Below, piece by piece: positions 1 through 56,686 of a DNA stretch of 56,686 bases (within the stretch, counting starts at the first letter, position 1; each line of letters starts with the position of its first letter). The translations under genes and the position numbers were made by a program. The notes beneath the pieces were generated by a model. The model worked only from the letters and a program-made list of their open reading frames with translations. It was not told where the DNA came from and made no database searches. Origin of the DNA: an uncultured Bacteroidia bacterium (GTDB lineage: Bacteria > Bacteroidota > Bacteroidia > Bacteroidales > Prolixibacteraceae); contig CAINVV010000236.1 in assembly GCA_903854235.1 (NCBI GenBank), forward strand, positions 1 through 56,686, written 5' to 3'.

Positions 1-1
1 A

Positions 2-1345
2 GGCATGGCCAAAAAAATGGATGCCAACAAGGGAATGGAACTGGGAAGCATCCTCTTCGACATGCGATATGCCCCTGCCGGGAATCCTGGTGTCAGGATG
101 AAAGCCATCAACGAATACATGACGCTGCTAAGGAGTGCCACGCTTGGAATTGAAGCGACCATGTACGACCTCGGTAAAAAAATGTACGGAAAGGGAACCT
201 TCATCGGACTGCACGATACCTTCCACAACAACCTCGATGGCGATGAGGTCTGGCAAACCGGTGTAAGTTGGTGGAACATCAAGCGGGACTATGGCCACAC
301 AGACGAGGAAACCGCCACACCCATACAGTTGGGGATCGGTATGAGCTATCCGATGAACGCGATGTACAACATGTATTACGGCAAAGACCTGGACCGCATC
401 TGGACCAAGGCCCTGTATGACCTGCGCTTCGGCATCCGAACCCACTACCACGCCGCCAACGATGTACAGGGATGGGGAGTCTCCATCGATGCCCCGCTGG
501 CCCTTCAAAAAATCAATAAAGTCGAAAATGCCGCCAGGCTGATGAACCGTTTCAATCCCTCCTTCCCCAGGGTGAAACTGCTCGTCGTCTATGGCATGGA
601 AGCCCTCTTCAACTGGTATCCTGATTACTCAAACCGGGGACTTTACGACCTCAATGAAAAACTGGAAATGGAGAAAAAATCCATTGAACTTTGGAACAAC
701 GGCTACCTGCACGCAGCCATCCCCACCGATCTGATAGAAGATGGAAGGTTGAACCTCAACGCTGCCGGCAAACCGGTACTCAATGGCTATGTCTTCGATG
801 CCGTCCTTTTCATCGGTCCACGCTATTCCAAAGAGCGAACGGTGAAATTCTTCCAGGAGTATGTCGCCAAAGGTGGAAAACTGCTGCTGGACGGTCCTGC
901 CGACTTCGACTACAGGGGTGAAAATATCAAAGAAACCTGGCGGAAGATCGCGTCCAAGGCCGTTGCAACCAGTTATTCACTTGAAAACACCGCCAAACTG
1001 GGGATAGCCAAAAACGAGCTGAAGGATGGGGTAGCCAATGATCCGGGCACCTTTACCTTCACGAGCATTGAGTCACTTCAGGAGAACAAACCGGCAACGT
1101 TTTCATTTACCTATTTGGGCAACACTTTCAGTGGAACCTACAAAGGAATAGCGGTTATAAAAATTGACCCGAACGGAGCGGTACAAAAACTGGGAGCTAC
1201 TGCCTTTTCTTCAATGCGGAAAAACAACAAAGAGATTTTGCATGTAAGCAGGGAGGCAGATGTTTTTATCAGTGTTGAAGGTGCAACGATCCATGCAACA
1301 ATAGCCGATTCCACCAAATCGACACAAATCTCAACAAATGATTAA
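2..1345 (+). CDS. C-terminal part of an unassigned hydrolase-like protein (5' truncated)
   Basis: The reading frame is open to the first base of the window, and the first Met (base 5) is not preceded by a stop or a signal peptide, so this is probably the C-terminal part of a larger protein. The region up to about residue 200 is rich in Trp, Tyr and His and could be the end of a TIM-barrel-type catalytic domain. Around residues 265-310 it reads like a Rossmann/amidotransferase-like domain (VLFIGPRY...GGKLLLDGPADFDYRG), as in the trimerisation domain of GH42-type beta-galactosidases. The last ~100 residues look like a beta-sandwich. No catalytic residues can be assigned. It precedes the first toroid gene by 70 bp and probably belongs to the same glycan-degradation unit. 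Function is unknown; a glycoside hydrolase is only an inference. Confidence 0.6.
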   Translation, partial: GMAKKMDANKGMELGSILFDMRYAPAGNPGVRMKAINEYMTLLRSATLGIEATMYDLGKKMYGKGTFIGLHDTFHNNLDGDEVWQTGVSWWNIKRDYGHTDEETATPIQLGIGMSYPMNAMYNMYYGKDLDRIWTKALYDLRFGIRTHYHAANDVQGWGVSIDAPLALQKINKVENAARLMNRFNPSFPRVKLLVVYGMEALFNWYPDYSNRGLYDLNEKLEMEKKSIELWNNGYLHAAIPTDLIEDGRLNLNAAGKPVLNGYVFDAVLFIGPRYSKERTVKFFQEYVAKGGKLLLDGPADFDYRGENIKETWRKIASKAVATSYSLENTAKLGIAKNELKDGVANDPGTFTFTSIESLQENKPATFSFTYLGNTFSGTYKGIAVIKIDPNGAVQKLGATAFSSMRKNNKEILHVSREADVFISVEGATIHATIADSTKSTQISTND

Positions 1346-1415
1346 GGGATTTGTCCTTCGCAGGAGACTTACTTAATGTAAGTAACTAAACTGTTTCTAG
1401 TACCATCAACTTCAA

Positions 1416-2966
1416 GTGAAAAATAACGTTTCGCCCTTTCGGATTATTGTCTTCATTCTATTTGTTTTCAGCATGACATTCTCTTCGGCAGGAGCTGAAA
1501 AAGTAGAACGGGTAGCTTCCTATTCTTTCCGTTTTACCTATTCCAGCCTTTCCCCCTATCAACACAAAATGCTGGAGCAATTTATTGAATCTTTCCTGCA
1601 GGGAGAAAACAATGTGAAGCGACTAACTGGCAACGACGATGGTGCCATACAAAAAATTCGGCTGGCAGAGGCACTTCTGTTCAGGAACAAAGATACCGAT
1701 CAGGTAAATGCCTTTGATATTATCAGGTGGATGTACGGACTGGCCAAGAAAGAGATTGAACCGGCCAGCAGTGATTTTGTGGGAAGTGATCTGATCATCA
1801 TTTACCATAGGTATCGCCAACTTTTCCCTCCTGATGTGATGGAAAAGATGGAATTTTTACTGAAAAACGTTGCGCACATCACCTACAATAAAAATCAAAA
1901 GCCCAACTACAACAACATGGCCATCATGAGTTCCTTCATCATGGAATATGTTGGGCGGCTGTACAATTTGGAAGAAATTCAGACCCGGGGCATGGAAAAA
2001 GCCAGGGCCATCGTTTCCGGCTACCGTGCCTATGGTACGATGTGCGAGTACAATACTCCGACCTATTACGGGGTGGATGTGATGGGCCTATCCTTGTGGA
2101 AGGAGTTGTCCTATTCAAAAGAGATGCGGGAGCTCGGGATTTTCCTGCAGGAATCCTTGTGGAAAGAGATTGCCATGTACTACAACGTCAACCTTAGAAA
2201 CATGTGCGGACCCTACCTGAGGGGTTATGGCATGGATATGACCCGGTACAATGCTGTGATCGGTGTTCCCATTGCAATGGCTGTCGACGATGAAGCCCTT
2301 GCCCCTTTCCCGGGTATCGTTGGTGGACATTACCATGATGCCAGCTACATCGCTGCCTTTTGCGAATTGGGAGTGGATCTGCCGGGAGAGGCATTCCGGG
2401 AATTCCGGGAATTCAGCGCTCCACGGTTCTTTTCGCGGATAACGCCAAACTATTACGAGGGCGACAAGTTGAAAAAAGCCACCGCGCAGGTAAACAAGGA
2501 TTGGATGATGGGAGGCCTCTGGGGAAATCTTAAAGTTTCGGGGCTGTTGAAGGTAGGTACGATGCACTGGAAAGCCAGTCAGGGATTGGTCGGATGGTTG
2601 GTTGTTCCCGGAGAAGGAAAGACCAATGTGAAAGTAGATGAAACTACTATGCAAATTTTTCTTGCAACCGAACCTACGGATTTTATTGAGCTTTTTCTCT
2701 ATGCACCCGGTCTTTCCTCCCAAAAAATAACAGGAAAAGTATGGAAACTGGATGGAATGAATCTGACTGTTAACTCTTCCCTGAAATATGTGACAGAACA
2801 GGTGAAAGATTCTGTCGAACCCCATTCTTTTTCAGATGCACAGGCCAACCATTATCAGAACCTGGTACGGGTTCGGTTTCAGATCCCAAAAGGTTGGGAA
2901 AAGTCAACGCCACTGGTAAGTTTTATTCCAAAAAAACAGAAAACCGAAGACAAATTCCAAAAATGA
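1416..2966 (+). CDS. Secreted (alpha/alpha)-toroid protein, lyase-like (toroid member 1)
   Basis: The start is GTG at 1416 and gives a signal peptide (hydrophobic residues about 8-26). The protein is helix-rich up to about residue 370, followed by a beta-rich C-terminal part, the layout of toroid polysaccharide lyases and hydrolases. Landmarks are YNNM (Asn166-167) and, 44 residues later, CEYNTPTYYG (Glu211, Tyr212, Tyr217). The same pair recurs in five other proteins of this window. It is closest to the product of 16833-18392: both have a RLAEALLFRN/RVAEALLFRN-type segment, WMMGG[IL]WG and a VPGEG[KT]TNV segment. The stop overlaps the next gene's start (ATGA), so it is co-translated with the GH2 enzyme. 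I do not recognise a characterised family. A lyase or hydrolase acting on uronic-acid-containing oligosaccharides is inferred from fold and context. Confidence 0.75.
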   Translation: MKNNVSPFRIIVFILFVFSMTFSSAGAEKVERVASYSFRFTYSSLSPYQHKMLEQFIESFLQGENNVKRLTGNDDGAIQKIRLAEALLFRNKDTDQVNAFDIIRWMYGLAKKEIEPASSDFVGSDLIIIYHRYRQLFPPDVMEKMEFLLKNVAHITYNKNQKPNYNNMAIMSSFIMEYVGRLYNLEEIQTRGMEKARAIVSGYRAYGTMCEYNTPTYYGVDVMGLSLWKELSYSKEMRELGIFLQESLWKEIAMYYNVNLRNMCGPYLRGYGMDMTRYNAVIGVPIAMAVDDEALAPFPGIVGGHYHDASYIAAFCELGVDLPGEAFREFREFSAPRFFSRITPNYYEGDKLKKATAQVNKDWMMGGLWGNLKVSGLLKVGTMHWKASQGLVGWLVVPGEGKTNVKVDETTMQIFLATEPTDFIELFLYAPGLSSQKITGKVWKLDGMNLTVNSSLKYVTEQVKDSVEPHSFSDAQANHYQNLVRVRFQIPKGWEKSTPLVSFIPKKQKTEDKFQK

Positions 2967-5900
2967 ACAGACAATTCATCCTGCTTCTATTGGCGATCCT
3001 GTTCATTGGCTTTTCAACCGATGCACAAAGGTCCTTTTCCTCGCAGAATCGGGTGGAAATCTCCAACCAATCGTGGAAAATATGGCTGGACAAGAAAGCG
3101 GAGTGGGCGAACGATTCACTTTTCCTACCACCCTATGACCTGAGGGCGATACCTTCAAATGCCCCGGGTTGTGGCTGGGAGGCGCTTTACGATCAATCAG
3201 GTACCATTGAGACCAAACTACCAGCCACCGTAGAGCAATATTATTGGGCGAGGAATGGAAATAGTTTTGGCGTCGATGGCAATTATTTGGGGGTATCCTG
3301 GTTTACGACCTCCTTGCAAATACCCCGGGAGTGGAAGGGTAAATCGATCCGGCTTGATTTTGAAAGCGCCCGGATGAGAGCCGAAGTTTACGTGAATAAT
3401 CAGCTGGCAGGTTATAATTTGATTGACGGAGTCCCTTTTTCTGTGGAGGTAACCAAATTTTTAAATGAAGCAGGCACAAACAAATTGGCCGTTCGGATGA
3501 CGGACCCCAATGGAAATTTTGCCTGGCAGGATTACAGTGCATTTGAATGGGGCAAATATGAAACCATCCCCAGTCATGGTTTTGGTGGCATTACAGGAAA
3601 AGTTGTTTTGCGGGCAACCGATGGCTGTTACATCGACGACATCTTTGTGAAGAACAAACCCGAAAAAAACGTGGTTGATGTTGAATTAACCCTAAAAAAC
3701 AGGGGAAACATGACCGATGGTTTCATCATTTTTAGCTTGTCTGAGAATGGGAAAACGGTGAACCTGCTTACCTCAAAGCAAAAGGTAAGCGCTACCGGAA
3801 ATGAATACCTGGTCAAGGAGAGAATTAAGTTACCAGATGCAAGACTCTGGTCTCCTGATTCCCCGAATTTGTACCTGCTGACAGCCGAATGGAGTGGAAC
3901 GGATGGATCTCATGACCTCCAGACAAAGCGGTTCGGTTTCAGATGGTTTGAGGTTAGGGAAGTGGACGGAGACAAGATGTTTTTTCTCAACGACAAACGC
4001 ATCGTACTTCGATCGGCTATCTCGTGGAGTCACTGGCCGGTGAACGGAATATTTGCCACCAGCGAAATGGCACGAAAGCAAATCCTTGCCGCCAAAAAAC
4101 TGGGATTAAACATGCTTAACTTTCACCGGGCAATCGGTCAGACCAATGTGCTGGACATAGCCGATGAACTGGGGCTTTTGTATTATGAAGAACCCGGCGG
4201 ATACCGGAATTCTGCCTACAATCTGGTGGATGATCCCTTTGTAAAAACCTGGAAACGGGAGAAACTGCTTCAAATGATCAGGCGCGACAGGAGCCATCCG
4301 TCTCTGATCATTTACAACATGATCAATGAACCATCACGTGGCCCGAAACCGAATGAATTTGAGGATATCCGAAAAGCACATCAACTGGATGAGACCAGAA
4401 TTATCACCTTTGCCTCCAACAATGTAGCCGAAACCTCCAAACTTTCTTTTGGTGAGTCGTTGCAAAAATCACATATGCTTCCTTATGACACGATCCTGCA
4501 TAAAAAGGGTTGGTGGGATGCACATAACGCTCCGGGGCCAGGGGTTTACAAAGATCAGTTTTACAAGTCAGCTACCCAGTTTGAACGGTACATTGATCAT
4601 CCAGACGAAATTATTTTTTACGGGGAGGAAAGTGCCACAGGCACCCCACCTCGCCTGCAACTCATTAAAGATGAAATAGAAAAAACAGGGAAAATTGGAT
4701 GGGATGGTCAGCAGATGATCGACCAATACAAGGCTTTTGACCGATTCCTTCATGAAAAGGGATTCTCATCCGCCTTTAAAAGCGTGGATGATTTGTGCGT
4801 GTGTTTCGGAAATGTCTCCTATTACCTGCAGGGCAGGATGACGGAAAATATCCGCATCAGCAATACCATCGACGGCTATGTAACCAATGGATGGGAAAGC
4901 ACCAAACTGGAAGATCATTCGGGCATTGTGGACGTCTACCGGAATTTCAAAGGCGATCCTTCGCTGATGTCTTATTACAACCAACCGCTGTATGTGGCCG
5001 TCAAATTAAGGAATAAGGTCTTCCTCCTTGGGGATAAGGTTGTTGCAGATCTCTTTTTGATCAATGAGAAGAACTTAAACGGCACATACCAGCTCTGTGT
5101 GGCCGCAAAAAATAAATTGGGGATTTCCCAAAAGCAGAATTTCAACGTATCAGTGAGAGGCGGTAATGTGTATGGCCAGCTTCTTCAGGAGAGTGTTACA
5201 TTCAGTATCAACGAACCAGGTTATACCGAAATAGAGGCAGAACTTCTACAAAATGGGAAAGTAGTAGCTCATGGCCAGGATAAATTGTTCGCGTTGGAAC
5301 TTAAATCTCCCGAAAGGCAAGTCAGTGTTTTAGATAGTTCCAGGCAGATTCAAAAAGTACTGAGCATCTCAAATATCTCTTTTTCGGAATGCGCTGGCCA
5401 GTTACCCAAAAGGGGAGTTCTTTTCCTGGGCCCACAGATGCAACAAATTGACCAACTGAATCATAAGTACAAATTAAATGATAAGCTCAAAATTGAGGCC
5501 TTGATCGCCTGGATCAGTAAGGGAAATACCCTCATCATTTTGAAGAATGCCCCCTATTGGTGCGAGCTCTTTGCCTCCAGGGAGGTGACCGGATATTTTG
5601 GATCTCAGACGTTGGGTGGAAATTGGATGGGAGGAAATTTCTTTGTGCGAAAACACCCGATCTTTGATGGCCTTCCAGTAAACACTGCGTTTAATTGGGA
5701 ATATCAGTCCCTCGCTGCCTATAACAGGGAAAGACTCGGACTCCGGCTATCCAATGATGAATGCATAGTCGGATGCTATACGGATCATAAAAATGAGATG
5801 TATTCCGCCTTGAGCATTGTTCCCCTGGGGGATGGAAAAATTATTTTTAGTACCCTCGATCTATCAGGCGCCATTCTATCAGGCGAAAAATCGGCCATCG

Positions 5901-5971
5901 TCGCCAGGAAAATCCTGGAAAATATGGTGAACTACGGTGAAGAAAATCCTCATCAAAAAAATTCAAATTAA
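2963..5971 (+). CDS. GH2 family beta-glycosidase (beta-galactosidase/beta-glucuronidase type)
   Basis: The start is placed at ATG 2963, which overlaps the upstream stop as ATGA and gives a good signal peptide (ILLLLAILFIGFSTDAQ). An earlier in-frame ATG at 2894 would bury this signal. The 1002-residue protein has the GH2 order: jelly-roll sugar-binding domain (about 30-215), Ig-like domain (about 220-330), TIM barrel (about 335-640) and additional C-terminal beta-rich domains. The acid/base is expected at Glu456 in YNMINEP, and the nucleophile at Glu555 (or Glu556) in FYGEESATG. Retaining hydrolysis of a terminal beta-linked sugar in the periplasm or at the surface is expected. Specificity (galactose, glucuronate or other) cannot be read from the sequence. 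The C-terminal segment around residues 810-960 (RGVLFLGPQ...) resembles an amidotransferase-like module rather than the usual GH2 domain 5. Confidence 0.88.
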   Translation: MNRQFILLLLAILFIGFSTDAQRSFSSQNRVEISNQSWKIWLDKKAEWANDSLFLPPYDLRAIPSNAPGCGWEALYDQSGTIETKLPATVEQYYWARNGNSFGVDGNYLGVSWFTTSLQIPREWKGKSIRLDFESARMRAEVYVNNQLAGYNLIDGVPFSVEVTKFLNEAGTNKLAVRMTDPNGNFAWQDYSAFEWGKYETIPSHGFGGITGKVVLRATDGCYIDDIFVKNKPEKNVVDVELTLKNRGNMTDGFIIFSLSENGKTVNLLTSKQKVSATGNEYLVKERIKLPDARLWSPDSPNLYLLTAEWSGTDGSHDLQTKRFGFRWFEVREVDGDKMFFLNDKRIVLRSAISWSHWPVNGIFATSEMARKQILAAKKLGLNMLNFHRAIGQTNVLDIADELGLLYYEEPGGYRNSAYNLVDDPFVKTWKREKLLQMIRRDRSHPSLIIYNMINEPSRGPKPNEFEDIRKAHQLDETRIITFASNNVAETSKLSFGESLQKSHMLPYDTILHKKGWWDAHNAPGPGVYKDQFYKSATQFERYIDHPDEIIFYGEESATGTPPRLQLIKDEIEKTGKIGWDGQQMIDQYKAFDRFLHEKGFSSAFKSVDDLCVCFGNVSYYLQGRMTENIRISNTIDGYVTNGWESTKLEDHSGIVDVYRNFKGDPSLMSYYNQPLYVAVKLRNKVFLLGDKVVADLFLINEKNLNGTYQLCVAAKNKLGISQKQNFNVSVRGGNVYGQLLQESVTFSINEPGYTEIEAELLQNGKVVAHGQDKLFALELKSPERQVSVLDSSRQIQKVLSISNISFSECAGQLPKRGVLFLGPQMQQIDQLNHKYKLNDKLKIEALIAWISKGNTLIILKNAPYWCELFASREVTGYFGSQTLGGNWMGGNFFVRKHPIFDGLPVNTAFNWEYQSLAAYNRERLGLRLSNDECIVGCYTDHKNEMYSALSIVPLGDGKIIFSTLDLSGAILSGEKSAIVARKILENMVNYGEENPHQKNSN

Positions 5972-7978
5972 ATGAACAAAATTGCCGGATTACTCCTGGT
6001 TATCCTGACTTTAACCTCTTTAGCCAGGGCTCAAAAAGTCACCAGTCTCTGGTTGGATGACCTGAAGATTCAGACTTTTTCGGAAGGGATTCCTTCTGTT
6101 GAGGCCAAAAAGAGTGGTGGTGGTGATTCCATCCGCCTTGCCGGAAAATATTTTGAAAGAGGAATCGGAGTTCACTCCATGAGCGTATTATCTTTTTTGC
6201 TAAACGGGAAAGCCGAACAATTTTCTGCCACTGTGGGAGCCGACGACAAGGCGAATAAAAACATGTACGTTCAGTTTTTTGTCCTCGGTGATCAAAAAAT
6301 CCTGTTCGAAAGTGGTCCGATGAAAGTTGGTGACGCCCCAAAAAAAGTGACTGTAAACCTTTCGGGAATCCAACGAATGGGACTGCTGGTAACGGTAAGT
6401 ATGGAGGATGAAGGCTATGGCAAAACTTACTCCGATTGGGCAGATGCGAAATTGGTCATGAGTGGGGAAAACCGCCCTCAAAACATTCCCAACAATGGGG
6501 AAAAATATATACTGACCCCAACTTCTACCAAAACGCCAAGAATCAATTCTACAAAGATTTTTGGCGTCACCCCGGGCAATCCGTTTCTATATACCATTGT
6601 AGCTACCGGCGAACGCCCAATGCAATTTTCTGCCGGACCTTTACCAAAAGGATTACGGCTCGATCCCAAAACAGGAATCCTGACAGGCAAAATCATCCAG
6701 GCAGGAATCTATCTCACGACCCTTCGTGCAAAAAATGCGCTTGGCAATGCCACCAAACAACTTAAAATCGTGGTGGGAGATACCTTTGCCCTGACACCTC
6801 CCATCGGCTGGAATGGTTGGAATTCATGGGCCAAAAATATCGATGGGGAAAAAGTGATTGCCTCAGCCAATGCCATGGTAAAAATGGGCCTGAGTAACCA
6901 CGGCTGGACCTACATCAACATCGACGATACCTGGGAGGGGCAGCGGGGAGGGAAGTTCAACGGGCTTCAGCCCAACGAGAAATTCCCAAAATTTAGGGAG
7001 ATGATCGATTACATACATTCTCTGGGATTGAAGCTGGGTGTCTATTCGACCCCCTGGATCTCAACCTATGCCGGTTTTGCCGGAGCCTCCTCCGATTTCG
7101 TCAAGGGTGACTATCCCGATTCCATCAAGCCCAACAAAAGGGCCTACCGCCACATCGGGAAATTCCGGTTCGAAAAGGAGGATGCCCTTCAAATGGCGGA
7201 ATGGGGAGTCGACTACCTGAAATACGACTGGCGGATTGACCTGAATTCGGCCGAAAGGATGTCGGAAGCCCTGAAAAAATCGGGCAGGGACATTCTGTTC
7301 AGTTTGTCCAATTCCGCACCAATTGCACTGGCAAAGGATTGGGCACGGGTATCCAATGCCTGGCGTACCGGACCGGATATCCGCGACAGCTGGCTAAGTC
7401 TCTACACCTCCGTCTTTACCATCGACAAGTGGGCTCCCTTTGCCATTCCGGGACACTGGAATGACCCGGATATGCTGATTCTGGGGAATGTCACCACCGG
7501 AACCGACCTTCATCCCACACGTCTGACTCCGGATGAACAATACAGCCATGTCACCATTTTCAGTCTACTGGCTGCACCACTGCTCATCGGTTGTCCGATT
7601 GAGCAGCTGGATGAATTTACGCTGAACCTCCTCACCAACGATGAAGTGATAGAGGTTGATCAGGATCCGCTCGGAAAACCAGCCAGACTGGTTGCCGACG
7701 AAAATGGCGTCCAGATTTGGGTGAAACCACTGGAAGATGGCTCCTATGCCGTCGGACTCTTCTACACGGCAGATTACGGCCAAACGCCGCAGTCTTATTT
7801 CCATTGGGGCACTGAAACGAATAAAAACTTTCTGTTCGATTTTGACAAAGCCGGATTGAAAGGAAAATACAAAATCAGGGATCTCTGGAGACAAAAGGAT
7901 CTGGGCACATTTGACGGGTCATTCAAAACGGAGATCCGGCATCACGGGGTGGTGATGATAAAAATGGAAAAAATATGA
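5972..7978 (+). CDS. GH27 alpha-galactosidase with N-terminal NPCBM domain (copy A)
   Basis: A signal peptide (GLLLVILTLTSLARA) is followed by an NPCBM-type carbohydrate-binding domain (about 22-165; RGIGVHSMSVLSF), a small putative Ig/He_PIG domain (about 190-265; GNPFLYTI...GLRLDPKTGILTG) and a GH27 barrel from TPPIGWNGWNSW (about 272) onward. The catalytic nucleophile is Asp419 in YLKYDWR. The acid/base is Asp469 in WRTGPDIRDSW, aligning with the WRNFADIDDSW segment of human alpha-galactosidase A. It would release terminal alpha-galactose (or a related alpha-sugar such as alpha-GalNAc or beta-L-arabinopyranose, all known in GH27). The gene begins one base after the GH2 stop. It has a tandem paralogue downstream (8190-10211) of the same architecture. 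Confidence 0.92.
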   Translation: MNKIAGLLLVILTLTSLARAQKVTSLWLDDLKIQTFSEGIPSVEAKKSGGGDSIRLAGKYFERGIGVHSMSVLSFLLNGKAEQFSATVGADDKANKNMYVQFFVLGDQKILFESGPMKVGDAPKKVTVNLSGIQRMGLLVTVSMEDEGYGKTYSDWADAKLVMSGENRPQNIPNNGEKYILTPTSTKTPRINSTKIFGVTPGNPFLYTIVATGERPMQFSAGPLPKGLRLDPKTGILTGKIIQAGIYLTTLRAKNALGNATKQLKIVVGDTFALTPPIGWNGWNSWAKNIDGEKVIASANAMVKMGLSNHGWTYINIDDTWEGQRGGKFNGLQPNEKFPKFREMIDYIHSLGLKLGVYSTPWISTYAGFAGASSDFVKGDYPDSIKPNKRAYRHIGKFRFEKEDALQMAEWGVDYLKYDWRIDLNSAERMSEALKKSGRDILFSLSNSAPIALAKDWARVSNAWRTGPDIRDSWLSLYTSVFTIDKWAPFAIPGHWNDPDMLILGNVTTGTDLHPTRLTPDEQYSHVTIFSLLAAPLLIGCPIEQLDEFTLNLLTNDEVIEVDQDPLGKPARLVADENGVQIWVKPLEDGSYAVGLFYTADYGQTPQSYFHWGTETNKNFLFDFDKAGLKGKYKIRDLWRQKDLGTFDGSFKTEIRHHGVVMIKMEKI

Positions 7979-8000
7979 TTAAATCTTCAAACAAGTCTCA

Positions 8001-8124
8001 TTTGACCCCTCTAAATATCCCCGAAGGGGAGACTACTGATTCGTTTACCAATGAATCAGCGGAGCGCCACTCCCATCCTTTGGAGAGCCTGTCCCGATTC
8101 ATCGGGAGGTTGGGAGAGGTCAAA
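8001..8124. repeat. Palindrome-rich REP-like element between the GH27 paralogues
   Basis: The ends form an imperfect inverted repeat (TTTGACCCCTCT ... GGGAGAGGTCAAA). Inside are CCCCGAAGGGG, a 7-bp stem CTGATTC/GAATCAG (8036-8059) and a 7-bp stem TCCCGAT/ATCGGGA (8092-8107). Together they fill most of the 211-bp gap between the two GH27 genes. It resembles the dispersed small palindromic elements common in Bacteroidota intergenic regions. It could also act as an mRNA stabiliser or partial terminator that changes expression of the second GH27 relative to the first; this is inference. Confidence 0.6.
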
Positions 8125-8189
8125 ATTATGGATATAAAGGTTTTGTAAATTAGGTTACTGTTACTTATAAAACATAATAAATTGAAAAT

Positions 8190-10211
8190 ATGCGAAAAAC
8201 AGCTAATCTGATCAAGCTGCTATTAAGTTGTGCCATCTTCACCTCCTGCACAGAAAAAGTCTCCACCGTCTGGGTAGATGATCTCCAGATGGTCTCCTTT
8301 TCGGAAGGAATCCGTCCGGTCAAAGTGAAAGGCAGTTACGCAAAGGACTCCATCCGCATTGGCGGAGTGAGTTATGCCAGAGGAATTGGCTCCATCACTC
8401 CGGCCGTGTTTCCCTTTTGCCTGGATGGCAATGCACGGCGTTTCACGGCCGAGGTCGGGGCGGACGATTCGGGAAACAGGGCGATCCCCATCCGGTTCTA
8501 CGTCGTAGGCGATCAGAAAATTCTGTTCGAAAGTGGGGAGATGCGGGTGGGCGATCCGGCAAAAAAGATTGACCTCAACCTCAAAGGCATTAAACGGCTG
8601 GGCCTGCTGGCCACCGACAGCGTCGGCGGTTTGAAGAATAAAATGACTTACTGCGATTGGGCCAATGCGAAATTTGAGATGGTATCCGACAGTGTACCAA
8701 AACTGATTCCCAATTCGGATGAAAGAGTGATTCTTACCCCGGCTTCACCTCAAACACCACGCATTAATTCTCCTAAAATTTTTGGCGCTACTCCCGGCAA
8801 TCCATTTTTATACAACATAGCAACCACAGGGAAACGCCCGATGAAATTTTTCGCAGAAAACCTGCCATCCGGACTTCAATTGGACACCCAGACGGGGATT
8901 ATCACGGGAAAAGTCAGCAAGCGTGGCAGCTACCACATCATTCTGAAGGCAAAAAATGAATTGGGAGAGTCGGTAAGGGAGTTAAAAATATGCATAGGAG
9001 ACACCATCTCCCTGACCCCACCCATCGGTTGGAATGGATGGAACTCCTGGGCCGAGAAGCTGGACCGGGAAAAACTGATCGCCTCGGCAGACGCGATGGT
9101 GAGCAAGGGTCTGAGCAACCACGGATGGAGCTTTATCAACATCGACGATTCGTGGCAGGGACCACGGGGAGGCAAACTGAACGCACTTCAACCCAACGAA
9201 AAATTTCCGAAAATCAAGGAGATGGTGGATTATATCCATTCCCTGGGACTGAAAGCCGGGATCTACTCCACTCCTTACGTATACAGTTATGCGGGCTATC
9301 CTGGAGCCTCCTCCGATTTCGAAAGGGGAGGAGAAAAACACGAACCCATCAAGTCCAACCGAATTTCATCCGGTCCAATCGGGAAATTCCGGTTCGAAAA
9401 AAACGATGCCCTTCAAATGGCAGAATGGGGTTTCGACTACCTGAAATACGATTGGCGCATCGACGTGAACTCCACCGAACGCATGTCTGAAGCCCTTAAA
9501 AAATCGGGAAGGGATGTCGTTTTCAGCATCTCCAACAATGCTCCTATTGAGAAGGCTGCAGATTGGGCCCGTTTAACCAATGCCTGGCGTACGGGTCCCG
9601 ACATCAGGGATAGTTGGCCGAGCTTGTATTCGCTGGCTTTCACCATCGACAAATGGGGCGTTTATGGAGGACCCGGACATTGGAATGATCCGGATATGAT
9701 GATCGTTGGCAATGTAAGTATGGGGCCATCCACGTTGCATCCAACCAAGCTCACTCCCAACGAGCAGTACAGCCACGTGAGTATCTTCAGTTTGTTGTCT
9801 GCTCCGATGCTGATTGGCTGCCCCATTGAGCAACTGGACGACTTTACCCTCAACCTGCTTACCAACGATGAAGTCATTGAGGTAGATCAGGATCCGCTGG
9901 GAAAATCAGCCCGATTGCTAGCCGATGAAAATGGAGTCCAACTCTGGGTGAAACCGCTGGCGGATGGCTCTTACTGCATCGGATTGTTCAATACCGCCGA
10001 CTATGGCAAAACTCCCCAATCCTGTTTTCGCTGGGGAGATGAACCCATCAAAAAATTCAACTTCAATTTTGAAAAGGCTGGATTGAAAGGCCAATGGTTG
10101 CTTCGGGATCTGTGGAGACAAAAAGAGCTGGGTATTTTCGACGGTACCTTCCCCACCGAAATTCCCCATCACGGAGTAATCCTGGTAAGGATGACACAAA
10201 TATTAAAATAA
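8190..10211 (+). CDS. GH27 alpha-galactosidase lipoprotein with NPCBM domain (copy B)
   Basis: This is a tandem paralogue of the preceding gene: NPCBM domain (about 25-170), Ig-like linker domain (about 190-270) and a GH27 barrel starting at TPPIGWNGWNSW. The nucleophile is Asp421 (YLKYDWR) and the acid/base Asp471 (WRTGPDIRDSW). Unlike copy A, the N-terminus ends in a lipobox-like LLSCAIFTSC, so it is predicted to be a lipoprotein, anchored in the membrane or at the cell surface. The NPCBM domain has diverged more (GIGSITPAVFPF replaces GIGVHSMSVLSF), while the catalytic barrel is strongly conserved between the copies. The pair may split work between surface and periplasm or between two alpha-galactosyl linkages. 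The GH92 gene follows with only 2 bp between the stop codon and its ATG. Confidence 0.92.
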   Translation: MRKTANLIKLLLSCAIFTSCTEKVSTVWVDDLQMVSFSEGIRPVKVKGSYAKDSIRIGGVSYARGIGSITPAVFPFCLDGNARRFTAEVGADDSGNRAIPIRFYVVGDQKILFESGEMRVGDPAKKIDLNLKGIKRLGLLATDSVGGLKNKMTYCDWANAKFEMVSDSVPKLIPNSDERVILTPASPQTPRINSPKIFGATPGNPFLYNIATTGKRPMKFFAENLPSGLQLDTQTGIITGKVSKRGSYHIILKAKNELGESVRELKICIGDTISLTPPIGWNGWNSWAEKLDREKLIASADAMVSKGLSNHGWSFINIDDSWQGPRGGKLNALQPNEKFPKIKEMVDYIHSLGLKAGIYSTPYVYSYAGYPGASSDFERGGEKHEPIKSNRISSGPIGKFRFEKNDALQMAEWGFDYLKYDWRIDVNSTERMSEALKKSGRDVVFSISNNAPIEKAADWARLTNAWRTGPDIRDSWPSLYSLAFTIDKWGVYGGPGHWNDPDMMIVGNVSMGPSTLHPTKLTPNEQYSHVSIFSLLSAPMLIGCPIEQLDDFTLNLLTNDEVIEVDQDPLGKSARLLADENGVQLWVKPLADGSYCIGLFNTADYGKTPQSCFRWGDEPIKKFNFNFEKAGLKGQWLLRDLWRQKELGIFDGTFPTEIPHHGVILVRMTQILK

Positions 10212-10213
10212 GG

Positions 10214-12526
10214 ATGAAAAAATTAGCTGCCTTACTACTGTTGGCTTTATTTTCTTTGGGCATTCAAAAATTGAACGCCCAGGGCGACCTGACCAAATAT
10301 GTGTTGCCTGTCACAGGATCTCAAAACGAGTACCAACTCTCCAACGGCAACATCTATCCCTGTATCGCCCTGCCTTTTGGAATGAACCACTGGACTCCCC
10401 AGACGGCAGCGAACGGGGAGCGCTGGCAGTACACCTACAACGCCTTCTACATCACCGGATTGAAGGAGACCCACCAACCGAGTCCGTGGGTCGGTGACTA
10501 TGGAGTACTTTCCCTGCTCCCCACGGTTGGTCCGAAAAAATTTCTCGAGAAGGACCGCCAAAGCTGGTTCTCCCACAAAACAGAAGTGGCCGCACCCAAC
10601 TATTACAGCGTCTACCTGGCCGATGCCAATGTCACGGCTGAACTTACCCCCAGCGAACGTGGCTGCCTGATGCAGTTTACCTTCCCCGAAACGAAGGAGG
10701 CCAACGTAGTGATTGATGCCTTCGATCAGGGGTCGTTCGTCAAAGTCATTCCGCAAGAGAACAAGATCGTGGGATTCTCTACCCAGCATAGTGGAGGAAA
10801 GAAACTGCTGCCGGAAAATTTCAAAAACTACTTCGTGGTCACCTTCGATAAACCCTTCGACAGCTATTCGGCCTGGCTCGACAGCGGTTTTGTGGCCGGC
10901 AAAAGCGAAGTCTCAGGTAAGCGAACCGGTGTGGTAGTTACCTTCTCCACAAAAACCGGTGAAAAAATCATGGCAAGAATAGCCTCCTCCTTTGTCAGTC
11001 AGGAGCAGGCCGAACTGAACCTTAGCCGGGAGATTGGGAACAAGAGCTTCGCGCAAATCCGCGAAAGCGGAAAGAAGGTCTGGAACGGTTACCTATCCAA
11101 AATCCGTATTGGCGACCACGAGATGGACGACCTCGACCACGTACGGATGTTCTACACGGCTTTCTACCGGACCCTGCTCTATCCGCGCGAGTTCTTTGAA
11201 TACGATGCAAAAGGAGCAATCATCCATTACAGCCCCTACAACGGGAAGATCCTTCCCGGCAGGATGTACACAGACAACGGTTTCTGGGACACCTTCCGGG
11301 CCGTGCACCCCTTCTTCAACCTCTTCTTCCCGGAGGTAAGCAAAAATATCCTGGAGGGATTGGCCAATACCTACCGGGAAAGCGGTTGGTTGCCCGAATG
11401 GGCCTCGCCGGGTCATATCAGATGCATGATCGGCTCCAACTCCACTTCGCTGGTTGCTTCTGCCTTGCTGAATGGCGTAAAATCGGAGGATGCCGGAGTG
11501 CTCTGGGACGCAGTTTACAAGAATGCATATCACGTTCATCCGGAGGTCTCCTCCGTCGGACGGGCGGGCATCGCAGCCTACGATTCGCTGGGGTATGTTC
11601 CCTGCGACGTGATCGGAGAGAGTGCCGCCCGTACTCTGGAATACGCGTATGCCGATTTCTGCCTGTACAAGCTGGCCATTGACCAGAAAAAAGATCGTTC
11701 GATCGTGGAGGCCTTCCGGAAAAGGGCAGGAAACTATAAAAATCTATTTTACCGGAAATACAACCTGATGGCAGGAAGGGATTCGAAAGGCAATTTCAGG
11801 CAAGATTTTAATCCTTTCGCCTGGGGCGGCGACTTCACGGAGGGCAACAGCTGGCAATATTCGTGGAGCGTTTTTCACGATCCGGCCGGACTGGCCAAAT
11901 TGATGGGAGGGCAGAAAGTATTTGTGCAGATGCTCGATTCGATCTTCAAGATGCCACCCATCTTCGATTTCAAGGCTTACGGAAAGGTGATTCACGAGAT
12001 GCGGGAGATGCAGATCATGAACTTCGGGCAGTATGCCCACGGCAATCAGCCCATCCAGCACATGATCTACCTATACGATTGGGCAGGTGAACCCTGGAAG
12101 GCCCAATACTGGTCGAGGCAAGTGATGGAGCGGCTCTACCATCCCACCCCCGACGGATATTGCGGGGATGAAGACAATGGTCAGACTTCAGCCTGGTACC
12201 TCTTCTCTGCACTTGGTTTCTATCCGGTTTGTCCGGTTACGGGAGAATATGCCATCGGCTCTCCCCTCTTCAAAAATGTAACCATCACCCTTGCCGGCGG
12301 GAAGAAACTTGAACTGCTTGCAGATCAAAACAGCACCGAAAATGTCTATGTCAAAGAGATCAAATTGAACGGATCGCCCTATACCAAAAACTATTTTCCC
12401 CATCTGTTATTGCAAAATGGTGGGGTGATCAGGTACGGAATGGCATCCAAACCAAATATCAAACGTGGGGTGAACCCGGCAGATTTCCCCTATTCGTTTT
12501 CACTGGACAGTGCAACAAAAAAATAA
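10214..12526 (+). CDS. GH92 exo-alpha-mannosidase-type hydrolase (copy A)
   Basis: The start is set at ATG 10214, two bases after the GH27 stop, giving a signal peptide (LAALLLLALFSLGIQKLNAQ). The longer frame from 10094 would overlap the previous gene and hide the signal. The 770-residue protein has the GH92 two-domain layout: N-terminal beta-sandwich (NIYPCIALPFGMNHW, about 40-55) and (alpha/alpha)6 domain (DNGFWDTFRAVHPFF; SGWLPEWASPGH). The general acid is expected at Glu476 in TLEYAYAD. The metal/base motif GDEDNG has Asp652 and Asp654. GH92 enzymes are Ca2+-dependent, inverting exo-alpha-mannosidases acting on N-glycan or other alpha-mannosides. The exact linkage cannot be read here. 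A second, divergent GH92 lies at 29135-31414. Confidence 0.92.
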   Translation: MKKLAALLLLALFSLGIQKLNAQGDLTKYVLPVTGSQNEYQLSNGNIYPCIALPFGMNHWTPQTAANGERWQYTYNAFYITGLKETHQPSPWVGDYGVLSLLPTVGPKKFLEKDRQSWFSHKTEVAAPNYYSVYLADANVTAELTPSERGCLMQFTFPETKEANVVIDAFDQGSFVKVIPQENKIVGFSTQHSGGKKLLPENFKNYFVVTFDKPFDSYSAWLDSGFVAGKSEVSGKRTGVVVTFSTKTGEKIMARIASSFVSQEQAELNLSREIGNKSFAQIRESGKKVWNGYLSKIRIGDHEMDDLDHVRMFYTAFYRTLLYPREFFEYDAKGAIIHYSPYNGKILPGRMYTDNGFWDTFRAVHPFFNLFFPEVSKNILEGLANTYRESGWLPEWASPGHIRCMIGSNSTSLVASALLNGVKSEDAGVLWDAVYKNAYHVHPEVSSVGRAGIAAYDSLGYVPCDVIGESAARTLEYAYADFCLYKLAIDQKKDRSIVEAFRKRAGNYKNLFYRKYNLMAGRDSKGNFRQDFNPFAWGGDFTEGNSWQYSWSVFHDPAGLAKLMGGQKVFVQMLDSIFKMPPIFDFKAYGKVIHEMREMQIMNFGQYAHGNQPIQHMIYLYDWAGEPWKAQYWSRQVMERLYHPTPDGYCGDEDNGQTSAWYLFSALGFYPVCPVTGEYAIGSPLFKNVTITLAGGKKLELLADQNSTENVYVKEIKLNGSPYTKNYFPHLLLQNGGVIRYGMASKPNIKRGVNPADFPYSFSLDSATKK

Positions 12527-12532
12527 AAAGTC

Positions 12533-13909
12533 ATGAAGGAATTCAACAGACGAAATTTTATTCAGATGTCCGGAACAGCAGCCGTTTCGGCAATTGCAAT
12601 CCCTACCATCATTTCCGCCTGTGCCCGAGGGAAAAACGGCCACGTTGCCCCATCCGACAGGATCAACCTGGCCTTCATCGGATCCGGAAACCAGGCGATG
12701 AACGACATCCGCGATTTCATCACCGACAAACGGGTTCAGATTGTCGGCATCTGTGATGTCAACAAACAAAGTACCGGATACTGGGATGGCAAACCGGGAG
12801 GACGGGAAGTTGGCATCAACCTCGTCAACGATACTTACTCCCAGCTTTATGGAAAAAAATATGACTCCTGCCGGGGATTCGAAGATTTCAGGGAGGTGAT
12901 TGCCCGGAAGGAGATCGATGCCGTGGAGGTGGTCGTGCCTGACCATTGGCATTCCATCCCGGTGCTGATGGCCGCCAGGGCGGGAAAGGACATCTATTGC
13001 CAGAAGCCGCTGGCCCTGACGATTCCCGAAGGAAGGGCCATGGTCAATGCAGTAAAAAAATATGGCGTCATCTTTCAGACAGGCAGTCAGCAGCGTTCGG
13101 ACGAGAATTTCAGGCGGGTGTGCGAGTTGGTCAGAAATGGCCGCATCGGAAAACTGCAGACGGTCGAATGCGGTCTCCCGGCAGGAACTCCCGATTATGG
13201 AAAGACCGGTCAGCTAACACAAACCATCGCTGTGCCGGCTGGATTCGACTACAACACCTGGCTGGGTCCGGCTCCCGAAGCACCCTACTGTCCGGCCCGC
13301 ACCCACGTCAACTTTCGCTGGGTGCTCGACTATTCAGGCGGTCAGGTGACCGATTGGGGCGGACATCACCCCGATATCGCCCAGTGGGGAATGGATACCG
13401 AACACACGGGGCCTGTCAGAATTCAAAATGCAAAAGCCGAATGGGCGGTTCATCCCATCTGGAACACAGCCACGGAATATTATTTCGAATGCATTTATGC
13501 CAGCGGAATGAAGCTGATCATTTCGAACAAACTCCGTGGAGGAGTCACCTTTCGTGGCACCGAAGGCTGGGCGTGGGTCAATCGTGGCAAAACAAGTTAT
13601 CAATTTTTTCCTGAAAACATAAAAGATGCTGTGATCGGCGCGGATGAAATCCATCTCTACAAGAGTGACAACCATTTCAGGAATTTTATCGACTGCGTAC
13701 TCTCCCGAAAGGAGACCATCGCTCCTGCAGAGATTGGTCACCGCTCCATCACGATGTCTCATTTGGGCAATATCGCCATGCGACTGCAACAGGATCTCGA
13801 TTGGGATCCCGTAGCCGAGAAATTCATCGGCAATGATGCCGCCAGCAATCTGCTATCCAGAAAAATGAGGGAGCCCTGGGCATCTGTTTACAAGGAACTT
13901 CTGGTCTAA
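12533..13909 (+). CDS. Tat-exported Gfo/Idh/MocA family oxidoreductase (1)
   Basis: The N-terminus has a twin-arginine motif (NRRNFIQ) and a hydrophobic stretch ending in a Cys (IISAC), so it is exported folded, probably with bound NAD(P), and possibly lipidated. The Rossmann fold begins at INLAFIGSGNQA (about 43-54). The usual EKP motif is QKP here (Gln157, Lys158, Pro159); the catalytic-type Lys is kept. The C-terminal domain has DWGGHHPDIAQWG, shared with the protein of 53465-54781. Members of this family in glycan loci oxidise C3 hydroxyls of sugars to keto sugars, or act as NAD-dependent glycosidases (GH109 and relatives). Both are compatible with this sequence. It sits between GH92 and GH105, gaps 6 and 17 bp, inside the degradation operon. 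The partner step could be the DUF1080 hydrolase at 43252. Confidence 0.88.
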   Translation: MKEFNRRNFIQMSGTAAVSAIAIPTIISACARGKNGHVAPSDRINLAFIGSGNQAMNDIRDFITDKRVQIVGICDVNKQSTGYWDGKPGGREVGINLVNDTYSQLYGKKYDSCRGFEDFREVIARKEIDAVEVVVPDHWHSIPVLMAARAGKDIYCQKPLALTIPEGRAMVNAVKKYGVIFQTGSQQRSDENFRRVCELVRNGRIGKLQTVECGLPAGTPDYGKTGQLTQTIAVPAGFDYNTWLGPAPEAPYCPARTHVNFRWVLDYSGGQVTDWGGHHPDIAQWGMDTEHTGPVRIQNAKAEWAVHPIWNTATEYYFECIYASGMKLIISNKLRGGVTFRGTEGWAWVNRGKTSYQFFPENIKDAVIGADEIHLYKSDNHFRNFIDCVLSRKETIAPAEIGHRSITMSHLGNIAMRLQQDLDWDPVAEKFIGNDAASNLLSRKMREPWASVYKELLV

Positions 13910-13926
13910 TTTTTAAAATAGAAACG

Positions 13927-15075
13927 ATGAAGAAAATGATTTTCATTTTGGGATTATTCCTTTTTGTGGGAAATGCAAATGCCCAGAGCCGCATCGACTC
14001 GCTCGATGTTTATGGCCGTGAGGTGTTTATGCCGGCCGCCCAGTACAAGTGGGACTGGGGTCAGGCCACCTTCCTGAATGCGATGGTACACCTTTACCGG
14101 AACAAGCCTGAAGCGCAAAAGAAGACTTATCTCGATTACATCCAGACCGCTATGGACCATACCCTGAACGATGCAAGTGGTGTCCATCCCAATGCGGTGG
14201 CTTCCGGGCACGGAATGGCTTTTTTAGCCAAAATCACTTCGGATCCGAGGTACATCGAGAAGGCAGAGAAGATATTCGCCGACTACCTGACCACACCCCG
14301 CACCAAAGCTGGTGGCGTGTCACACCGGACCGAAACGGTCGAGATGTGGGACGATACCATCTACATGATCAGCATGTTTTTGTTTGAGATGTACAGATAC
14401 ACGGGTGATGAGAAATACCTGGCTGAGTTTCAAAAGCAGTATTTCCTGCACAAGGAAAAACTGGCGAATAAAAAATGGGGCCTCTGGGTGCATGGCTACG
14501 ACGACGACAACGACGACTACAAGGACCGCTGCTGCCAGTTCGGCTGGGCAAAAATGACACCACAGCGTACCAGTATCGAATTCTGGGGACGTGGAAACGG
14601 CTGGGTCGTGATGGCCCTGTCCGACGCGCTGAATACGGTTCCTGCCGGATCGGCCTATTTCAAAACCTTTGCCAAAGAGCTCCGTGCGATCACTAAAAAA
14701 CTCCCTGAACTTCAGGATCCAAAAACAGGGATGTGGTTCCAATTGCCCATTTACCCCAACGATCCGGCCAACTTCGCCGAAAGTTCCTGCACGGCGATGT
14801 TTGCCTACGGAATTACGATTGGCCTGGAGCAAAAAGTGCTGAAACAAAAAATTTTCCTGCCGGTGGTCAAAAAAGCCTATGCCGGACTTCTGCAGAATGC
14901 CACCAAAAGTGAAGGGAAATATTTGATTCCAACCAAGGTTTGCGAAGGAACTTGCATCGGCGACAAGGCTTACTATTTTGGCCGGAAAACCAAAGAAGGG
15001 GTCAATTATGCCATCGGGGCCTACATCCTGTTCGGAATTGAATACGAAAAACTTCAGGCAAAATCCAAACCATAA
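13927..15075 (+). CDS. GH105 unsaturated uronyl hydrolase (YteR/YesR-like), copy A
   Basis: A signal peptide (FILGLFLFVGNANAQ) precedes an all-helical toroid of about 360 residues, the usual GH105 length. The catalytic Asp is expected in VEMWDDTIYM (Asp142/Asp143), and the substrate-binding WGRGNGW motif is at residues 220-226. GH105 enzymes hydrate the C4=C5 double bond of the unsaturated uronic acid left at the non-reducing end by a polysaccharide lyase, releasing the residue as a keto acid. Its presence therefore implies that lyases act on this substrate and that it contains uronic acid. The gene lies between the Gfo/Idh/MocA gene and a toroid protein with short gaps. A second, quite different GH105 is at 49113-50189. 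Confidence 0.9.
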   Translation: MKKMIFILGLFLFVGNANAQSRIDSLDVYGREVFMPAAQYKWDWGQATFLNAMVHLYRNKPEAQKKTYLDYIQTAMDHTLNDASGVHPNAVASGHGMAFLAKITSDPRYIEKAEKIFADYLTTPRTKAGGVSHRTETVEMWDDTIYMISMFLFEMYRYTGDEKYLAEFQKQYFLHKEKLANKKWGLWVHGYDDDNDDYKDRCCQFGWAKMTPQRTSIEFWGRGNGWVVMALSDALNTVPAGSAYFKTFAKELRAITKKLPELQDPKTGMWFQLPIYPNDPANFAESSCTAMFAYGITIGLEQKVLKQKIFLPVVKKAYAGLLQNATKSEGKYLIPTKVCEGTCIGDKAYYFGRKTKEGVNYAIGAYILFGIEYEKLQAKSKP

Positions 15076-15088
15076 CAGACTTAAGGAC

Positions 15089-16810
15089 ATGAAAAATTAT
15101 ACAATTGGAAGAAGATTTTTGATCACCCTCCTTTCCCTGATCCTGTTCACGCTATTCTCATTTGCCGGAGAGGTCAAGCCACCCTATTCCAAAAAGGCCC
15201 TGCTTGCTGAACTGGTCAAACTGAACGATCAGGATATACCAGGCGCAATAAGCCGGCAATGGACCCATCCAACCGACACCTATTGCGGAGCTGTGTTCGA
15301 TGGCGACAGCGTGGTATCTCCCATCGGTACTGCCCAGCTCATTCAAAACCTGATCTGCAGCTACGTCTCCCCGGATTCGAAATATTACAAATCCAGGGAG
15401 ATTCTGGATCACCTAACCTTAGCCGCCAAAGGATTGCTGAACCTGCAGCACGAGGATGGTACCGTCGATCTCCTCTCCGCCAACTTCCACTCTACCCCCG
15501 ACCTGGGATTTACCATCTATCCGCTTTCACTGGCCTGGTCGATCATGGGCAAGAACGAACAATTGAATTACGGCGAGTTTCCCGCTATAATAAAACAATA
15601 CCTGCTCAAGGCAGGCAAGGCCCTGACGGTCGGCGGTATCCATACCCCCAACCACCGCTGGGTGGTCTCCGGGGCCCTGGCCTGGCTCGACACCTTCTTC
15701 CCAAATCCGGAATACAGGGCCCGGATTGAGCAGTGGCTGGCAGAGAAAATCGACATCGATCCCGATGGCCAGTACAACGAAAGAAGCACGGCCGGCTATA
15801 CCCCCGTCACCAACAGAAGCCTGCTGAAGATTGCAAAAACATTGAACCTCGACTATCTTTTCGAAGACATCCGCAAAAACCTGAACCTCACCTTCTACCT
15901 GGTCCATTCGAACGGCGAAATTGCCACCGAATCCTCCAACCGTCAGGATAAGTACCAGCAAAGCAACATGGCAGGCTACTACCTGGCCTACAACTATATG
16001 GCCATTCACGACAAGGACGAGCGCTTTGCAGGGATGGTCAGGTACATCGAAAAGACGGTCCAGCTAAACCAGCTCAGCTACTTGCTCCCCTATCTGCTCG
16101 AGGATGCCTCCCTAATGCAGGAACTTTCCGAGGGAACCCCCATTCCGACCAACTACCACAAAAATTTCAAATTCTCAGACATGGTCCGGATCAGGAAGGA
16201 TCAAACAGATCTATCGATCATCACCAACAATACCACCTTCTTCACCTTTTTCAAGGGAGAGGCAGCCCTGGAGGCGGTCAGGCTCTCCTCTGCCTTTTTC
16301 GGAAAGGGGCAGTTTCAGAGCCAGCAGCTGGTACAAGAGGGAGACAGCTACATCCTCTCCTCCACCATCAACGGTCCCTACTACCAGCCTCTACCCAAGG
16401 AGAAAATTCCCGCCGACGCGGAAGCCTGGGGAAAAGTGCCCAGAAGCGAACGGGAACAGTCGCAGATACAAATCCTGAAAACCAAAGTCACCATCACCGA
16501 AAAAGAGGGGAAAGCCCGTATCCGGGTGACGGTGGATGGTCCGAAGAATCTTCCTGTTACGCTGGAGCTTGGATTTCGTTCGGGGGGCACCCTCACCAAT
16601 GTAGTGCCGAAACCGGGCATCAGCAATGCCTGGCTGGCCAAAAACGGCGAATATGCTACCTATCAAAAGGGCAACGACGTGATCAAAATCGGTCCGGGCC
16701 TCTGCGCCCACAAATGGACCCAGCTGAGGGGAGCCCTTCCGAAACTGCAGGCCGATTGCCTCTACTTCACCAGTTATGCTCCCTGCGAATTTGAATTCAC
16801 CGTTGAATAA
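15089..16810 (+). CDS. Secreted toroid protein, lyase-like (toroid member 2)
   Basis: The start is chosen at ATG 15089 (AAGGA just upstream), 13 bp after the GH105 stop, and gives a membrane-spanning signal (FLITLLSLILFTLFSFAG). The earlier frame start at 14978 lies inside GH105. The first ~370 residues of this 573-residue protein are helical, with PNHRW (Asn188-His189) and, 43 residues after the Asn, YNERSTAGY (Glu231, Tyr237). From about residue 375 a beta-sandwich region follows, ending in repeated beta strands (GEYATYQKGNDVIKIGPG). The arrangement matches (alpha/alpha)-toroid plus beta-sandwich polysaccharide lyases. I do not recognise a named family. A uronic-acid lyase or hydrolase is inferred from the Asn-His/Tyr spacing and from adjacency to GH105. 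Confidence 0.72.
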   Translation: MKNYTIGRRFLITLLSLILFTLFSFAGEVKPPYSKKALLAELVKLNDQDIPGAISRQWTHPTDTYCGAVFDGDSVVSPIGTAQLIQNLICSYVSPDSKYYKSREILDHLTLAAKGLLNLQHEDGTVDLLSANFHSTPDLGFTIYPLSLAWSIMGKNEQLNYGEFPAIIKQYLLKAGKALTVGGIHTPNHRWVVSGALAWLDTFFPNPEYRARIEQWLAEKIDIDPDGQYNERSTAGYTPVTNRSLLKIAKTLNLDYLFEDIRKNLNLTFYLVHSNGEIATESSNRQDKYQQSNMAGYYLAYNYMAIHDKDERFAGMVRYIEKTVQLNQLSYLLPYLLEDASLMQELSEGTPIPTNYHKNFKFSDMVRIRKDQTDLSIITNNTTFFTFFKGEAALEAVRLSSAFFGKGQFQSQQLVQEGDSYILSSTINGPYYQPLPKEKIPADAEAWGKVPRSEREQSQIQILKTKVTITEKEGKARIRVTVDGPKNLPVTLELGFRSGGTLTNVVPKPGISNAWLAKNGEYATYQKGNDVIKIGPGLCAHKWTQLRGALPKLQADCLYFTSYAPCEFEFTVE

Positions 16811-16832
16811 GCGGTTAAATAGCCAAAAAAAG

Positions 16833-18392
16833 ATGAGACACACCCGGTTTGTCCTGCTCCTGCTGCTTGTCACCTGCTCACTGACCGACAGAATCATTGG
16901 CCAGAATACGAAGGAAAGTCAACCTGTCATTTCCAGGGAATACGGCTACAACCACCTGTCGGGTTACCTGAAATCGCTGCTGGATCAGTATCTGGATACC
17001 TACTTTCCTGCCGGGATGCAGATGGATCAGGTGCTCACCGATCTGGCCAGTTTGCGAAACACCACCAGGGTGGCAGAGGCACTTCTGTTCAGGAACCATC
17101 CGGGAGACAAGGAAAATGCGATTACCATCCTAAGATGGATCCTGAAAAATCAGCACACGGATGAATCCAGCGATAGCTATGGATTGTGGAAAACCAATCT
17201 GCAGAAAGACAGGCTCGACCAAAACTGGCGGGAGTTTATCGGATGCGACCTGATCCTCATTTATCACAACTACCAACAGATTTTGCCAGCCGACCTGGTA
17301 GCCGACATCCGGACCGGACTGATCCACGCAGCCCACGGAGCCCTCAGGCGCAATGTAACAGCCGAATATTCAAACATCTCCTCCATGAGTGCGTTCCTGA
17401 TGAACTTTGTTGGAAATGAATTTCAAATCGATGAACTCAAAAACGGCGGACTGAACAAGGCACACGAAATCTATCAACTCTACAACCGGTGTCATACCTT
17501 CAGCGAATACAACTCCCCCACCTATTACGGGGTCACCCTGATTGGATTCGCCCTATGGCGCCAACTCTCAAACGGTGAAATGAAAACGATGGGCAGCTAT
17601 CTTGAAAATTCAATCTGGAACGAAATTGCCTCCAACTACCAACCCCGACTCAGGAACCTGACAGGTCCCTATTTCAGAAGTTATGGGATGGACATGCAGA
17701 AATACCTTTCAATCACCGGTCTCTGGATGGCCGTAGCGCTGGACGATAAAAATCTGGCCCCCATTCCGAAAACGGATGGAGCCAAAGAGGATGAGCTGGG
17801 AAACCTGGCTCCTATTCTTCACCTGGGACTATCGATCCCGGAGAAAGTACTTCCGCTTCTGAAGGAAAATAACGAAGTCAGGGTCATCGACAGGATGGTC
17901 CCTGACCACGCCTTCGGTGATACACTGAAACGGGTCACCGCCGCCATCCACCCCGACTGGATGATGGGTGGCATCTGGGGAAGCAGGCGGGTTTTCGCAC
18001 AAATAAAAACCGGAACCATCCATTGGCAAAATGGTTCAGGTGAATCGGAATGGCTGCTGGTTCCCGGCGAAGGTACGACCAACGTCAGGGTCACCAAAAC
18101 AAAAATGTCCGTTTTCAAGAATGCCGTAGCCAGTCGTGAATTCACCATTTACCTCTACGCCAGAGATGTTTCGGTATCCTATTTCTCTGAAAAATGGTGG
18201 AAATTTTCCACTATGAAATTCGAAGTAAAATCCTTATTAAAAATAGAATACAAAATAGTGACGGATCCGGCCATTTTGCATCATGTATGCGAACTCTCAG
18301 AAAACTATCCGGCAGTCATGAAAATCACGCTGCACATTCCGTCAGATTGGAAGAACGAACAACCCCTGGTTGAAATAACTCCAACCAGGTAA
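16833..18392 (+). CDS. Secreted toroid protein, paralogue of 1416-2966 (toroid member 3)
   Basis: The start is ATG 16833, giving the signal FVLLLLLVTCSLTDRIIG; the upstream in-frame ATG at 16776 lies within the previous gene. The protein has 519 residues. Signature positions are EYSNIS (Asn181) and SEYNSPTYYG (Glu225, Tyr226, Tyr231), 44 residues apart, the same as in the first toroid protein of the window. The C-terminal beta-rich part carries GTIHWQNGSGESEWLLVPGEGTTNV, close to the matching segment of that paralogue. Conserved segments are concentrated in the presumed active-site helices. No named family is recognised; an enzyme acting on the same glycan as its paralogue is inferred. A 165-bp AT-rich gap follows before the next gene. 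Confidence 0.75.
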   Translation: MRHTRFVLLLLLVTCSLTDRIIGQNTKESQPVISREYGYNHLSGYLKSLLDQYLDTYFPAGMQMDQVLTDLASLRNTTRVAEALLFRNHPGDKENAITILRWILKNQHTDESSDSYGLWKTNLQKDRLDQNWREFIGCDLILIYHNYQQILPADLVADIRTGLIHAAHGALRRNVTAEYSNISSMSAFLMNFVGNEFQIDELKNGGLNKAHEIYQLYNRCHTFSEYNSPTYYGVTLIGFALWRQLSNGEMKTMGSYLENSIWNEIASNYQPRLRNLTGPYFRSYGMDMQKYLSITGLWMAVALDDKNLAPIPKTDGAKEDELGNLAPILHLGLSIPEKVLPLLKENNEVRVIDRMVPDHAFGDTLKRVTAAIHPDWMMGGIWGSRRVFAQIKTGTIHWQNGSGESEWLLVPGEGTTNVRVTKTKMSVFKNAVASREFTIYLYARDVSVSYFSEKWWKFSTMKFEVKSLLKIEYKIVTDPAILHHVCELSENYPAVMKITLHIPSDWKNEQPLVEITPTR

Positions 18393-18557
18393 AATGCTGC
18401 ATATAATTTACGAAACAGTGATAAAAAATAAATGAGTACAATAGAAAAAAATCAGATCAGACTACCAAACCTCATCCGCAAAAAATATTACTTGCTACTA
18501 GCAAATAACTAGACGGTAGCTTGAAGCAAACCGATAAATGAAAACACAAAAGATAAA

Positions 18558-20489
18558 ATGAAAAAATTTCTCCTGATACTCCTCCTAAATGCCTGCGGCC
18601 TATCCACCCTCCTCGCACAAAACGGGACGAATCCCACCTTCCCGCTAATGCCTGACCTGGCGGCACGCAAGGCGACCCTCGAGCGCGACTGGACGGCCAT
18701 GCAAAAATCCCCGCACCAGCTGGGTGTCAGGGACGGATATCTGTTTTTACTGGATGCGCTGGATGCCCGGTTCCTGACCGACAAGCAGGTGGAATGGACC
18801 CTGAAGGAACTGCAGACCCGTGCCATTTCGGATACCACGGCCCGCAGCTACGGCAACATGTACTGGGGATGGAGCGAAACAGGCGGGGATGTAGGCGATG
18901 GCAACAACGTGGAGTTTTGTGTCCAGTACGGCATTCTGATCAAAATCCTGTTCAACGACAGGCTTTCGCCGGAGGCGCGCAAAACCCTCGACCAGATCTT
19001 CGCCCTGGCCACCATCGGGATCAGAAGACAAGAGGTACGCGTCTCCTATACCAACATTTACGTGATGCGGATCTGGAACATGGTGGCCCTTGGACAGGTC
19101 TACCACAAACCCTCCGTAGTGGAGGAAGGACGAAAATTTTTCGATATCTGGCTGAACCACGTCTCCCGATTCGGCAACCGCGAATACGACAGTCCAACCT
19201 ATTGTGGTGTCGACCTCGAATCGCTGCTGCTGATCCACCGCTATGCAAAAGATGCCGACATCCGGGCAAGGGTGACGGATGCGATCCGTTTCTTCCTGAA
19301 TGACCTTTGCTCCCATTACCACCAGGCCGGTGGTTTCCTTGGCGGAGCGCACAGCCGCGACTACAACCGCGTCTTCAGCCGCGACCTGCTGGAAGAAAAA
19401 TACCTGAATCCCTTGTTGGGAAAGCCCAGCACGAACAACCATCTGTTTCACGAGGTCTGCCTCACTGAACTCAGGGAAATTGGATTGTCTGCAGAACAAA
19501 AGGAGCTGATGAACCGCAAAAACAGGTTCATCGTCCAGCGGTGGGACAGTCTGGCAAACAGCTATGCCTGCGACTACGTCGGCAACAAATTCTCCATCGC
19601 CACCTCCAACCAGGCCTACAGTCCGGATGACAAGCCCTTTGTCATCTATCTGGGTAGTCCGAAAATCCCCGAAATGCCCAACATCGCCTTCGTGATGGAG
19701 GGGCGCGACGACCATTACGGTACCTGGCAAAGTGAAGGATTGGGAGATAAGCTGAAGAATCTGATGCCTGCCAACTATCCTGCCAACGGCGGATGGGGCA
19801 AGACCAGGCACCTGATGCCTTTCATGCAGTCGGCCCAAAACAAGGGAGAGTTTGTGATGCTGGTGCTGGGAGAGAAAGACCACAACTGCATTAAAAACTA
19901 CCTCAACTCGACCATCATCCTGCCCAATGCCTTCGATGAAATCTGGATCGGAAACAACCAGGCGAAGGTTCCCGAAACAGGTGGAAAACTGCTCCTTGAT
20001 GGCACCAATACTTTCTTTGCGCGATTTGAGGATGTAGCTATCGCCTTTCGGATTCTGTGGGACAATGCAGACAAGGGTGTGAAGGCAGCTATCTACAACG
20101 ACGGCTTTAAATATGAGTCACACAGGGAGAATTTCCAGTTAAAAAACAATGCGGCCCTGCGCCTTACCCTTCAACATCCGGATAACGGCAAAGCCGGGAT
20201 CGCCATGTGGTGGAAAGTGGAAGAAGGAGTTAAAAGTGATGCAGATTTTTTAAGATTCAGGCAAAAAGTGTTGAATGCACCCACTTCCGTGGATGAAAAA
20301 AATGGCGTGCTAGACCTCTCCGTTTCGACCCCTGCCGGGAAACTCGGGCTTAAAACTGACCTCAAAAACAAAAAACGATTGGAATACTACAATCCAACCC
20401 CTTTGCCGGAGGGCTATCTATTCAATGTAGACAGAGTGGAAATTGGCAAACCCATCCTGGAAAAATACAAACTAAAAATAATCCAATGA
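18558..20489 (+). CDS. Secreted toroid protein, 643 residues (toroid member 4)
   Basis: The signal peptide is KKFLLILLLNACGLSTLLAQ. The helical domain spans about 30-330. Asn166 lies in SYTNIYVM, followed 43 residues later by REYDSPTYCG (Glu209, Tyr210, Tyr215). From about residue 350 to the end a long beta-rich region follows (FSIATSNQAYSPDD; FVMEGRDDHYGTWQSEG), as in the beta-sandwich domains of toroid lyases. Residues GNMYWGWSETGGDVGDGNNVEF (about 95-116) form a Gly/Trp/Asn-rich loop that may line the substrate cleft. The gene is preceded by 165 bp that may hold a promoter, although I find no clear Bacteroides-type -7/-33 pair. Its stop overlaps the GH95 start (ATGA). Family unassigned. 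Confidence 0.73.
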   Translation: MKKFLLILLLNACGLSTLLAQNGTNPTFPLMPDLAARKATLERDWTAMQKSPHQLGVRDGYLFLLDALDARFLTDKQVEWTLKELQTRAISDTTARSYGNMYWGWSETGGDVGDGNNVEFCVQYGILIKILFNDRLSPEARKTLDQIFALATIGIRRQEVRVSYTNIYVMRIWNMVALGQVYHKPSVVEEGRKFFDIWLNHVSRFGNREYDSPTYCGVDLESLLLIHRYAKDADIRARVTDAIRFFLNDLCSHYHQAGGFLGGAHSRDYNRVFSRDLLEEKYLNPLLGKPSTNNHLFHEVCLTELREIGLSAEQKELMNRKNRFIVQRWDSLANSYACDYVGNKFSIATSNQAYSPDDKPFVIYLGSPKIPEMPNIAFVMEGRDDHYGTWQSEGLGDKLKNLMPANYPANGGWGKTRHLMPFMQSAQNKGEFVMLVLGEKDHNCIKNYLNSTIILPNAFDEIWIGNNQAKVPETGGKLLLDGTNTFFARFEDVAIAFRILWDNADKGVKAAIYNDGFKYESHRENFQLKNNAALRLTLQHPDNGKAGIAMWWKVEEGVKSDADFLRFRQKVLNAPTSVDEKNGVLDLSVSTPAGKLGLKTDLKNKKRLEYYNPTPLPEGYLFNVDRVEIGKPILEKYKLKIIQ

Positions 20490-22891
20490 GACTACTGACA
20501 ATTATTTCATTAATTTTTTGCTCCGTTGGTGCAATAGCGCAATCCAATAACTTGGAGCTTTGGTACAAGAAACCGGCCCAAACCTGGACCGAAGCTCTGC
20601 CTGTCGGCAATGGCCGCCTCGGCGGAATGATCTATGGCGATTTCAGGCATGAAAACATCCAGCTCAACGAAGAGAGTGTATGGGCAGGAACCAAAATGAA
20701 CAACAACAATCCCGGTGCAAATGCTCACCTGGGAGAAATCCAGCAGGCGATCTTTCAGAATGATTACAAGAAGGCACTTGAATTGTCGAACAAATACCTG
20801 GTGGGAACGCCACCAAATGTCCGTTCCTACCAGCCACTCGGCAATCTCTTTATCAACTATGATTGGAAAAGCGAACCAACTACCTACAAAAGATCATTGA
20901 ATCTTCAGACGGGTGTCGCCACGACCGAATATACCATCGATGGCAACGCCGTCGTGCAGGAAGTTTTTGTGTCCGCTCCACAGGACATCATGGTAATTAG
21001 CATTCATGCAACCAAGGCCTTCAAGGCCGAAGTGTTGCTTTCGCGGGAGTTTGAGCTCACCAACGAGAACAAGGACAAGCGAAAAAAATCAGCGGCTCCC
21101 GCTACTTTGTGTACCAACAGTTACAACAACGACAAGGGGATGGCCTGGTACACGGGGCAGATCCTGGATGCGGAATCCCCGTCCAAAGGACCTGCCGGGA
21201 AACACATGCGCTACGCGTCAGCATTGAAAGTGCTTTCTGTTGATGGTACTGCCAATTCTTTTGCTTCCGATCATTCAGCCGGGTTTCAGCTTTCATCCGT
21301 TAAAAACGTCGTTTTTGTCCTGACCGGAGCCACGGACTACAATCTGGAGCTGCTCAATGCAGATCCAACCATTGATCCCCTTTCCATTTGCAACGGACTC
21401 TTTTCAAAAGCCTCCAAATACCAATTGAAGGGGCTGAAAGAGATCCACCTCGCCGACCACCGCTCCATCTTTGACCGCATTCAATTCTCGCTGGGTAAGG
21501 ACGAATTCTCCAACTTGTCGACAGATGAACGGCTGGCGAGGATGAAAGAGGGAAAAACCGACAATGGTCTGCTGGCGCTCTATTACCAGTATGGCCGTTA
21601 TCTGCTGATGAACTCCTCCAGGAAGCCGGGCCGCCTGCCTGCCAACCTGCAGGGAATCTGGAACGATTTGTACGAAGCTCCCTGGAATGCAGATTTCCAC
21701 ACCAACATCAACCTGCAGATGAACTACTGGCCGGCGGAAAGCGGCAACCTGGCTGAAACAGTTGATCCGCTGGCTGGATTTCTGGGCAAATTGACGGTTC
21801 CCGGGGCAGTTACGGCCAGGGAGACCTACCATGCCGGTGGCTGGACGATGCACCACCTGACCGATCCCTTCGGTGTGACAGGGGTGATGGACGGAGTGTG
21901 GGGCATTACTCCGCTGGATGGTCCGTGGATGACCTTCCCGCTGTACGACCATTACGAGTTTACGGAAGATGTTGCTTTTTTGAAAAATGTCGCCTATCCG
22001 ATGATAAAGGGATCCGTCCAGTTTGTGCTGGATTACCTGGTAAAATCCCCGGAAGGGTATCTGGTCACCAACCCTTCCCATTCGCCCGAGAATTCGTTTT
22101 TCGTCCCGAATTCCACCAGTAAGGAAAAATCACAGTTGTGCTACATGCCCACCGTCGACATACACATCATCAATGCCCTTTTCAACAATTTCGTGCACGC
22201 GGCCCAAAAGCTGAACCTGGATCCGGACCTTGTTAGCAAGGTGAACGAAGCCAGAAAACAACTGCCTCCGCTTCAGATCGCCGCCAATGGAACCCTGCAG
22301 GAGTGGATCAAGGATTATACGGAAGTGGAACCGGGTCACCGGCACATGTCCCACCTGCTGGGCCTCTACCCTTTGAACCTGATTACGCCAAAAGACACCG
22401 CTATTTTCAACGCTGCAAAGAAAACACTCGAGCGTCGACTCTCCAATGGCGGAGGCCATACCGGATGGAGCAAGGCCTGGATCGTGAGTCTCTACGCCCG
22501 GTTGCTGGAACCCGAAAAAGCCATCCAAAACCTCAACGAACTGCTTTCCAGGAGTACCCTTCCCAACCTGTTCGATACCCACCCACCCTTCCAGATCGAT
22601 GGAAATTTTGGTGGAGCAGCCGCCATGGCAGAAATGCTTTTGCAGTCGCAAAACGGAGAATTCCAACTGCTTCCTGCCCTTCCCGCCCAATGGCCCGAAG
22701 GATCTGTCCACGGCTTACGGGCAAGGGGCGCCTGTACCATCAACCTCGACTGGAAAGATGGAAAACTCACGAGGGTTTCTGTCAGGTCTGACCACGGCGG
22801 CGCTTATTCGATCCGGTACAAGGATCGCACCAAACAGATTCAACTCAAAGCTGGCAAAATAGCGGTGTTGAATGGATCTTTGGATTATTGA
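20486..22891 (+). CDS. GH95 alpha-L-fucosidase/alpha-L-galactosidase
   Basis: A signal peptide (LTIISLIFCSVGAIAQ) is followed by the GH95 N-terminal beta domain, with PVGNGRLGGMIYG and NEESVWAG (Asn61, Glu62). The (alpha/alpha)6 domain contains HTNINLQMNYWPAE (Asn407, Asn409), the pair that activates water in the family. It also has NPSHSPENSF (Glu535, the expected catalytic acid) and FQIDGNFGG (Asp705). GH95 are inverting exo-enzymes that remove terminal alpha-1,2-L-fucose or alpha-L-galactose. The 801-residue length is normal. It is translationally coupled to the preceding toroid gene (ATGA). This points to an L-fucosyl or L-galactosyl decoration on the substrate. Confidence 0.93.
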   Translation: MRLLTIISLIFCSVGAIAQSNNLELWYKKPAQTWTEALPVGNGRLGGMIYGDFRHENIQLNEESVWAGTKMNNNNPGANAHLGEIQQAIFQNDYKKALELSNKYLVGTPPNVRSYQPLGNLFINYDWKSEPTTYKRSLNLQTGVATTEYTIDGNAVVQEVFVSAPQDIMVISIHATKAFKAEVLLSREFELTNENKDKRKKSAAPATLCTNSYNNDKGMAWYTGQILDAESPSKGPAGKHMRYASALKVLSVDGTANSFASDHSAGFQLSSVKNVVFVLTGATDYNLELLNADPTIDPLSICNGLFSKASKYQLKGLKEIHLADHRSIFDRIQFSLGKDEFSNLSTDERLARMKEGKTDNGLLALYYQYGRYLLMNSSRKPGRLPANLQGIWNDLYEAPWNADFHTNINLQMNYWPAESGNLAETVDPLAGFLGKLTVPGAVTARETYHAGGWTMHHLTDPFGVTGVMDGVWGITPLDGPWMTFPLYDHYEFTEDVAFLKNVAYPMIKGSVQFVLDYLVKSPEGYLVTNPSHSPENSFFVPNSTSKEKSQLCYMPTVDIHIINALFNNFVHAAQKLNLDPDLVSKVNEARKQLPPLQIAANGTLQEWIKDYTEVEPGHRHMSHLLGLYPLNLITPKDTAIFNAAKKTLERRLSNGGGHTGWSKAWIVSLYARLLEPEKAIQNLNELLSRSTLPNLFDTHPPFQIDGNFGGAAAMAEMLLQSQNGEFQLLPALPAQWPEGSVHGLRARGACTINLDWKDGKLTRVSVRSDHGGAYSIRYKDRTKQIQLKAGKIAVLNGSLDY

Positions 22892-22926
22892 GAATTTCAA
22901 TCATACGATTACAAAGATTTCAGAAA

Positions 22927-25284
22927 ATGACCAAAGTGGCTCAATCGATATTCCTGCTGTTCGTGTTGCTCTCCTCCGTGGTGTGCGGACAGAGCACCCC
23001 TGCAAAATCGCTGGTCACGACCAATGTCAACTGGCCCGCATTCATGGCACGGCACGATCTGGTCTGGGACCGGCTTCCCGAAGATTATTTTTCCGGAGCC
23101 TTTGTTGGCAATGGATTGTTGGGTACCATCCTGTTCCGGGATGACGTGGAACCCAATACCCTTCGTTTCGAAATCGGCAGAACGGATGTTTACGACCACC
23201 GCACCAAAGAGGCAAGCGCCTATGAAACCTCGAGGCTTCCGATCGGGCAGCTTCTTTTGACGCCGGTGGGTGAGATTACAAAAGTGAGTCTGCGCACCGA
23301 TCTCTGGAATGCAGAAATCAGGGGTGTGGTTACCACGAAGGTCGGCACCCTCACTTTTCGCTGCTTCGTCCCTTCCGGAGAGGAGTTGATTGTTTTAAAC
23401 GTGAAGAGTACCGGAAAGGAATCGGGAGCACAGTTTTCACTGCGTCCCCAGCTGGCCCAGAGTGCCAGGTACATCGCCAAACAGGCCATGGGACTGGAGA
23501 AAAACGTGGATTACAAACAGAATCCTTACCCCTATGTCCAAAAATTAGATGGGGTTGAAGTTGCCACGCAGCAGTTGCTGATGGGGGATGATTATGCCAC
23601 CGCATGGAGCAACAACAAGAATCCGGACGGGTCACGCACTGTGCTGGTGACGGTCGCCAACCGTTGGGGAAAATTGAGAAAACCGGCTTCTGGCTCTGCC
23701 GCCGATGCCGTCGCAACCATTAAATCCGCACAAAAAACGAGTGTGGCTGAATTGGAAAAATCCCACCGCAACTGGTGGCACCTTTTCTATCCTGCCAGTT
23801 TTGTCTCTTTCCCCGATCCCCGGTTGGAGAGCTTCTACTGGATTCAACTTTACAAACTGGCCAGTGCCACCCATCCGGGGAGACCCGTCATTGATCTGTT
23901 GGGCCCCTGGTTCAAACCGACTGCCTGGCCTTTGCTCTGGATGAACCTGAACGTGCAGCTCACTTACTACACCTTTGGGATGACCAACCACCCTGATCTG
24001 GAAAAAAATCTTTTCCAGTTGCTGGAAAGGCACAGGGATCAAATGATCGCCAATGTACCGGAAGCTTTTCAAAATGACTGTGCCGGCATCCGAAATCCGG
24101 TGCAATACGACGACCTGAACGCTCCCTTGTTTTTGTCGGAAGATAAAAACAGCAACAAGGAACAGAATCTGATCGTGCTTCCCTGGTTGATGCAGCTCTA
24201 TTACCTGCACAACAGGCGCACCATGGATGAACCAGCCCTCCGCGACAGCGTTTATCCGCTGATGCGCCGTGCCTTCAATGTCTATCTGCGGATCCTGTAC
24301 AAGGAAGAAGATGGTCAGTACCACATCCCCTACACCTATTCCGATGAATACGGGAATGCCCAGGAGACCAGTCTCCACATCGCGCTGGCCCGGTGGGGCT
24401 TCAAGGCACTGATTTCCGTTGCGGAGCGGTTCAAAATCGACGACCCCCTGCTGCCCCGCTGGAAGGAAGCCCTTGCACATCTGCAGGATTACAACATCAA
24501 CGAAGAGGGTATCATGATCGGGAAAAATGTACCGCTCGCCAAGCCACACCGGCATTACAGCCATCTCTTCGCCATTTTTCCGCTTTATGACCTGAATGTG
24601 GAAACAGATTCTATCAGAATTCCACTGATGCAAAAATCGATCCGGCATTACACCGATCTGGATGGCGACAACTGTATCTACAAATTTTCGGGTGCCTCCT
24701 CACTCTGGGCCGCACTGGGCGACGGAGAAAATGCACTCAAATGGCTCAACAGGTCACTGGAGCTGCTTCCGCGGTTCGGTACACCTCCCCAGCCTGCACG
24801 AATACCCACGCTGACAGCCAATACCTTCTACAGTGAGCGGGAGAATCCCACTTTCGAGTCACCCATTTCAGCCTCCCGATGTATGCTGGACATGCTTTTG
24901 CAAGACTGGGGCTCCACCATCCGGGTTTTCCCTGCCATGCCCGCCAAATGGAAAGATGCCTCGTTCCACAACCTGCTGGCCGAAGGGGCCTTCCTGGTAA
25001 GTGCCGTCCTGAAAAATGGAAAGACCGAATTCATACGGATCAAAAGCCTGGCCGGCGAACCCTGCCGGGTCAAGACAGACCTGCCGGGAGAGATCAAATG
25101 CATCGGTCCGAGTTCCGTTCATATGCATCAAGAAAACGGAATGGTCGGGCTGGGGCTGAAAAAAGGGGAAGAGGTCATTCTCTATGCCGGGAGAAGACCC
25201 GAAACTTTTGTCATTTCTGCCCTGCCGGTTCGTCAGGAGGAGATGAACAGCTGGGGAGAAAGAACAACCATCCATCAAAAATAG
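22927..25284 (+). CDS. GH95-like large (alpha/alpha)6 glycoside hydrolase
   Basis: The start is set at ATG 22927, giving the signal AQSIFLLFVLLSSVVCGQ; a TTG at 22888 is possible but less likely. The protein (785 residues) has a GH95-type N-terminal beta domain (SGAFVGNGLLGTILFRDD, LRFEIGRTDVYDHR). The helical domain follows with LNVQLTYYTFG (about 340), PYTYSDEYGNAQETSLHIALARWG and KPHRHYSHLFAIFPLYDLN. The last two correspond to the GH95 segments with PSHSPE and GHRHMSHLLGLYPLNL. The TNIN water-activating pair of GH95 is not conserved as such, so catalysis or specificity probably differs. It may be an outlying GH95 or a related family of the same clan. It follows the true GH95 by 35 bp, suggesting joint use on one side chain. 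Confidence 0.75.
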   Translation: MTKVAQSIFLLFVLLSSVVCGQSTPAKSLVTTNVNWPAFMARHDLVWDRLPEDYFSGAFVGNGLLGTILFRDDVEPNTLRFEIGRTDVYDHRTKEASAYETSRLPIGQLLLTPVGEITKVSLRTDLWNAEIRGVVTTKVGTLTFRCFVPSGEELIVLNVKSTGKESGAQFSLRPQLAQSARYIAKQAMGLEKNVDYKQNPYPYVQKLDGVEVATQQLLMGDDYATAWSNNKNPDGSRTVLVTVANRWGKLRKPASGSAADAVATIKSAQKTSVAELEKSHRNWWHLFYPASFVSFPDPRLESFYWIQLYKLASATHPGRPVIDLLGPWFKPTAWPLLWMNLNVQLTYYTFGMTNHPDLEKNLFQLLERHRDQMIANVPEAFQNDCAGIRNPVQYDDLNAPLFLSEDKNSNKEQNLIVLPWLMQLYYLHNRRTMDEPALRDSVYPLMRRAFNVYLRILYKEEDGQYHIPYTYSDEYGNAQETSLHIALARWGFKALISVAERFKIDDPLLPRWKEALAHLQDYNINEEGIMIGKNVPLAKPHRHYSHLFAIFPLYDLNVETDSIRIPLMQKSIRHYTDLDGDNCIYKFSGASSLWAALGDGENALKWLNRSLELLPRFGTPPQPARIPTLTANTFYSERENPTFESPISASRCMLDMLLQDWGSTIRVFPAMPAKWKDASFHNLLAEGAFLVSAVLKNGKTEFIRIKSLAGEPCRVKTDLPGEIKCIGPSSVHMHQENGMVGLGLKKGEEVILYAGRRPETFVISALPVRQEEMNSWGERTTIHQK

Positions 25285-25291
25285 TCTCATC

Positions 25292-26035
25292 ATGAATTTG
25301 TATAAAAATCTTCGACTCATCCTGCTCCTGGGGTCTTTGCTTTCCGGATTTTTCGTCACAATGGCACAGGAATCTGAATTCCAGAAGGGAAACCTGATAT
25401 ATGAGAATTCCATGGCAAAAAAACAGGATGTGGCCGACTGGATCATGGAAGGGCCTGGCAACGTTGAGCTGAAAGACAACTGGATGGAAATCTATTCTCC
25501 CGACAAGAAGTACCACCACGTATTCTGGTGTCCGAAAGATTTTCCGGGAAGTTTTGTGGCCGAATGGGAGGCACAGGACCTGGACACCGATGCCGGATTG
25601 TGCATCATCTTCTTCTCAGCAAAGGGAAAAAACGGGGAGAGCATCTTCGATCCCACCTTTCCAAAACGCGACGGCACCTTCGACCAATATACCAAAAGCA
25701 AATTTCTGAACTGCTACCACATCTCCTACTATGCCAATGGCAGGGACGATCCCGGCAGGGAGATCTCCCACCTTCGGAAAAACAGCGGATTCTATATGGT
25801 ACAGCAGAAGGAGCCTGGCATCCCGATTAAATCAACGGCCGTTCACCACCTCAAACTTGTGAAGGACAATGCCCGTATCGTGATGTTTGTCGACGAACGA
25901 AAAATCATCGACTGGACGGATGATGGTCAAAAATATGGTCCGGTCCTGCAGGAGGGAAAAATCGGTTTCAGGCAGATGAAATGGACCCATTTCAGGTACC
26001 GGAATCTGAAAGTATGGAAACTTGAAAAACATTGA
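25292..26035 (+). CDS. DUF1961 (YesU-like) secreted concanavalin-like protein
   Basis: A signal peptide (IILLLGSLLSGFFVTMAQ-like) precedes a single ~220-residue beta-sandwich domain. Recognisable DUF1961 features are YENSMAKKQDV near the N-terminus, YHHVFWCPKDFPGSF, the aromatic/acidic core EWEAQDLDTDAGLCIIFF and SKFLNCYHISYYANGR. The family includes Bacillus YesU, encoded in a rhamnogalacturonan-degradation locus next to GH105 genes, but its activity is not established to my knowledge. Carbohydrate binding or hydrolysis is therefore an inference. It lies 7 bp after the GH95-like gene and 26 bp before the next toroid protein, within the same transcription block. Confidence 0.8.
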   Translation: MNLYKNLRLILLLGSLLSGFFVTMAQESEFQKGNLIYENSMAKKQDVADWIMEGPGNVELKDNWMEIYSPDKKYHHVFWCPKDFPGSFVAEWEAQDLDTDAGLCIIFFSAKGKNGESIFDPTFPKRDGTFDQYTKSKFLNCYHISYYANGRDDPGREISHLRKNSGFYMVQQKEPGIPIKSTAVHHLKLVKDNARIVMFVDERKIIDWTDDGQKYGPVLQEGKIGFRQMKWTHFRYRNLKVWKLEKH

Positions 26036-26061
26036 AATAACATACGACAAATTAATATCCA

Positions 26062-27738
26062 ATGGATAAAAAAACCAAGTGGAGTTTAGGTATCGGAAGC
26101 ATCCTGCTTCTGGTACTTCTCATGAACGGTCATCAAATGGCCACAAAACTGTTCGGTGCTGCCAAATACCAAAATGCCCACATGAATCCCGGCAATGTTA
26201 CCGTTCCTGTTGCCCGAACATTGCCCTGGAAAACACATTCAGCCTTTGCCGACAGCATTTGCAGCAACTGGGCATCCCTGTCACTGTCCGACAAAGCATT
26301 GGACGGGAAAGGGATTGCACCCCGAATCCTGCTGGCCAAACTCTGGATGAAACGCGACATTCCCGAGGTGAACAAGACCATCCTTAAACTTCAGGTTTGG
26401 GGAGTATCGGGCTCCTCCTGGGCACTGAATAAAAAAGGGGACTACGATTTCTCGATCACCATCTATACCACCATCCTCTACCTATTTGGCAACCAGCCGG
26501 ATTTGCTTTACCCCGAAACAAAGGACTATTTGCTGAAGGTCCTCCTGGTAGAAGAGGGAAACCTCTTCCGCACAACGGCACCACGAACGCTCGGATTGGT
26601 GCGTGAAACTGAAAACCACGTCCTGATGACGGAGGGCTCCCGCTACCTGAAAAACAGGTGGCTGGCAAATCATGGAGAAAAAGATTCAAAATACGACAAT
26701 CTGCAGAATGGCATGGAGGAGAAACTGATGGCGTTCATGAACGAGATGCGAACCGACGGTCTCTATGAGTTCAACTCCCTTCCCTACATCGGGTACACCA
26801 TCACGGCACTGCTCAACCTAGAGGCTTTTGGCTCAGAAAAATTGCGCGCCGAAGCCCGGGAGGTGCTCGATTTCATGAACTGGAGCTATGCCCTTGGAAG
26901 TTACCAGCTCAAGCATTATCCCCCGATGCGGCGCAGGTACGAAAAGGCAGGGATCACGGAGATCACAACCGATTACCAATCCGTTTTCATGAAATCCTGG
27001 TTAAGTTTTTCTCCGGTCCAGCATTTCAACAAAAACATCCACAGCGGCGAAGTTCACGCGGTGATGGGGGCGATTATGCCCTATCGTCCTGCCGACAAGG
27101 TGGTAGAAACGATCTTCGACAAAGGAGACGGCTACTTCGTTCAGATGGGTCACGGCCAGGAATCATCGCCCGAAATCTATTCGGCAGGAAAGAAATCCCT
27201 GCTCTCTGCCGGTGGCGTCAACCGCGGCACACGCTCCATCATTGTAGCCAGGCCCATTTGCCTTTTCCTGAATGAGGATGCGGAGAACCTTTCTGCCATT
27301 TTTCATCTGGCAGGTCCAGGTACCGATTTCATGAAATGGAACAACACCGGGGTCTTCAAAAATTTTGCCTGTGCTGCTGGACCTGTTTTCGTCCCTGACG
27401 AATATAAAACTGCTGCCGGGAATGAAAACTGGAGAATATACACCACCAAAGACAGTCTGCTGATAGCCGTCCATTCGACCCTCAATTTTGGAATCCTGGC
27501 CCTGTTCAACCATCAGTCTCCGGATGAGCTGGTCAAAAAATTGGCCGAAGCCAACCCTGACCCGGAAAAACTCAAGTCCTCCTTCCAGTTTCCAGCAGGT
27601 GCTAAAATCGAATATGAGGTGCTTGCACCAAAAGACAAATGGGTGATAACTGGGGTAGATGGCAAGCCTGTTGACAGGGAATATGACAAATGGGCGTTGA
27701 TTGAAGGAGATTTATACTGTATGCCAAAGCACGAATAA
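26062..27738 (+). CDS. Membrane-anchored toroid protein, lyase-like (toroid member 5)
   Basis: An N-terminal membrane segment (about 8-22; LGIGSILLLVLLMNG) lacks an obvious cleavage site, so it may stay as an anchor. The helical domain up to about residue 300 has ETENHVLM (Glu184, Asn185, His186) and YEFNSLPYIG (Glu236, Phe237, Tyr242). The Asn-His to Tyr distance is 57, like that of the catalytic Asn-His and Tyr of PL17-type lyases. The remainder is beta-rich (QMGHGQESSPEIYSAGKKSLLSAGG; RSIIVARPICLFLNEDAENL), which fits a C-terminal beta-sandwich. No named family recognised. It ends 93 bp before the outer-membrane barrel gene. Confidence 0.73.
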   Translation: MDKKTKWSLGIGSILLLVLLMNGHQMATKLFGAAKYQNAHMNPGNVTVPVARTLPWKTHSAFADSICSNWASLSLSDKALDGKGIAPRILLAKLWMKRDIPEVNKTILKLQVWGVSGSSWALNKKGDYDFSITIYTTILYLFGNQPDLLYPETKDYLLKVLLVEEGNLFRTTAPRTLGLVRETENHVLMTEGSRYLKNRWLANHGEKDSKYDNLQNGMEEKLMAFMNEMRTDGLYEFNSLPYIGYTITALLNLEAFGSEKLRAEAREVLDFMNWSYALGSYQLKHYPPMRRRYEKAGITEITTDYQSVFMKSWLSFSPVQHFNKNIHSGEVHAVMGAIMPYRPADKVVETIFDKGDGYFVQMGHGQESSPEIYSAGKKSLLSAGGVNRGTRSIIVARPICLFLNEDAENLSAIFHLAGPGTDFMKWNNTGVFKNFACAAGPVFVPDEYKTAAGNENWRIYTTKDSLLIAVHSTLNFGILALFNHQSPDELVKKLAEANPDPEKLKSSFQFPAGAKIEYEVLAPKDKWVITGVDGKPVDREYDKWALIEGDLYCMPKHE

Positions 27739-27831
27739 TTCAATGTATTAGAAGTATAGAAAAGAAAAAAATAGCCTACGATAATTACTTAAATTCGTTC
27801 GTTGTTGCTGTTCTTATCTAACAAGTTTATT

Positions 27832-29103
27832 ATGCAAAAAATTACTTTCACCATCCTATTTATGCTTCTGTTTTTTTCAGCCTTTTCTCAGGAGACTCCC
27901 GCCAAAACGGATACCTTAAGAAAAGACGCGCTCAATGTGTATATGGATGCATCTGACTATATCCGAAAGGAAATCCCTTATGTAAACTATGTGAGAGACA
28001 TTAAGGATGCCGGGGTTTACATCATCTCAACCAACCAGAATACAGGCTCAGGCGGAAGCAAGTTTACCTATTTTCTCGTTGGCCAGTTGGAGTACAAAAC
28101 CATGCGCGACACGCTCTCATTCGTCACTTCACCGGATGAAACACAGGATGGGATAAGGGTAAAGATGGTGAATGCCTTAAAGATGGGGCTCATGCGTTAT
28201 GTGGCCAAAACACCCCTGTCGAAATACATGAAGATCAGTTTTAGTGAGCCATTGTCGGAAACAGTCTCCTCAGATAAATGGAAAAGTTGGGTTTACAGGG
28301 CCACTTTCAATGGATGGCTGGATGGTCAGCAAACTTACAAATCGACCAACCTGAACGGGAATATCTCCGCCTCCAGGGTAACAGCCGATTGGAAAATCAA
28401 CCTGACAGGGAGATACAATTATGGAATAGAAAAATTCGATGTGGATGGAGATGTAATCACCAGCAACAACAATTCCAAATCGTTGAATACCCTCGTGGTC
28501 AGAAGCATTTCCGATCATTGGTCGTATGGAGGGACTGTTTACGTCGGATCCTCCAGTTACAGCAATTACCGTTTCTCAAGCTCTCTCCTGCCGGGAATGG
28601 AATACGATCTTTTCCCCTACTCCCAATCTACCAGGAAACAATTGAGGATACTCTATTCTGCCGGCTACAAATACACCAATTACCTCGACACCACCATTTA
28701 CAACATGACCAAAGAGGGGCATTGGATGCATTCCGTCAACGTCGCCTACGCGGTCGTGCAAAAATGGGGCTCCATCAATCTTAGCCTCAACTACAGCAAT
28801 TACCTGCACGATTGGTCGAAGAACAATCTTTCGCTCAACGGTTGGCTCGATCTCCGGGTTGCCAAAGGATTATCTGTCAGCTTTGGTGGGGGTGCCTCCC
28901 TGATCCACGATCAACTGGGATTGGTCAAAGGGGGTGCGACCACCGAAGAGGTACTCCTTCGCAGGAAAGAGCTGGCAACACAGTTTCAATATTTTACCAG
29001 TTTTGGTTTTACCTATACTTTTGGCTCCATATACAACAACGTGGTGAACCCGCGATTTGGAAACAATGGCGGCGATGGGATGATGATCTCTGTGGGTTAT
29101 TGA
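27832..29103 (+). CDS. Predicted outer-membrane beta-barrel protein
   Basis: The start is taken at ATG 27832 (signal TFTILFMLLFFSAFSQ); the upstream ATG at 27802 would add ten residues before the signal. After an N-terminal periplasmic-looking domain (about 20-150; VYMDASDYIRKEIPYVNYVRD) the chain becomes a run of alternating amphipathic strands rich in Ser, Tyr, Gly and Asn. It ends in an aromatic residue (MISVGY), the normal signal for outer-membrane barrel insertion. It is not SusC (no TonB-dependent plug and too short at 423 residues). Its role in the locus is unknown; a passive channel or surface factor for oligosaccharides is a guess. The 93-bp gap upstream is AT-rich. Confidence 0.7.
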   Translation: MQKITFTILFMLLFFSAFSQETPAKTDTLRKDALNVYMDASDYIRKEIPYVNYVRDIKDAGVYIISTNQNTGSGGSKFTYFLVGQLEYKTMRDTLSFVTSPDETQDGIRVKMVNALKMGLMRYVAKTPLSKYMKISFSEPLSETVSSDKWKSWVYRATFNGWLDGQQTYKSTNLNGNISASRVTADWKINLTGRYNYGIEKFDVDGDVITSNNNSKSLNTLVVRSISDHWSYGGTVYVGSSSYSNYRFSSSLLPGMEYDLFPYSQSTRKQLRILYSAGYKYTNYLDTTIYNMTKEGHWMHSVNVAYAVVQKWGSINLSLNYSNYLHDWSKNNLSLNGWLDLRVAKGLSVSFGGGASLIHDQLGLVKGGATTEEVLLRRKELATQFQYFTSFGFTYTFGSIYNNVVNPRFGNNGGDGMMISVGY

Positions 29104-29134
29104 CATTCACTTAAAACGATTACAAGAACAATAC

Positions 29135-31414
29135 ATGATGAAACTTTTCACGCTATTAACTGCAATTCTTTCCCTATCCCTTGCAACTGTTTCGGCTCAA
29201 AAGAGCCTGAAACCGGTCGACCTGGTCTACCCGCAACTCGACAGCGAAAACTCACGCTGGATCTTCTTCTCTTCCGCCTGCCGGCCTTTTGGGATGGTCA
29301 ACCTCTTCCCTGATACCCGTGTCAATGGAGACTGGGGCAGCGGTTACCGCTACGAAGCCGATACCATCAAGGGGTTCAGCCACATCCACGAATGGCAGCT
29401 TTCGGGATTGTCAGTGATGCCAGTGGCCGTTCCCACAGGCAAAAAAGCCAGTTTGTTCGCAGATTATTCCTCCACCTTTTCCCACAAGACCGAAACGGTC
29501 CATCCGGGATACCACGTGGTATTTCTGGATCGCTATGCGGTAAAGGCAGAACTGACTGCCACCTCCAGGGTGGGATTTCACAGGTACCGGTTTCCTGGTA
29601 AGGTAAATGCGGCGGTGATGATCAACCTCAACGGCGAACTCGGCCCTTGTGTCATCAAGGAGGGGAAGCTCCATCAGCCAGGTCCGCGCACTCTGAGGGG
29701 GAGCTTTGTCGATGGCATCACCCGCAGGAGGCCAAAAGACTTCAATGTTTACTTCGAAATTGCCTTCAATGCCGACATCAAATCCCTCGACAAGGACGAC
29801 AAAACCGGCAACTATCTGGTCAGTTTTGACACTCCCGCCAAGGGAGAACTGCTGATGAAGGCCGCCATTTCCTACACTTCGGAAGAAAATGCCGCCGGTA
29901 ACATGAAAGCCGAACTCCCGGGATGGGAGTTCGATGCCACCGTCAAACAGGCACAGGAGGAGTGGAACAGCATGCTCGGCCGCATCCGGATCGAAGGCGG
30001 AACCCAGCAACAGCAACAACGGTTTTACACCGACCTCTACCACTCCATTTTGGGTCGGCGGACCATCAGCGATGCCAATGGAGCCTATCCCGACAACACG
30101 GGCGAAAAGTCTCTGGTGAAGCAGATTCCTTGCGACAAATCCGGGAAACCGCTCTTCAACCAATACAACTTCGATGCCTTCTGGGGAGCCCAGTGGACCC
30201 TGAACACCCTCTGGGACCTGGTCTATCCGGAGATCAGCGAGGAGTTTGTGCACTCGATGATGCAGTATTACCACGACGGCGGACTGATTCCCCGCGGACC
30301 GGCAGGTGGTAACTATACCTATGTGATGGTCGGTGCGTCAACGACCCCCTTTGTGGTTAGTGCTTTCCAGAAGGGAATCATCAAGGAAAATACGGAGGAA
30401 ATATACCAGGCACTCAAAAAGAACCATATGCCGGGAGGCATCATGTCCAGGGCCGGCTACGAGCACACCACGGCCCTAGGCGGCGGACTGAATTACTACA
30501 TCGAGAAAGGCTATGTTCCTTTTCCCCTGCCGGGAGCCACCTACGGCTTCCACCAGGACGGTGCCGGAATGACCCTCGAATATGCCTATCAGGATTGGAC
30601 CCTGGCCCAGATGGCAAAGGCACTGGGTCACGCAGGTGATTACGGCTATTTTATGAAGCGCTCCCAAAACTACCAGAACCTCTACGACCCCGAAACCGGA
30701 TGGATTCGGCCGAAAGGGGTGGATGGCAAATGGTATGCTCCTTTCGATCCCTTCGAAGCCAACCACGGCTTCATCGAATCCAACAGCGCCCAGGCAACCT
30801 GGTTCGTTCCTCAGGATCTTCCCGGACTGGCCACTCTGATGGGCGGGAACGAGGCTGCGATCAAAAAGCTGGAACAATCCTTTGTTTCGGCCCGGAAGCT
30901 GGGTTTCACCTCCGGAAATTCGCACAGCAAGGAGCTGCACCCCGAATACAGCAGAATCCCTATCAACTATGGAAATGAACCCTCCATCCAAACAGCCTAC
31001 ATCTTCAACCTCCTTGGCAAACCAAGACTGACGGAATATTGGTCACGTGAGGTGGTGAATACCGCTTTCAGCGGACTCTCGCCGGCAACGGGCTACAATG
31101 GGGACGAAGATCAGGGACTGATGGGCACCCTGTCTGTTCTTTACAAAATTGGGCTGTTCCAGATGAACGGGGGAACCGAGGCCAATCCGGTCTACCAAAT
31201 TGGCAGTCCGATTTTCGATCAGATCACCATCGAGCTCAATCCGAAGTACTATCCTGGTAAGTTTTTGACGATAAAAACCATCGGCAACAGCGACAAAAAC
31301 AGGTATGTCCTGTCTGCAGATTTCAATGGCAATCCAGTTGGAGAATCAGGTTTAAACCACAAGGAGCTCGCAAAAGGGGGAGTGTTAACCCTGAAAATGG
31401 GAGACCAGCAATAA
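29135..31414 (+). CDS. GH92 exo-alpha-mannosidase-type hydrolase (copy B, divergent)
   Basis: The signal peptide is FTLLTAILSLSLATVSAQ. The N-terminal beta domain has FFSSACRPFGMVNLFPDT and GFSHIHEWQLSG. The toroid domain contains PRGPAGGNYTYVMVGAS, TLEYAYQDW (general-acid Glu482) and GYNGDEDQG (Asp657, Asp659), the GH92 acid and base/metal motifs. It belongs to a different GH92 branch from the enzyme at 10214: it has WGAQWTLNTLWDLVYP where that one has FWDTFRAVHPFF, and DEDQGLMGTLSVLYKIG where that one has DEDNGQTSAWYLFSALG. A different aglycone or linkage is thus expected. It is followed 28 bp later by a sulfatase. Confidence 0.9.
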   Translation: MMKLFTLLTAILSLSLATVSAQKSLKPVDLVYPQLDSENSRWIFFSSACRPFGMVNLFPDTRVNGDWGSGYRYEADTIKGFSHIHEWQLSGLSVMPVAVPTGKKASLFADYSSTFSHKTETVHPGYHVVFLDRYAVKAELTATSRVGFHRYRFPGKVNAAVMINLNGELGPCVIKEGKLHQPGPRTLRGSFVDGITRRRPKDFNVYFEIAFNADIKSLDKDDKTGNYLVSFDTPAKGELLMKAAISYTSEENAAGNMKAELPGWEFDATVKQAQEEWNSMLGRIRIEGGTQQQQQRFYTDLYHSILGRRTISDANGAYPDNTGEKSLVKQIPCDKSGKPLFNQYNFDAFWGAQWTLNTLWDLVYPEISEEFVHSMMQYYHDGGLIPRGPAGGNYTYVMVGASTTPFVVSAFQKGIIKENTEEIYQALKKNHMPGGIMSRAGYEHTTALGGGLNYYIEKGYVPFPLPGATYGFHQDGAGMTLEYAYQDWTLAQMAKALGHAGDYGYFMKRSQNYQNLYDPETGWIRPKGVDGKWYAPFDPFEANHGFIESNSAQATWFVPQDLPGLATLMGGNEAAIKKLEQSFVSARKLGFTSGNSHSKELHPEYSRIPINYGNEPSIQTAYIFNLLGKPRLTEYWSREVVNTAFSGLSPATGYNGDEDQGLMGTLSVLYKIGLFQMNGGTEANPVYQIGSPIFDQITIELNPKYYPGKFLTIKTIGNSDKNRYVLSADFNGNPVGESGLNHKELAKGGVLTLKMGDQQ

Positions 31415-31442
31415 CTACAAGGAAAACAAACTTCGAACTACC

Positions 31443-32858
31443 ATGAGACTAAAAACTGCGCTTGTCCCGATACTTTCGCTAGCCATCTCCCCGCTGATGG
31501 CCAAGAATCCGCGTCCCAATTTCATCTTCATCCTCGCCGACGACCTGGGATGGACCGCCACCTCCTCCCCCATCGACAACAGGATTCCGGAATCCAGGAG
31601 TGATTTTTACGAGACCCCCAACCTCGACAGGCTCGGAAACCAGGGAATCAGGTTTTCCAACGGGTATGCTCCGGCTTCCATTTGCACACCTTCCCGCAGG
31701 AGTATCCAGTTCGGGCAGACTCCGCTGCGTCTGGGCGATGTCACCTTTGCGGAAAACTACAACCCTAAAACGAAGGAGTGGCTCACAATTCCGCGAATGT
31801 TGAAATCGATTGATCCTGCTTACAAAACTGCCCACTATGGCAAGTGGGACCTGCGGGCCAACATCTTTCCGGAGGACCTGGGCTACGACGAAAGTGACGG
31901 AGATACCGGGAACATCAATGGCGATGTGATGTTCGAAAAAACCGACAAATTCACGGCCCATTTCACGAACAACGATCCCAAGCGGATTGAAACGATCACC
32001 AAAAGGGCGCTCAGCTTCGTCAAACGCCAGACCGAAGCGGGGAATCCCTTCTACCTGCAACTCTCCCACTATGCCACCCACGTCGACATCCAGTCCAAGG
32101 AGAAGACTTTCCTTAAATTCGATCAGAAAGAGAAAGGGAAGATTCACGACAGTCCAGGCTGGGCCGGAATGCTCTACGACCTGGATGCCGGCATCGGCAA
32201 GGTACTGGACCTGGTCGAAAAATTGGGGATCGGAGACAACACCTACATCATTTTTATGGCCGACAATGGCGCCGTGGAGTTTCTGCCGCCCGTCAGCAAC
32301 CGGCTGGATCCGCCATCCACATTTTCGAAACAGATGATCAACTTCCCGCTCAGGGGAGGAAAATGGACCCTGTATGAAGGTGGGACCCGGGTACCCTTCA
32401 TCATCAGCGGCCCCGGAATCAAGCCTGGACAGTATTGCCACGTGCCGGTCACGGGATTTGACCTGATGCCCACCCTGGCCGACCTGGCCGGCGATAGGAA
32501 GCCCCTTCCGGAGTACCTGGATGGTGGAAGCCTCCACCCCGTGCTGAAGGACCCTGCAGGAGGAAAGGTGCACAGGGCGCATACGGAACTATTTTTTCAC
32601 CGGTACACGGATGCCTATCCGCACTCTTCCATCCTGGATGGCAATTTCAAGCTGATCAGGTTCCTGAAGACGAAGAAGATCGAGCTGTATGATCTGAGCA
32701 TCGACCTCGGCGAGGTAAACGACCTGGCCGCCAAAATGGCTGATAAGGTGAAACTGATGGGAGACAAACTGGACAATTATCTGAAAGAGGTCAATTCCGA
32801 GGTTTTGCGATCAGATCTACCCAAATCCAAAAAGAAGAAGGACAACGATGAAGATTAA
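31443..32858 (+). CDS. S1-family sulfatase, Cys-type (1)
   Basis: A short signal (VPILSLAISPLMA) is followed by the alkaline-phosphatase-like sulfatase fold: FIFILADDLGWTA (metal Asp pair), the formylglycine site ASICTPSRRSIQFG with Cys81, KWDLRANIF where many sulfatases have GKWHLG, and FMADNGAVEF (metal Asp-Asn). The substrate is a sulfate ester on the target glycan; the sub-family cannot be fixed. The GK[WH] segment and the QFG in place of LTG after the CTPSR motif are slightly unusual. The tail is strongly charged (SKKKKDNDED). The last 11 bp overlap the start of the heparinase-type gene, implying translational coupling. Confidence 0.9.
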   Translation: MRLKTALVPILSLAISPLMAKNPRPNFIFILADDLGWTATSSPIDNRIPESRSDFYETPNLDRLGNQGIRFSNGYAPASICTPSRRSIQFGQTPLRLGDVTFAENYNPKTKEWLTIPRMLKSIDPAYKTAHYGKWDLRANIFPEDLGYDESDGDTGNINGDVMFEKTDKFTAHFTNNDPKRIETITKRALSFVKRQTEAGNPFYLQLSHYATHVDIQSKEKTFLKFDQKEKGKIHDSPGWAGMLYDLDAGIGKVLDLVEKLGIGDNTYIIFMADNGAVEFLPPVSNRLDPPSTFSKQMINFPLRGGKWTLYEGGTRVPFIISGPGIKPGQYCHVPVTGFDLMPTLADLAGDRKPLPEYLDGGSLHPVLKDPAGGKVHRAHTELFFHRYTDAYPHSSILDGNFKLIRFLKTKKIELYDLSIDLGEVNDLAAKMADKVKLMGDKLDNYLKEVNSEVLRSDLPKSKKKKDNDED

Positions 32859-35499
32859 AAAACTTTCATTTACCAGGAATGTTCCTGCCGGGATATTGCA
32901 AGGATGGGCCTTTGTCACTTGCCTCATCTTTTCCCTGTCTTTCCTTTCTGCAACCGGAATCAGCGGACAAACTGAGCTAAAAGCAGCCGGGGAGTACCCT
33001 GTCCTGCACCCGAAATTCAGGGAGTGGCCGACACCTGCCCTGGATATGACCGTTGCATTCAATCCTCAACCTCTGCTGTGGCCGGCCGTGAAAGGAAAGA
33101 ATGCTTCCTACGCAGTAAGATTATCCAAAGATTCTACCTTTCGGTCGAAAGAAACAGTGGCTTGGGAAGGAATCAGATGGGCCATGCTCCATCCGCATCA
33201 GAAACTTTCCTCCGGGAGATGGTATTGGCAATACCGCAACCGCGCTGAAAAATGGTCCGAACAGAACAGTTTTGTAGTTCCAAAAAATGCCATTGATTTC
33301 AATGCCCCTGCGGCCGAAAAATTGCTGGCTGCCATTCCCTCTTCCCACCCGCGTGTGCTGCTGGATGCTGCAAGCCTCAAAAAATTCAGAAAGGAGGCAT
33401 CCGGTACCACGGAGGCCGGAAATATTTTGGCCGAAGCAACTAAAAATTTGTCCCTTCCTTTGCCGAAAGAGAGCCAGGCGCAACGCATCATCGAAGGTGA
33501 AACCCCCGACCAGAACAAGAAACTGGCCCAGCTGGCCAGTCAGTTCTTTAGCAACAAGGTTTACAACACCATCAACACCGCTTGTCAGGCTTACTTGCTT
33601 ACCGGGGAAGAAAAGTATGCCGTTCAGGCCATCAACTGGGCCCTGGAGGCCGCCACCTGGGATCCTAAGGGGGTCACCTTGTTGAACGATTTCGGAGATG
33701 CCAGATGCATGCTCGGTATGGCAATTGCCTTCGACACCTTCAACGGCCAACTGGATTTTAAACAAAAGACACTGTTGGTGGGGGCCATCAAGTCCCGTGC
33801 AGAGCGAATCTACAAGAGCTGGATCAACTTCACGGATCCGAAAATTCTCTCCAGTCACGTCTGGCAGCACATCCTCGACTATTTCCTGGAATCCTCGATC
33901 GCCATTTACGGTGAAACGCCGGAAGCCGCCGATTGGATCAGCTATGCCTACGAACTCTGGCTCTGCCGTGCACCGGTTCTTGGAGCTGACGACGGCGACT
34001 GGGTCATCGGTCTCTCGTATTTCAGATTGAATATGGAAACCCTGCTGAACATTCCGACCATCATCAAAAATTACACGGGTTTTGATTTCATCCGACAGCA
34101 CCCCTGGTACATACAAAACCCCTCCTGGTTGGTCTATGCACTGCCACCTGGCTCCTCCGGCGACGGCTTCGGCGACAACTCCGAGTTGCTCCTATCTCCG
34201 GGAGAAGAGTTTCTGGCCTGGTCAGACGCCCTGAGCAAACTCTCCGGAAATGGCATGGCCTCTTGGTACGCACAGCAAATCGTGAAAAAAGAACACCTGA
34301 AGGTGGCTGATTCCGAAATGCTGCAGTGGTTCCGGATTCGTTACCTTCGTGGAATACCGGCACCAAAACCCGATAAAACAGAGACCTGGCCCCAAAGCCG
34401 GGCATTCTTCGGTAATGGTCTCGCAGAGTTGCACAGCAACCTGACTGATGTGGACAACGACCTGTTTGTACCCATGCGCTCAAGCCCGTTCGGCTCCTAC
34501 GGCCACATGCTGGCCGACCAGAACACCTTTAACGTGGTGGCCGGGGGCAAGCGGCTCTTCTTCCGCTCGGGATACAAAGTAGCTATGGACGATCCGCACC
34601 GTCTGCTCTGGTACAAACACACAAGGGGCCAGAACGGGATCCTGGTCGACAACCAGGGACAACCCTTCGACGTAGAGTCGTATGGATACATCGCCAGGTT
34701 CCTGGATGGGAAATCACTCTCCTATGCCGTTGGGGATGCCTCGTCAGCTTACAAAAGTGACTCCGAAAACCAGGATGCCGGTGTGAAAAAATTCCGCCGA
34801 CACCTGCTGCTGCTGAAACCGGATATCCTGGTGGTCTACGACGAACTCGAGGCCAAACAACCGGTAAACTGGTCGTGGCTGATCCACAGCCCGCAGAAAA
34901 TTGGAATAGACAGCGTCCAAAATGCATTCACCTGTTCCAACGGAGTGGTGAATTCTGTTACCAACTTCTACTCCTCTCAACCGGTAAGATGGTCCATGAC
35001 CAACATCTTTACTCCCCCACTGACCAACTGGACCCAGAAAAGGGACGACGATGGCAACCTGGTGCACTACGAGAACGACCAGTGGCACCTGACCGCCGCC
35101 ACGACAGGTAAATCAACATCCGTTCGTTTCCTCTCCATCTTCAGGATGACAAAAAATGGTCTCCTGCCGGGAATGCCAAGCGACGTGGTGGTGAACAACA
35201 ACCAATACAAATTCGCCGGTTGGATCATCAAGGCAGAATTAGACCCTTCGAAATTCCCGATTTTAGAGGCTTCCCGGCAGGATCAACAGGTATTCTTCAC
35301 CTCCTCCGCTCCATCGCTACTCCTTCAAGGGAAAAAGTACAAGGGCAAAATTGAAGGCAGTTCCAAACTGGCCGAGAGGATCAACAACAAAACAACCTTT
35401 TCGGAGGTTGCCGACCAGCTACCGGAAGTCACCAGGGAGATTCCGGACCACGTCAACATGGCCAAACCACGTAAAAAAAATAACAACAATGAAGAATAA
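32848..35499 (+). CDS. Heparinase II/III-type polysaccharide lyase with DUF4962-like N-terminus
   Basis: A long signal/anchor region (WAFVTCLIFSLSFLSATGISGQ) is followed by an FN3-like N-terminal part (about 45-150; LLWPAVKGKNASYAVRLSKDSTF, WYWQYRN), as in DUF4962 proteins, then a helical toroid (about 160-500) and a beta-sandwich (about 520-860). Likely active-site elements are SSHVWQH (His337, His341), WVIGLSYF (Tyr391) and SYGHMLADQNTF (His553), the last being the typical His at the start of the heparinase II/III beta domain. These enzymes cut uronic-acid-containing chains by beta-elimination, producing unsaturated ends for GH105. The substrate is not readable. It overlaps the sulfatases on both sides by 11 bp, so lyase and sulfatases are made together. 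Confidence 0.87.
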   Translation: MKIKKLSFTRNVPAGILQGWAFVTCLIFSLSFLSATGISGQTELKAAGEYPVLHPKFREWPTPALDMTVAFNPQPLLWPAVKGKNASYAVRLSKDSTFRSKETVAWEGIRWAMLHPHQKLSSGRWYWQYRNRAEKWSEQNSFVVPKNAIDFNAPAAEKLLAAIPSSHPRVLLDAASLKKFRKEASGTTEAGNILAEATKNLSLPLPKESQAQRIIEGETPDQNKKLAQLASQFFSNKVYNTINTACQAYLLTGEEKYAVQAINWALEAATWDPKGVTLLNDFGDARCMLGMAIAFDTFNGQLDFKQKTLLVGAIKSRAERIYKSWINFTDPKILSSHVWQHILDYFLESSIAIYGETPEAADWISYAYELWLCRAPVLGADDGDWVIGLSYFRLNMETLLNIPTIIKNYTGFDFIRQHPWYIQNPSWLVYALPPGSSGDGFGDNSELLLSPGEEFLAWSDALSKLSGNGMASWYAQQIVKKEHLKVADSEMLQWFRIRYLRGIPAPKPDKTETWPQSRAFFGNGLAELHSNLTDVDNDLFVPMRSSPFGSYGHMLADQNTFNVVAGGKRLFFRSGYKVAMDDPHRLLWYKHTRGQNGILVDNQGQPFDVESYGYIARFLDGKSLSYAVGDASSAYKSDSENQDAGVKKFRRHLLLLKPDILVVYDELEAKQPVNWSWLIHSPQKIGIDSVQNAFTCSNGVVNSVTNFYSSQPVRWSMTNIFTPPLTNWTQKRDDDGNLVHYENDQWHLTAATTGKSTSVRFLSIFRMTKNGLLPGMPSDVVVNNNQYKFAGWIIKAELDPSKFPILEASRQDQQVFFTSSAPSLLLQGKKYKGKIEGSSKLAERINNKTTFSEVADQLPEVTREIPDHVNMAKPRKKNNNNEE

Positions 35500-37054
35500 A
35501 GGATCGCTTGTTGTCGCACTTACTCCACTCCTAATATTGGGAGGAGCATCTCAAACCGGTTGGGCAAAAAAACCGGTCAGGAAACCAAACATCCTCTTTG
35601 CCCTGGCCGACGACCAATCCTATCCCTATGCCTCAGCATACGGCACCAAAGGAGTCCACACCCCTGCCTTCGACCAGGTGGCCAAATCGGGGATTCTTTT
35701 TTCCAGTGCCTTCGTGGCGGCTCCCCAATGCAGTCCTTCCCGGGCAGCGATTCTCACGGGAAAAAATATCTGGCAATTGGAGGAAGCGGGCACCCACGGC
35801 AGTTACTTTCCCAAAAAATTCATGGTCTTTACCGACCTGTTGGAACAGGCAGGTTATGGAATAGGTTACACCGGCAAAGGCTGGGATCCGGGAAACTGGA
35901 AGGACGCCGGCAGAAGCCGCAATCCCGCCGGACCCGAATACAATGAAAAGCTGCTGGAGGAAAGTCCGACCAGTGGCATCAGCAGAATCGATTACTTTGC
36001 CAATTTTGTAGCCTTTTACGAAAAGAAAGCACCCGATCATCCATTTTTCTTCTGGTATGGCTCGCACGAGCCTCACCGGGTTTACGAGCAAAACTCAGGG
36101 CTAAAGGCCGGCAAGAAGCCGGAGGAGGCCTATTTGCCTGCTTTCCTTCCGGATGATCTGGTGGCGCGCAACGACATCAACGATTATGCCCTCGAAATTG
36201 AGTGGTTCGACCAACAATTGGCCAAAATCATGAACTTTCTGAAGGAGAAAGGCGAACTGGACAACACCCTTGTGGTCGTCACCGCAGACAACGGAATGCC
36301 CTTCCCCTCGGCCAAGGCCAATCTTTTCGAGTTTGGTTCCCATGTTCCACTAGCCATCAGCTGGCCGGCCGCCATCCGGCCGGGTCAGAAGAGTGACAAT
36401 CTGGTGAGCCTGATCGACCTGGCACCTACCTTTCTCGAACTGGGTCAGGTGAAGGATCAACCGAAGATGACGGGCAAGAGCCTCGGAAATCTGATCCTTC
36501 AAAAGGGAACCAATAATGGCGATTCCTATATCCTGACGGGGAGGGAACGGCACACCCACGCACGGCCCGACAACCTGGGCTATCCCGCGAGAGCCATCCG
36601 GAACAACCACTATCTCTACGTACTTAATCTCAAATCGGACCGCTGGCCAGCCGGCGATCCCGACGAAGGTAGCGCTTCGAAAAGAGAGTCCGGTCAGGAT
36701 CGGGGTTACTTCGACATAGACGACTCCCCGACGAAGCAACTGATGATCTATGGTCGCGACAAATGGCCAACACTCTTTGCCGAAGGATTTGAAAAAAGGG
36801 CAGAGGAGCAATTGTTCGACATACAAAAGGACGAAGGTTGTACCACCAACCTGGCCTCCGACAGTCATTATGATTCCGTACGCAAAGCGATGAAGGAACA
36901 ACTGCTGAAGCTGCTTCGGGAGCAAAATGATCCCCGTGTTACGGGAAATGGCGACATCTTCGAAACTTATCCGAGATTCGGGGCGATGAAGGCCTTCCCC
37001 GGATTTAAGAAAAAAGGGGAGTACAACGACAAATTCAAGCAACCTGCAAAATGA
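35489..37054 (+). CDS. S1-family sulfatase, Cys-type (2), heparan N-sulfatase-like
   Basis: The start is ATG 35489, overlapping the lyase stop by 11 bp; the longer frame from 35351 runs out of frame through the lyase gene. The signal is LVVALTPLLILGGASQTGWA. Sulfatase hallmarks are NILFALADDQSYP, QCSPSRAAILTG with formylglycine site Cys81, GKGWDPG, SHEPHRVY and VVTADNGMPFPSAKANLFEFGSHVPLAISWPA. The PFPSAKANL...G segment and overall length resemble N-sulfoglucosamine sulfohydrolase-like sulfatases, although the exact S1 sub-family is uncertain. It removes sulfate from the glycan in the periplasm. The stop overlaps the next sulfatase start (ATGA). Confidence 0.9.
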   Translation: MKNKGSLVVALTPLLILGGASQTGWAKKPVRKPNILFALADDQSYPYASAYGTKGVHTPAFDQVAKSGILFSSAFVAAPQCSPSRAAILTGKNIWQLEEAGTHGSYFPKKFMVFTDLLEQAGYGIGYTGKGWDPGNWKDAGRSRNPAGPEYNEKLLEESPTSGISRIDYFANFVAFYEKKAPDHPFFFWYGSHEPHRVYEQNSGLKAGKKPEEAYLPAFLPDDLVARNDINDYALEIEWFDQQLAKIMNFLKEKGELDNTLVVVTADNGMPFPSAKANLFEFGSHVPLAISWPAAIRPGQKSDNLVSLIDLAPTFLELGQVKDQPKMTGKSLGNLILQKGTNNGDSYILTGRERHTHARPDNLGYPARAIRNNHYLYVLNLKSDRWPAGDPDEGSASKRESGQDRGYFDIDDSPTKQLMIYGRDKWPTLFAEGFEKRAEEQLFDIQKDEGCTTNLASDSHYDSVRKAMKEQLLKLLREQNDPRVTGNGDIFETYPRFGAMKAFPGFKKKGEYNDKFKQPAK

Positions 37055-38583
37055 AAAACCAACTGATTCTTCCAATGGTCCTGCTTTGCGCCACCAATAC
37101 CGGGGCGAAGCAACAACCGAAAAGGCAGGATGTACCCGTAATCATCATCATGGCCGACCAGCTGAAATACGACCTGCCGGGAAGCCTCATCCCCAATATC
37201 CGTAAAATCCGGGACGATGGTGTTGCCTTCACCCGTACCTATTGTGCTGCCCCACTTTGTGTACCCTCCCGCGGCTCCTTCTTCACCGGACTTTATCCCA
37301 ACCACACCGGTAGCTTTATCAACGGCTGGGGGGAGGAGGACGAACATTACAGCAAGGTCAAGTCTGGAACGCCCAATCTCTACGAGACCATGTCGAAACG
37401 ATGGGACAGTCACCACGTCGGCAAACAGCATTTCTTCACGGCAGACCAGATCGACAAGGATCCCCATTCAAAAACTACCTGGCTCACGGATGCAGACTAC
37501 AAAAAATGGCTGAAAGAGCGAAAAATTCCAGCACCCGGTGGTAAAATTTTCAAAGCCAATGCGCCTGAACTGGTTTCCGGCAGCAATACCAGCCTGAAAT
37601 CCTACTCCATCCCCAGTTTCAAGGAGTATGCTCCCGGACTGGAGAATTTCACGGATCACTATTATGCAGAAAATGCCATCCAGGTCATTGCCCATTCGGA
37701 TCCAAAGAAACCGCTGCTTTTGAATACGATGTTTCTGGCTCCCCATCCCCCCTACAGCATTCCGGAACCCTACTTCAGCAAGGTGGAACCAACTGACTTT
37801 ACACTTCCTGACAATGTGGGGGTCTGGTACAAAGGGCAGTCGCCGCTTCAGATGTACAGCCTGACGGGATTTTTGGGCGCCCGGTATTCGCGGCAGCAGT
37901 GGGCCGAAATCTGGCCGAAATACCTGGGACTGGTCTGCCTGCTCGACGACGAGGTGGGACGGATCATCGATGCCCTGAAAAAACAGGGCATCTACGACCA
38001 GGCAATGATCATCTTCACCGCCGACCACGGAGAGATGCTCGGAAGCCACTCCCTCTGGCAAAAAATGTGCATGTATGAGGAGTCGGTACACGTGCCGATG
38101 ATCATCAAATTTCCGAAGAGCTATACGCCAAAAGTCAAACAATGCGATATCCCGGTAAGCTTGATCGATGTGTGGCCTACCCTAATCGATTTTCTGGATA
38201 TCAAAGAGGCCGGACCAACCGACGGAACCTCGTTGATGCCCGCAGTCAGGGGTGAATCGACAGGCAGGGGCCCTGTCTTCATCCAGTACGATGGCAACGG
38301 CTCCTACGGGAGCAACCAGCGCTGCATCCTCACCGGCAATTTCAAGCTATTCATCGACACCTTCAAGGATGAGCTCTTCTACGAATTGTACGACCTGGCC
38401 AAGGACCCGATGGAGACGGATAACCTCGCCTTCAAGCCCGAATCCGCCCCAAAAGTGAAGGAATTGTTTCAACTGCTCAAAAAACACATGAACGACACAG
38501 GGGATTTGCTCAAATTTTCCGACAACAGTTATGAGCACTTTCTGAAGAACTATCCGCAGACAAAAGCAGAATCAAAAGAATAA
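37051..38583 (+). CDS. S1-family sulfatase, Cys-type (3)
   Basis: The gene begins inside the ATGA overlap with the preceding sulfatase. The N-terminus is only weakly signal-like (QLILPMVLLCATNTGA). Hallmarks are VIIIMADQLKYD (metal Asp), PLCVPSRGSFFTGLYPN with Cys70, HVGKQHF (the GK..H segment), FLAPHPPYSIPEPY and IIFTADHGEMLGSHSLWQK. DQLKYD and the TADHGEMLGSH form are seen in choline-sulfatase/iduronate-type and related carbohydrate sulfatases; the metal Asn of the usual DNG is His here (DHG). Substrate position cannot be stated. 32 bp separate it from the next sulfatase. Confidence 0.9.
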   Translation: MKNQLILPMVLLCATNTGAKQQPKRQDVPVIIIMADQLKYDLPGSLIPNIRKIRDDGVAFTRTYCAAPLCVPSRGSFFTGLYPNHTGSFINGWGEEDEHYSKVKSGTPNLYETMSKRWDSHHVGKQHFFTADQIDKDPHSKTTWLTDADYKKWLKERKIPAPGGKIFKANAPELVSGSNTSLKSYSIPSFKEYAPGLENFTDHYYAENAIQVIAHSDPKKPLLLNTMFLAPHPPYSIPEPYFSKVEPTDFTLPDNVGVWYKGQSPLQMYSLTGFLGARYSRQQWAEIWPKYLGLVCLLDDEVGRIIDALKKQGIYDQAMIIFTADHGEMLGSHSLWQKMCMYEESVHVPMIIKFPKSYTPKVKQCDIPVSLIDVWPTLIDFLDIKEAGPTDGTSLMPAVRGESTGRGPVFIQYDGNGSYGSNQRCILTGNFKLFIDTFKDELFYELYDLAKDPMETDNLAFKPESAPKVKELFQLLKKHMNDTGDLLKFSDNSYEHFLKNYPQTKAESKE

Positions 38584-38615
38584 ACAGTTTAATCGTAAAA
38601 ACAAAATAGATACTC

Positions 38616-40274
38616 ATGAAGCTATTCCTTCAATTGGGCCTTGCCTCCTCCGTCATCTTCTCGACGGATTGCCTCGCAAAAGAGAAACTTCACCAACCAT
38701 CTCTTGCCAAACTTCCTAACATCGTCTACATCCTCTCAGACGATCTCGGCTACGGAGATGTGATGTGCAACAATGCACAAAGTAAAATTCCTACTCCCAA
38801 CATCGACAGACTGGCATCCATGGGTGTGCGGTTCACGGATGCCCATTCCACTTCGGGCGTTTGTTCACCCACCCGGTACAGCATCTTAACCGGCCGCTAT
38901 TGCTGGCGCACGGATATGAAATCGGGTGTTTTACGGGGTTATGGAAGGCCACTGATTCAAAAGGGACAGCCCACCGTTGCCACCCTCCTGAAAGAACAGG
39001 GATACACGACCGCTGCCATCGGCAAATGGCACCTGGGACTCGAATGGGTGCTCAAAGCAGGTCACGAGGGGGATATGGCCCACGTCGATTCAAAAAATAA
39101 AACCGGCGATGCCATCATCGATATGGACACCGAATCCATTGATCTCACCAAACCACCCACCGACGGTCCTGCCACCCACGGATTCGACTACTCCTTCATC
39201 CTGCCCGCCTCGCTCGATATGGAACCCTACTGCTACCTGAAAAACGATACCCTGATATCGCCACTCACGGGTCATACCGACGGCAACAAACTGACATCCG
39301 GCTACACGGGCCCCTTCTGGCGTGCAGGGAAAATGTCGCCAGATTTCGAATTCTACAAGGTTCTGCCAACCTTTACGGACCAGGCCGTCAACTACATTCA
39401 GAAACAATCGAAAGGCAAGAAACCCTTCTTCCTCTACTTCGCGATGCCTTCGCCCCACACCCCCTGGCTGCCGATCCCTGAATACAAGGGTAAATCGCAG
39501 GCAGGCGAATACGGGGATTACGTCTACATGGTCGACGTGATGGTAGGAAGGATCCTGAAAAGCATCGAAGAGGGTGGCTTGGATAAAAATACCATTGTTG
39601 TTTTCACCAGCGACAACGGTCCCTACTGGCGCCCCAACCAGGCAGAGCAGTTCGGTCACAAGGCATCAGGTCCTTTCAGGGGAATGAAAGGTGATACCTG
39701 GGAAGCCGGGCACAGAATCCCCTTCATCGTTCGCTGGCCGGGACACGTCGCTCCGGGAACCACAAGTCAGGCAACCACCACATTGGCCAACCTGATGGCC
39801 ACCGTGGCCGAAATCACTTCGGTTAAACCGGAAACCGTTGCAGGCGAAGACAGCTACAGCATCCTGCCGGTCCTCCTCGGAAAATCGAAAACGGTTCCCA
39901 ACCAGCCTGTGATCGTCGTGCACTCTTCAAGAGGATTGTATGCCATCCGCATGGGCGACTGGAAACTGATCGAAGGAAAAGGCTCCGGCGGATTCAGCAT
40001 CCCGTTCGACGAAAAATCCATTCAAAGCGATGTCCCGGGACAACTCTACAACCTGCGCACAGATACAGCAGAAACAAAAAATCTCTATGCAACGGAAAAA
40101 CTAAAAGTGGCCGAACTCACCCTGCTGCTCGACAGCATCAAGAGATTGCCCCGAAAAGGACCGTTGGATTTTCTAAAAAAAATAAATCTAAACCACCTCA
40201 ATGGGAAGGAAGCAGAACCAAACAATAATCTCACTTCTTTGGATTATCCTCCTGTTGCCGGGGTGGAAAAGTGA
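38616..40274 (+). CDS. S1-family sulfatase, Cys-type (4), arylsulfatase A-like
   Basis: A signal peptide (LFLQLGLASSVIFSTDCLA) precedes a classic arylsulfatase layout: NIVYILSDDLGYGDV, SGVCSPTRYSILTGRY with formylglycine site Cys83, AAIGKWHLGLEW, FAMPSPHTPWLPI, VFTSDNGPYW and the late GDWKLIEG strand. The Thr in CSPTR is an allowed variant. The product is an exported sulfatase of arylsulfatase A type acting on the glycan or its oligosaccharides. Its 3' end overlaps the next gene by 74 bp in another frame, so the two are probably coupled. Confidence 0.92.
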   Translation: MKLFLQLGLASSVIFSTDCLAKEKLHQPSLAKLPNIVYILSDDLGYGDVMCNNAQSKIPTPNIDRLASMGVRFTDAHSTSGVCSPTRYSILTGRYCWRTDMKSGVLRGYGRPLIQKGQPTVATLLKEQGYTTAAIGKWHLGLEWVLKAGHEGDMAHVDSKNKTGDAIIDMDTESIDLTKPPTDGPATHGFDYSFILPASLDMEPYCYLKNDTLISPLTGHTDGNKLTSGYTGPFWRAGKMSPDFEFYKVLPTFTDQAVNYIQKQSKGKKPFFLYFAMPSPHTPWLPIPEYKGKSQAGEYGDYVYMVDVMVGRILKSIEEGGLDKNTIVVFTSDNGPYWRPNQAEQFGHKASGPFRGMKGDTWEAGHRIPFIVRWPGHVAPGTTSQATTTLANLMATVAEITSVKPETVAGEDSYSILPVLLGKSKTVPNQPVIVVHSSRGLYAIRMGDWKLIEGKGSGGFSIPFDEKSIQSDVPGQLYNLRTDTAETKNLYATEKLKVAELTLLLDSIKRLPRKGPLDFLKKINLNHLNGKEAEPNNNLTSLDYPPVAGVEK

Positions 40275-41202
40275 GGCGCAGAAAATCCATCTGGAATCGC
40301 TGCAATCACCTGTCATTTTCAAGGGAAACGATCACCTCGCCTACCGGGATCCGGCCGTATTGTGCCACAACGGCACCTTCTTCCTTTTTTTCACCCTGAC
40401 GGAGATTGAGAAGGACGGGATGATATTTATGTACACGGCCTCCTCAAGGAGTACGGATCTTGTCCATTGGACTTCACCCAGGAAGCTTACCCCGAGGGAT
40501 CGGAACCTCAACTATTCGAGTCCGGGAAACATCCTTCGCTACCGTGGGGAGTGGCTGCTCTGTCTGCAAAGCTATCCCCGGCCGGGAAACACTGTCAGAA
40601 ACATGCCACAATACGGCAACAATTCCGCCAGAATCTTCCTGCTGAGAAGCAAAGATCTCGAAAACTGGAGCGAACCCGAACTGATGAAGGTGAAAGGGAC
40701 AACTGTCCCGGTGGCAGATATGGGCAGGATGATCGATCCCTACCTACTGCAGGACAAGGATGACAGGACAAAATTCTGGTGCTTCTACAAACAGAACGGC
40801 GTAAGCAGTTCCTGGACCCGCGATTTCAAGGAGTGGACCTTCTTCGGCCATACCGAATCCGGCGAAAACACTTGTGTCATGGTGGAAAACAACCAGTACA
40901 TCCTGTTTCATTCACCTCCTAACGGAATCGGCATCAAAAGATCCGCCGACCTGAAAACCTGGAAGGAGTGGGGGAAACTGATCACGCTGGGTCAATCAGA
41001 ATGGGAATGGGCCAAGGGACGTATCACGGCCGGTGCCGTGATTCCCCTACCGGGAATGCCGCAGGCAAAATACCTGATGTTCTTCCACGGCTCCGGACCG
41101 CTAACGGAAAAAGAGGGCGATTTCGACAAAAATTCCTCCATCGGAATAGCCTGGAGCAATGACCTGATCACCTGGGTTTGGCCCGGAAAAAAGAAACAAT
41201 AA
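40201..41202 (+). CDS. Secreted five-bladed beta-propeller glycosidase-like protein (GH43/GH117-like)
   Basis: The ATG at 40201 is the only one that yields the signal peptide (IISLLWIILLLPGWKSEAQ), although it lies 74 bp inside the preceding sulfatase gene. The ~310-residue mature protein has the repeated blade pattern of clan GH-F and related propellers: LAYRDPAVL (candidate base Asp), RSTDLVHWTSPRKL, RSKDLENWSEPELM, RMIDPYLLQDKD, KRSADLKTWKEWGKL and SNDLITWVWP. Such enzymes remove arabinose, xylose, galactose or anhydrogalactose. The specificity cannot be read, and a catalytic acid Glu is not obvious, so a non-catalytic or unusual member remains possible. Followed one base later by the sixth toroid gene. 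Confidence 0.75.
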   Translation: MGRKQNQTIISLLWIILLLPGWKSEAQKIHLESLQSPVIFKGNDHLAYRDPAVLCHNGTFFLFFTLTEIEKDGMIFMYTASSRSTDLVHWTSPRKLTPRDRNLNYSSPGNILRYRGEWLLCLQSYPRPGNTVRNMPQYGNNSARIFLLRSKDLENWSEPELMKVKGTTVPVADMGRMIDPYLLQDKDDRTKFWCFYKQNGVSSSWTRDFKEWTFFGHTESGENTCVMVENNQYILFHSPPNGIGIKRSADLKTWKEWGKLITLGQSEWEWAKGRITAGAVIPLPGMPQAKYLMFFHGSGPLTEKEGDFDKNSSIGIAWSNDLITWVWPGKKKQ

Positions 41203-41203
41203 G

Positions 41204-43129
41204 ATGAAAAACTTAAGAGAACTGATTACTTTGAAAAAAATTGCCCTGTCACTGATCCTCCTGCTTGTAGTCTCCATCACCTTCGACTACTTCAAAAACA
41301 GGGCCATTCAGGTTTATCCAAACTGGCCGCCGCACAATGCCAGGTACCAGGAGGAGAAGATCTACAGCGATCTGGTCACCGGCAATCTGCCCATCGACTG
41401 GAACCGTCTGGCAACCACCCTTCAAAATATGGATGACTTCCGGACACCCGGCGTCCTGCAAATCCTCTATGGTTTCGGCGACCAGCTGCCTGACTCTGTC
41501 CGCAAAGCCATCGATGCATCCCTGCTCAGTTTCAGGTATTGGATGGACGAGCCGGGCGGGAACTCGATGTGCTACTGGAGCGAAAACCACCAGATCCTCT
41601 ACGCCATGAGTGAATACCTGGCAGGTCAGCTCTATCCCGACCGAATTTTTACCAACAGTGGTCTGTCCGGCAAAGCCCATATGCAAAAAGCTTCCAAACG
41701 AATCCTCGACTGGCTGGGCATGCGCTGGAAATACGGTTTTGCAGAATTTTATTCCAATGTCTACTACAAGGAGGATATCTCAGCCCTGGTCAACCTGATT
41801 GAATATGCAGAGGACAAGGAGATCGTGGAGAAAAGCAAGATCATCCTCGACCTGCTCTTCTACGATGTGGCCTCCCAAAGCATCAAAAACGTCTTCAGCA
41901 GTGTGAGCGGCAGGGCCTATGAACATACCCGGAAGGGAGGCCCCGTCAACAACCTCGATGGCGTGACAGATTATTTCTGGGGAAATGGCGCCCCCATCCG
42001 ACCGGGGAAAACCTACGGACTGATGGTCTCCCAAAAATACAAATTGCCCTCCGTCTTTACTGAAATTGCCAAAGACACCGGCAACGTGGTCATCCGCCAG
42101 TGCAACGGACTGGACCTGTCCCAGCTGAGAGAAGAAGGATATGAAGGATCGGAAGAGGAGAGCATCCAAATGCAGTTCGGGATGGAGGCCTTCACCAATC
42201 CAGGTATCGTAAGGAATACGATGGCCTATGTCCGAAAAAACGGACTGTTCACCAACCTCGCCCTGAAGGATCTGCGAATGCTCAACTATTCCGTCCTGAA
42301 CTGGCTCCACCTCGAACCGTTCATCGTCAGGCTGATAGATCCCTACAGCAACGGTGTGGCCATTCAGCAGGGAAATACCTACACCTACAAGACAAAGGAT
42401 TATTCTCTGTTTGCCTTGCAGAACCACCAACCCGGGGGCTATGCCGATCAGCAATATGCCGCCGGTATGAGCATCGGAAACTCCTTCAGCATCTTTCATA
42501 CCCATCCCGCCCAATGGGAGGACGGTAAACAAAAAACACCTGGTTACTGGGTCGGATATGGACGGTTTCCGTTGGTAGCCCAGGACTCCACAGTCAATCT
42601 GGCCATTTACAATTTACCGGACCATAAAAACGTATCCGAAAAGCAACTGCTGAGTTTTACCCACGCCTGGTTTCCTGCCGGGAAGTTCGACAGCGTCCAG
42701 GTAATCAGAAATTATGCCTTCGGGAAAAAGGGAGATACCTATTGCGCCCTGATCGGGAGGAATCCACTTCACTACAAATCCGGATCGACAGACGATCTGA
42801 TTCAGGAGGGAAAACAAACCTGCTGGATCATCGAAGCCGGGTCGCGAGAGAAAGATGGCACTTTTGAGAACTTCTTCCAGCGCATCCTGAAAAACAGAAT
42901 CTCCTTCGATGGGGAGAAATTAACCCTGTTGTATCAATCAAATAGAAAGGAATATCAGCTGAACTGGGAATCCGGGTTCTCTATCAACCAATTGGCAATC
43001 AACACCCGGTACAAACGATTTGATTCACCTTACATCCAGGCGGAAAAGAAGGCAGGGGAGTTGAAATTTCAGTTAAATGGCAAATTTCTCATCCTGAATT
43101 TTAACCAAAACAAGCGGGAATTCAACTGA
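41204..43129 (+). CDS. Membrane-anchored toroid protein, lyase-like (toroid member 6)
   Basis: An N-terminal hydrophobic segment (IALSLILLLVVSITFDYF, about 13-30) suggests an uncleaved anchor or signal. In the helical domain CYWSENHQILY gives Glu127, Asn128 and His129, and AEFYSNVYYK gives Glu181 and Tyr187; the His-to-Tyr interval is 58. The C-terminal ~300 residues are beta-rich (GNVVIRQCNGLDLSQ; LFALQNHQPGGYADQQYAAGMSIGNSFSIFHTHPAQWED), a segment with His residues suitable for an active site at the domain interface. It is nearest in style to the toroid protein at 26062. No family name recognised. It ends the main degradation block, 122 bp before the DUF1080 gene. Confidence 0.74.
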   Translation: MKNLRELITLKKIALSLILLLVVSITFDYFKNRAIQVYPNWPPHNARYQEEKIYSDLVTGNLPIDWNRLATTLQNMDDFRTPGVLQILYGFGDQLPDSVRKAIDASLLSFRYWMDEPGGNSMCYWSENHQILYAMSEYLAGQLYPDRIFTNSGLSGKAHMQKASKRILDWLGMRWKYGFAEFYSNVYYKEDISALVNLIEYAEDKEIVEKSKIILDLLFYDVASQSIKNVFSSVSGRAYEHTRKGGPVNNLDGVTDYFWGNGAPIRPGKTYGLMVSQKYKLPSVFTEIAKDTGNVVIRQCNGLDLSQLREEGYEGSEEESIQMQFGMEAFTNPGIVRNTMAYVRKNGLFTNLALKDLRMLNYSVLNWLHLEPFIVRLIDPYSNGVAIQQGNTYTYKTKDYSLFALQNHQPGGYADQQYAAGMSIGNSFSIFHTHPAQWEDGKQKTPGYWVGYGRFPLVAQDSTVNLAIYNLPDHKNVSEKQLLSFTHAWFPAGKFDSVQVIRNYAFGKKGDTYCALIGRNPLHYKSGSTDDLIQEGKQTCWIIEAGSREKDGTFENFFQRILKNRISFDGEKLTLLYQSNRKEYQLNWESGFSINQLAINTRYKRFDSPYIQAEKKAGELKFQLNGKFLILNFNQNKREFN

Positions 43130-43172
43130 GAGATAAAATGGAAAAATCATTCTTAACCCAATGTTTATTCAT

Positions 43173-43180
43173 TAAATTTG
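43173..43180 (+). promoter_or_regulatory. Candidate Bacteroidota -7 element upstream of the DUF1080 gene
   Basis: TAAATTTG fits the Bacteroides -7 consensus TAnnTTTG and lies about 70 bp before the ATG of the 3-keto-disaccharide hydrolase gene, in the 122-bp gap after the long block. No good -33 TTTG is found at the usual distance, so this is a weak call. Confidence 0.3.
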
Positions 43181-43251
43181 TTGTCCAGTCACCGACTAAA
43201 ATTGCATCACTAATTCGTTAATCGCCCTAGAAGGGGCATAAAATTCCATTT

Positions 43252-43989
43252 ATGAAAAGAAACATTTTTTTGACATTCACACTTTTTGCTGCAATGCTGA
43301 TCGCAGCTCCCGCCTTCTCACAAGGGGTAAACCAATTGACCAAAAAAGAGGTTAAAGAGGGTTGGACCCTGCTATTCAACGGTAAAAGTTTCGACGGCTG
43401 GAGACAGTGCAACGGAACGGCCATGCCCACCAACTGGAAGATCGAGGACAATTCCATGATGATCTTCACTGCTCCCGACAAACAGCCCGGACAAGGTTCC
43501 AACGGGGACATCGTGTTTGCCACCAAAAAATACAAGAATTTTGAGCTCACCGTAGACTGGAAAGCCGGCAAGGCTACCAATTCTGGCATCTTCTACTACG
43601 TAAGGGAAGTTCCCGGCAAACCCATCTACTATGCAGCACCAGAAGTACAGGTGCTGGACAATGTGGATGCAGGCGACAACAAACTGGCCAACCACCTTGC
43701 GGGTTCGCTCTACGACATGCTTCCCTGCGATCCCAAGACCGTGCACCCAGCCGGACAATGGAATACAATCGTCATCAAGGTGAAAGACGGCGTGGCCACC
43801 CACGTGATGAATGGAACGCTGGTGTGCAAATACACCCTCTGGACCAAGGAATGGGATGCCATGGTTGCGAACAGCAAATTCAAATCTTTCCCGGGATTCA
43901 CGGAAGGTATTGCCAAGGAGGGATTCATCGGACTGCAAGATCATGGCTACTCCTGCTGGTTCCGCAACCTCAAGATCCGCGAATTGTAA
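43252..43989 (+). CDS. 3-keto-disaccharide hydrolase (DUF1080, PF06439)
   Basis: A signal peptide (FFLTFTLFAAMLIAAPAFSQ-like) precedes a single concanavalin-type domain. DUF1080 features: GWTLLFNGKSFDGWRQ near the start, WKIEDNSMMIF, FELTVDWKAGKATNSGIFYYVRE, APEVQVLDN, AGSLYDML, GQWNTIVIKVKDGVATHVMNGTLV and GFIGLQDHG...FRNLKIREL. Known members cleave 3-keto-glycosides after a Gfo/Idh/MocA enzyme has oxidised C3, by an elimination route tolerant of many aglycones and anomers. The gene has its own possible promoter and a strong hairpin after it, so it may be a separate unit. Partner dehydrogenases in the window are at 12533, 52044 and 53465. Confidence 0.88.
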   Translation: MKRNIFLTFTLFAAMLIAAPAFSQGVNQLTKKEVKEGWTLLFNGKSFDGWRQCNGTAMPTNWKIEDNSMMIFTAPDKQPGQGSNGDIVFATKKYKNFELTVDWKAGKATNSGIFYYVREVPGKPIYYAAPEVQVLDNVDAGDNKLANHLAGSLYDMLPCDPKTVHPAGQWNTIVIKVKDGVATHVMNGTLVCKYTLWTKEWDAMVANSKFKSFPGFTEGIAKEGFIGLQDHGYSCWFRNLKIREL

Positions 43990-44023
43990 TCGCTGAAAGA
44001 GCTTGACTCTTCAAAATACCGAA

Positions 44024-44064
44024 AAGCCGGAATTTCGTCCCTAAATAGGAAGAGATTCCGGCTT
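44024..44064 (+). terminator. Probable intrinsic terminator after the DUF1080 gene
   Basis: A perfect 10-bp stem (AAGCCGGAAT / ATTCCGGCTT) with a 21-base loop is followed by ATTTGCT. It lies 35 bp past the stop codon and marks the end of the plus-strand block before the mobile-element region. Confidence 0.6.
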
Positions 44065-44091
44065 ATTTGCTATTAGCAAGTAGATTGAGCG

Positions 44092-44163
44092 GTTGATCCC
44101 CATACGGGGAAAGACCCCCAATCTTACCCTTGCGTCTATTGACATTAATGCCCTACGGGCAAG
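44092..44163 (+). repeat. REP-like palindromic element, copy 1
   Basis: The element contains the palindrome TCCCCATACGGGGA and ends with CTATTGACATTAATGCCCTACGGGCAAG, whose inner CCC..GGG forms a hairpin. Near-identical sequence occurs inverted at 44291-44359 and in degenerate form at 44986-45058, around the Y1 transposase gene. Confidence 0.75.
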
Positions 44164-44481
44164 GTTTTTTTTGCAAATGATGAATTCAATTCATTCAGAC
44201 AAACTTTTTTGTCAATCCATTCAAAAGATAAATTGCTAATTTTTATTGAAGAATTCTATTCATTCGCAAGATCACAGTTCCCATCCCAGCCTTTGCCCGT
44301 AGGGCATCAATGTCAATAGAATGCGTCTCTCCAGAGACCAACTTTCCCCGTTAGGGGATGAACAATTTAAATCCCATTGATAGCATAAAATTCCATAGCA
44401 GATATCGCTATTCATATCACGTTTCTTTCGTTTTTGATCAATTTTTGCCTTAAATTTATTGGAGCCAAATCCTGAAACGAA
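44164..44481. other. AT-rich non-coding stretch upstream of the transposase gene
   Basis: About 320 bases without a credible gene. Besides the inverted REP-like copy it holds short palindromes (GACAAAC...TTTTGTC around 44200 and repeated ATTCATTC-type words) and TTTATTGGAGCC just before the transposase ATG. A short minus-strand frame here (44272-44580) has no recognisable product. Confidence 0.5.
44291..44359 (-). repeat. REP-like palindromic element, copy 2 (inverted)
   Basis: Its reverse complement reads CCCCTAACGGGGAAAG ... CTATTGACATTGATGCCCTACGGGCAAAG and matches copy 1 with one mismatch over the last ~26 bases. Opposed copies of this kind are typical of REP pairs mobilised by RAYT proteins. 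Confidence 0.75.
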
Positions 44482-44943
44482 ATGCCAAATACCTATTGTC
44501 AACTTTATGTTCACTATGTTTTTGCAGTTCAAAACAGGATGTCTTTGATTCGTCCTGAATGGAAAGAACATCTTTATCAATATTTAAATGGAATTATCGT
44601 TCACCAGAAAAATCATTTGTATGCCGTAAAAGGTGTTTCAAACCATTTGCATATATTGGTAAGCATGAATGCCAATCAATCCCCGTCTGATCTAATGTAT
44701 TATCTGAAGAGATGTTCTTCAATCTGGATAAATAATGAAAAATTAGTTGCAGGCAGATTCTCCTGGCAGGATGGATTTGGAGCTTTCAGTTATGGAAAAT
44801 CTCAGATTTCCTCATTAATCCAATACATTGATAATCAAGAGAAACATCACTGCAAACAATCTTTTAATGATGAATATCAACAGTTTCTAAGATTATTTGA
44901 AGTAGATTACAATCCCAAATATCTATTAAAAGATATTCAGTAA
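44482..44943 (+). mobile_element. REP-associated Y1 (IS200-like) HUH transposase gene
   Basis: The 153-residue protein is a single-domain Y1 transposase. The HUH motif is NHLHILVSM (His55, His57) and the catalytic Tyr is Tyr104 in AFSYGKSQI. The N-terminal CQLYVHYVFAVQNR is typical of the Bacteroidota members. Such enzymes cut and rejoin single-stranded DNA at hairpins; RAYT-type members act on REP palindromes rather than on an IS. Three copies of a ~70-bp palindromic element surround this gene, which supports the RAYT reading. No TnpB or other accessory gene is present. The frame is intact, so it may be active. Its GC content is clearly lower than that of the neighbouring glycan genes, in keeping with separate origin. 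Confidence 0.88.
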
Positions 44944-44985
44944 AAATTTTCTGAGATAGAAGTTTAAAAGCACGCAATAGTTCCG

Positions 44986-45058
44986 GTTTATCCCCATACG
45001 GGGGAAATGCCCCCGAACTTGCCCTTGGTTCTATTGACCTGTATGCCTTGCATAGAAG
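44986..45058 (+). repeat. REP-like palindromic element, copy 3 (degenerate)
   Basis: ATCCCCATACGGGGGAAA ... CTTGCCCTTGGTTCTATTGACC...ATGCC follows copy 1 base by base with several changes near the end (CTTGCATAGAAGG instead of CTACGGGCAAGG). It lies just downstream of the transposase gene and abuts the 3' end of the minus-strand MBL gene. Confidence 0.7.
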
Positions 45059-45062
45059 GATT

Positions 45063-45779
45063 TTAATTCCTGGTTATCCCGTGGTGCCCTGTCAAAATAT
45101 ATTTAAACGATTTCAGATCCGGCAACTGCTTCAACGATTCAATCTGCTTGGGGGTATCCATGTTGAATGCCTTTACGAAATGTTCTGCCTTGCCGTTGAC
45201 AACGATCAAATTGTCACCCGTTACCAGGTAATCCTTGCCGATCACAAAACAGACAGAACCGGGTGTATGACCTGGCGTGTGAAGAATCTTGATTTGCAAT
45301 CCGTCGATGGAAAGGGTATCGTTGCTGCCGAATAGGGTATAGGGTCCAAAGGCCCAATGCGCTTTGAATGGTCCCATCTTGGCCGTCGTACCGTTGATCA
45401 TCTGCTCCTCCTCGCGGTGCAGGTAGATTTTGGGATTCGTCAGCAAAGGAATGGCCGCTATATGATCCCCGTCCGTATGCGTCAAAAGCACGGTCGAAAT
45501 CTGTTCCGGCGCAATGCCCAGTTTTTTCAGTTGTTCAAGCACCGAACTCTTGCTGAAACCCGCATCCACCATCAGGTAGCTCTTCTTGCCCTTGAAAATA
45601 TAGGCATTCACAAAATTATCCTTCACACAGAAGACCGAATCATTGATCGCCGAAGTTTCGGCAGGTGTCATCTTACTGGTTCCAATTTTGAAGTTGAGGT
45701 AGAATCCGGCTCCAGCCAACACCAGCACCCCAACTACCGTACCAATTCCCCACAGGGAAATTTTAACTGCTTTTTTCAT
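45063..45779 (-). CDS. Membrane-anchored MBL-fold metallo-hydrolase
   Basis: An N-terminal membrane segment (ISLWGIGTVVGVLVLAGAGFYL, about 7-28) is followed by a metallo-beta-lactamase fold: HTDGDHIAAIP (first metal site; Asp stands where many members have the second His of HxHxDH, a known variant), HTPGHTPGSVCF, VTGDNLIV and GHHGI at the C-terminus. The substrate is unknown; thiol-ester, lactone or phosphodiester hydrolysis are all possible in this superfamily. The gene is on the minus strand, 45 bp downstream of the metallophosphoesterase, probably in one operon with it. It does not look related to the glycan locus. Confidence 0.85.
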   Translation of the reverse strand: MKKAVKISLWGIGTVVGVLVLAGAGFYLNFKIGTSKMTPAETSAINDSVFCVKDNFVNAYIFKGKKSYLMVDAGFSKSSVLEQLKKLGIAPEQISTVLLTHTDGDHIAAIPLLTNPKIYLHREEEQMINGTTAKMGPFKAHWAFGPYTLFGSNDTLSIDGLQIKILHTPGHTPGSVCFVIGKDYLVTGDNLIVVNGKAEHFVKAFNMDTPKQIESLKQLPDLKSFKYILTGHHGITRN

Positions 45780-45824
45780 GGTCCTAATTTTTATCCTCTA
45801 AATTTCTTATCCATCATTCATCAT

Positions 45825-46934
45825 TCACTTAAACTCGACCTCCACCACAACAATTTCCGACTTTCCCACCGTTCGTACCGGAGGTCCCCACAACATGATT
45901 CCGCTGGTCACAAACACGTTTGTATTCAAAACTTTCCGGTAGCCCCAGCTCAATGGATAGAAATTTTTTAGGATCAGGTTAAGTGGAAAGAGCTGGCCAT
46001 TGTGGGTGTGGCCCGAAAACTGAATATCCACGGCTGTTTTGCTGTTTAAAACGATGTCCGTGGGACGGTGGTCCATCAGGATCGCAGGCAGTGAATCGGA
46101 GGCGGATTTCATCAGTACGCCAATCGGTTCCCGCTCATATTTATTGTCCAGCCTTCCCGCAAGGCTAAACGCGTGGTCAATGGATACCACCGAATCGCTC
46201 AAGACCGTCATTCCCGCCCTGTCGAAAAAGCCGCCCTTCCTTTGGACCCCATAAGCTTCGTGGTTACCCAATACGGCAAAAACCCCATATTTGGTTTTGA
46301 TCTCCCTGAACATTTTGGCAATCCGATCCAGCTTTTTACCCTCACCGATACCCTCCACGATATCTCCGCCAAACAACATCAGATCAGGCTGGATCTGAGC
46401 GATTTTATCGGCAAACCGCTCCACGAAATGGATGTCCGTCCGCTCCTTCAAATGAAAGTCTGCCACGAAGGCAATTTTAAGATGATCGATCCTGGCAGAC
46501 TTTCGCGGAACGACGACCTTGTATTCGGTGGTCTGGATGTTATTGAAATTGAAGATCCCAAAAACATCAATACCTAGCGGGACAATCAAAAGAGCAGAAA
46601 AAGCAATGATCCTGAATTTGAGACTTTTCAGGGTATCCGTCGAAACCGTTTTAAGCAACCTGTTGAGAAGCAGAAAACTATCAAACAACAGCATCAGCAG
46701 AAAGACGTAGAGGTAATAGGGCAAAATGTACCTGGCAACTAAACTGATCAGGTTGTATTTCAATTCGAAGTTTCCCTCGATCAATAAATTGTTGATCGGG
46801 TAATCCAACACCAGCAACAGGTAAACCAAGGCGTACCAGATGCGGTAGGATGTGCCGATAAAAACTTTCCGGATACGAAAAAAAAGGTAAATATTGGGAA
46901 CAATGCAGATCAACGCGAAGATCAAACCAAACAT
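45825..46934 (-). CDS. Membrane metallophosphoesterase (YkuE/YaeI-like)
   Basis: The first ~130 residues hold four predicted membrane helices (LIFALICIVPNIYLFF, WYALVYLLLVLDYP, ILPYYLYVFLLMLLF, IIAFSALLIVPLGIDVFGIF). The C-terminal domain is a calcineurin-like phosphoesterase with all metal motifs: FVADFHL (around residue 158), FGGDIVEG, LGNHEAYG and SGHTHNGQ. The fold and membrane anchoring match the YkuE/YaeI group, implicated in lipid A or UDP-diacylglucosamine-type or other phosphodiester cleavage, but the substrate cannot be assigned. It is transcribed divergently from the ConA-like gene at 47014, with a 79-bp shared upstream region. Confidence 0.87.
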   Translation of the reverse strand: MFGLIFALICIVPNIYLFFRIRKVFIGTSYRIWYALVYLLLVLDYPINNLLIEGNFELKYNLISLVARYILPYYLYVFLLMLLFDSFLLLNRLLKTVSTDTLKSLKFRIIAFSALLIVPLGIDVFGIFNFNNIQTTEYKVVVPRKSARIDHLKIAFVADFHLKERTDIHFVERFADKIAQIQPDLMLFGGDIVEGIGEGKKLDRIAKMFREIKTKYGVFAVLGNHEAYGVQRKGGFFDRAGMTVLSDSVVSIDHAFSLAGRLDNKYEREPIGVLMKSASDSLPAILMDHRPTDIVLNSKTAVDIQFSGHTHNGQLFPLNLILKNFYPLSWGYRKVLNTNVFVTSGIMLWGPPVRTVGKSEIVVVEVEFK

Positions 46935-47013
46935 ATTGAAAGGAATATGGATTTAAGTCTGAAAGATACCGGAAAAAATAGATAATTTTATCAAACACAA
47001 ATCACAAATTCAG

Positions 47014-47688
47014 ATGCTTAGAAAACTGCTTTCCGCAACCTTTGTGCTTCTCTTTTCTGTTGGAATGCTCCTGGCCAGGGATAAGGCCATACCGTTGAAC
47101 AAGCTCCGGCAAACAGACCTTGGAAATCCTGTCATCGCAGGATCCGCAAAAATTTTAAAGGATGGCATTCAAATCGTTGCCGGAGGGGCGGATATATGGG
47201 GTGTCAGCGACCAGTTTCATTTCTCCTGGATCGAAAAAACTGGTGATTTCGATCTGGCTGCACGCGTCGAAAGTCTCACCGCGACGCATATGTACACAAA
47301 AGCTGGATTGATGGTACGCGAGGAGCTCACGGACAACAGCCGTCACATCTTCTTTCAGCTCTTTCCCGACAACAAGCCCCGGAACAAAAACAACGGAGGT
47401 TTTGAATTTCAATACCGTGCTGCAAAGGGAGGAGAGATGAAAGCAATCTACCCCGCAAAAGCCGATGCCTTGCCGGAGTTTCCCGTCAGCTTCCCGAATT
47501 CCTGGATCAGGCTGAAACGCACGGGAAATGCCTTTACCGGATTCTGTAGTCAGGATGGCAAAACTTGGAAAGCATATACAACCTACTCCCTTGATCTCCC
47601 AAAAAAAATATTTCTGGGAGTGGCTGTCACTTCTCACAATCCAAAGGAATCCGCGACAGCGGTCTTCCGTAATCTGATTTTCAAATGA
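47014..47688 (+). CDS. Secreted concanavalin-like (DUF1349-type) protein
   Basis: A signal peptide (LLSATFVLLFSVGMLLA) precedes a single ~200-residue beta-sandwich. Characteristic strands include GDFDLAARVESLTATHMYTKAGLMVRE, FEFQYRA, NSWIRLKRTGNAFTGFCSQDGKTWKAY and IFLGVAVTSHNP, the pattern of DUF1349/laminin-G-like modules that often accompany carbohydrate enzymes. No catalytic residues are evident; carbohydrate binding is plausible. Its stop overlaps the start of the Ser-type sulfatase (ATGA), so it is made together with that enzyme. Confidence 0.75.
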   Translation: MLRKLLSATFVLLFSVGMLLARDKAIPLNKLRQTDLGNPVIAGSAKILKDGIQIVAGGADIWGVSDQFHFSWIEKTGDFDLAARVESLTATHMYTKAGLMVREELTDNSRHIFFQLFPDNKPRNKNNGGFEFQYRAAKGGEMKAIYPAKADALPEFPVSFPNSWIRLKRTGNAFTGFCSQDGKTWKAYTTYSLDLPKKIFLGVAVTSHNPKESATAVFRNLIFK

Positions 47689-49106
47689 CACCCCTAAAAA
47701 CAGTTTTGCTGGGATTGACCCAACTTGCCGGAGTTTCGGCCTTCGCCGTGAAGCCCAACATCATCTACATCCTGGCCGATGACCTGGGATACGGCGATCT
47801 GAGCTGCTACGGACAAAAACACTTTCAGACGCCCAACCTCGACCGGATGGCCAAAGAGGGAATGCGCTTCACCCAGCATTATGCCGGCTGTGCAGTCAGC
47901 GCTCCCTCCCGCTCCTCCCTGATGACTGGGTTGAATACGGGACATACACCGGTTCGCGGCAATATGGAAGTGGGCGAAGAGGGCCAGTGGCCGCTTCCTG
48001 CCGAAACCATTACCTTTCCAAAACTTTTGAAGGAAGCTGGTTATGTCACTGCCGCCTTCGGTAAATGGGGACTCGGTTTTCCGGGATCGACTGGTGATCC
48101 GAACAAGATGGGTTTCGACCGTTTCTTTGGCTTCAACTGCCAGCGTCTGGCCCACAACTATTATCCAGATCACCTTTGGGACAACCAGGAAAAAATAGTC
48201 CTCGAAAACAATGGCGGAGATCAGATGGAAGATTATGCACCTGACCTGATCCACAAACAGGCCTTGCTTTTTATAGAGAAAAACAAAAGCAAACCCTTCT
48301 TCATCTATTATGCTTCCACCATCCCGCACGCAGAACTGATGGTTCCCGAAAAATACCTCGCAAAATTTCGGGGGAAATTCCCTCCAGAGAAAAAATTCAA
48401 GGGGACAGATGCCGGCGACAAGGGATTCAGAACCGGGCCCTATGGCTCACAAGCCGAAACACACGCAGCCTTTGCAGCCATGATCACCCTGCTCGACAAA
48501 CAGGTTGGCGAATTGCTTGCCAAACTGAAAGAGCTTGGCCTCGATAAAAATACCATCGTCCTCTTCAGTTCCGACAATGGACCGCACCTCGAAGGAGGTG
48601 CCGATCCCGACTATTTCGACAGCAACGGTCCGCTGAGAGGCTACAAAAGAGATCTTTACGAGGGAGGTATCCGCGAGCCAATGATCGTCTGGTGGCCGGG
48701 GAAAATAAAAAAAGGCGCTACCACCAACCACCTCTCTGCCTTCTGGGATGTGCTGCCCACCCTCACCGAATTAACAGGAATACCAACTCCAGCCAATACG
48801 GACGGAATCTCCTTCCTGCCAACCCTGCTGGGACAATCAGGCCAGAAAGAGCACGAAACCATGTACTGGGAGTTTCACGAACAGGACGGACGACAAGCCA
48901 TTCGCAAGGGGAACTGGAAACTGGTCAGGTACAAGGTACTGATTCCTGCCAAAACGACCACGGAGTTGTACGATCTGAGCAAGGACCTTGGGGAAACCAG
49001 CAATATCGCGGATCAGCATCCCGAAATCGTAGCCGACCTGATGAAAATAATGGCACAATCCAGAGTTCCTTCCGAAGCATTTAAGTTTGAACCTGTCAAA
49101 AACTAA
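47685..49106 (+). CDS. S1-family sulfatase, Ser-type (5), arylsulfatase A-like
   Basis: The gene is coupled by ATGA to the ConA-like gene. A weak signal (LLGLTQLAGVSAFA) precedes a typical arylsulfatase: NIIYILADDLGYGDLSCYG, CAVSAPSRSSLMTG, AAFGKWGLG, YYASTIPHAEL, LFSSDNGPHLEGGADP and NWKLVRYK. The formylglycine position is Ser72 (SAPSR), not Cys as in the other four sulfatases of the window. Ser-type sulfatases are matured by the radical-SAM enzyme anSME and cannot be matured by the aerobic FGE. It is probably an exo- or oligosaccharide sulfatase of the same pathway. The gap to the following GH105 is 6 bp. Confidence 0.92.
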   Translation: MTPLKTVLLGLTQLAGVSAFAVKPNIIYILADDLGYGDLSCYGQKHFQTPNLDRMAKEGMRFTQHYAGCAVSAPSRSSLMTGLNTGHTPVRGNMEVGEEGQWPLPAETITFPKLLKEAGYVTAAFGKWGLGFPGSTGDPNKMGFDRFFGFNCQRLAHNYYPDHLWDNQEKIVLENNGGDQMEDYAPDLIHKQALLFIEKNKSKPFFIYYASTIPHAELMVPEKYLAKFRGKFPPEKKFKGTDAGDKGFRTGPYGSQAETHAAFAAMITLLDKQVGELLAKLKELGLDKNTIVLFSSDNGPHLEGGADPDYFDSNGPLRGYKRDLYEGGIREPMIVWWPGKIKKGATTNHLSAFWDVLPTLTELTGIPTPANTDGISFLPTLLGQSGQKEHETMYWEFHEQDGRQAIRKGNWKLVRYKVLIPAKTTTELYDLSKDLGETSNIADQHPEIVADLMKIMAQSRVPSEAFKFEPVKN

Positions 49107-49112
49107 ACGACC

Positions 49113-50189
49113 TTGAGAATCTCTTTTAGGCTTCTGATCTACTTTTCCCTCTTGTTTCTTCCAATGCTCGCCATCAGCCATCCCCGGCAGGAAAAGGAGG
49201 CTAAAACAGTGGTCACAGCTTCTGCTTCCGAAACCGGCAGAAAAATCGTGGCCGATATCCTGAATCGTCCTACCGGCTGCAGGTACCAGAAGGCCTGCAC
49301 CTATTACGGCAGCCTGATCTTTGCAGAAGCTGTTGGCGATAGCAACATCACGAATCAGTTGGCTGCAAAGTATGCGCCCTATCTGTCGGGCAAACGGAAA
49401 CCACGGTCCGGACACGTCGATTACAATGTTTTCGCCATCTGGCCCTTCGCAATCTATCAAAATACCGCTAGGGAAATTTATCTGCAACAAGCCAAAAAAC
49501 AGGCAGACAGCGAATTTTTAAAACTAGATGCAGACGGATTGACCTCCTATTCCAGGTACTGGGTCGACGACATGTACATGGTTGGCTCCCTGCAAATACA
49601 GGCATACAAGGCAACCAAAGACACCCTCTACCTCAACAGGGCCGCCAGGCAGCTGGTGGTCTACTGCGACAAACTACAACGGGAAAACGGACTCTTTTTT
49701 CACAGAAAGGATGCACCTTTTTTCTGGGGACGAGGAAACGGATGGGCCGCTGCCGCAATGACGGAGGTGCTGTTGGTACTTCCCGAAAACAACAAATATT
49801 TTCCACCCCTGATCACCACCTACCGGAAGATGATGAAGACCCTGCTTCAATTTCAGGGAACTGATGGTATGTGGCACCAATTGCTGGACGATCCGGCCAG
49901 CTACCCCGAATCCTCATGCACGGGAATGTTCCTCTATGCCCTCGCATCCGGACTGAAATCGGGATGGCTCCCTGCCGGGGAGTACCGTGAAAATATTTCA
50001 AAAGGGTGGAATGCCCTGGCGGGATATGTCACTCCAAAGGGGAAGGTGAAAAATGTCTGCGTGGGAACCAATGCCAAAGACAACAGGAAACACTACCTCA
50101 CCCGCCCCAAAAGCACAGGGAATTTCCACGGTCAGGCCGCAGTGCTCTGGGCCGCTACCGCGATGATCAGGCTGAATGGAGAACGGTAA
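49113..50189 (+). CDS. GH105 unsaturated uronyl hydrolase, copy B
   Basis: The start is a TTG at 49113, giving a signal peptide (FRLLIYFSLLFLPMLAISHP); the next Met would cut it short. The mature protein is a helical toroid with YWVDDMYM (Asp152/Asp153, the catalytic Asp region), FWGRGNGWAAAAM (Trp205 onward) and DGMWHQLLDDPASYPESSCTGMF, all GH105/GH88 signatures. It would open unsaturated uronyl ends generated by a lyase. It shares motifs but little overall similarity with the GH105 at 13927, suggesting a different aglycone or linkage. It closes the ConA-sulfatase-GH105 unit. A 308-bp non-coding gap follows. Confidence 0.9.
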   Translation: MRISFRLLIYFSLLFLPMLAISHPRQEKEAKTVVTASASETGRKIVADILNRPTGCRYQKACTYYGSLIFAEAVGDSNITNQLAAKYAPYLSGKRKPRSGHVDYNVFAIWPFAIYQNTAREIYLQQAKKQADSEFLKLDADGLTSYSRYWVDDMYMVGSLQIQAYKATKDTLYLNRAARQLVVYCDKLQRENGLFFHRKDAPFFWGRGNGWAAAAMTEVLLVLPENNKYFPPLITTYRKMMKTLLQFQGTDGMWHQLLDDPASYPESSCTGMFLYALASGLKSGWLPAGEYRENISKGWNALAGYVTPKGKVKNVCVGTNAKDNRKHYLTRPKSTGNFHGQAAVLWAATAMIRLNGER

Positions 50190-50497
50190 AAGTGCATCGC
50201 CTACTCTGTTTCTAAACTTCAGATTGATGCTTAATGGTCCAAAATAGTTGATAAACGAAATTTCTAACCGTTTGATTGGTGACGAATTAATATTAACGCT
50301 ATTTTTAGGCTTTCAATTGAGGGATTCGGCGCTACTACTACGACTATTGCATAACAGCCTTTCCAGGGTACGAGGTTCAAGGGTACCCCTAACTATTTGT
50401 GAAAAATAATGAACAGGATGTCGTTTGACATTTACACATTGGTACGTCTCGTCCCTTCTTGAAAATACAAATTATATCACTATAGATTGATTTCAGA
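50190..50497. other. Non-coding gap upstream of the cytochrome-SUMF1 operon
   Basis: These 308 bases hold no credible gene. A 6-bp inverted repeat (GGGTAC...GTACCC, 50366-50388) lies about 110 bp before the ATG, and TTGACA followed by AT-rich sequence occurs at about 50425. No clear TAnnTTTG promoter is seen. The space is large enough to carry the promoter and an operator for the redox module. Confidence 0.5.
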
Positions 50498-52030
50498 ATG
50501 AAGTTGAGCAATGCATTCAAAGGAAAATATGCGAAATTCCTGTTTGTGGGAATCGGGATCTTACTTTCCGTCCTCTTTATACTATCCCTGGAAGGTGTCT
50601 CAGATTACACCTCTTCCGACAAATATTGCGTCTCCTGTCACATCCACCCGGTACAGGATCAAAACTGGCGACTCTCCGAGCACTACAACAACAAGGCAGG
50701 CTTCGTGACCCACTGCATCGACTGCCACCTGCCGCCCAAAGGGCACGGATACCTTCCGGCGAAAGCCAAACACGGGATCAAGGATGTATATGGCAAACTA
50801 TTTAAGGACAGTGCTTCCTTCGACTGGGAAACCAGAAAAACACTCGAGAATGCAAAGGGATATGTCTACGAACAATCCTGCATCAAGTGCCACCAGAATC
50901 TTTTTCCCGCCACACTTTCTGTGAATGGCAGCAATGCCCACCTCCAATATGTCAACGCACCGGAGGGGACTAAGCCCAATTGCATCAACTGCCACCTCAA
51001 CGTGGGGCACTACGACAAGAACAACCTCCACGCCCACAATGCCAGCTTTGGGGTGACCGAAACGGTAGCCAAGGAGCTCTTCGCGGAAACGACACACATT
51101 CAGAAATTTGAAAATTTTGCCGAAAAAGTCCCCGGAACGACCCTTACCTTCGAACTTGTTGCCATCCCGGAAGGAACCTTCGAAATGGGAAGCCCCGAGA
51201 AGGAAGAACTTCGGAAACCGGATGAGGGTCCGGTCAGGAAGGTGCACCTCTCCAGATTCTTTATGGGCAAGGCCGAAGTGAGCTGGGACGAGTATCTCGA
51301 ATTTTTCAAGGCAACTGCCTCCCAGGGCCGCAAGGAAGCGGTAGTGAACCAACCCGTCACGGACGCCATTACTGGCCCGACTCCGCCATGGGGCGCCCCC
51401 GACCAGGGATGGGGCAAAGGCTCCCACCCAGCCATCACGATGTCGTGGAAGGCGGCCAATACCTACTGCCAGTGGCTTTCCAAAAAAACAGGCAAGAAAT
51501 ACAGGCTCCCGACCGAAGCCGAATGGGAATATGCCTGCCGTGGTGGTTCGAAAGATCCCTATTTCTTTGCAGGAAGTCCGAAGAAATTCAGCTCCACAGG
51601 GATGATGAACAAGATCTTCGGTCCGGACACGACCGTCATCAACTCCTATGTGGTCTACAAGGTGAACAGTTCATCCAAAACCAAAGAGCCCGGATCCGTC
51701 AAGGCCAATCCGTTTGGATTAAAGAATATGCTGGGAAATGTGGCGGAGTTCTGCTCCGACTTCTATGCCCCCAAAAGCTACAAGTCAGCCTCCGGTGAGA
51801 CCCTCAACAATCCTACGGGTCCCGAAAACGGACAGGAACACGTGATCCGCGGCGGCTCCTTCAAGAGCGATGCCAAGGATGTGCGCAGTGCCGCCAGGGA
51901 TTTCACCAAAACCAAGGCCTGGCTGATGACGGATCCTCAGATGCCCAAAAGCGTCTGGTGGTACTCCGACAGCAACGACGTAGGTTTCAGAATTGTATGT
52001 GAAGCAGACTCCACGGTAGTGGGACAATAA
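50498..52030 (+). CDS. Tetrahaem NapC/NrfH-type cytochrome c fused to a SUMF1/FGE-like domain
   Basis: The first ~190 residues are a membrane-anchored tetrahaem cytochrome: one membrane helix (FLFVGIGILLSVLFILSLEG, about 14-33) and four CXXCH motifs (44-48, 73-77, 128-132, 162-166), the count and layout of NrfH-type quinol dehydrogenases. From about residue 215 a SUMF1-fold domain follows (AIPEGTFEMGSPEKEE; RLPTEAEWEYACRGG; GNVAEFC near 411; HVIRGGSF near 450; VGFRIVC near 494). The copper-binding Cys pair of true formylglycine-generating enzymes, expected just after RGGS, is replaced by KSDAKD, so it is probably not a sulfatase-maturing enzyme. It heads an operon with two Gfo/Idh/MocA oxidoreductases and a ThuA protein. 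An electron-transfer role for periplasmic sugar redox chemistry is inferred. Confidence 0.87.
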   Translation: MKLSNAFKGKYAKFLFVGIGILLSVLFILSLEGVSDYTSSDKYCVSCHIHPVQDQNWRLSEHYNNKAGFVTHCIDCHLPPKGHGYLPAKAKHGIKDVYGKLFKDSASFDWETRKTLENAKGYVYEQSCIKCHQNLFPATLSVNGSNAHLQYVNAPEGTKPNCINCHLNVGHYDKNNLHAHNASFGVTETVAKELFAETTHIQKFENFAEKVPGTTLTFELVAIPEGTFEMGSPEKEELRKPDEGPVRKVHLSRFFMGKAEVSWDEYLEFFKATASQGRKEAVVNQPVTDAITGPTPPWGAPDQGWGKGSHPAITMSWKAANTYCQWLSKKTGKKYRLPTEAEWEYACRGGSKDPYFFAGSPKKFSSTGMMNKIFGPDTTVINSYVVYKVNSSSKTKEPGSVKANPFGLKNMLGNVAEFCSDFYAPKSYKSASGETLNNPTGPENGQEHVIRGGSFKSDAKDVRSAARDFTKTKAWLMTDPQMPKSVWWYSDSNDVGFRIVCEADSTVVGQ

Positions 52031-52043
52031 TGAATGGATAGCC

Positions 52044-53390
52044 ATGGAAAACAAGAAAAATCTTGATAGAAGAAAATTTTTAGGTGCAGGGGTCCTCGCC
52101 GGAATGACGGTAGTGGGAGCCGGTGCCCTTCTTTCCTCCTGCAAAAAAGAGGCTACCAATGCCTCTCTCGGACTACCTCCCATTTTGAAGGGAGCACCGA
52201 AAGGAAGAAAACTACGTGCCGGACTGGTCGGTGCCGGCAACCGCGGAACCGGTGCCGCCATCAACTTCATCAGCGCCGGGCCGGACCTCGAAATCATCGC
52301 AGTTTGTGATGTCTTTCAGGACAAGATCGACGCCTTCCGCGAACGTTTCAAATCTTTCAACCTCGAAATCCCTGAGAAAAATTGCTTCACAGGATTCGAC
52401 GGATACAAGAAAATGATGGCACTAGAAGAGCTCGATGTGGTGCTACTGGCTACCCCGCCACGCTTCCGTCCCGACCATTTGCTGGAGGCAATCCTGAACA
52501 AGAAACACGTCTTCATGGAAAAACCGGTTGCCGTCGATCCGGTCGGCATCCGCTCCGTCATCGCTTCCGCGAAGAAGGCTGAGGCGCTGGGTCTATGCAT
52601 CGTCACAGGCACACAACGCCGCCACCAGGAAGATTACATTGAAACTTACAAACGGGTGAAGGCTGGCGCCATTGGCCGGCCTACGGCTGCCAAGGCCTTC
52701 TGGAACCAGGACCACGTCTGGTTTCGTACCCGGGAAGCCGGATGGGACGACATGACCTACATGGTTCGAAACTGGAACAATTTCTGCTGGCTCTGCGGCG
52801 ACCACATCCTCGATACCCACATCCACAACATCGACGTCATCAACTGGTTCATGGGTAAGACTCCCGTCAATGCCATCGGCAATGGTGGCCGCCACCGCCG
52901 CGTCACAGGCGACCAGTACGACTTCTTCAACATCGATTTCGACTACGGCAATGGGGTCAGCTCGCACAGCTACTGCCGTGAGATCGACAGCTGCACCAAC
53001 CGCACCGGAGAGCTGGTAATGGGAACCGAAGGCTACACCAATTGTGTCAACACCATCTGGGACCTGGACGGGAAGGTCAAATGGCAGTTCGAATACCCGA
53101 AAGACGAAAACGGCAATGCGATGAACCAGCTGAAGATTCCTGCCTACGTCCAGGAACACATGCACCTCGTCCACGCCATCCGCAAGGGCGAATACGTGAA
53201 CCAGGCCGAGCAGACCGCCCTCTCCACCCTGACGGCCATCATGGGCCGGACAGCAGCCTATACCGGCCAACTGGTTACCTGGGAAGAGATGATGAAATCA
53301 GACATGCAACTCGGACCCAAGGAATTGGTCTTCGGCCCTGTCGACATGAAATTTGAGGTTCCCGTACCCGGAACGCCGCCAAACATTTAA
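52044..53390 (+). CDS. Tat-exported Gfo/Idh/MocA oxidoreductase, probable lipoprotein (2)
   Basis: The N-terminus has DRRKFLG (twin arginine) and LLSSCKK (possible lipobox), so the protein is probably folded with its NAD(P) in the cytoplasm, exported by Tat and anchored. The nucleotide-binding loop is RAGLVGAGNRGTG (about 54-66) and the EKP motif is at 159-161 (MEKPVAV). The active-site His region is CGDHILDTHIHNIDVINWF. A long insertion rich in Trp (NQDHVWFRTREAGWDDMTYMVRNWNNFCW) distinguishes it from the two other Gfo/Idh/MocA proteins here. A sugar C3-oxidoreductase, or an NAD-dependent GH109-type glycosidase, is consistent. It starts 13 bp after the cytochrome-SUMF1 gene. Confidence 0.88.
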   Translation: MENKKNLDRRKFLGAGVLAGMTVVGAGALLSSCKKEATNASLGLPPILKGAPKGRKLRAGLVGAGNRGTGAAINFISAGPDLEIIAVCDVFQDKIDAFRERFKSFNLEIPEKNCFTGFDGYKKMMALEELDVVLLATPPRFRPDHLLEAILNKKHVFMEKPVAVDPVGIRSVIASAKKAEALGLCIVTGTQRRHQEDYIETYKRVKAGAIGRPTAAKAFWNQDHVWFRTREAGWDDMTYMVRNWNNFCWLCGDHILDTHIHNIDVINWFMGKTPVNAIGNGGRHRRVTGDQYDFFNIDFDYGNGVSSHSYCREIDSCTNRTGELVMGTEGYTNCVNTIWDLDGKVKWQFEYPKDENGNAMNQLKIPAYVQEHMHLVHAIRKGEYVNQAEQTALSTLTAIMGRTAAYTGQLVTWEEMMKSDMQLGPKELVFGPVDMKFEVPVPGTPPNI

Positions 53391-53464
53391 TCCTTTGGGA
53401 CGACATTCGCCTAACAGCTGTCTAAAATCAAAAATCAAAAATTCTCTAAACTTTTCAAACTAAT

Positions 53465-54781
53465 ATGATGACTAGCAATTCAAACAGAAGAACTTTCCTG
53501 AAAAATTCGGCTGTTGCATCCGTGGGAACCCTCATCCTCCCGCAGATCATTCCCTCCACGGCGTTGGGAATGGGCGGCAGACTAGCCCCCAGCAACCGGC
53601 TCGTGATGGGTGCCATCGGCACCGGCTCCCAGGGCAGAAGCAACATGGGCGACTTCCTCAAACTGAACAAAGAGGTTCAGTTCGTTGCCCTCTGTGACGT
53701 CGATACCAACAACCTTCAAAAAGCAAAAGGCATTGCCGATGCCGCTTATGCCAACAACGACTGCCGCACCTATGGCGATTTCCGCGAGTTCCTGGAGAAA
53801 GAAAAACTGGATGCCGTGGCCATCGCACTACCCGACCACTGGCACGGTATCATCTACACCGCAGCCGTCGAGAAGAAACTGAATGTCTATGGAGAGAAAC
53901 CCATCTGCCGCACCATCCGCGATGGCCAAACCATCGTAAAAGCGGTTCAAAAAAACAAAGTTACCTGGCAAACCGGAAGCTGGCAACGCTCCAGACCCAA
54001 TTTCCACCGGGGTGCCGAACTGGCTATCAATGGCCGTATTGGAAAGATCCAGCGCATTGAAGTGGGTCTTCCCAACGGAAACAAGGGAATCGGGACACCT
54101 CCCGTCCAGGATGTTCCGAAAGAACTGAATTGGGACCTATGGCTCGGACCTGCTCCCAAGGTCGCCTACCGCGGAGTCAGCCATTGGAACTGGCGCTGGA
54201 TCCTCGACTATTCCGGCGGACAGCTCACAGACTGGGCCGGCCACCACATCGACATCGCCAACTGGGGGGCTGGACTCGAACATACCGGTCCGGTTGAGAT
54301 TTCGGGAGAAGGCGTCTACCCAAGGGAAGGAATCTACAACGTTCCGGTTGAGTATGATTTCCTCTGCAAATATGCAAACGGCATCGAGATGCGCGTTTGC
54401 AACGATGCCCGACTCGAAAAAGGCGCAGGGACCACCTGGTACGGCGACAAAGGCTGGATCCACGTCAACAGGGGAGAAATCCTGATGGCTTCCGATCCGA
54501 AAATCCTGGAAGAGGTAATTGGTGAGACCGAAATCCACCTGATCAAGAGCGACAACCACTGGCAAAATTTTGTCGACTGCGTGCGCTCCGGCCAAAAAAC
54601 CATCGCACCCATCGAAGTGGCCTATCGTGCCATCTCAGTTGCCCTGCTCGGCGAAATCGCCATGCAGACCGGTCAGAAGATTCAGTGGGATCCCGAAAAG
54701 GAGGAGATCATCGGCAACCCAATGGCCGCACGATTGCTTGATCGTCCCTATCGTCAACCCTGGCAATTACCAACCATTTAA
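53465..54781 (+). CDS. Tat-exported Gfo/Idh/MocA oxidoreductase (3)
   Basis: A Tat signal (NRRTFLKNSAVASVG) precedes the Rossmann domain (LVMGAIGTGSQGR) and the EKP motif at 144-146 (YGEKPICRTI). The C-terminal domain has WRWILDYSGGQLTDWAGHHIDIANWG, nearly the same as the enzyme at 12533 ([24 protein letters not shown]), so these two are paralogues of one sub-family while the one at 52044 belongs to another. DHWHG near residue 123 is also shared (DHWHS at 12533). Expected work is NAD-dependent oxidation or reduction of a sugar hydroxyl in the periplasm. ThuB, the partner of ThuA in rhizobia, is a Gfo/Idh/MocA enzyme making 3-keto-disaccharides; a ThuA gene follows 10 bp downstream. Confidence 0.88.
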   Translation: MMTSNSNRRTFLKNSAVASVGTLILPQIIPSTALGMGGRLAPSNRLVMGAIGTGSQGRSNMGDFLKLNKEVQFVALCDVDTNNLQKAKGIADAAYANNDCRTYGDFREFLEKEKLDAVAIALPDHWHGIIYTAAVEKKLNVYGEKPICRTIRDGQTIVKAVQKNKVTWQTGSWQRSRPNFHRGAELAINGRIGKIQRIEVGLPNGNKGIGTPPVQDVPKELNWDLWLGPAPKVAYRGVSHWNWRWILDYSGGQLTDWAGHHIDIANWGAGLEHTGPVEISGEGVYPREGIYNVPVEYDFLCKYANGIEMRVCNDARLEKGAGTTWYGDKGWIHVNRGEILMASDPKILEEVIGETEIHLIKSDNHWQNFVDCVRSGQKTIAPIEVAYRAISVALLGEIAMQTGQKIQWDPEKEEIIGNPMAARLLDRPYRQPWQLPTI

Positions 54782-54791
54782 TCTCTAAACA

Positions 54792-56009
54792 ATGAAAACC
54801 AAATATTCCCTTCTCCTGATACTGGCAGGGTTCCTATTCCTTCAGTCGTGCCAGGAAAAAACAGCCTATCGTGCCCTGATCGTGACCGGCCAAAGCAACC
54901 ACAACTGGAAGGCCTCGGCTACCATCCTGAAAACAATTCTGGACCAGACCAAACTTTTTACCACCGACATCGCCCAGACTCCGAAAGAGGGAGGCGATCT
55001 GAGCAGTTTCCATCCCGACTTTTCCAAATACAACGTCATCGTATTGGATTACAACGGTGACTCCTGGCCGGAACAAACAAAAACGGCCTTTATCGAATAT
55101 GTGAAGAATGGCGGGGGTGTGGTCTCCTACCACGAAGCCGACAACTCCTTCCCCGACTGGAAAGAGTACAACGAAATGATCGGCCTTGGAGGCTGGAACC
55201 ATCGTTCGGAGAAAGACGGCCCTTATGTCTACTATAGCAAGAATGTGCTTGTGGTTGATACCGCCAAAGGCTCCGCCGGATCCCACGGTCCCCAGCACGA
55301 ATACCTGGTAAGGGCCCGCAAGGCCGACCATCCGATCCTGAAAGGTCTTCCGGTTGCCTGGATTCACGGCAAAGACGAACTCTACAGCACCCTTCGCGGT
55401 CCGGCGAAAAACATGGAAATCCTGGCTACCGCTTACGCGGATACTTCCAAGAGAGGTACCGGCAGGGATGAACCGATGCTGATGACCCTCACCTACGGCA
55501 AAGGACGCATCTTCCACACCGCCATGGGTCATGTGGGGAAAGAGGATACCCACGCCGCAACCGAATGCGTCGGATTTATCGTCACCTTCCAGCGTGGTGC
55601 CGAGTGGGCAGCCTGCGGAAATGTTACCCAGGAGATCCCCATCGACTTCCCCAATGTGGCCTGCTCTGTTTCCAGACCCGATTACAAGGAGGTGACCCTA
55701 TCGGATGATCTCGACAAAATCGCCAAATACACCATCGACAAATCCACCCGCAACTATACCGACCTACAGGCCAGGATCCGCAAGGTAAGTGGCAATCCTG
55801 CCGCACTACTCGACCTCGAAAAACAGATGGTCAGCATCCTGAAGGAGACGGGTGCAACAGTGGATGGTAAAAAACTGATCCTGCGCGAACTCGCCTGGAT
55901 GGGCTCTGACTATTGCATTCCAGCCGTTCAGGAACTACTCAAGGATGCCGATTTGAAAGACGCTGCTACATTCACCCTCGAACGGATGAAGGGACCAAGA
56001 AAAATCTGA
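54792..56009 (+). CDS. ThuA-like lipoprotein with HEAT-like C-terminal part
   Basis: A lipobox (AGFLFLQSC, Cys20) makes this a lipoprotein. Residues about 28-265 form a ThuA (amidotransferase-like) domain: ALIVTGQSNHNWKAS, YNVIVLDYNGDSWPEQ, GGGVVSYHEADNSFPDW, MIGLGGWNHRSE, HPILKGLPVAWIHGKDELYS, PMLMTLTYGKGRIFHTAMGHV. The last ~110 residues are helical (ILKETGATVDGKKLILRELAWMGSDYCIPAVQELLKDADLKDAATFTLE), similar to HEAT/armadillo repeats often found in ThuA proteins of planctomycetes and Bacteroidota. ThuA works together with Gfo/Idh/MocA enzymes in keto-disaccharide metabolism in rhizobia, but its exact reaction is not settled. It closes the redox operon. Confidence 0.87.
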   Translation: MKTKYSLLLILAGFLFLQSCQEKTAYRALIVTGQSNHNWKASATILKTILDQTKLFTTDIAQTPKEGGDLSSFHPDFSKYNVIVLDYNGDSWPEQTKTAFIEYVKNGGGVVSYHEADNSFPDWKEYNEMIGLGGWNHRSEKDGPYVYYSKNVLVVDTAKGSAGSHGPQHEYLVRARKADHPILKGLPVAWIHGKDELYSTLRGPAKNMEILATAYADTSKRGTGRDEPMLMTLTYGKGRIFHTAMGHVGKEDTHAATECVGFIVTFQRGAEWAACGNVTQEIPIDFPNVACSVSRPDYKEVTLSDDLDKIAKYTIDKSTRNYTDLQARIRKVSGNPAALLDLEKQMVSILKETGATVDGKKLILRELAWMGSDYCIPAVQELLKDADLKDAATFTLERMKGPRKI

Positions 56010-56369
56010 TCCCTGACCGGTCTTCGCGATTGATAACGTAGAAAATTACTCCACCATTCCTCGGATTTGGGAACCTCATCTTTTCCCAAAACCTTGGTAG
56101 AGAGATTTGGATGATTGAGACCCATAACCTTATTACCTTATTGAATGGATAATAACAGAAACAAAATCTGCAATTATTCGCCAACAAATAGGGTAATAAG
56201 GTTTACTTTTTGAAGGTGGTCCGATTTTCCGGACGGTTGCCTGATAAAATAAGGTTGAACAAATCTTCATTTCCTTTCAGTTTTTCCCTAAATTTAGGAT
56301 CGAATTTCCAACATCAATTTCTCAGAGCGGCACTGCGTTCCGCTGTGTAGCCTCAAAAAATGATTCACT
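56010..56369. other. Non-coding gap with an inverted repeat before the glycosyltransferase
   Basis: The 360 bases hold no credible gene. AACCTTATTACCTTATT (56126-56142) and AATAGGGTAATAAGGTT (56187-56203) form a 17-bp inverted repeat with one mismatch and a 44-bp loop, which could be a bidirectional terminator, an operator or the ends of a small decayed element. The stretch closes the glycan locus. Confidence 0.5.
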
Positions 56370-56686
56370 ATGTTCAGCCTGGTCATCCCCGTATACAACG
56401 AAGCACAACTGATCGATGATCTGGTTAACAGAATCGTGGCCGCCGTGGAATCCTTCACGAACGACTATGAACTCCTCTTTCTTGACGATGGCAGCACCGA
56501 CGATACCGTTGGTAACCTCTTGAAATACCGGCTGCACAACAAAAACATCAAGATCATCTCCCTCTCCAAGAACTTCGGTCACCAGGCGGCCTTCACCGCC
56601 GGACTCGAACACGCGAAAGGAGAGGTCATCGCCATGATGGACGGCGATCTCCAGGATCCGCCCGAACTGCTGGCCGAGATGTACCG
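56370..56686 (+). CDS. GT2-family glycosyltransferase, truncated by the window end
   Basis: The frame opens at ATG 56370 and runs to the last base, giving about 105 residues of a DPMS/polyprenyl-phosphate-sugar-type GT2 fold: FSLVIPVYNEAQ, LLFLDDGSTDDT, IKIISLSKNFGHQAAFTAGLEHA and VIAMMDGDLQDPPELL (the DXD-type metal site is DGDLQD). Such enzymes transfer a sugar from a nucleotide donor to polyprenyl phosphate or to a lipid in the cytoplasmic membrane. It belongs to a separate, probably housekeeping or envelope, unit after the glycan locus. Confidence 0.9.
   Translation, partial: MFSLVIPVYNEAQLIDDLVNRIVAAVESFTNDYELLFLDDGSTDDTVGNLLKYRLHNKNIKIISLSKNFGHQAAFTAGLEHAKGEVIAMMDGDLQDPPELLAEMY

Follow-up and report, generated by a model that had tools for sequence, protein, structure and literature searches.

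A tetrahaem cytochrome–SUMF1 fusion of Bacteroidales and its constant Gfo/Idh/MocA neighbour, a possible redox adaptor for an exported dehydrogenase

The window, meaning the whole stretch of 56,686 nucleotides analysed here from an uncultured bacterium of the Prolixibacteraceae (Bacteroidales), holds towards its end a gene in which a multihaem cytochrome and a SUMF1-fold domain are joined, followed by genes for two Gfo/Idh/MocA enzymes, designated G1 and G2, and for a ThuA-family protein:

50498..52030, + strand: NapC/NrfH-type tetrahaem cytochrome fused to a SUMF1-fold domain, 510 aa (open reading frame, Pfam and aligned fusions)
50522..50608, + strand: N-terminal hydrophobic helix of the fusion, residues 9-37 (hydropathy; helix at 10-38 in a low-confidence model)
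50627..50995, + strand: tetrahaem domain, CXXCH at residues 44-48, 73-77, 128-132 and 162-166; K89 and D96 align with K82 and D89 of NrfH
51152..51904, + strand: SUMF1-fold (FGE-sulfatase) domain, residues 219-469 (Pfam and similarity to SUMF1-fold structures)
51920..51961, + strand: C-terminal signature W-x3-DPQ-x-P-x-S-x-WW, residues 475-488
52044..53390, + strand: G1, the constant partner: Gfo/Idh/MocA dehydrogenase bearing a twin-arginine signal and then a lipobox-like Cys
53465..54781, + strand: G2, second Gfo/Idh/MocA enzyme, with twin-arginine signal
54792..56009, + strand: ThuA-family protein with lipoprotein-like N-terminus

The fusion is read from an ATG as one unbroken frame with zero internal stops, and Pfam places Cytochrom_NNT (PF03264) at residues 11-172 with 91.5 bits (cut-off 24.1) and FGE-sulfatase at residues 219-469 with 153.3 bits (cut-off 23.3). 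Hydropathy reveals a single strongly hydrophobic stretch, with 19-residue windows starting at residues 9-19. The frame, the Pfam domains and the motif positions all agree with the original prediction of a membrane-anchored cytochrome with four CXXCH motifs and a SUMF1 domain in one protein. Structure prediction yielded a weak model of the fusion (mean pLDDT 62.5), and the model of a joined fusion and G1 chain (pLDDT 48.4, pTM 0.31) was judged useless.

A scan of a genome collection with the window protein retrieved 44 fusion loci from named records, titled as uncultured Bacteroidia, Prolixibacteraceae, Sunxiuqinia, Gaoshiqia, Mariniphaga and others, and all 44 encode four CXXCH motifs together with the SUMF1 domain. 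Fusion matches with E up to 1e-100 were present in 38 of the 295 sampled genomes of the window's order, its own genome included, while in a phylum-wide sample of 296 genomes the matches that include the cytochrome were confined to the window's own genome. A second copy of the fusion occurs in that genome at 56% identity, with a G1-type gene next downstream. Together with the window and this paralogue, the named-record loci make up the 46 fusion loci considered below. A rare assembly artefact, named beforehand as one outcome that would overturn the original prediction, is rejected on the basis of the 44/44 loci, the second copy and the 38/295 order genomes, and the fusion makes up a family that is stable and narrowly distributed. 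No description of it was found in the open literature searched, nor by word search of two flavinylation papers (PMC8238504, PMC11334425). We class it as a putative electron adaptor of the NapC/NrfH kind, joined to a SUMF1 domain and linked to a dehydrogenase that is exported.

In the window the fusion, G1, G2 and ThuA genes are separated by only 13, 74 and 10 bases. G1 is the next gene in 46/46 fusion loci, and in 42 of them no more than 36 bases separate the two; homologues of the fusion do therefore lie near Gfo/Idh/MocA genes. G2 follows downstream in at least 32/46 loci and the ThuA gene in at least 19/46, both being lower bounds as some loci end early. The operon proposed originally (fusion, two Gfo/Idh/MocA enzymes and ThuA) therefore stands for the window, but across the 46 loci G1 alone is constant, and that operon is one version of a smaller constant unit consisting of the fusion and G1. 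The nearest NCBIfam model to G2 is the glycoside 3-dehydrogenase BT_2158, at 154.3 bits and under the cut-off of 750. Relatives of the window's other carbohydrate genes are seldom shared near the fusion (DUF1080 in 6/46, sulfatase in 4/46, GH88 in 2/46).

Several features of the surroundings were noted by eye. A protein of about 855 aa is encoded directly before the fusion in 18 loci (including L055, L064 and L072); it resembles a regulator, with a C-terminus that would bind DNA and a region like that of a lectin. Downstream of the unit a glycosyltransferase-like gene appears in 33 loci, often with the gene of a large membrane protein next (27 loci), and the end of the window cuts an apparent gene of the former kind at 56370-56684. 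The upstream part of the window (5-49106) looks devoted to the breakdown of polysaccharides, several sulfatases and glycosidases being encoded there; within it the Pfam scan covered 47014-49106, together with the adjoining gene to 50189.

The best solved relative of G1 scores 44.6 bits. The G1 residues E159-K160-P161, D253-H254 and H261 are kept in at least 95% of the 46 fusion partners and likewise of the 19 G1 proteins linked to ApbE (see below). In the fusion loci a Cys stands at lipobox distance after the twin-arginine motif of G1 in 46/46 cases, whereas in G1 of unfused pairs a Cys after the motif was seen in 2/35, and in these two it directly adjoins the motif and does not resemble a lipobox. 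The idea that the fusion brought about a lipid anchor on G1 was nevertheless set aside and counts as a weak point only, because G1 relatives in one family that have no cytochrome partner (L121, L127 and L128) also carry a lipobox-like Cys. In Gram-negative cells, moreover, a lipobox is no proof of inner-membrane location.

The association of the SUMF1 domain with G1 extends beyond the fusion. In the phylum sample the best non-fusion SUMF1 matches are frames of mostly about 310-385 aa, aligning with residues of about 200 to 500 of the fusion. Among the 30 best of them (E up to 7e-44), an unselected set on which the pairing claim rests, G1 lies within 1.5 kb in 27, and in the three exceptions it is found elsewhere in the genome (G134, G182 and G249); all 30 genomes thus possess G1, against 46/296 genomes overall. 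A wider set of 39 matches, hand-picked and in its weaker members not blind to G1, gave 32/39 within 1.5 kb. By called ORFs, G1 stood within two genes of 35/45 unfused SUMF1 entries, one locus being counted twice; ORF calling missed some G1 or ApbE frames in high-GC loci (L099, L111, L122, L124 and L137), and these were recovered through genome coordinates and a six-frame search.

The two partners also diverge in step. Pairwise distances of SUMF1 and G1 correlate with r of 0.94 over 81 pairs, 0.64 over the 35 unfused and 0.90 over the 46 fused, and 0/1000 permutations reached as high a value in each set, with shared species history contributing to the correlation. In trees built from 44 of the 81 pairs (near-duplicates omitted by choice; L142 very divergent), the fused SUMF1 domains form one group (support 95/99), while in the G1 tree the G1 partners of the fusions form one group together with L112 (100/99) and are poorly supported on their own (42/0). 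Our reading is that the SUMF1-G1 pair is the older arrangement and that it gained the cytochrome, probably once. The single tree group is also what would be expected if a domain fusion were simply carried along in one lineage with no function shared between its parts; this passive linkage is already disfavoured and appears very improbable, given G1 in 46/46 loci, the same pairing in further families of the phylum where no cytochrome is attached, the correlated divergence, and the invariant haem and signature residues.

With regard to the cytochrome, the Cys and His of all four CXXCH motifs are invariant in 45/45 aligned fusions, and so are K89 and D96, which correspond to K82 and D89 of Desulfovibrio NrfH (2j7a) when counted along the printed alignment. 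The Cytochrom_NNT score, the four CXXCH motifs after one N-terminal helix and the Lys and Asp of the quinone region place the domain among the NapC/NrfH tetrahaem cytochromes. Lys82 and Asp89 are named as conserved NrfH residues in the context of the quinone pool (PMC4683180), while Met49 and Asp89 are called essential for menaquinol oxidation (PMC10654088). A quinone link of the fusion cytochrome is plausible because the equivalents of Lys82 and Asp89 are kept in 45/45. The haem-1 Met position of NrfH is His (H50) in 45/45 fusions, which read CXXCHxH in place of CXXCHxM, and this speaks against a simple NrfH-like function; the protein is not NrfH proper. Its score against the NrfH equivalog is 73.0 bits, under the cut-off of 134.2. 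A role as NrfH in nitrite ammonification was rejected, as no match to the NrfA partner (PF02335) was obtained in the window's genome, which is 95% complete. The same genome has one cytochrome bd oxidase match. It also contains a gene, assigned by eye to a GMC-type oxidoreductase, that overlaps a gene for a NapC-like multihaem cytochrome (L085:3-2556), another candidate for haem-linked extracytoplasmic oxidation.

Electrons could also run in the opposite direction. The NapC/NrfH group is presented as one of quinol dehydrogenases (PMC10654088), and with two quinone-site residues kept, menaquinol might reduce the haems so that the SUMF1 domain or G1 reduces a keto-sugar or another oxidised substrate. 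Such reverse flow seems improbable to us: G1 would gain nothing from quinol, NADH already being a stronger reductant than menaquinol, and G2 (glycoside 3-dehydrogenase-like) and ThuA suit the catabolism of sugars better than reduction.

The closest solved structures of the SUMF1 domain are PvdO and FGE. The copper-Cys columns of FGE, paired by eye from the RGGS motif, are occupied in the fusion by S457 and V462, and Cys in both was found in 0/81 aligned relatives, which bears out the original prediction of a SUMF1 domain lacking the FGE Cys pair. Fused domains in 46/46 cases and unfused ones in 33/35 retain the signature W-x3-DPQ-x-P-x-S-x-W-[WY]. Cys324, Cys419 and Cys501 (window positions 51467, 51752 and 51998) are invariant in 46/46 fusions but not in the unfused forms, where Thr mostly stands at position 419 and Arg at 501; C347 is frequent and not constant. 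The list of conserved residues contains no His or Cys common to fused and unfused forms, which makes a binding function more likely than a metal site, PvdO-like oxidation being the less likely alternative.

On the latter view the SUMF1 domain would itself be a redox enzyme that dehydrogenates a substrate in the manner of PvdO, with G1 acting on the product, and the acceptors would be oxygen or flavin in the unfused relatives and menaquinone, via the haems, in the fused form. The top Foldseek match is indeed PvdO (5hha), obtained with the low-confidence model of the fusion, and phmmer concurs on the fold family; PvdO is also the best NCBIfam model, and the signature is conserved as would be expected of an active site. 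We consider this unlikely all the same, with no obvious metal site in the absence of a His or Cys conserved across both forms, the FGE Cys pair missing in 81/81, and PvdO scores (112.6 bits for the fusion, 120.0 and 96.3 for two unfused relatives) far under the equivalog cut-off of 500.

The genes flanking the unfused pairs point to other redox helpers. Pfam assigned AP_endonuc_2 TIM barrels to 24 and ApbE to 13 of the 128 genes scanned around 35 unfused pairs (6 long genes of 134 were omitted). AP_endonuc_2 genes were observed beside the pairs in L097, L102, L103, L105, L110 and others, several having twin-arginine-like starts. In the 45 genomes that remain when the window's own is removed from the 46 with G1, 31, spread over 12/14 families, have an ApbE gene no more than 5 kb from a G1 or SUMF1 match, against 0.47 expected from genome lengths; it is not nearby in the other 14. 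Its position varies, being before, after or divergent to the SUMF1-G1 pair, and it also occurs near G1 where SUMF1 is missing (L140, L143 and L144) and near SUMF1 where G1 is missing (L086). In two genomes of one genus with no ApbE nearby, a one-haem Tll0287-like protein is encoded directly before the unfused SUMF1-G1 pair (L094:6171-6914 and L100:6262-6915).

Beside the fusion, ApbE was found in 0/38 fusion-bearing genomes, with 7/45 fusion matches starting less than 5 kb from the contig start; it shares a contig with the fusion just once among them, about 60 kb off, and one fusion genome, 61% complete, has no ApbE match at all. As the fusions look like one origin, these are not 38 independent cases. 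An ApbE profile made from a larger seed set was also run in six frames. It gave no match in the window or in any of the 44 named loci, and it recovered its positive controls, namely the two ApbE genes of the window's genome and four other positives. ApbE attaches FMN, and fumarate reductases offer a precedent for the swap of flavin and cytochrome (PMC8238504). The pattern fits an interchangeable redox helper, with a flavin in some cases, a small haem protein in others and, in the fusion, the tetrahaem domain as candidates for that part.

A canonical ApbE target, [ST]GA[ST], occurs in 0/35 unfused SUMF1, 4/35 unfused G1, 2/46 fused SUMF1 and 0/46 G1 proteins of fusion loci, and in the ApbE loci in 2/19 G1, 0/17 SUMF1 and 0/16 TIM-barrel proteins. 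It is not a conserved feature, and the linked proteins lack the conserved motif that would mark an ApbE-dependent flavoprotein.

FGE is an enzyme that modifies another protein. SUMF1 and ApbE could similarly be maturation factors of G1 that modify a residue or insert a cofactor, the cytochrome supplying or removing electrons for that step; ApbE, for its part, attaches a flavin (PMC8238504), and the genes of SUMF1, G1 and ApbE co-occur in all pairwise combinations. The chance of this appears slim, with no conserved target residue evident in G1: the only column that is Ser or Thr in ApbE-linked but not in fusion G1 is position 445, near the C-terminus, and it is Ser or Thr in most other unfused G1 as well.

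NAD-dependent Gfo/Idh/MocA enzymes that bacteria export arrive in a compartment that has no soluble NAD pool. Unless such an enzyme goes on to reduce its product, its bound NADH needs another way of being re-oxidised, and we know of no established route for this. We put forward, tentatively and with slightly less than even confidence in the reading as a whole, that the fusion is a membrane-anchored redox adaptor for exported G1 that delivers electrons to menaquinone. G1 would be exported folded via Tat with NAD already bound and, once beyond the cytoplasm, would oxidise a sugar or a compound derived from one. The SUMF1 domain would hold G1, or a substrate common to both, while the four haems of the attached NrfH-type domain would carry the electrons to the menaquinone pool, so that the bound NADH could be re-oxidised in place, there being no soluble pool of NAD. 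In other Bacteroidota the pair lacks such a cytochrome, and ApbE is often nearby; a carrier with covalently attached flavin may serve there instead.

The partnership of the fusion with G1 is well supported, and the reading draws on the constancy of the fusion, the pairing with G1, the co-divergence, the G1 motifs, the two quinone-site residues and the ApbE pattern. Physical contact, tightly bound NAD, the direction of the electrons, any flavin step and the substrate are parts that we infer. Against it speak the change of the haem-1 Met to His in 45/45 fusions and the lack of a conserved flavin acceptor motif. A transfer from NADH to haem that bypasses a flavin would be unusual; a direct step of this kind is the weakest point of the mechanism, and the link to ApbE elsewhere hints at a flavin. 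The original idea that the quinone pool is coupled to extracytoplasmic sugar chemistry gains from the presence of G1 in 46/46 loci and beside unfused SUMF1 and from the retained K82/D89 equivalents, and loses from His in place of Met49 in 45/45 and from the inconstancy of ThuA and G2.

Judging from the sequences, these arrangements suggest that some bacteria feed electrons from extracytoplasmic sugar oxidation into the respiratory chain. A constant partner with a quinone-type cytochrome offers a specific, testable answer to the problem of bound-NADH re-oxidation, and from the association with ApbE one may suspect a flavinylation substrate that has so far been overlooked. A bolder version, which we hold doubtful, is that SUMF1-G1 constitutes a new class of respiratory sugar dehydrogenase with trapped NAD that is re-oxidised in place, in many Bacteroidota by way of a flavin that ApbE attaches to SUMF1 or G1 at a non-motif site, and in the window's lineage by way of the fused, menaquinone-reactive tetrahaem domain; if true, SUMF1-G1 would be a periplasmic entry point for NADH into the electron transport chain.

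With reference to known systems, the fusion shares with NrfH, NapC and CymA (PF03264) a single hydrophobic helix at the N-terminus, a set of four CXXCH motifs, and the residues aligned with NrfH K82 and D89, but it differs in having CXXCHxH where CXXCHxM is described for NrfH, in its SUMF1 domain, and in a genome with no NrfA match. Its SUMF1 domain resembles PvdO and FGE in fold and sequence, and is set apart from them by the lack of the FGE Cys pair, by the W-x3-DPQ-x-P-x-S-x-WW signature and by the constant Gfo/Idh/MocA neighbour. G1 belongs by family match and EKP motif with the BT_2158 glycoside 3-dehydrogenase family and aldose-aldose oxidoreductase (5a02), yet the BT_2158 model (cut-off 750) gives it no more than 27.9 bits, and its association is with SUMF1 and with a cytochrome or ApbE. 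The nearest parallel to the alternation of helpers is found in the extracytoplasmic reductases of Meheust et al. 2021 (PMC8238504), which likewise have a multihaem domain in some species and flavinylation in others; by word search, FGE, sulfatase, MocA, NapC and NrfH do not occur in the main text of that paper, and its enzymes are reductases, whereas G1 is of the dehydrogenase type.
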